A stretch of 21,415 bases of DNA. Origin: a virus. A program made the translations under genes and the position numbers. The stretch covers positions 1-21,415 of the IMG/VR virus record IMGVR_UViG_3300020442_000918; one strand, written 5' to 3'. Every line of letters starts with the position of its first letter. Position 1 is the first letter of the stretch. The notes under the pieces were generated by a model. It worked only from the letters and a program-made list of their open reading frames with translations, had not been told where the DNA came from and searched no databases. Positions 1 through 21,415 of this stretch are shown here, in pieces.

Positions 1-539
1 ATATTGCTAAACCGAGTAGCAAGTATGTTATTAACAGTATCTTTGCCAAGATAATGGTCAATGCGATATACTTGTTTCTCGCGTAGACGTCCAGCAACCA
101 CTCGCTGTAGATGATCAGCAGATTTATAATCGGTCCCAAAAGGTTTCTCAATAATAACTCTAGATCTATCCGCATCATCCAATAGCCCCGCGTCTGAAAG
201 ATTAACAATGGCAGACTCGTATCTCTCTGGCGGTACCGACAGGAAGTAAGTACGATCCTCTGCCCAAGGTAAGTTACCTAGTGACTCAGGATTCCCAAGG
301 TCACTAGGCTGCCACTCAAGTCGATGACGGAACGCCTCATCGAACTGATCAGCATCAATCATATCCAACCAAGCATCCTTGGAGATCTCTCTACGAGATG
401 TACCAACGATGACAAGGTTGTCAGGTAGGAGACCTTTGCTGTGTAGATTGTACAAAGCAGGCATCAATTTTCTTCGGCACAGGTCTCCTGTTGCGCCGAA
501 GATCACCACCTCCTTAGTGAGCGGTACCGTTTCCGTCAT
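1..539 (-). CDS. zwf: Glucose-6-phosphate dehydrogenase, N-terminal part (cut by window edge)
   Basis: Oxidises glucose-6-phosphate to 6-phosphogluconolactone with NADP+, the first step of the oxidative pentose phosphate pathway. Translating the minus strand from the ATG at 539 gives 179 residues with no stop before the window edge. The Rossmann motif GATGDL lies at residues 15-20, followed by RRK, EKPFG at 131-135, and the substrate-binding signature RIDHYLGKD at 159-167. These identify the family securely. The C-terminal part (the family is about 500 residues) lies outside the window. An in-frame ATG at 545 would add two residues; neither start has a strong ribosome site. It follows gnd directly, so consecutive pathway steps are encoded together, as known in cyanophages where they raise NADPH and pentose supply during infection. 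Confidence 0.95.
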   Translation of the reverse strand, partial: MTETVPLTKEVVIFGATGDLCRRKLMPALYNLHSKGLLPDNLVIVGTSRREISKDAWLDMIDADQFDEAFRHRLEWQPSDLGNPESLGNLPWAEDRTYFLSVPPERYESAIVNLSDAGLLDDADRSRVIIEKPFGTDYKSADHLQRVVAGRLREKQVYRIDHYLGKDTVNNILATRFSN

Positions 540-645
540 AGTCATCCGAGTCGTAGTAATCGTTGTCACCTTTAAGTCGTCCAAATGCGAAGGTGGCACA
601 TACAAAGGGTACTGCTGCCCAAAGTAAGACATCAGCGAACGTCAT
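514..645 (-). CDS. 43-aa single-pass membrane protein bridging gnd and zwf
   Basis: A short ORF starting MTFADVLLWAAVPFVCATFA fills the gap between gnd and zwf and overlaps both, by 14 bases with the gnd end and about 30 bases with the zwf start. Residues 5-22 are hydrophobic and could span a membrane. The rest is acidic and polar (GDNDYYDSDDYDGNGTAH). No family is recognised. The gnd-zwf gap would otherwise be empty, and the hydrophobic-then-acidic layout matches the small membrane proteins common in cyanophage metabolic clusters, so it is probably real. No good ribosome site is seen; translation may be coupled to gnd. Confidence 0.6.
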   Translation of the reverse strand: MTFADVLLWAAVPFVCATFAFGRLKGDNDYYDSDDYDGNGTAH

Positions 646-1696
646 GACCACCAAACTTGTAGCGCATACCGTTCAGAACCTTGGTTGCGAAAGCGTCAAG
701 ATGGCGCGAACCAAAACGTTCAAAGAGAGCAGTGCTGAGTACAGGAGCGGGTACCCCAAGGTCCACAGCAGCATTAACAGTCCACCTGCCCTCGCCAGAG
801 TCACTGACGCCCCCATCGAACTTAGCAAGCTCGTGATCGCTGCGAAGTACATCAGCAGTAAGGTCAAGTAACCAACTGCCAACCACGCTACCGCGACGCC
901 ACAACTCAGCCACTTCAGACACGTCAATGTCGTAGCAATAATCTTCTGGGTGTGCCATGGGTGCGACCTCGGCATCTCCCTCTTTGACATACTTAGATCC
1001 AGCGTTTGCTTCATGGAGAATGTTGAATCCTTCTGCGTATGCCTGCATGATACCATACTCGATACCATTGTGAACCATCTTCACAAAGTGTCCAGCACCT
1101 GGTGGTCCACAGTGTAACCAACCATGCTCACTGCTGGTTTCATAGTCGTAAGGGTTCGTACGAGCGGCAGATCCGATGCCTGGTGCGAGTGCCCTAAAGA
1201 CTGGAGCGCAGGCGGATACTGCGCCAGTTGTACCACCAACCATAAGACAGTATCCACGATCCAAACCGTAGACACCACCGCTAGTCCCACAGTCAATATA
1301 TTGGATACCCAACTTAGCAAGCCTCTCTGCCCTTTGTCGAGAGTCCTTAAAATTGCTATTGCCATGATCAATAATAATATCTCCCTCCACACAAAACTGT
1401 AATAGCTCATTGAGTGTCTCCTCTACTGTTTCTGCGGGGACTACCATCATGAAGACACCAGGTGCCTTGGTAATGATAGTTTCGCCTGACTTCTCTCCGT
1501 AAATAGATTTCTGAGAGTGTACTACTTGAACAAGGCTTTCCAGAGAAGTGGCATATCCACTGATATAACCCTTCTCAAATTGTTCATTTGCTTTCTGAAC
1601 ATTGTTACGATACCCATGTACTTCGATTCCTGCTTTGATCATACGGCGGGACATGCCTTCGCCCATCCTGCCAAGACCGATGATTCCTACTTTCAT
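632..1696 (-). CDS. gnd: 6-phosphogluconate dehydrogenase (decarboxylating)
   Basis: Converts 6-phosphogluconate to ribulose-5-phosphate and CO2, making NADPH. The 354-residue product opens with the dinucleotide fold GLGRMGEG (residues 7-14). It also has IDHGNSNFKDS near 109-119, the CGTSGGVYGLDRG loop near 136-148, and the catalytic GAGHFVKMVHNGIEYG segment with K206 and N210. It is shorter than the classical enzyme of about 470 residues, as in the short 6PGDH subfamily. The ATG at 1696 overlaps the upstream small gene by ATGA. With zwf downstream and ribonucleotide reductase elsewhere in the window, it likely supplies reductant and pentose for phage DNA synthesis. Confidence 0.96.
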   Translation of the reverse strand: MKVGIIGLGRMGEGMSRRMIKAGIEVHGYRNNVQKANEQFEKGYISGYATSLESLVQVVHSQKSIYGEKSGETIITKAPGVFMMVVPAETVEETLNELLQFCVEGDIIIDHGNSNFKDSRQRAERLAKLGIQYIDCGTSGGVYGLDRGYCLMVGGTTGAVSACAPVFRALAPGIGSAARTNPYDYETSSEHGWLHCGPPGAGHFVKMVHNGIEYGIMQAYAEGFNILHEANAGSKYVKEGDAEVAPMAHPEDYCYDIDVSEVAELWRRGSVVGSWLLDLTADVLRSDHELAKFDGGVSDSGEGRWTVNAAVDLGVPAPVLSTALFERFGSRHLDAFATKVLNGMRYKFGGHDVR

Positions 1697-1920
1697 TTTT
1701 CTCTAAAATATTCTGGTAAAGGACAACCCTTAAAGTCGTTGATCTCATCAACGGCGAGGACAAACATTGTAGCAAACCCCAAGCAGAATGCGAATAACAT
1801 TTGCGGGAAGTTATAGTTACCCATGTATGCTGTCGGATCAGGCTCATCATCGTGTGGATGAATGTGCTTGGAGATCCTCTCTATTCTTTTTTTCTTTTCC
1901 TCGTCACCATTCTTCGTCAT
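1693..1920 (-). CDS. 75-aa small membrane protein upstream of gnd
   Basis: The chosen ATG at 1920 is preceded by a strong ribosome site, GGGAGG, about 9 bases upstream, so it is preferred over a longer in-frame version. The protein begins MTKNGDEEKKKRIERISKHI, a charged and probably cytoplasmic region. One hydrophobic stretch follows (FPQMLFAFCLGFATMFVLAV, roughly residues 37-56) and then a short polar tail. It ends in an ATGA overlap with gnd, so translation is probably coupled. No family is recognised. It is one of five small genes between PTOX and gnd; a membrane role near the photosynthetic electron carriers is only a guess. Confidence 0.75.
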   Translation of the reverse strand: MTKNGDEEKKKRIERISKHIHPHDDEPDPTAYMGNYNFPQMLFAFCLGFATMFVLAVDEINDFKGCPLPEYFREK

Positions 1921-2044
1921 GATCTGGGTCCTCCCATTCGGGTTCGTACATAGGACAAGGTTCTTCAAAGAGGTGACCCATTCTTAACTGAAGGATCCTT
2001 TCTCTAAGTCCCTTATAAAATTCCCTCTTTTCGTCGTGGTTCAT
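1904..2044 (-). CDS. 46-aa acidic hypothetical protein
   Basis: This short ORF starts MNHDEKREFYKGLRERILQL and ends in a very acidic tail (EDPDHDEEW). Its ATG overlaps the stop of the preceding 59-aa gene as ATGA, and its 3' end overlaps the next gene start by 17 bases. That spacing is the same tight packing seen in the rest of the cluster and is the main reason to call it a gene. The N-terminal half looks like a charged amphipathic helix. No membrane segment and no known family. Confidence 0.65.
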   Translation of the reverse strand: MNHDEKREFYKGLRERILQLRMGHLFEEPCPMYEPEWEDPDHDEEW

Positions 2045-2220
2045 TTACCTTTAACTAGATCTTCTACTTGTTTACGAACACGATCTTGCTCGTGTTGTTG
2101 ACGAAACAAATTAAGATAACCTCTCTTCCCGTGGTAGATCAGATGCCCTTGGTAGAGCATCGTTACTCCGAAAAGGAAGAGAAGTATAGTGGCAATCAGT
2201 TCAATGTGATCTTGAGCCAT
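2041..2220 (-). CDS. 59-aa single-pass membrane protein
   Basis: The ORF starts MAQDHIELIATILLFLFGVT. Residues 7-24 are strongly hydrophobic, and a basic, glutamine-rich cytoplasmic-type tail follows (HGKRGYLNLFRQQHEQDRVRKQ). It ends in an ATGA overlap with the 46-aa gene and itself overlaps the end of the 72-aa gene by 25 bases. No clear ribosome site is seen, which suggests coupled translation. Family not recognised. Confidence 0.7.
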   Translation of the reverse strand: MAQDHIELIATILLFLFGVTMLYQGHLIYHGKRGYLNLFRQQHEQDRVRKQVEDLVKGK

Positions 2221-2414
2221 GGGAAGATAGGATCTATTACTCCAATAAGTCGAAGCAGACCTTCAGCAAAAAGTGCAAGAACAACCCAGCCAACACACAT
2301 TGAAATAATTGAAGCATTACGATTGTGTTTTCGTATGGCATCATCAATCATCTCTTGGACTTCCTCCTTGGTTGTGTACCCAGGAGGTGGTGGTGGTTTT
2401 TTGAATATGCTCAC
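2196..2414 (-). CDS. 72-aa membrane protein with N-terminal polyproline
   Basis: Starts at a GTG that overlaps the PTOX stop as GTGA, with GGAG 8 bases upstream. The protein begins MSIFKKPPPPPGYTTKEEV: a run of five prolines, then an acidic/amphipathic helix, and a hydrophobic segment near residues 37-58 (ISMCVGWVVLALFAEGLLRLIGV). No known family. Co-translation with PTOX is strongly suggested by the junction, so a link to the membrane oxidase is possible but unproven. Confidence 0.78.
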   Translation of the reverse strand: MSIFKKPPPPPGYTTKEEVQEMIDDAIRKHNRNASIISMCVGWVVLALFAEGLLRLIGVIDPIFPWLKITLN

Positions 2415-2914
2415 TGGATTAACTCCATTGCTGTATGTAGCTCACGCGAATGCTCTAGCTCATCGTTCAAGATCTCAAGGATCTTTTCATCAGGTCCATT
2501 GAACCCGAGGAACTTGGCATAGGTTTCTGCCGCATGAATTTCTACTTCATATGACAGGTGGTAAGCAGCGCGAGGAGCCAACCAATAGTAAACCACGTTA
2601 ACCCAATAATAGATGAGTACGAGGTGTCTGGCAACAAAACGATCAACCCAATAACGATTACCGCCCCTGCTTTCCATGTACTCCAGATGTTCTGTTTCAT
2701 TTACAGACTGCTCGAAGTGTTGCTTCATTAGATAAAGATGTTCGGGACCGCGAAGTCCCATGCTCTCTCGGAAATGAAGTACACTAAGGAAAGCGAAGTA
2801 GGGTGCCCGAGCAATCTCCTCAAGCACCCAGAATCGAGGGTAGTCACGACCTCTGTATAAGAAGTCAAGTAAAAGCACAGTAATATCTAATACGACTGTG
2901 TTAAACTTTTTCAT
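2411..2914 (-). CDS. PTOX: Plastid-type terminal oxidase (PTOX), plastoquinol oxidase
   Basis: A di-iron alternative-oxidase family enzyme that moves electrons from plastoquinol to oxygen at the thylakoid surface. The ATG at 2914 overlaps the petE stop as ATGA and gives 167 residues. Candidate iron ligands are E32 or E33 (LEEIARAP), the NETEH motif with E73 and H76, a glutamate in EVEIHAAETY, and the final DELEH pair. These follow the order of the family ExxH motifs. It is short beside plant PTOX, as usual for cyanobacterial and phage versions. Lying directly after plastocyanin, it could vent excess electrons while photosystem output is maintained during infection; this role is inferred from published cyanophage work. 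Confidence 0.93.
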   Translation of the reverse strand: MKKFNTVVLDITVLLLDFLYRGRDYPRFWVLEEIARAPYFAFLSVLHFRESMGLRGPEHLYLMKQHFEQSVNETEHLEYMESRGGNRYWVDRFVARHLVLIYYWVNVVYYWLAPRAAYHLSYEVEIHAAETYAKFLGFNGPDEKILEILNDELEHSRELHTAMELIQ

Positions 2915-3234
2915 TGGACATGTACCGTTCCGATCATTCCAGCACCCTTGTGGGGAGCACACCAATAAGTATAGTCACCTGCCTCAGTAAAGACAACCTC
3001 AAAGTCTTCACCTGGTAACATTGCCAGGGCTTCGTGACTTAACTCATCATGATCTTCTACCACCACGTTGTGTGGGGGCAGCATGTTGTTGATAAAGTGA
3101 ACTGATTCGCCAGCATTGATTGTAACTTCATCTGGACTGAATACTAGGTTCCCATCAGCACCCATCTGGACATCAACTGCCCATGCTGGTAGCGCGAGGA
3201 ACAATGAAGCAAGAAACGCAATAAAAAACTTCAT
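2911..3234 (-). CDS. petE: Plastocyanin, type I copper electron carrier
   Basis: Soluble copper protein that carries electrons from cytochrome b6f to photosystem I in the thylakoid lumen. The 107-residue precursor has a signal peptide (hydrophobic MKFFIAFLASLFLALPAWA, likely cleaved after residue 19). The four type I copper ligands are visible: H55 in PPHNVVVE, then C92, H95 and M100 in CAPHKGAGM. Its ATG lies two bases after the U-tract of a strong hairpin, with no ribosome site visible. It is followed by PTOX with an ATGA overlap, making a phage photosynthetic electron-flow pair. Confidence 0.97.
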   Translation of the reverse strand: MKFFIAFLASLFLALPAWAVDVQMGADGNLVFSPDEVTINAGESVHFINNMLPPHNVVVEDHDELSHEALAMLPGEDFEVVFTEAGDYTYWCAPHKGAGMIGTVHVQ

Positions 3235-3235
3235 T

Positions 3236-3278
3236 AAAAATGCGATAGCTGTAGGTATTTACACTACAAACTATCGCA
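3236..3278 (-). terminator. Rho-independent terminator just upstream of petE
   Basis: On the minus strand an 8-bp perfect stem (TGCGATAG with CTATCGCA, 3241-3248 and 3271-3278) extends inward through TGTAG/CTACA pairing and is followed by five Ts at 3236-3240. It would end transcripts of the 257-aa gene that stops at 3300. The T-tract is only two bases from the petE ATG, so petE has almost no leader if transcription starts downstream of it. Its loop holds TGTAAATA, one mismatch from the late promoter box. Confidence 0.75.
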
Positions 3279-3299
3279 TGTTTCAAATTATTGTCAGCG

Positions 3300-4073
3300 T
3301 TAACTAACAAGCCCCGCTGCTCTTGCTCCCTTGATTTTAGACCACTCTTCACGCAATGCGTGGTCACTATACTTCAGTACAAGGTCTGCTCTCTTGTCTT
3401 GACCACGTGCTTTGAGTCTTTCAATAGCATCACCATAGAACCCACCGTGATGGAGTTGCTCAAACTTAGCTAGAGTCTCATCAGTGAAGGCATCACCATG
3501 GTTCTTCCACATCTCGTAGGTCATACCATTTGGTTGCTCATAGATCACACCGTCTCTGATGACACGTACGTACTGCCAGATGGTCTGATCTTCAAACGCC
3601 TCATTGAGTTGGAGGATACGTTTCTGTACTGCCTTCATCTCTTTGACAAACAACAGTGACTTACTGAAGTCTGCTTCCTTAATCACACGGTGATCAGGGA
3701 ACATAGGATGAGGAGCAGCATCTCTGGTAGGTCTCAGGTAACCAGTGAACCAGCGAGGGCATGGAGTGTTCCTCATGTCCTCATAGAATACCAGGTCACC
3801 CCAGCAATACACTGAGGGTTGAGAAGCACGGCGCATGATCTCCTCAGCGATCATATATGCCTGCTTGAATTGACCCTTGGCACTGGAATAGATAGCACCA
3901 TTCTTCTTACACCAGGCACGAACCCATTTGGTTTGCTCTTGGTGGCGACAGGTATCATGGACGATTACCTCACACCCTGGGAATCCTACGTGAAGGGTCT
4001 TCAGTGTGGTGACACCAGCAGGGAGTGAAGCTTCGTCCTTAGTGTCAATGATTACGTGAACTTTCCAGGACAT
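3300..4073 (-). CDS. 257-aa hypothetical, possible GT-A-like fold
   Basis: No family is securely recognised. The N-terminus (MSWKVHVIIDTKDEASLPAG, then TTLKTLHVGFPGCEVIVHDT) looks like alternating beta strands and helices, as in nucleotide-sugar transferases. An acidic motif, YCWGDLVFYEDM near residues 88-99, sits where such enzymes carry a metal-binding DxD. The C-terminal third is charged and helical (FEQLHHGGFYGDAIERLKARGQDKRADL). No membrane segments. It is the last gene before the terminator upstream of petE. A glycosyltransferase role is a weak inference from the fold pattern only. Confidence 0.8.
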   Translation of the reverse strand: MSWKVHVIIDTKDEASLPAGVTTLKTLHVGFPGCEVIVHDTCRHQEQTKWVRAWCKKNGAIYSSAKGQFKQAYMIAEEIMRRASQPSVYCWGDLVFYEDMRNTPCPRWFTGYLRPTRDAAPHPMFPDHRVIKEADFSKSLLFVKEMKAVQKRILQLNEAFEDQTIWQYVRVIRDGVIYEQPNGMTYEMWKNHGDAFTDETLAKFEQLHHGGFYGDAIERLKARGQDKRADLVLKYSDHALREEWSKIKGARAAGLVS

Positions 4074-4100
4074 TATGGTCAGACTATTGTTCTGATATAT

Positions 4101-4382
4101 TTAGGACACAACGTCGCGAACATAGCAGGGCACACGGTCAGGATCCAACCACTTGGTGTACTCGAAGTCTTCGATGGCGTAGTCAAGTTGGATGGAGTTG
4201 TCGAGAAGATACATGTCCTTGTACCGTTTGTTCCACTCATCAAACTTTTGGATGCGGTAATCAGGCATACCATTGAGTTCGATAGTACCGCGTCGGATGT
4301 AGCGGTAGGGGAATCGCTCAAGAATAACCTCGGTCTTAGGAGGCTTCGTCGTGTTGGGTGTAGAGGGCAAGGTCATCGTCAT
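4101..4382 (-). CDS. 93-aa hypothetical protein
   Basis: Starts at ATG 4382 (an in-frame TTG lies one codon upstream, further ATG at 4376) and overlaps the end of the Phd/YefM-like gene by 47 bases in another frame. The first 15 residues are low-complexity, rich in T and P (MTMTLPSTPNTTKPP). The rest is rich in Y, R and D (RFPYRYIRRGTIELNG; KYKDMYLLDN-type segments) with no membrane helix and no known motif. The position right after an antitoxin-like gene made a toxin possible, but nothing in it resembles a known toxin family. Confidence 0.7.
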   Translation of the reverse strand: MTMTLPSTPNTTKPPKTEVILERFPYRYIRRGTIELNGMPDYRIQKFDEWNKRYKDMYLLDNSIQLDYAIEDFEYTKWLDPDRVPCYVRDVVS

Positions 4383-4533
4383 CAAATTGAATTTTGGATG
4401 GGTCTGCGGGGACCATCATTACTTTACTACCATCTGGTCTAACAATACAGTAGACCTGACCAGTTTCTGTACTGTCCACCAGTTCTTCCATTCGATCCTG
4501 GGCTTCTTGCTCTGTGATCTCAATGATTTTCAT
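4336..4533 (-). CDS. Phd/YefM-family antitoxin-like small protein
   Basis: The 65-residue product has the Phd/YefM pattern: a short strand (MKIIEITEQEA), a helix (QDRMEELVDSTETG), two strands (QVYCIVRPDGSKVMMVPAD) and an acidic C-terminus. In that family the N-terminal part binds DNA as a dimer and the tail neutralises a toxin. It is short beside the usual 75-90 residues, so the toxin-binding tail may be reduced. No recognisable toxin gene (Doc, YoeB, PIN) lies beside it, so it may act alone as a repressor or as an anti-toxin-defence factor. The assignment rests on pattern only. Confidence 0.65.
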   Translation of the reverse strand: MKIIEITEQEAQDRMEELVDSTETGQVYCIVRPDGSKVMMVPADPSKIQFDDDDLALYTQHDEAS

Positions 4534-4541
4534 AGTCTGTT

Positions 4542-4736
4542 CTAATAATCATTATCTATGTAACTCTGACATGTGTCAGGATTCTTTTTACACCACGCTC
4601 TCACATATGAATCAGCATCAACCTCCATGCTGTAGTGTGCGTGGTTATGAACTGCTCCTATAAGGCAGAGGAGACCCACCAGCATCACATTGAACTGTGT
4701 GACAGGTGATTTGATGATGGTCCAGAGTGTACGCAT
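4542..4736 (-). CDS. 64-aa membrane protein with a Cys-pair tail
   Basis: The protein begins MRTLWTIIKSPVTQFNVMLV. A hydrophobic segment at about residues 15-29 is followed by HNHAHY and a polar tail with two cysteines (CKKNPDTC) that could form a disulphide if exported. The ATG is only two bases after the T-tract of the terminator at 4738-4759 and no ribosome site is visible. Family not recognised; it may be periplasm-facing. Confidence 0.65.
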   Translation of the reverse strand: MRTLWTIIKSPVTQFNVMLVGLLCLIGAVHNHAHYSMEVDADSYVRAWCKKNPDTCQSYIDNDY

Positions 4737-4737
4737 T

Positions 4738-4759
4738 AAAAAAGGGGTCCGAAGACCCC
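4738..4759 (-). terminator. Strong Rho-independent terminator with UUCG tetraloop
   Basis: Minus-strand GGGGTC and GACCCC (4744-4759) form a perfect 6-bp stem closed by TTCG, followed directly by six Ts (4738-4743). It lies 19 bases beyond the stop of the beta-barrel-like gene and closes that unit. The T-tract ends two bases before the next ATG (4736). Confidence 0.93.
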
Positions 4760-4778
4760 ATAATTATAGCACCTATTT

Positions 4779-5156
4779 TCAGAAGCTGTACTTCACGCCT
4801 GCCTTGGTGCCGTAACCACGGTCAACGCTGGCGTCGCCAGAACCAAGGAAGGACACTTCACCGTAGATACCCAGACGCTCAGTAGCAGCGACGGAGAGAC
4901 CTGCCTTACCAGAAGGAACGGTGTCGGCAGTACCGCCGTCAGGAGAGACGACAGAGGCACCTGCTTGGACGTACCAGGCAGCGGTTTCGCCCAGGGGAGC
5001 TTCGTAACCTACGTGAAAATCTGTGGTCGTAGAAGTGTAGTCGGAACCAGTGAACGAGGAGTTAGCTTCCACGTTTACGTAGGGACCTGCCAGGGCAGCA
5101 GACGGAGCAGCAACAGCAGCAGCTGCGGCGAGGGTTGCGATAGCAGTTTTGATCAT
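4779..5156 (-). CDS. Exported small beta-barrel-like outer-membrane protein
   Basis: The 125-residue product has a clear signal peptide (MIKTAIATLAAAAAVAAPSA, with cleavage predicted after AALA near residue 23). The mature part is alternating strands and ends in phenylalanine (AGVKYSF). That terminal aromatic is the usual assembly signal of bacterial outer-membrane barrels. The mature length of about 100 residues would allow only a small barrel. AAGGA lies 7 bases before the ATG. It forms its own unit: a TATAAATA late promoter upstream and a strong terminator downstream. Late expression suggests a change of the host surface, or a virion-associated protein; neither is proven. Composition is richer in A and G than its neighbours, in line with capture of a host gene. 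Confidence 0.85.
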   Translation of the reverse strand: MIKTAIATLAAAAAVAAPSAALAGPYVNVEANSSFTGSDYTSTTTDFHVGYEAPLGETAAWYVQAGASVVSPDGGTADTVPSGKAGLSVAATERLGIYGEVSFLGSGDASVDRGYGTKAGVKYSF

Positions 5157-5189
5157 TGAATTTCCTTTTTACTAGATGGGATAGAGTTC

Positions 5190-5241
5190 AACTGTCACAC
5201 TGTGCCAGTTGTAACATTTATTTATATGACACAGTGTGTCA
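5190..5241. repeat. Pair of near-identical palindromes flanking a late promoter
   Basis: Two 15-bp dyads lie either side of the late promoter box: TGTCACACTGTGCCA at 5193-5207 and TGACACAGTGTGTCA at 5227-5241. The second is a perfect palindrome, and in opposite orientation the two agree at 13 of 15 positions. The first extends to a 21-bp dyad (5190-5210) with one mismatched pair. Centres are 34 bp apart, about three helical turns. They could be operator half-sites for a dimeric regulator, or could pair as a stem in RNA. The second overlaps the stop codon of the upstream gene. Confidence 0.6.
5219..5226 (-). promoter_or_regulatory. T4-type late promoter TATAAATA
   Basis: An exact TATAAATA on the minus strand, 62 bases upstream of the ATG of the beta-barrel-like gene, in a short intergenic gap. 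T4-like phages use this box with a phage sigma factor and clamp for late transcription. Confidence 0.8.
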
Positions 5242-5940
5242 TTCACAGTAGTCCACGACACCATCTTGTACAGATAATGTATCACCGATGCCATATTCAG
5301 CAGGTTGCTTCATGTAGTACATCTGGTGGGTGTCACCGCAGTCCTGAGTAGAAGTGCTTAGTGGACCTGTATATTCTACCACACATGTCTCCGTTTTGGG
5401 AAGCAGGCAGTGGTCGAATGGTTCCCACTCTTCTGTGTATGGGCAGCGTTCAATACCAATAGGCTTGTGACGCAACCAGATGTTGAGGTAGAGAGTGACA
5501 GAGTTAGGTGCTCCGATCATCTCACTGTAAGCATACTTCCCATCGAAGATAGTCAGTCTGCCCTCATCACCATACACATAGGTGAGATCCTTAGGGATGT
5601 CTTGTCCCCAAGTCATGTCAGAGACTACCACGCAACTATCATCAAAGTCAAGCTGTACGATTGCCACTTGATGAGGTGGCACATACCCTTCTGCCAGTTC
5701 GTCCTTGTCAAAGTGGAACCCGTTGTACACGTGTCCGTCTGGAGATTTGTAGTACCAATACTCCACACCCTCAAACCCATACGGAATGTACTTTCTACAG
5801 ATAGCATTGATGTATGCCTCTGTCAGGTTCCTAGGTTCATCCCAAAGACTGTACCAGTAGTTCTCTCTACCTACCTTGTCTACCTGTTGCTTGAGCTGAT
5901 GATTCAACCAAGAAAGATGTACGTTCGTATAAAAATTCAT
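5239..5940 (-). CDS. 2OG-Fe(II) oxygenase-like protein, distal His unclear
   Basis: The 233-residue product has a prolyl-hydroxylase-like core. YNGFHFDKDE carries the HxD iron motif (H76, D78). Strands then lead to GRLTIFDGKYAYSE (127-140), where the family normally has Gly-x-Leu-x-x-Phe followed by the third iron ligand, a histidine. Here that stretch has no histidine; the nearest is H158 (WLRHKP). The C-terminal 70 residues are Cys-rich (CPYTE, DHCLLPKTETC, STQDCGD). The enzyme may be inactive, use another ligand, or be a diverged relative. It begins in an ATGA overlap with the 161-aa oxygenase gene. Substrate unknown. Confidence 0.75.
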   Translation of the reverse strand: MNFYTNVHLSWLNHQLKQQVDKVGRENYWYSLWDEPRNLTEAYINAICRKYIPYGFEGVEYWYYKSPDGHVYNGFHFDKDELAEGYVPPHQVAIVQLDFDDSCVVVSDMTWGQDIPKDLTYVYGDEGRLTIFDGKYAYSEMIGAPNSVTLYLNIWLRHKPIGIERCPYTEEWEPFDHCLLPKTETCVVEYTGPLSTSTQDCGDTHQMYYMKQPAEYGIGDTLSVQDGVVDYCE

Positions 5941-6422
5941 TCCTTAATAACATCAATAAAAATGAACTCCATTGGATCCTCAGAGAAGTTGTACCCCTCA
6001 TGGATATGATCCATGACGTCATACGTTTCAAACTTCCCTGACTCCCAGTATCTTTTCTCACCCTTCCATACCATGTAGCAGTTGTCAGGGTCTACTACCA
6101 GTGGAATCTGGATGCGAGAATATTTCTTTTGATAGACGTTGGGATCTCTGTGTGGACCCAACTCTGTACCAGGTAAGAAGTATGCTCCTGTAGCGAAGAG
6201 CACTTCATCCCTGTTAAGTATATCTACTACACGTTGATCGTCAACAACGCTTGCTCTAACTCCGTGGAACCCTTTACCACTTTCCCTATGGCGTGATCCT
6301 TTTAACCATGACATGTAGATATCCATATTAGAATATCCAACAGCAGTCGGTGCCTTTCGATATGGTAACTCAGTCACCATACCCCACTCGTATATAATCT
6401 GGAGTTCTTCGTTTGTAATCAT
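5937..6422 (-). CDS. Aspartyl/asparaginyl beta-hydroxylase-like 2OG oxygenase
   Basis: The 161-residue product carries GAYFLPGTELGPHRDPNVY with the HxD iron pair (H91, D93), then YSRIQIPLVV with R103. A later histidine (H139 or H141 in DHIHEGYN) precedes the strand FIFIDV. This order fits the Asp/Asn hydroxylase branch of 2OG-Fe(II) oxygenases. The ATG at 6422 is only six bases after the 3' end of tRNA-Val, with no ribosome site visible, so the mRNA is probably freed by tRNA end processing or read as part of a longer transcript. An upstream in-frame TTG (6428) is less likely. Substrate unknown. Confidence 0.83.
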   Translation of the reverse strand: MITNEELQIIYEWGMVTELPYRKAPTAVGYSNMDIYMSWLKGSRHRESGKGFHGVRASVVDDQRVVDILNRDEVLFATGAYFLPGTELGPHRDPNVYQKKYSRIQIPLVVDPDNCYMVWKGEKRYWESGKFETYDVMDHIHEGYNFSEDPMEFIFIDVIKE

Positions 6423-6428
6423 TATCAA

Positions 6429-6500
6429 TGGGTGAAGAGGGGATTGAACCCCCGACCGCCTCGGTGTAAACGAGATGCTCTACCGCTGAGCTATTCACCC
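6429..6500 (-). tRNA. tRNA-Val(TAC): tRNA-Val (TAC anticodon)
   Basis: The minus strand folds as a full cloverleaf: perfect 7-bp acceptor stem GGGTGAA/TTCACCC, D arm GCTC...GAGC, anticodon stem TCTCG/CGAGG with loop TTTACAC (anticodon TAC), and T arm with TTCAACC loop. Discriminator base is A; the CCA end is not encoded. 72 bases. It reads GTA/GTG valine codons. Confidence 0.95.
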
Positions 6501-6503
6501 AAG

Positions 6504-6577
6504 CGTCTCAGGTAGGATTTGAACCTACGACCGACTGCTTAGAAGGCAGTTGCTCTATCCAGCTGAGCTACTGAGAC
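6504..6577 (-). tRNA. tRNA-Arg(TCT): tRNA-Arg (TCT anticodon)
   Basis: Full cloverleaf on the minus strand: acceptor GTCTCAG/CTGAGAC, D arm GCTC...GAGC, anticodon stem ACTGC/GCAGT with loop CTTCTAA (anticodon TCT), T arm GTAGG/CCTAC with TTCAAAT loop. Discriminator is G; CCA is not encoded. 74 bases, three bases ahead of tRNA-Val. It serves AGA/AGG codons, which are rare in many marine cyanobacteria, so it may aid translation of AT-richer phage genes. Confidence 0.96.
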
Positions 6578-6691
6578 AGGGGTTTCGTCATGGGCAATCC
6601 ATTCAGCATACAAGACACTAGCTTCCTCCACCTTACCTTGTTCGGCAAGAGCATGGATCAGATCGATGATGTCTTCGTGCTGGGTGACCAT
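6539..6691 (-). CDS. 50-aa hypothetical protein ending inside tRNA-Arg
   Basis: Starts MVTQHEDIIDLIHALAEQGK with AGGA 8 bases upstream and forms an amphipathic helix through EEASVLYAEWIAHDE. The final residues (VAQLDRATAF) are the tRNA-Arg D arm and anticodon stem read as protein; the stop lies within the tRNA. The first 38 residues look truly coding. It is the first gene after the sigma-70-like promoter at 6716-6744. Either the original stop was lost or the tRNA landed in the gene end. Family not recognised. Confidence 0.6.
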   Translation of the reverse strand: MVTQHEDIIDLIHALAEQGKVEEASVLYAEWIAHDETPVSVAQLDRATAF

Positions 6692-6715
6692 GAGTTGTGT
6701 CCTGCTAACTTAGAA

Positions 6716-6744
6716 ATTATAACAGGACCCAAGGGTTTGGTCAA
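6716..6744 (-). promoter_or_regulatory. Sigma-70-type promoter driving the tRNA unit
   Basis: TTGACC (6739-6744) and a perfect TATAAT (6716-6721) are separated by exactly 17 bases on the minus strand. Transcription would begin near 6709, about 18 bases before the 50-aa ORF, and run through tRNA-Arg and tRNA-Val. It is the best match to a host-type early promoter seen in the window. It also overlaps an inverted repeat (GGACCC/GGGTCC). Confidence 0.75.
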
Positions 6745-7202
6745 GGGTCCTCGGTGGAGCATGTGCCACCTTTGAAATAGTCCTTACGCATGTACCTCCC
6801 TAGGATATTGCTATTGTAATACCTAGGTTGATCGCCAACTGTCTCAGTTAACACATTATTTATAAAGAGTTGACGAGTTTCCTCGTAGTTGACCCGACCC
6901 TTAGTCTTATGTACGCTCAGTATGTCTCGCTTAAAGACAAGATTCCCGAGCTCTTTGCGTTCTTGATTAAGTTCGTCAGAGCTTCCGTAGTATTTTTTCC
7001 AATCGCTCTCACTCTTAACTCTCCTACTCTTACCTCTAGGCTTTCTATGCTGCCAGAAGTATTTTCTGCCGATGTATTGTCTACCCGTGAGTGTATTTGT
7101 AATACAATAGACGAAACCGTACAGATCGTCAATATCCTCAGATAGAAAAGGGGCTCCATTAAAAATCCAGGGGTTCTCATAATCAATCTGGGTATCCGTC
7201 AT
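6741..7202 (-). CDS. GIY-YIG family endonuclease-like protein
   Basis: The product (153 residues from ATG 7202) has LYGFVYCITNTLTGRQYIGRKYF, matching the GIY...YIG nuclease signature, then a basic stretch (HRKPRGKSRRVKSESDWKKYYG) and a later glutamate-containing helix (NYEETRQLFINNVLTE). GIY-YIG domains cut DNA and occur in homing and repair enzymes. It lies beside tRNA genes and is conserved in T4-like phages, so it may be a domesticated rather than mobile nuclease. Several in-frame starts exist (7262, 7217, 7208, 7202); 7202 was chosen for GGTGG 8 bases upstream and the smallest overlap with the upstream 50-aa gene. Confidence 0.85.
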   Translation of the reverse strand: MTDTQIDYENPWIFNGAPFLSEDIDDLYGFVYCITNTLTGRQYIGRKYFWQHRKPRGKSRRVKSESDWKKYYGSSDELNQERKELGNLVFKRDILSVHKTKGRVNYEETRQLFINNVLTETVGDQPRYYNSNILGRYMRKDYFKGGTCSTEDP

Positions 7203-7335
7203 CGTCATCACCACCATAATATCCCATACCTTCGCCGTCAAGGTACGCATCCTTGTCAGCATATACTTCCACTTTGATCTCAGCGAGTAGCTCCTCTAGT
7301 TCCTGAACCAACTCTTTGAGTCGTCTTTTCTCCAT
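7183..7335 (-). CDS. 50-aa acidic coiled-coil hypothetical protein
   Basis: Starts MEKRRLKELVQELEELLAEI, an amphipathic helix with leucine heptads, followed by YADKDAYLD and an acidic Gly/Asp tail (GGDDDDGYPD). The ATG directly follows the T7 tract of the hairpin at 7336-7369, whose 3' arm CGGGGA is the only Shine-Dalgarno-like sequence. It resembles a small protein common in cyanomyoviruses (from memory), function unknown. Confidence 0.72.
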   Translation of the reverse strand: MEKRRLKELVQELEELLAEIKVEVYADKDAYLDGEGMGYYGGDDDDGYPD

Positions 7336-7369
7336 AAAAAAATCCCCGACTACTATATGTAGCGGGGAT
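7336..7369 (-). terminator. Rho-independent terminator abutting a start codon
   Basis: Minus-strand ATCCCCG and CGGGGAT pair, extended inward by CTAC/GTAG around one bulged base, with loop ATATA; seven Ts follow (7336-7342). It ends the small-gene unit 7384-7557. The last T is immediately followed by the ATG of the 50-aa gene. Confidence 0.88.
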
Positions 7370-7383
7370 AACGTTTTAAGATT

Positions 7384-7557
7384 TTACTTGCGATTATATC
7401 TAGGTTCTACAGTTAATAACCGTGCGAACCATTCGCGCAAATGAATTCGGTAACAAGACCAGTAGGAAACTCCTCTGTACTTTAATAAGTAACAACTCGG
7501 AGGTCGAGAGTCAGCATCCATGTCATCATAATGATAAACGTATGGTTGCTCCTTCAT
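7384..7557 (-). CDS. 57-aa hypothetical protein
   Basis: Starts MKEQPYVYHYDDMDADSRPP and ends RLLTVEPRYNRK; rich in aromatic and basic residues (YLLKYRGVSYWSCYRIHLREWFARL). It overlaps the stop of the 32-aa gene as ATGA and ends 15 bases ahead of the terminator hairpin. The packing supports it as a real gene. No known family or membrane helix. Confidence 0.65.
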   Translation of the reverse strand: MKEQPYVYHYDDMDADSRPPSCYLLKYRGVSYWSCYRIHLREWFARLLTVEPRYNRK

Positions 7558-7652
7558 CCGATCCTCTTGAGTAGTAAGAGTTCTCCGTAGATCAAACCAA
7601 TAAAAGCCGCACTAAAAATAGTGGCATACCCGACGACTTGTAATGCTAACAT
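7554..7652 (-). CDS. 32-aa single-helix membrane peptide
   Basis: MLALQVVGYATIFSAAFIGL, then IYGELLLLKRIG: one transmembrane helix ending in a basic tail. GAGG lies 5 bases before the ATG at 7652; an in-frame ATG at 7670 would add six residues. The size and the GLxxGxLLLKxxG-like ending recall small cytochrome b6f subunits such as PetM, but the match is too short to rely on. It overlaps the 57-aa gene by ATGA. Confidence 0.6.
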   Translation of the reverse strand: MLALQVVGYATIFSAAFIGLIYGELLLLKRIG

Positions 7653-7659
7653 AGTCGCC

Positions 7660-7827
7660 TCACTTGGCATAAGTGTGACCGCGATAGCAGAAAGTACCAT
7701 GTACTTCGCTAACGTCGCCCTGCTTACACTCAAACTTGACTCCGCGATAAGCGGTCATAGCAATCTGAGCATCGTGAAGAGCAGCAGCTTTGTTGATTTG
7801 CTTCTTGATGATGTTAAGTGTGTTCAT
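7660..7827 (-). CDS. DUF4278-like 55-aa protein
   Basis: The start at 7827 is set by AGGAG 7 bases upstream. The protein opens with MNTLNIIKKQINKAAALHDA and contains two YRG motifs: MTAYRGVKFE and the C-terminal CYRGHTYAK. Paired YRGxxY motifs are typical of the DUF4278 proteins found in cyanobacteria and their phages. Function unknown. Confidence 0.75.
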   Translation of the reverse strand: MNTLNIIKKQINKAAALHDAQIAMTAYRGVKFECKQGDVSEVHGTFCYRGHTYAK

Positions 7828-7893
7828 GATTGACTCCTGAAATAATAGGGTGCTTAACCTTCTCACCTTTCGGTGGATCCGTTACCCGTTCCT

Positions 7894-8064
7894 TCAGTCG
7901 TGTGCGTCCCAGTCAAATTCACACTCTGGTACAGATTCCTTTACGGTCTCTACTAACTCCACAACTATGTGTGGAGGCATCTCTGATTTATTTGCTTGGA
8001 TCCTGAGCACTAGGGCATCAGCATCGGCGCACATCATACCAGAGTAGAGTAAAAATTCAAGCAT
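7894..8064 (-). CDS. 56-aa small protein, possibly exported
   Basis: Starts MLEFLLYSGMMCADADALVL, a short hydrophobic N-terminus like a weak signal or anchor, followed by helical sequence (IQANKSEMPPHIVVELVETVKESVPECEFDWDAHD) with two cysteines. Its start codon sits in a 15-base sequence that is repeated, with one change, at the start of the 8100-8297 gene. Both proteins begin ML-x-FLL. Function unknown. The 66-base gap downstream (7828-7893) holds a short CCACC/GGTG hairpin and nothing else seen. Confidence 0.68.
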   Translation of the reverse strand: MLEFLLYSGMMCADADALVLRIQANKSEMPPHIVVELVETVKESVPECEFDWDAHD

Positions 8065-8099
8065 GGGATGAACGCTCCGTTCCGCGACTTACTTGCGTC

Positions 8100-8297
8100 C
8101 TATGTATACATCCCCTCGCATTGACCCTCAACTTTCGACTTGAAATAACCTATGAGATTATACTTCGATCGTTGATCGATGTCGTCCCTCATCTGAGTTT
8201 CAACTCTGAGTTGTAAGAACCTTTCACAAGACATATGCCACCCATAGGGTGACGGATCATGATGGGCTAAGGTCGTTGCCAGCAGGAAGCTGAGCAT
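8100..8297 (-). CDS. 65-aa small protein, possibly exported
   Basis: Starts MLSFLLATTLAHHDPSPYGW. The first 11 residues are hydrophobic and could be a short signal; the rest is helical and charged (CERFLQLRVETQMRDDIDQRSKYNLIGYFKSKVEGQCEG) with two cysteines. It shares its start-site sequence with the next gene, which suggests a duplicated cassette. It lies behind a 76-base gap full of inverted repeats. Confidence 0.68.
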   Translation of the reverse strand: MLSFLLATTLAHHDPSPYGWHMSCERFLQLRVETQMRDDIDQRSKYNLIGYFKSKVEGQCEGMYT

Positions 8298-8307
8298 AGG
8301 ATGAACG

Positions 8308-8365
8308 TAATGTCATCATTGTATGACATTAGTATTTAATACACTAATTATGTTCACAATGAACA
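8308..8365. repeat. Three consecutive inverted repeats in an intergenic gap
   Basis: TAATGTCAT/ATGACATTA (8308-8316 and 8323-8331, perfect 9-bp stem, 6-base loop); TTAGT/ACTAA (8329-8347) with an inner GTATT/AATAC dyad; TGTTCA/TGAACA (8351-8356 and 8360-8365, 3-base loop). No T-tract follows any of them on either strand, so they are not ordinary terminators. They lie between the oxygenase stop (8374) and the ATG at 8297 and could be operator sites, a processed leader or a small RNA. Confidence 0.6.
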
Positions 8366-8373
8366 ATTTAACA

Positions 8374-8958
8374 TTAGCGTAACCATTCGACCCATCCTGT
8401 ACAGATGTACTTCTCGTGGGTCTGACTGATCTCACCAACATGCTTGTGAGTGATACCAGCAGGGAAGATAACTGTCTTCCCCTTTTGAGCGTGGATGGTG
8501 AACCCATCGTTGTTCACCATAATTGTACCACCATCGGGGCAATCGTTCAAGTAGGTGATGTAGACAAGTACACGGTCCTTGACAAGAGCCTCAGCATCAA
8601 TGTGGGGATAGAAGTATCCCTCTCCTGGTTGGTAGTATTGAATCTGAGGTAGTGTCTTGATACCAATGGGTGGAGGGAGAACAAAGTGCTCCCAGTAATC
8701 ACTGTAGCAATCAGTGATGAAGTCCATGTACTTACGGCAACCCCAGACGTCTGGTCCTAGCTCACCGTTCCAGATATCCTCAAAGGATATCTCCTGAGAC
8801 TTCTTCTTGTCAGGGAGAACGTTACCAGTGGGACTCTCACCATCCCCAACCATACCTTGTACAGTCATGCCTGCCTTCTTAGCATCAGCAAACAACTGGA
8901 TCAAACCATCTGACAGATCTTCCTGAAACCAATACTCTCGGATGTACCTATCTTCCAT
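8374..8958 (-). CDS. Prolyl-4-hydroxylase-like 2OG-Fe(II) oxygenase
   Basis: The 194-residue product shows the complete family core: YYQPGEGYFYPHIDAE with the HxD pair H119 and D121, then VYITYLNDCPDGGTIMV, and GKTVIFPAGITHKHVGE with the third iron ligand at H171 or H173. K183 (HEKYICTGWVEW) sits where the 2OG carboxylate is bound. It is expected to hydroxylate a protein, nucleic acid or small substrate using O2 and 2OG; the substrate cannot be told. Its start overlaps the 49-aa gene by 11 bases. Confidence 0.9.
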   Translation of the reverse strand: MEDRYIREYWFQEDLSDGLIQLFADAKKAGMTVQGMVGDGESPTGNVLPDKKKSQEISFEDIWNGELGPDVWGCRKYMDFITDCYSDYWEHFVLPPPIGIKTLPQIQYYQPGEGYFYPHIDAEALVKDRVLVYITYLNDCPDGGTIMVNNDGFTIHAQKGKTVIFPAGITHKHVGEISQTHEKYICTGWVEWLR

Positions 8959-9097
8959 ACTTGTACTTCATCGCCTGAAGGAACCAAGCATCAGTAAGAC
9001 ACTTGGGTCCATCCATAATAATACGTGCCTGCTTATCGTTCACTGACGGGTCAGCAAGGGCACGTCGTTTCCATTCTGGTAGTTCAGAGCTTGCCAT
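8948..9097 (-). CDS. 49-aa hypothetical protein
   Basis: Starts MASSELPEWKRRALADPSVN and ends WFLQAMKYKYGR. It fills the gap between the 72-aa gene and the oxygenase, overlapping each by 11-14 bases, which matches the local packing. Mostly helical and basic, no membrane segment, no known family. Confidence 0.65.
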   Translation of the reverse strand: MASSELPEWKRRALADPSVNDKQARIIMDGPKCLTDAWFLQAMKYKYGR

Positions 9098-9302
9098 CTA
9101 CAACTGCTTTACCTACAACTCTTGTGTACTGTTCTAGTGTACCATCCTGAAGACACTTGAGGTGCCAGCGAGACATGTCAATGACATGCTGCTTCTCTGC
9201 TCCAAAAAGGAAGTCTTTACCAGTGTCCTTGAGGACAGACTTCCACATAAATCTAGTCTGCTCAACGTAGAATGCGTCGTCGATCAGTTCGCGTTCGCTC
9301 AT
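9084..9302 (-). CDS. 72-aa hypothetical protein after nrdB
   Basis: Starts MSERELIDDAFYVEQTRFMW in an ATGA overlap with the nrdB stop, so it is probably translated with nrdB. Predicted helical throughout (EKQHVIDMSRWHLKCLQDGTLEQYTRVV). Its place between nrdB and an oxygenase gene hints at a nucleotide-metabolism or host-control role, but nothing in the sequence shows it. Confidence 0.78.
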   Translation of the reverse strand: MSERELIDDAFYVEQTRFMWKSVLKDTGKDFLFGAEKQHVIDMSRWHLKCLQDGTLEQYTRVVGKAVVDGKL

Positions 9303-10468
9303 AGTGAAAATCCAGCAAAGGTGTCGTTCTTAATGTCTTGTTTGATTCCACCTACCACATAGGATTCAATCTCGGTTTCCTGAGGAGCGTTCTGTTGCCC
9401 CTTAGAGCTCAACCAATACTGAGTCCAGGGTAGTGGGTTGTTTCTAGCAGGGATGTCATAGATCGGGTCAAGACCCAACGCTTTCATCCTGCGGTTAGCG
9501 ATCCATTCCACATACTGTGAGAGAAGTTTAGCATTGAGTCCAATCATGGAACCCTCTTGGAACAGATACTCTGCCCATGCTTTCTCCTCGTCTACAGTCT
9601 GACGGAACATCTCGATCACATTGTCTTTTTCTTCCTGGGCAATCTCCACCATCTCTGGGTCGTCTCCTTCCCGCCAGGCTTTGAGGATCTGTTGAGTAAG
9701 GACAAGATGCTGGCTTTCGTCTCGTGCGATGAGAGAGATAATTTTAGCGGATCCCTCCATAAGCTTGAGTTCACCAAACGCAAACGAGCAAGCGAAGGAG
9801 ACATAGAACCTAATGCCTTCAAGAATGTTGACGTTGACGATTGCTCGGTAGAGTTTTCTTTTGATGTCATGGAGCTCCCATGTGGATGAGGGTGAGTCTT
9901 TCCAATCAGCACGCCACAGATTGCCCTGTCCCCAGGTCTGTGCCGCACCGATGAGATCATTATAAGCCTTAGTCACCGAAGTTGCGCGGTCCAAAATCTT
10001 AGGATCATCTAAAATTTTGTCGAACACCTCCGACGGATCAGGGTATACGTTTTTAATGATGTAGGTGTATGACCTACTATGGATCATCTCAAAGAACTCC
10101 CAACACAGCATTGCCGATTCAAGCTCGGGCAGGGAGCAGTAAGGAATGAATGCCATACCAGGACCGCGACCTTGTACGCTATCCAACATGACCTGATACT
10201 TCAGGTTGCTAGTAAAGATATGCTTTTGCTCTGGTGTCAGAGTCTGATAGTCGGAGCGATCCTTCTGTAGAGAAACCTCTTCAGGTCTCCAGAAGTATCC
10301 TAACTGTTGTTGTGCCAGTTTGTCAAATTGTGGATACTTATACTGGTCGTACCGCTGGAGTCCCAGCGGTTGCCCAAAGAACATCTTCTGTTTGGTTGTC
10401 TGTACCTGATTAGTATTCAGGACAGTCATGCCCTCAGGCTCGGTGTTTCTCTTGAATTCGTATGGCAT
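9299..10468 (-). CDS. nrdB: Class I ribonucleotide reductase, beta (radical) subunit
   Basis: Holds the di-iron/tyrosyl radical that starts ribonucleotide reduction in NrdA. Ligands and radical residue are all visible, numbering from ATG 10468 (389 residues): D96 in VMLDSVQG, E127 and H130 in EFFEMIHSRSYTYI, radical Y134, E217 in NILEGIRF, and E251 and H254 in RDESQHL. This is the class Ia pattern. An in-frame TTG at 10477 would overlap the nrdA stop as TTGA and add three residues; a start near residue 14 (MTVLNTN) is also possible. It lies directly after nrdA and supplies dNTPs together with it. Confidence 0.97.
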   Translation of the reverse strand: MPYEFKRNTEPEGMTVLNTNQVQTTKQKMFFGQPLGLQRYDQYKYPQFDKLAQQQLGYFWRPEEVSLQKDRSDYQTLTPEQKHIFTSNLKYQVMLDSVQGRGPGMAFIPYCSLPELESAMLCWEFFEMIHSRSYTYIIKNVYPDPSEVFDKILDDPKILDRATSVTKAYNDLIGAAQTWGQGNLWRADWKDSPSSTWELHDIKRKLYRAIVNVNILEGIRFYVSFACSFAFGELKLMEGSAKIISLIARDESQHLVLTQQILKAWREGDDPEMVEIAQEEKDNVIEMFRQTVDEEKAWAEYLFQEGSMIGLNAKLLSQYVEWIANRRMKALGLDPIYDIPARNNPLPWTQYWLSSKGQQNAPQETEIESYVVGGIKQDIKNDTFAGFSL

Positions 10469-10473
10469 TTGGT

Positions 10474-12780
10474 TCAAATCTTACAGGACTCACAATCTTC
10501 TTCATCAGTTGATTCAATCTCAGTCAAGAGATTCTCCAACTTTGTTTTCTTATCGTCTAGATCATCATCGGCATCTTTCTTGGAATCGTAGGTGTTCTGG
10601 TAGTAGGATGTTTTCCATCCGTACTTATAAGTATTGAGAAAATCCCCTGCCATGACAGAGACAGGGATCTCATTGTCAGGATATTGTTCAGGATTATAAC
10701 TCCAGTTGCCAGAGATTGCCTGATCAAAGAACTTCTGAATGACAGCAGTAACTTTGATGTATCCTTCGTTGGATGGCATATCCCAGAGCAACGTATAGTT
10801 ATTCTTCAGGGTATTGTACTGTGGAACAATCTGCTTAAGAGGTCCTTTCTTCGACTTCTTAATGGACAGGTAGTCGCGAGGCGGCTCGATTCCATTGGTA
10901 GCGTTTGACACAACGGAGCTGCTCTCCGAAGGCATTTGTGCGGACAGTGTTGAGTGCCTGAGACCGTGGGTGGCGATAGATGTCCTAAGAGATTCCCAAT
11001 CATACTTATATTCTGGCGCTACGATTTCATCGACTTCCTTCTTATATGTATCAATCGGAAGAATTCCATCAGCATACTTGGTACGAGGGAACCCATCACA
11101 TGCTCCCTTCTCCTTAGCAATCTCATTGGATGCTCTCAGGAGATAGTATTGGAATGCCTCAGTGAGTTGGTGTACCAGATCGTATGCCTCTTGGGACTCA
11201 TACTTGAATCCATTCTTTGCCAGGTAGTGTGCCAGACCGATGTAACCAACGCCCAGGGAGCGCCTGCTGAGGGTGCTACGGCGGGCAGCAGCGACAGGAT
11301 ACTCCTGGTAGTCAATCAGTTCTTCAAGACCACGGACCACGAGATCACAGAGCTCTTCCATGTCACTGAGTTCTTTGATCTTGCCCACGTTGATAGCAGA
11401 CAGGATACACAAAGCAATCTCACCAGCATCATCATCGATGTGGTTGATAGGATCTGTAGGCAGGGTGATCTCCTGACACAGGTTACTCATGTTCACCTTG
11501 TCCTTGAAGGACGAGTGTGAATTACAGTGGTCGATGTTCATCAGGTAGAGACGACCAGTCTCTGCTCTCTCTTTCAGCAGATCAAGGATCAGCTTCTGAG
11601 CATTGATAGTCTTTCTCGGAACATCCTGATCTCGTTCGTAACGGTGATATAGATCATCAAACGACTCAGTACCAAAAGCGTCATACAATCCAGGCACATC
11701 GTGCGGAGAGAAGAGGGAGATCTCTTCGTTCTTGAGGAACCTTTCGTAGAAGAGTTTGGAGAGTTGGATGCTGTAGTCAAGTTTACGTACGCGATTATCT
11801 TCTGTGCCTTTATTGTTCTTGAGAACAATGATATCTTCTATCTCTTGATGCCAGATAGGAAAGTGGACAGTCGCTGACCCACCTCGGATCCCGTTTTGCG
11901 TACAGCATCGGACAGTTGATTCAAACTTTTTGAGGAAGGGGACAACACCTGTGTGTTGAACCTCTCCGCCTCGGATCTTAGCGTTGATGCCCCTGATGCG
12001 ACCTGCGTTGATACCGATTCCTGCGCGTTGAGCAACATAGTAACCAATAGCCATGTCACTGCTAAAGATACTATCGAGGGTGTCATCAACATCAACAAGA
12101 ACACAGCTCGCAAATTGTCGAAGTGGAGTTCGCACTCCTGCCATGACAGGTGTGGGAATGTTGATTTTGTGTCGCGAGATTGCGTTGTAGTATCGTCTGA
12201 CATAATCGAGACGTGTCTCCTTAGGATACTTCTGGAACAGCGTCGCAGCAATCATCATGTACATCTGCTGCGGAGTTTCGTAGTGCTCTCCACTGCTCCG
12301 ATCTTGAACTAAATATTTATCTACAACCTGGCGCAAACCAGCGTATGTAAACAAATAGTCACGTCTATGATCGATCATGCTATCAATCCAGTCCCACTCC
12401 TCGTCGTCATAAGAGTTGAGAATAGATCCGTCGTATACTCCTTTGTCCACACAGCTAAGGACGTGTTCCTTCAGGGCGGGAAACTTCTCTGGGTGTCCAT
12501 GTACTGCTTTCCTAAGACCCATGAGTAACAGGTTGGCAGCAACGAACTGATAATTAGGATGATCCAGATCAATCAGGTCGCTAGCAGAGCGGACCAGGAT
12601 CTCTTGAATCTGTGAGGTCTTGATGCCATCAAACATCTGAAGACCACTGTTGATCTCAACTTGTGATGCGGACACACCTGCGAGTCCATCGCAAGCCATC
12701 TCAACCATCTTGTGTACCTTGTCAAGGTCGATGCCCTCTACGCTTCCATCGCGCTTGACAACTTGGATACCGTTACTCAT
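10474..12780 (-). CDS. nrdA: Class I ribonucleotide reductase, alpha (catalytic) subunit
   Basis: Reduces ribonucleoside diphosphates to deoxy forms. The 768-residue protein starts with an ATP-cone allosteric domain (residues 1-90). Active-site residues are present: C226 (FASCVLV), N433, C435 and E437 (SNLCQEI), and C458 (ALCILSA). The radical-transfer tyrosines are in SYYQNTYD near residue 733, and the redox pair C763/C766 is in CESCKI at the C-terminus. The start overlaps the primase stop as ATGA. Full length and intact, so it should be active. Presence of the N-terminal cone implies dATP feedback may be kept. Confidence 0.98.
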   Translation of the reverse strand: MSNGIQVVKRDGSVEGIDLDKVHKMVEMACDGLAGVSASQVEINSGLQMFDGIKTSQIQEILVRSASDLIDLDHPNYQFVAANLLLMGLRKAVHGHPEKFPALKEHVLSCVDKGVYDGSILNSYDDEEWDWIDSMIDHRRDYLFTYAGLRQVVDKYLVQDRSSGEHYETPQQMYMMIAATLFQKYPKETRLDYVRRYYNAISRHKINIPTPVMAGVRTPLRQFASCVLVDVDDTLDSIFSSDMAIGYYVAQRAGIGINAGRIRGINAKIRGGEVQHTGVVPFLKKFESTVRCCTQNGIRGGSATVHFPIWHQEIEDIIVLKNNKGTEDNRVRKLDYSIQLSKLFYERFLKNEEISLFSPHDVPGLYDAFGTESFDDLYHRYERDQDVPRKTINAQKLILDLLKERAETGRLYLMNIDHCNSHSSFKDKVNMSNLCQEITLPTDPINHIDDDAGEIALCILSAINVGKIKELSDMEELCDLVVRGLEELIDYQEYPVAAARRSTLSRRSLGVGYIGLAHYLAKNGFKYESQEAYDLVHQLTEAFQYYLLRASNEIAKEKGACDGFPRTKYADGILPIDTYKKEVDEIVAPEYKYDWESLRTSIATHGLRHSTLSAQMPSESSSVVSNATNGIEPPRDYLSIKKSKKGPLKQIVPQYNTLKNNYTLLWDMPSNEGYIKVTAVIQKFFDQAISGNWSYNPEQYPDNEIPVSVMAGDFLNTYKYGWKTSYYQNTYDSKKDADDDLDDKKTKLENLLTEIESTDEEDCESCKI

Positions 12781-13769
12781 ACTTTCCAGTTAGATAATTG
12801 TAGTTTAGCTTCTAAGCCCTGGTAGACATTAGATTCTACCATAGATTTGACGTTTACGCCAGTGTTCACTAGATCATTTAGATCCTTTTCACCTAGGTCC
12901 TTTGGCCAGATGACCACCTTGTGTCCTTCATCAATCGTCTTGTCGATGCGGTCAACGATCTGTCTGTTCCTGGGTTCGTTATCATACACGTAAACCAGGT
13001 CCAGGTCAAAGACACTAAGGTCTACATCAGCACCGCACATGGCGACGCTGTTGGGTAGGAACATGGAGTCGAATGGACCTTCTGTGACATAGACTGTTTG
13101 ATCTCTATTGATTTTATCTAGACCGTACACCTTCTGTGAGGTGTCATCTAGCATCACTGTGATGTATCGCATCTTGTTTCTGACATCCATGGATCTACCC
13201 TGGTATCCAAACAAGTTGCCATCGAAATCAAACAGTGGGATTATGATTCTTTCATCGTCGTTCTTAGTATCCTCAAAGACTTTCTTCTTAGAGTTAGTCC
13301 ATGCTTTGAAAGCTGGACAGTAGTACAGGTCACGTAACCTCTGCTCTGGGATACCACGACCGAGCAGGTATGCTCGTGCTGGGTGAGAATTATTTAGATC
13401 AGAAACTCTTTCCAGATCTACCTTGTGTTTAGTCTGAAACGTAGGCGCATCAAACTTAACCTTGGGGTTAGGAGTGTTACGTCCCTTACCAGTGAGTCCC
13501 TGCTTGTACTTCTCCATCACGTACTCATCATAGACGTGTGGAAACTGTTCCTTCAAAAAGATAGAAAAGGATCTGCCTACACCACAGTTGTGGCACTTGT
13601 AGACTAGATCATTCTTAATCTCGAACAGGTATCCCCTTGCTTTGTTCTTGTGCTTCTGTGAGTCACCACAGTAAGGACAACGAAAGTTGTAGAGACCCTT
13701 CTTCTTTTTTGAGAACTTACCTAAGCTAGAGCTAATAGTATTGACAAACTGTATGTCAACGTAACTCAT
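12777..13769 (-). CDS. 61: DNA primase (T4 gp61-like)
   Basis: Makes RNA primers for lagging-strand synthesis with the replicative helicase. The 330-residue product has an N-terminal zinc ribbon, CPYC (C31, C34) and CHNC (C59, C62). A TOPRIM domain follows with VYVTEGPFDSMFLP (catalytic glutamate) and LVYVYDNEPRN (acidic pair), then DLNDLV near the C-terminus. The ATG at 13769 was taken over a TTG at 13778, since the shorter start reduces overlap with the upstream gene. It is followed by nrdA with an ATGA overlap, linking priming and dNTP supply in one transcript. Confidence 0.92.
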   Translation of the reverse strand: MSYVDIQFVNTISSSLGKFSKKKKGLYNFRCPYCGDSQKHKNKARGYLFEIKNDLVYKCHNCGVGRSFSIFLKEQFPHVYDEYVMEKYKQGLTGKGRNTPNPKVKFDAPTFQTKHKVDLERVSDLNNSHPARAYLLGRGIPEQRLRDLYYCPAFKAWTNSKKKVFEDTKNDDERIIIPLFDFDGNLFGYQGRSMDVRNKMRYITVMLDDTSQKVYGLDKINRDQTVYVTEGPFDSMFLPNSVAMCGADVDLSVFDLDLVYVYDNEPRNRQIVDRIDKTIDEGHKVVIWPKDLGEKDLNDLVNTGVNVKSMVESNVYQGLEAKLQLSNWKV

Positions 13770-14157
13770 GAACGACAAGTGTATCTACAGATTCAACTGT
13801 AGCACTTGCCTTCGGACCTGTCAATAGGGGACGGAGAATGTTCTGTCCACCTGTGGAAAAGATCAATGTGATTACAGCGAGACCGCCTGCGATACTCCAC
13901 AGTTTCTTCTCTAGGGAACGGATGCGTCCATCGACAAGCTTGACGTCACGCTCACACCCTTTCTTTATTTCTTCTGTCTTCTTATGGAGATCAGAGTGGA
14001 GATGATCGATCTTCTGGAACAGCACGTCATCGATCTTCTCTTGCTGATCTAATTTCTCTTGGTGAACTGCTAGCAGTTGACCCATCTTTATGGAATTTTC
14101 TTGGAGGGACTCAACGATCCGCTCTAGTCTTTCGAGTATTGCGGTGTTGACTTCCAC
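13756..14157 (-). CDS. Coiled-coil protein with one membrane segment (holin/XhlA-like layout)
   Basis: The 133-residue product starts at GTG 14157. Residues 5-85 form a long coiled coil (ERLERIVESLQENSIKMGQL; later KIDHLHSDLHKKTEEIKKG). A single hydrophobic helix follows (LWSIAGGLAVITLIF, about 87-101), then a short Ala/Val tail. The coiled-coil-then-helix layout recalls haemolysin XhlA and some phage holin-associated proteins, but this is topology, not homology. A GATAAATA box lies 27 bases upstream, so late expression is plausible although it sits before a replication gene. Confidence 0.78.
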   Translation of the reverse strand: MEVNTAILERLERIVESLQENSIKMGQLLAVHQEKLDQQEKIDDVLFQKIDHLHSDLHKKTEEIKKGCERDVKLVDGRIRSLEKKLWSIAGGLAVITLIFSTGGQNILRPLLTGPKASATVESVDTLVVHELR

Positions 14158-14183
14158 AGCATAAAAATCCTAAGCATCAAATA

Positions 14184-14191
14184 TATTTATC
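14184..14191 (-). promoter_or_regulatory. Late-promoter-like GATAAATA
   Basis: One mismatch from TATAAATA, on the minus strand, 27 bases before the GTG of the coiled-coil/membrane gene and overlapping the stop of the upstream oxygenase-like gene. The distance resembles that of the exact box at 18207-18214 (34 bases). Confidence 0.5.
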
Positions 14192-15062
14192 ACCAGAAGA
14201 GTCTCCACGTACCATTAATTTTGAGTCCGTGCCCCTGTAATGTGATGCGTGAATCACCTGCCGAGAACCTATCACCCAGGATCATTTGGTGGATGATTCT
14301 ACCCGAGTACCAGAAGCTGTGTCCAGGTGTGTGAGAGAAAACCTTGGGCATGTACTGCTCCAGTGGACCACAGTCATCATCGAACAGACCATACTTCCAG
14401 GGTTCTTCAATGGTCTTCTGTTCCTTGATCTCTTTGACATACTCCAGGTTCTGATACCTATCAATGATAGGGTGAGGGTACCTTGCCTGGTACTCCTCTG
14501 CCTGCTTCTGTAGGTCCTCAGGGAGTCCCCAGAAGGCGATGCCTGAACCTCTGCCTGGTCTAGTAATGGTAAAGGTAAATGATAGTGGGTTCTTTATATC
14601 AATGTCTTTACCATACTTCTTGTATAGAAATGGCAGAGCATGCATGTACTGTCCATCCATATGGAGACAGCGGTGATGCTTCTTAGGTGAGGGATGTCTA
14701 TCAAACTCATAGATGTGGAACCCAGGCAGAGCAAGCTCACCTTCAAAAGCAACAGGTCCTATTTCAGGCGCGAGGGCAGCGATGAGTTTGTGGTAGACCC
14801 ACCCCATCTTGAGCGATAGTACGCGGTTCGTGATAGCCTTAGACCTCCAGTAGGTCCTAAATCCATAGTCGCTCGCGTCCATATAAAGAGTGGTACCGAG
14901 AGTATAATAATGGACGTACCTCTCAAGATCCTCTTCACTACCTGTGTCGTTAGCAGGGTGCCAATTAATTCTTTGCTTCCAAAACTTCTTGAGACCATAG
15001 ATCTGTTCCTTGAGTGTTTGGACTTCATCATCTGTGATGACATTGACGATACCAAAGTTCAA
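14190..15062 (-). CDS. 2OG-oxygenase-like protein, tandem paralogue A
   Basis: A TTG at 15062 is preferred: GGAGGA lies 7 bases upstream, it overlaps the previous stop as TTGA, and the resulting N-terminus (NFGIVNVIT) aligns with that of the neighbour (MRFGRISNLL). The alternative GTG at 15077 adds five residues. The 290-residue product has LPGFHIYEF, then CLHMDGQYM with an HxD pair (H134, D136), SFTFTITRPGRG, GRIIHQM with H258, and SRITLQGHG with R272. That order, H-x-D then H then R, fits 2OG-Fe(II) oxygenases. It is related along its length to the adjacent 282-aa protein. Confidence 0.78.
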   Translation of the reverse strand: MNFGIVNVITDDEVQTLKEQIYGLKKFWKQRINWHPANDTGSEEDLERYVHYYTLGTTLYMDASDYGFRTYWRSKAITNRVLSLKMGWVYHKLIAALAPEIGPVAFEGELALPGFHIYEFDRHPSPKKHHRCLHMDGQYMHALPFLYKKYGKDIDIKNPLSFTFTITRPGRGSGIAFWGLPEDLQKQAEEYQARYPHPIIDRYQNLEYVKEIKEQKTIEEPWKYGLFDDDCGPLEQYMPKVFSHTPGHSFWYSGRIIHQMILGDRFSAGDSRITLQGHGLKINGTWRLFW

Positions 15063-15907
15063 AAGTAGATCCTCCACTTACCATCAGCTTTGATACCGTG
15101 ACCCTGTAGTGTGATCCTGGCATCGTCTGAAGTAAGATCATGACCTGGCATAATCTGGTGGAGAATGTGACCAGTGAACCAGATCAGTCCACCTTCTCGA
15201 TACAATTCTACAAGTGGATCACCTTCAGGTTTGTATGATCCAACACTATCATTCTCCCAATGGTGTGGGTTGTTACGTAGATGGGACTTGGTTGCGTCAG
15301 CAAATTGTTCATCTATATATGACCACTTCTCCTGTTCTGTCTGGTAATTAAAATCTTTTACTAGATCACCCTCAAAGTTCATCCAGTCCCAGATGAACAA
15401 TCCACCACCTGTCTTGGGTAGTTTGATTGCCATGGTGAATGATAGAGGGTTAGCAAAGTCAACCTCATCGTACGTTTTCCAGTACGCTCCATGTTCCTTG
15501 TACTGGATGTCCAAGTGGACAGAGGCAAGAGGTTCCTGCATCATCTCCAGTTGCCATGGTGTAGCAGTTACACCAGGCTTAGTGCCGAAGATATGAAACC
15601 CAGGATGTCCCAACATGTCATCAATGACACATGGATCACCTAGTTCATTCTCCAGGGTACCACACAGGATGTCATACAACCACGTAAACTTTCTCCTGAG
15701 CAGTGGGTTGACTGCTTCCTTATGCTTATGATACTTCTTCATGTCATCACACCCTTCCAGGTATGTGACAGCACCCAGGGTCCAGAAGGGAACACGAGGC
15801 TTACACGTGCTCCTGTTCAACCAGATTGGATTCAATGAGTAAACTTGTTCTGTTGCCTGATTGATCTCAGACAAAGTAAGGAGGTTAGAAATCCGTCCGA
15901 ATCTCAT
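15059..15907 (-). CDS. 2OG-oxygenase-like protein, tandem paralogue B
   Basis: The 282-residue product has LGHPGFHIFG, VHLDIQYK with H131 and D133, NPLSFTMAIKLPKTGGG, GHILHQI with H250, and ARITLQGHGIK with R264, ending GKWRIYF. The neighbour has the same landmarks in the same order and ends GTWRLFW, so the two arose by tandem duplication. The inferred fold is a double-stranded beta-helix 2OG-Fe(II) oxygenase. The start at ATG 15907 overlaps the upstream oxygenase gene by 23 bases. Confidence 0.8.
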   Translation of the reverse strand: MRFGRISNLLTLSEINQATEQVYSLNPIWLNRSTCKPRVPFWTLGAVTYLEGCDDMKKYHKHKEAVNPLLRRKFTWLYDILCGTLENELGDPCVIDDMLGHPGFHIFGTKPGVTATPWQLEMMQEPLASVHLDIQYKEHGAYWKTYDEVDFANPLSFTMAIKLPKTGGGLFIWDWMNFEGDLVKDFNYQTEQEKWSYIDEQFADATKSHLRNNPHHWENDSVGSYKPEGDPLVELYREGGLIWFTGHILHQIMPGHDLTSDDARITLQGHGIKADGKWRIYF

Positions 15908-16631
15908 GGTCTAATACTAAAACATACCGAGGGGACTTGAGGGTGTTGTACACCGCATGGTTGTGAGAACCCCAGAAGCACATGAACTTATTGTTCTTGA
16001 ACTGCTGATGTTCTAACTTACCTGTTATTGGATTATGTAGAGCCAGTATAGCACGCCCGTCAAGAGGAACGTCGAGACCCCACAAGACACGCATCAGCAA
16101 ACCATTCTCAGGGTTAGGATCGTTGTCAGTATGCCTAGCGATCTGCTCACCAGGATACAAAACATTGATACCCACTCTCCTGTAGCAGTTTGCTTTACGT
16201 GCTGTTGATACCAACTTAGGTAGGAGGTTACAGTTGTGATCCAACTGTGCGTACTCACATCTAGTCTGGTTATTTGGATCAGCAATCAGAGTTTGCTGGT
16301 ACTCATCTCCACTCCCATACAGAGGAATGTTCTTCCAGTATCCATCATGGTCAGCAGTAGTCAACTCTCCAAAGTATCCAGTGTCTGTGTCACCAGCAGC
16401 ACCCCAGTTCACCATCTTGAGCTGATCCCTGACAGCAACAAACTCCTCATGGATCTCCGACCAGGAATCCATAAGGAGTTGAAGTCTTGGATTGTAATCA
16501 AGGATGTTATGAAACCCTGCTTGGAGTTCAGATTTCGATAAACCCTTTGGTGAATTCAGAGGACTGTGCGAGTTGATCGACGAAGGCATCTTTGTGTTCT
16601 TCACTGAGTTCATTAAATTTAGTGATGACAT
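15885..16631 (-). CDS. Aspartyl/asparaginyl beta-hydroxylase-like 2OG oxygenase
   Basis: The core is clear: INVLYPGEQIARHTDNDPNP with H167 and D169, LLMRVLWGLDVPL, NNKFMCFWGSHNHAVYN with H223 or H225, and SPRYVLVLDHE with R235 (numbered from ATG 16631). This is the Asp/Asn beta-hydroxylase arrangement. The start is uncertain: homology-like sequence begins near residue 40, yet no ATG lies there, so the gene either overlaps the upstream gene by 60-100 bases (ATG 16589 or 16631), starts at residue 54, or uses a rare codon. The first 30 residues are Ser/Asn-rich and may not be translated. Confidence 0.82.
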   Translation of the reverse strand: MSSLNLMNSVKNTKMPSSINSHSPLNSPKGLSKSELQAGFHNILDYNPRLQLLMDSWSEIHEEFVAVRDQLKMVNWGAAGDTDTGYFGELTTADHDGYWKNIPLYGSGDEYQQTLIADPNNQTRCEYAQLDHNCNLLPKLVSTARKANCYRRVGINVLYPGEQIARHTDNDPNPENGLLMRVLWGLDVPLDGRAILALHNPITGKLEHQQFKNNKFMCFWGSHNHAVYNTLKSPRYVLVLDHEIRTDF

Positions 16632-17226
16632 AGGCAGCTTCTACCTGTGTCAGTTCGAGTTCTGTGTCGTCGTTGTAGAAGTAAGTCACAGGGTTGGTGT
16701 TCTCTGTGTTCTCAATCTGTTCGATCAGACTCTGGAGATAGATCAGACCATCAAAAGATTCTTGCTTCCTCTGCTGTTGCATCGACTGACCGATCTTCTT
16801 CTGACGATCCTTTGCTTTCTTCTGGTAGTCAGAAGACTTAGCACGGGCAATAGTTTGGATCTCTTGCTTCCTGTTGGCAGCACGCTTCTCTCGCTCCTGC
16901 TTCTTCTGTACCTTGCGGCGCTGCTGGAGGAATTTATAAGCCTGTTTTGTTGCCTCACCAGACTCTTGAATGAATGCTTCCGACATTTTCTTCTTACGTT
17001 TAGAGATTCGTTTTAATAGTTTGCGGGCAGCTTTGCTTCTGCCATCGATGTGATTGGGATCATCACGTCTACGAACCCACTGCTTGCCAGCAGATTCTTG
17101 TTTCTTTCTCGCCTTTCTTTTTTTCTTGGACCACTTCATAATGGGATCAAACCCAGCAATGGCACCAGTATTAGTTGTCGGTGTATTGATAGGACCGACA
17201 TTAGTAATGCCTGCTGAACCCATCAT
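16528..17226 (-). CDS. 232-aa very basic helical protein, possible virion component
   Basis: Starts MMGSAGITNVGPINTPTTNT, a Gly/Thr-rich segment. From residue 30 to about 145 there are dense Lys/Arg/Gln helices (KWSKKKRKARKKQESAGKQW; KLLKRISKRKKKMSE). The C-terminal third is acidic and globular (VTYFYNDDTELELTQVEAAY). The basic middle could bind DNA or act in head or baseplate assembly. It overlaps the upstream gene as ATGATG, with AAGGAG 11 bases ahead. No family recognised. Confidence 0.8.
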   Translation of the reverse strand: MMGSAGITNVGPINTPTTNTGAIAGFDPIMKWSKKKRKARKKQESAGKQWVRRRDDPNHIDGRSKAARKLLKRISKRKKKMSEAFIQESGEATKQAYKFLQQRRKVQKKQEREKRAANRKQEIQTIARAKSSDYQKKAKDRQKKIGQSMQQQRKQESFDGLIYLQSLIEQIENTENTNPVTYFYNDDTELELTQVEAAYVITKFNELSEEHKDAFVDQLAQSSEFTKGFIEI

Positions 17227-17597
17227 AATTCTTGTAGCTCCTTAATAATGCTATCGTGTGTAGGAATAGCAGCGAGACTTTCTGTCTCGTTATCCTTGGG
17301 ATATCTATCAAGGAAGATCATGATAGATTTGATGATACTCCAATACTCTTTGTCCATCTTAAAGAACAAGAGTGGAGTAGCAGCATCACCAAACACATTA
17401 TATACGATGATCACATGGTTGAGGAGAAGATGGATCTTGACCTCACCAGTCTTAAGATACTTATTGATGAGGCGCTTGATATATTTGAAGCGCCTCAGAT
17501 CATCTAAGAAATCTTCTTTCGTGACTGCCGATGGATTGTCATAATGTTTAATAGCGAAGAGAACAAAGTTCTCCTCGGTCAACTCAGTAAAATTCAT
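17223..17597 (-). CDS. 124-aa conserved T4-like phage protein (DUF7207-like)
   Basis: Starts MNFTELTEENFVLFAIKHYD and contains LRRFKYIKRLINKYLKTGE and HLLLNHVIIVYNVFGDAATP. This pattern is familiar from small proteins encoded among structural genes of T4-like marine phages; the family name is from memory and the function is unknown. Globular, helical, no membrane segment. It ends in an ATGA overlap with the basic protein gene. Confidence 0.8.
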   Translation of the reverse strand: MNFTELTEENFVLFAIKHYDNPSAVTKEDFLDDLRRFKYIKRLINKYLKTGEVKIHLLLNHVIIVYNVFGDAATPLLFFKMDKEYWSIIKSIMIFLDRYPKDNETESLAAIPTHDSIIKELQEL

Positions 17598-17600
17598 TCA

Positions 17601-18173
17601 TCAAGTAACAGTCAGTGTAACTACAGAAGAGGTTACTTCTCTAGCACCAGTGTCGGTAGTAAGTTTAGCACGGAACTTGTCACCATTGTTACCTGCTGCG
17701 GTAGCAGGTGTGGTGTAAGCGTTAGCAGTGGCACCAGAGATGTTGTTCCACTTGCCTGTGCCTGCTTTCTTCTGCCACTGGTAGGCAATGGTGCCAGTAC
17801 CTGTGGTAACAGAAGCAGTAACTGTAAAGGTAGCAGTAGCGCCAGCAGATACACTAGCGTCAGAGGGTTGACCACTGATAGTGATGACGTTGGAAACGTC
17901 TGCTGCGGTTGCGTCGTCTGCCTGATCGCCAGCAGTTGCCTGAGGGATCATCATTGCCACTTGGAGCTCTGCCTTGTGACGGGTGTTACCGTGCTGGTCT
18001 GTAAAGGTATAGTATCTATACCAACCAGGTGAATCAAGTCCACGCTCACGGTTCTCTGCTAATTGTGCTTCCTCTTTGGAAACAAAGATCATTGACGCAG
18101 AGCTGCCGTCGTCACCCGAGACAAAATACTTGGGGACCGAACCAGATGCATCGGTATTACTCCAAAGTGACAT
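17601..18173 (-). CDS. Virion protein with C-terminal Ig-like domain
   Basis: The 190-residue product has an N-terminal module (MSLWSNTDASGSVPKYFVSG; then GWYRYYTFTDQHGNTRHKAE) common in marine T4-like phages, a short linker, and an Ig-like beta-sandwich from about residue 98 (ITISGQPSDASVSAGATATF; YQWQKKAG; SSVVTLTV). Ig domains of this type decorate capsids and tails and may aid attachment to particles or cells. GGAG lies 7 bases before the ATG and an exact late promoter 34 bases upstream, so it should be made late as a structural protein. Confidence 0.85.
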   Translation of the reverse strand: MSLWSNTDASGSVPKYFVSGDDGSSASMIFVSKEEAQLAENRERGLDSPGWYRYYTFTDQHGNTRHKAELQVAMMIPQATAGDQADDATAADVSNVITISGQPSDASVSAGATATFTVTASVTTGTGTIAYQWQKKAGTGKWNNISGATANAYTTPATAAGNNGDKFRAKLTTDTGAREVTSSVVTLTVT

Positions 18174-18206
18174 GAGTTACTCCGTTTGATGCTCGTATTA
18201 TATATT

Positions 18207-18214
18207 TATTTATA
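18207..18214 (-). promoter_or_regulatory. T4-type late promoter TATAAATA
   Basis: Exact TATAAATA on the minus strand in an AT-rich gap, 34 bases before the ATG of the Ig-domain virion protein and just after the stop of the 59-aa gene. Confidence 0.85.
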
Positions 18215-18216
18215 AA

Positions 18217-18396
18217 TCACTCGGACTCAGCAGGGAAGAGTGCCTTCTCCAGGTGCTCCACAGCCAGGTCGTCGAGGTCGTTGTCAGTTTTAGCTACGAT
18301 GCGCTTGAGAATTTCTACGACGAGACGCTTAGCACTCTCACTCTCAACTGCTTTCATGACTACTGTCTTAGCGACAGGAAATAGGACTGCCCACAT
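18217..18396 (-). CDS. 59-aa hypothetical protein
   Basis: Starts MWAVLFPVAKTVVMKAVESE and continues as a helical, charged protein (RLVVEILKRIVAKTDNDLDDLAVEHLEKALFP). The first helix is amphipathic and could touch a membrane. It resembles a small conserved cyanophage protein found by structural genes (from memory). No good ribosome site is seen; the leader is AT-rich with a TTTTTT run. Confidence 0.72.
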   Translation of the reverse strand: MWAVLFPVAKTVVMKAVESESAKRLVVEILKRIVAKTDNDLDDLAVEHLEKALFPAESE

Positions 18397-18420
18397 GGTT
18401 TGATAAAAAATACTTCACTA

Positions 18421-19110
18421 CTATATATGCCTTTCTAATTCAAATCCACACTTTCTTAATTGTTCAAGACTATAATCGAAAATGACAATGATCCTATCAC
18501 TGTCGCCATTGTGGGCTGCCCAGTGTTTGTCATGATCGTGGAATGCGAAAAGTTCACCCACGCTCCAAGATCTCTTTCTCCCCCGAACGCTGAGCCATGC
18601 CCCAGGATCTGTAACAACAGGAAAGTGTAACCGCAGTGAATCGATGTCTCCATTGTGAGGATTGATCTTAGTACCAGGTGACATTCTGGAGATCGTGGCA
18701 GACTTAAGAATCTGGTTGTCCACATCCTCCTGAATATATTTACTGGTATTAGGGCAAAACCTTACAAAACTTTGTGTAATTCTGGGGAGTAGTTCTTGTA
18801 CTCTCTCGGTTGTAGTGTTGAACAACTCAGTGAATGTGACCATCTCACTGAGCTCAAAGTCATTCTCATCTGCGGTAGAACCCACAGCATTGATAGGGAA
18901 TGGTATCACACGCCATGCCCCATCCCAGAGTTGTACTCTGCCTAGGTTAGTATCATCTACCCACTTGTCCATCACCCACTCGTCAAACAGATTCGAGTTC
19001 GCTTGTACGAAGTGAAGAACTTCTGGGATTACTTTTTCGTAGTTGTCTCTAAGATTACAAAAAGAGGACAAGACATTCATCTCGTCCTCGTGCCAAATTT
19101 TGCGGAGCAT
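18421..19110 (-). CDS. Aspartyl/asparaginyl beta-hydroxylase-like 2OG oxygenase
   Basis: The C-terminal half of the 229-residue product carries SRMSPGTKINPHNGDIDSLR with H152 and D155, LHFPVVTDPGAWLSVRG, ELFAFHDHDKHWAAHNGDSD with a third ligand at H196 or H200, and RIIVIFDY with R206. The iron motif here is H-x-x-D rather than H-x-D. The N-terminal 130 residues are helical and specific to this protein. It overlaps the zinc-finger gene by one base (TGATG) and lies among structural genes, so a virion or late-stage substrate is conceivable. Confidence 0.83.
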   Translation of the reverse strand: MLRKIWHEDEMNVLSSFCNLRDNYEKVIPEVLHFVQANSNLFDEWVMDKWVDDTNLGRVQLWDGAWRVIPFPINAVGSTADENDFELSEMVTFTELFNTTTERVQELLPRITQSFVRFCPNTSKYIQEDVDNQILKSATISRMSPGTKINPHNGDIDSLRLHFPVVTDPGAWLSVRGRKRSWSVGELFAFHDHDKHWAAHNGDSDRIIVIFDYSLEQLRKCGFELERHI

Positions 19111-19637
19111 CAGCAGTTCCAGGCTCTGAGGGACTTGTTAATTCTAGAATCAGGATCACTAGCAGTCTTCTTGCTAGTCAACTTCTTCTTCATGCCCTTC
19201 ATTCTAGCACAGAAACTTGCCCTGCGCTTGTTACCTTTCTTTTTACTGGGTGCTTTGAGATCAGACCCAGGGTTCTCACGCTCGTAGGATTTACGTCCTT
19301 TCTCGTTTAGACCACCTGATTTCTTTTTTCCTTCTTTGCGTTGCCATGCGCTCTCTTTGATGCCATCGTTGACATTGTAGAGAGAACCTGTGCCATTACA
19401 CTCAGGACACTTCTTCTCGCCATGGAGACCAGTCGAGTCGCAGTGCTTACACTGATGTGTCTCAGCATCGTAAGGCATGTCGCAGTGCTCAGCAACACTA
19501 GGACACCCATGCTTACCATGGACGGGACAATCTACCCCTTCCTTGGTATGCGTACAAGCTTCCTGCTTAGGAACCTTGGGCATCTTCTTTGCGGCAGTTT
19601 GTTTTGGAGTGCCAGCAGGATCATCGATCTCTGGCAT
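19110..19637 (-). CDS. DnaJ-type zinc-finger protein with basic conserved tail
   Basis: The ATG at 19637 has GGAG just upstream and is preferred to an upstream GTG. The 175-residue product has a Cys/His cluster (CTHTKEGVDCPVHGKHGC, residues 28-45), a DnaJ-like CxxCxxTG...CxxCxGTG finger (C63, C66, C77, C80), and a basic C-terminal module SFCARMKGMKKKLTSKKTAS then DPDSRINKSLRAWNC. The tail recurs in marine phage proteins (from memory). There is no J domain, so it is not a full DnaJ. The tail could bind nucleic acid or sit in the virion; function unknown. Confidence 0.8.
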   Translation of the reverse strand: MPEIDDPAGTPKQTAAKKMPKVPKQEACTHTKEGVDCPVHGKHGCPSVAEHCDMPYDAETHQCKHCDSTGLHGEKKCPECNGTGSLYNVNDGIKESAWQRKEGKKKSGGLNEKGRKSYERENPGSDLKAPSKKKGNKRRASFCARMKGMKKKLTSKKTASDPDSRINKSLRAWNC

Positions 19638-19651
19638 TATCTCCACTGCCC

Positions 19652-20803
19652 CTACGACTTTTTTTCGTTAAGCTCGGTTCTCCAATCAGAGAATGATAGA
19701 CCTTCCTTAGCTGTTTTAGCTGCCTTTTTGAAGGCGTCTTTGGCGGGGTAGTCCTTGTCGCCTGGTTTCGCAGGAGACTCTCCACGCTTTCTCTTAGCAT
19801 GGATATTGGCGTAAAGTCCCTTCTTCTCTTCGAGTTCAACTTCTTCCTTCTTAGTTTTCTTACCCATCGCCTTAGCAACAGCGCGACGACGGTTCATCAG
19901 ATAGGAGTCGGAAGCATCCTTGTCGCCATCATTGTCAACGTCACCGTCTTCTTTACCGACGGGATCCAATTTCTTTTTCTTCTCGTCAAGAACTTCCTGG
20001 TTCTTGTCCCAGTTGATAGCGTGCTCGTGTGCTTCAGTCTGAAGGATGTTCAGTGTAGCAACAGGAACGTTCTGCTCAAGACCATGCTCGAACATGATGT
20101 CGTAGTGGGATACGTTACCCTCTTCATCGAGAGTGTGCATCTCCTTCATACATACACCCTTGCCCCACTCGCTATGCTCAGCGTGGGTAGCACAGTCATG
20201 CTTCTTGACGAAGGCAGACTTCTTAGCAGCCTTACCAGGCTCCTTTGCCTTGGAGTATTTCTTCTCATCAATCACCTCGCCTTCCAGTTCAACACCTGCC
20301 TTCACGCAGTTGTCTACTGTCTTGCCGCCTTTCTTCTTGGTGCCAGCGAGTTTGTAACCCTTCCAGCAGGCTTTGCCGTCGAGTCCTTTCTTCTTCGCCT
20401 CGTCCATATCGTCGAGGAGACCAGCAACCTGGTCAACTAGGGATTCATGTTTGTCCATCTTATCTTTTTTGGGGTCGGGTGGGATGATTTGAGGTACGGG
20501 TTTACTGCCTGAAGGCTTTTTTACTGCTTGTCCAGGAGTGAGAGACATTACGTATTCGCGATACGCATCTGTACCGATCTCAAATACCTCTTTGATATCC
20601 TTGATCCAAGTACGGAATGTAGACTCTTCAGCGGTGACGCAGATCACATAGTTAGGACCACGACGTACAATTCTGCCGACGTTGCCTGACTCTGTGAGTA
20701 CCCACTCACCTTCATTATAAATTTCTTCACGATAGTATTTATCGCGGATCACCTTTTCGGTCGCAAGTTCTCTGGTCTTCTTTAGATCGCTGAAGCTCTT
20801 CAT
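19652..20803 (-). CDS. Modular basic structural protein with EF-hand-like loop
   Basis: The 383-residue product starts MKSFSDLKKTRELATEKVIR with a SH3-like strand region (residues 32-70, EGEWVLTESGNVGRIVRRGP). Short modules common in T4-like marine phages follow: GKACWKGYKLAGTKKKGGKT (143-162); a His/Cys segment (HDCATHAEHSEWGKGVC); a calcium-loop-like DVDNDGDKDASD (288-299); and GLYANIHAKRKRGESPAKPG (329-348). Linkers are rich in K and E. The mix suggests a virion or prohead-core protein rather than an enzyme. The ATG at 20803 has no good ribosome site; the upstream TTG codon is unlikely. Confidence 0.8.
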   Translation of the reverse strand: MKSFSDLKKTRELATEKVIRDKYYREEIYNEGEWVLTESGNVGRIVRRGPNYVICVTAEESTFRTWIKDIKEVFEIGTDAYREYVMSLTPGQAVKKPSGSKPVPQIIPPDPKKDKMDKHESLVDQVAGLLDDMDEAKKKGLDGKACWKGYKLAGTKKKGGKTVDNCVKAGVELEGEVIDEKKYSKAKEPGKAAKKSAFVKKHDCATHAEHSEWGKGVCMKEMHTLDEEGNVSHYDIMFEHGLEQNVPVATLNILQTEAHEHAINWDKNQEVLDEKKKKLDPVGKEDGDVDNDGDKDASDSYLMNRRRAVAKAMGKKTKKEEVELEEKKGLYANIHAKRKRGESPAKPGDKDYPAKDAFKKAAKTAKEGLSFSDWRTELNEKKS

Positions 20804-20825
20804 CAAAACACGTGATTGTTTCTAT

Positions 20826-20833
20826 TATTTATT
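20826..20833 (-). promoter_or_regulatory. Possible late promoter variant AATAAATA
   Basis: One mismatch from TATAAATA on the minus strand, 23 bases before the ATG at 20803 and overlapping the end of the nucleotidyltransferase gene. AT-rich setting; weak evidence alone. Confidence 0.35.
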
Positions 20834-21386
20834 AAGGCATGTTATCTACAATTTCTTTCATCAATGCCATAGCATCTTTGTCGGGTAGTGCCTTAGGTAT
20901 ACCCTGTCTGAAAGTCTTAAAGTCTCCTGCCACAGCAGCACGTCTCATCTTGGTGCCAGAGATAGCAAAGGTATCTCCATCAGCATCACGTTCACCTGAT
21001 GAGATGATGTCCATCTTACGGAAGAAGAACTCCTTACCATTATACTTCTTGATCCACTGCATCGCAGCAACACGATCAGATCCTACTACCATTACTACAT
21101 CATCATAACCCTGACCCTGTAGTTCTTTGAGAATAGCAACAGGATCTCTAGGTCCACTGCGGATGTTCTTAGCAAGTCTAGGGAACATCTTCTTAGCGTA
21201 GTGAAACTTACGATCAGGTGGCAGAGGGTTGCTACCCTTCTTATCAACAGACTGAGACAGGTAGATGTACCAGTCACAGTTGCCTGCCTTACCTTTGACC
21301 GCGTTAAAGTTCTCCTCGTGACCAATGGTCGGAGGTTGGAACCTACCAAACGTGAAGTAGACGCATTTGTAATCTACTATTTCCAT
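20832..21386 (-). CDS. Cytidylyltransferase-like nucleotidyltransferase
   Basis: The 184-residue product has FTFGRFQPPTIGHEENFNAV, with the TIGH (HxGH-type) nucleotide-binding motif at residues 20-23, and AISGTKMRRA near 141-150, the counterpart of the ISSTxxR motif. Between them lie basic residues and a Rossmann-like strand (DDVVMVVGSDRV). Such enzymes transfer a nucleotide to a phosphorylated substrate, as in NAD or phospholipid head-group synthesis. Homologues are common among structural genes of T4-like cyanophages; substrate unknown. The start at ATG 21386 overlaps the upstream coding frame by 10 bases. Confidence 0.88.
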   Translation of the reverse strand: MEIVDYKCVYFTFGRFQPPTIGHEENFNAVKGKAGNCDWYIYLSQSVDKKGSNPLPPDRKFHYAKKMFPRLAKNIRSGPRDPVAILKELQGQGYDDVVMVVGSDRVAAMQWIKKYNGKEFFFRKMDIISSGERDADGDTFAISGTKMRRAAVAGDFKTFRQGIPKALPDKDAMALMKEIVDNMP

Positions 21387-21415
21387 TCTTTCGACAGTGT
21401 GAAATTGATATACGA
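21377..21415 (-). CDS. C-terminal end of an upstream gene (cut by window edge)
   Basis: One minus-strand frame reads SYINFTLSKEWK then TAG and runs off the window edge. A short overlap with the next start is typical here, so this is probably the tail of a neighbouring, likely structural, gene. Too short to identify. Confidence 0.45.
   Translation of the reverse strand, partial: SYINFTLSKEWK

Follow-up and report, generated by a model that had tools for sequence, protein, structure and literature searches.

Our understanding of gene timing in the T4-like cyanophages is incomplete, and gp55 with its partners is assumed to suffice for their late promoters. During infection the host RNA is rapidly degraded. 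To our knowledge, general descriptions of the T4 late promoter do not include sequence-specific dyads at its flanks. Dyads near promoters are known from bacteria: CRP sites have the form TGTGA-N6-TCACA and NtcA sites the form GTA-N8-TAC, and the CIRCE element of the groE operons is an inverted repeat near the transcription start that can serve both as a DNA operator and as an mRNA structure. For psbA of the cyanophage S-PM2d, Puxty et al. (2018) describe one motif holding a sigma70 -10 together with a gp55 site, and report that the 5'UTR contains an inverted repeat (PMC5931967). Thus, a composite promoter with an inverted repeat has a precedent. A second phage system is the PeSL (promoter early stem-loop) cassette of T4-like phages, in which a stem-loop linked to a phage promoter stands beside varying genes (PMC4503421).

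The locus studied here lies in a window of 21,415 nucleotides of viral DNA (IMG/VR record IMGVR_UViG_3300020442_000918), ahead of a gene for an outer-membrane-protein-like beta barrel (Table 1). In cyanophages such as S-SM2 and Syn1, homologues of this gene carry the annotation DUF680 or T4-GC 241, and the 233-aa ORF upstream of it has no Pfam match. The sequence-only reading had proposed that two similar dyads, 34 bp apart between their centers and the first of them longer than the shared core, bracket a T4-type late promoter. The pattern TGNCACANTGTGNCA indeed has two exact matches in the window and no others, one at 5193-5207 and one at 5227-5241, with centers at 5200 and 5234. The two cores are identical at 13 of 15 positions, and the dyad closer to the gene, dyad B, does extend beyond the core. 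The assignment to a late promoter is supported by an exact TATAAATA that, as expected of a gp55-type late promoter, is intergenic, ahead of the gene and on its strand. On the minus strand, the stop codon of the 233-aa ORF is followed by dyad A, TATAAATA, a gap of 7 nt, dyad B, a short leader and finally the barrel ATG. The late box is therefore bracketed in the literal sense, but its flanks are unequal: dyad A abuts its upstream side and overlaps the stop codon of the ORF (5241-5239), while dyad B falls inside the predicted late 5'UTR. No occurrence of TGNCACANTGTGNCA was found in 40 dinucleotide-preserving shuffles of the window. Because the pattern was picked after being noticed, and because perfect palindromes whose arms span 7 bp or more are about twice as frequent in the window as in shuffles (33 against 14 expected), this result is suggestive and not decisive.

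Table 1. Features of the barrel-gene locus, in coordinates of the window
Feature	Position	Strand	Description
Terminator-like hairpin with U run	4744-4759	-	intrinsic terminator call, 3' of the barrel gene
Barrel gene	4779-5156	-	outer-membrane-protein-like beta barrel; PF24653 Phage_OMP, E=6e-48; phrog_417
Leader RNA remnant	5169-5186	-	CTCTATCCCATCTAGTAA; from comparison with 60 relatives
Dyad B	5189-5211	-	21-23 bp, CAACTGGCACAGTGTGACAGTTG = CAACTGGCACA-G-TGTGACAGTTG, one unpaired G/A position
T4-type late box	5219-5226	-	TATAAATA, exact match, intergenic, 62 nt before the barrel ATG
Dyad A	5227-5241	-	TGACACACTGTGTCA; perfect 17-bp palindrome at 5226-5242
Upstream ORF	5239-5940	-	233 aa; weak phrog_23934 match; 99% identical in contig L083

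Exact copies of TATAAATA occur three times in the window against 0.31 expected, and one lies within 260 nt before the barrel gene in 90 of the 144 distinct leaders examined. We found no sigma70-like promoter at 5190-5260 on the minus strand of the window. Since the promoter region (TCATATAAATA) has no recognizable -35 and no good -10, the promoter of the window looks late-only, and dyad A appears, from its position, to occupy the place of a sigma70 spacer. Many relatives of the barrel gene (L038, L045, L068, L072, L168 and others) have a promoter of composite type, TTGACA-N17-TANTATAAATA, where some letters belong both to the sigma70 -10 and to the late box. With their stem-loops, these relatives resemble S-PM2d psbA; the S-PM2d case differs in that it concerns another gene, its repeat is read as an RNA hairpin, and the window lacks the sigma70 part (PMC5931967).

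Dyad B belongs to an element that recurs in barrel leaders, AACTGKCACA-N(0-21)-TGTGMCAGTT, and shows its inward-facing pair of half-sites beside a Phage_OMP late box. When viral contigs were scanned for CAACTGGCACA-N0-30-TGTGNCAGTTG, 64 stretches were returned, and in the majority a barrel homologue with 33-72% identity follows directly. With all loci pooled, the dyad is present in 59 distinct barrel leaders, a count that is not one of independent cases, as the relatives share ancestry. The loop is 0 nt in 10 of them, 1 nt in 2 (both from the species of the window), 7-9 nt in 43 and 20-21 nt in 4. The dyad stands 0-1 nt upstream of TATAAATA in 32 leaders and 4-32 nt downstream in 14, and 13 of the 59 have no exact TATAAATA; where it stands upstream, it frequently follows a sigma70 promoter. 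Only a minority of barrel genes have the dyad. It is found in 20 of 75 leaders selected by protein homology alone, so the pattern search does not by itself account for its recurrence. The strict form was absent from the first 17 annotated phage genomes, but it is present in two isolates, S-PRM1 and P-TIM68, the latter sharing the 1-nt loop of the window. The expectation that a dyad is conserved among relatives that keep the gene holds for dyad B, and its conservation is not of a kind that fits only RNA pairing; for dyad A, the lack of conservation that the sequence-only reading named as a refutation is what is observed. What does not hold is a conserved pair at fixed spacing, since dyad A was seen only in this species and dyad B changes sides of TATAAATA with a loop of 0 to 21 nt.

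The arms remain near AACTGKCACA across this divergence of the barrel homologues, also in the protein-selected sample, while other hairpins of the same leaders drift through compensatory changes. No compensatory change was seen in the dyad arms among the leaders compared. In 51 of the 59 inward dyads, one half is of the G type and the other of the T type, and the resulting unpaired G/A or T/C position is retained although fully paired versions exist. Since such a combination leaves one stem position unpaired, it is not what selection for RNA pairing would favor.

The same half-site is widespread outside the barrel leaders. AACTGKCACA is present in 16 of 17 cyanophage genomes, where it totals 105 sites and the reversed control 12. 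At early promoters, half-sites form an outward-facing pair, TGTGNCA-N10/11-TGNCACA, just upstream of the -35 and thus upstream of the start of those transcripts. When spacings from 4 to 24 were considered in the fetched phage regions, only 10 and 11 were seen. The distance from the half-site to a recognized -10 is mostly 28-30 nt, with the reservation that 66 of 98 sites have no -10 of the listed types and some are in genes or are far halves. In ACG-2014f, most sites are in early promoters of the form TGTGACA-N10-TGGCACA followed by -35-like and -10 boxes, with the caution that this genome supplies most of the well-resolved outward dyads. Most outward early dyads also combine one G-type and one T-type half. 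At barrel promoters, the distance from a lone half-site to the following TTGAC is 7 nt in 14 of 17 cases. A literature search for TGTGACAG with cyanophage gave no match; the early-promoter element may have been described before, and the accessible text on S-PM2d psbA does not mention AACTGKCACA half-sites (PMC5931967).

Several further observations concern these early promoters. One genome holds 26 AACTGKCACA sites, and the outward arrangement TGTGNCA-N10/11-TGKCACA upstream of a -35 is seen in L224 and L225 (ACG-2014f, 26.5-58.5 kb) and at other phage loci. In L224 (plus strand, near 737), L263, L270 and L278, early promoters are fused to terminator-like hairpins: the loop or the stem of the hairpin contains the -35 box, and a T run stands ahead of the -10, as in GGGGGGTTGGCAAACCCCCTTTTTTGTGCTATAAT. 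A contig with GCGATCGC sites (L164) has three outward TGTGNCA-N9/10-TGTCACA dyads followed by CCCCC and -35-like boxes. These dyads suggest that the early element may reach past the marine T4-like phages.

The half-site enrichment, the spacing at early promoters and the preference for one G-type and one T-type half all favor a putative DNA-binding factor. We suggest that dyad B is a sequence-specific regulatory element read by such a factor, and we give this a probability of about one half. The operator-like character proposed in the sequence-only reading is thus supported by the enrichment, the early-promoter use and the fixed spacings. The suggested likeness to CRP or NtcA sites does not stand: neither TGTGA-N6-TCACA (or TGTG-N8-CACA) nor GTA-N8-TAC is present in 5151-5270, and the half-sites here point inwards, CACA..TGTG. 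The locus has the TGTG and CACA letters of a dyad in common with CRP/FNR and NtcA sites, but its half-sites are reversed. CIRCE is also different, as it has another sequence, a fixed 9-nt spacer and a known repressor, HrcA.

The data show that the element recurs, that its letters are conserved, where it stands, and that early promoters have its half-sites; from these patterns we infer protein binding, the kind of factor involved and the direction of regulation. Two AACTGKCACA half-sites would face each other over the transcription start region of the barrel gene, and a factor made by the phage or the host could recognize each of them. At early promoters, where half-sites are rigidly spaced upstream of the -35, the factor would sit at the position of an activator. 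At the barrel gene, the pair of half-sites by the late box might damp or block initiation, and we propose that the barrel gene would in this way follow the switch from early to late expression. On a more tentative footing, AACTGKCACA may be the site of one factor, new to description, whose outward pairs drive early promoters and whose inward pair gates the late or composite start of the barrel gene. Some observations count against a DNA-level role for dyad B. Gaps of 0, 1, 7-9 and 20-21 nt between half-sites do not suit a rigid dimer and are out of helical register, the half-sites of the barrel leaders are oriented opposite to those of early promoters, and the one-arm changes in S-SM2, L029 and L389, which preserve a G-U pair, would be tolerable for RNA.

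The strongest alternative is that dyad B acts in the RNA, as a stem-loop at the 5' end of the barrel message. It would delay decay of the message, for instance by host RNase E, or adjust translation, and the arm letters would be kept through recent common ancestry or exchange of leaders. The arms are retained while the loop varies from 0 to 21 nt, and the dyad often begins close to the predicted 5' end or right at it, for late and sigma70 promoters alike. S-PM2d psbA also offers a model in its 36-bp inverted repeat, described as a probable 5'UTR hairpin (PMC5931967). However, the missing compensatory changes and the persistent unpaired position count against this account, 32 of the 59 dyads lie upstream of the late box and would be missing from the late mRNA, and the half-sites recur upstream of -35 boxes. 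Moreover, the leader of the window folds no better than shuffled sequences, with z of about -1 to -1.4; about 10-14% of shuffles equal it, and for the whole region 15 of 200 do so. We regard an RNA-level role as less likely than a DNA-level one, and as its main rival. By analogy with CIRCE, DNA and RNA roles can coexist.

RNA structure does have a place in barrel leaders. Relatives without the dyad have another hairpin at most 14 nt after TATAAATA, with G-U pairs and compensatory changes, which speaks for the RNA account. A stem of 7 bp or longer this close to TATAAATA is found in 71% of the dyad-less barrel relatives, compared with 25% of other intergenic TATAAATA and 6% of shuffles. This hairpin, which we call hairpin 1 (L008-L082), is a variable stem-loop followed by a WTRTWACAA box, just after the barrel late box. 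In one sequence family, 4 of its 10 pairs are changed on both sides and many are G-U; this consensus came from a single-family alignment, as a mixed MAFFT alignment gave no pairs because unrelated stems misalign. Hairpin 1 shows that structure right after TATAAATA matters. We considered whether dyad B is itself hairpin 1 and dropped the idea: S-PRM1 and L125/L138/L152 have both in series, so the two are separate. Upstream of TATAAATA, stems that are not of the AACTG type are only mildly enriched (22% against 7% in shuffles).

About 60 distinct barrel leaders (for example L029, L017 and L178) contain a different structure, a leader RNA with two hairpins (GGGACAAGUCGAGUCCC..CAUCUGCGGGUAACCAUUCCGCAAGUAA) and with compensatory changes in 8 of 11 pairs. 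Relatives carry the full form, while the window lacks both hairpins (CATCTAGTAA). Rfam searches found only tRNAs in the window and mainly tRNAs, manA and wcaG in relatives, with no match to a barrel leader in the loci tested.

It is unlikely that the dyads are parts of mobile, PeSL-like cassettes of promoter and stem-loop, with repeats that serve the recombination of modules and no regulator involved. The barrel genes do have different neighbors from phage to phage, and the element is found in either orientation, before the late box in some leaders and after it in others. PeSLs have been reported from T4-like phages, and their presence in S-PM2 has been discussed (PMC4503421). Relatives with a sigma70 promoter, a dyad and a late box in series resemble such cassettes. 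The combination of a sigma70 early promoter and a stem-loop is present in many relatives. The window, however, does not have it: no sigma70 promoter is found at its dyads, its promoter is late and its arms are conserved in sequence, which sets it apart from PeSLs. Recombination alone also leaves the fixed -35 and -10 distances of the early promoters unexplained.

Dyad A has a narrower distribution. Its 15-mer has 30 matches in viral contigs, and only one of these, in L106, has the same context; the others are in unrelated contexts. L106 is a near-identical contig of the same species, the same as L083. No relative beyond the species has the 15-mer in this context, and we have rejected dyad A as a conserved element. 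Its core fits the AACTGKCACA element, but the outer CAAC/GTTG letters are absent, and we do not count dyad A as a member of that element. It looks like an additional copy of the core that is particular to this lineage. It is improbable that dyad A serves the upstream gene as a terminator or as the hairpin at the 3' end of its mRNA, with the likeness to dyad B partly due to chance: this reading accounts for the overlap with the stop codon and the lack of conservation elsewhere, but neither dyad has a U run or is called as an intrinsic terminator (GC-rich stem with U run), whereas the barrel gene's own terminator is called, and the core equals that of dyad B at 13 of 15 positions.

Taken together, the locus has a real, partly conserved element in which dyad B is recurrent and dyad A lineage-specific, and for which we infer the mechanism outlined above. 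An element common to early promoters and to a very widespread barrel gene provides a DNA probe for the missing regulator. If the two share a factor, the early and late programs of these phages would be linked, and operator control would be added to the T4-type late promoter. If the element acts as RNA instead, phage messages with structured leaders, so far exemplified by S-PM2d psbA, would gain a second case, in hosts whose RNA is rapidly broken down upon infection.
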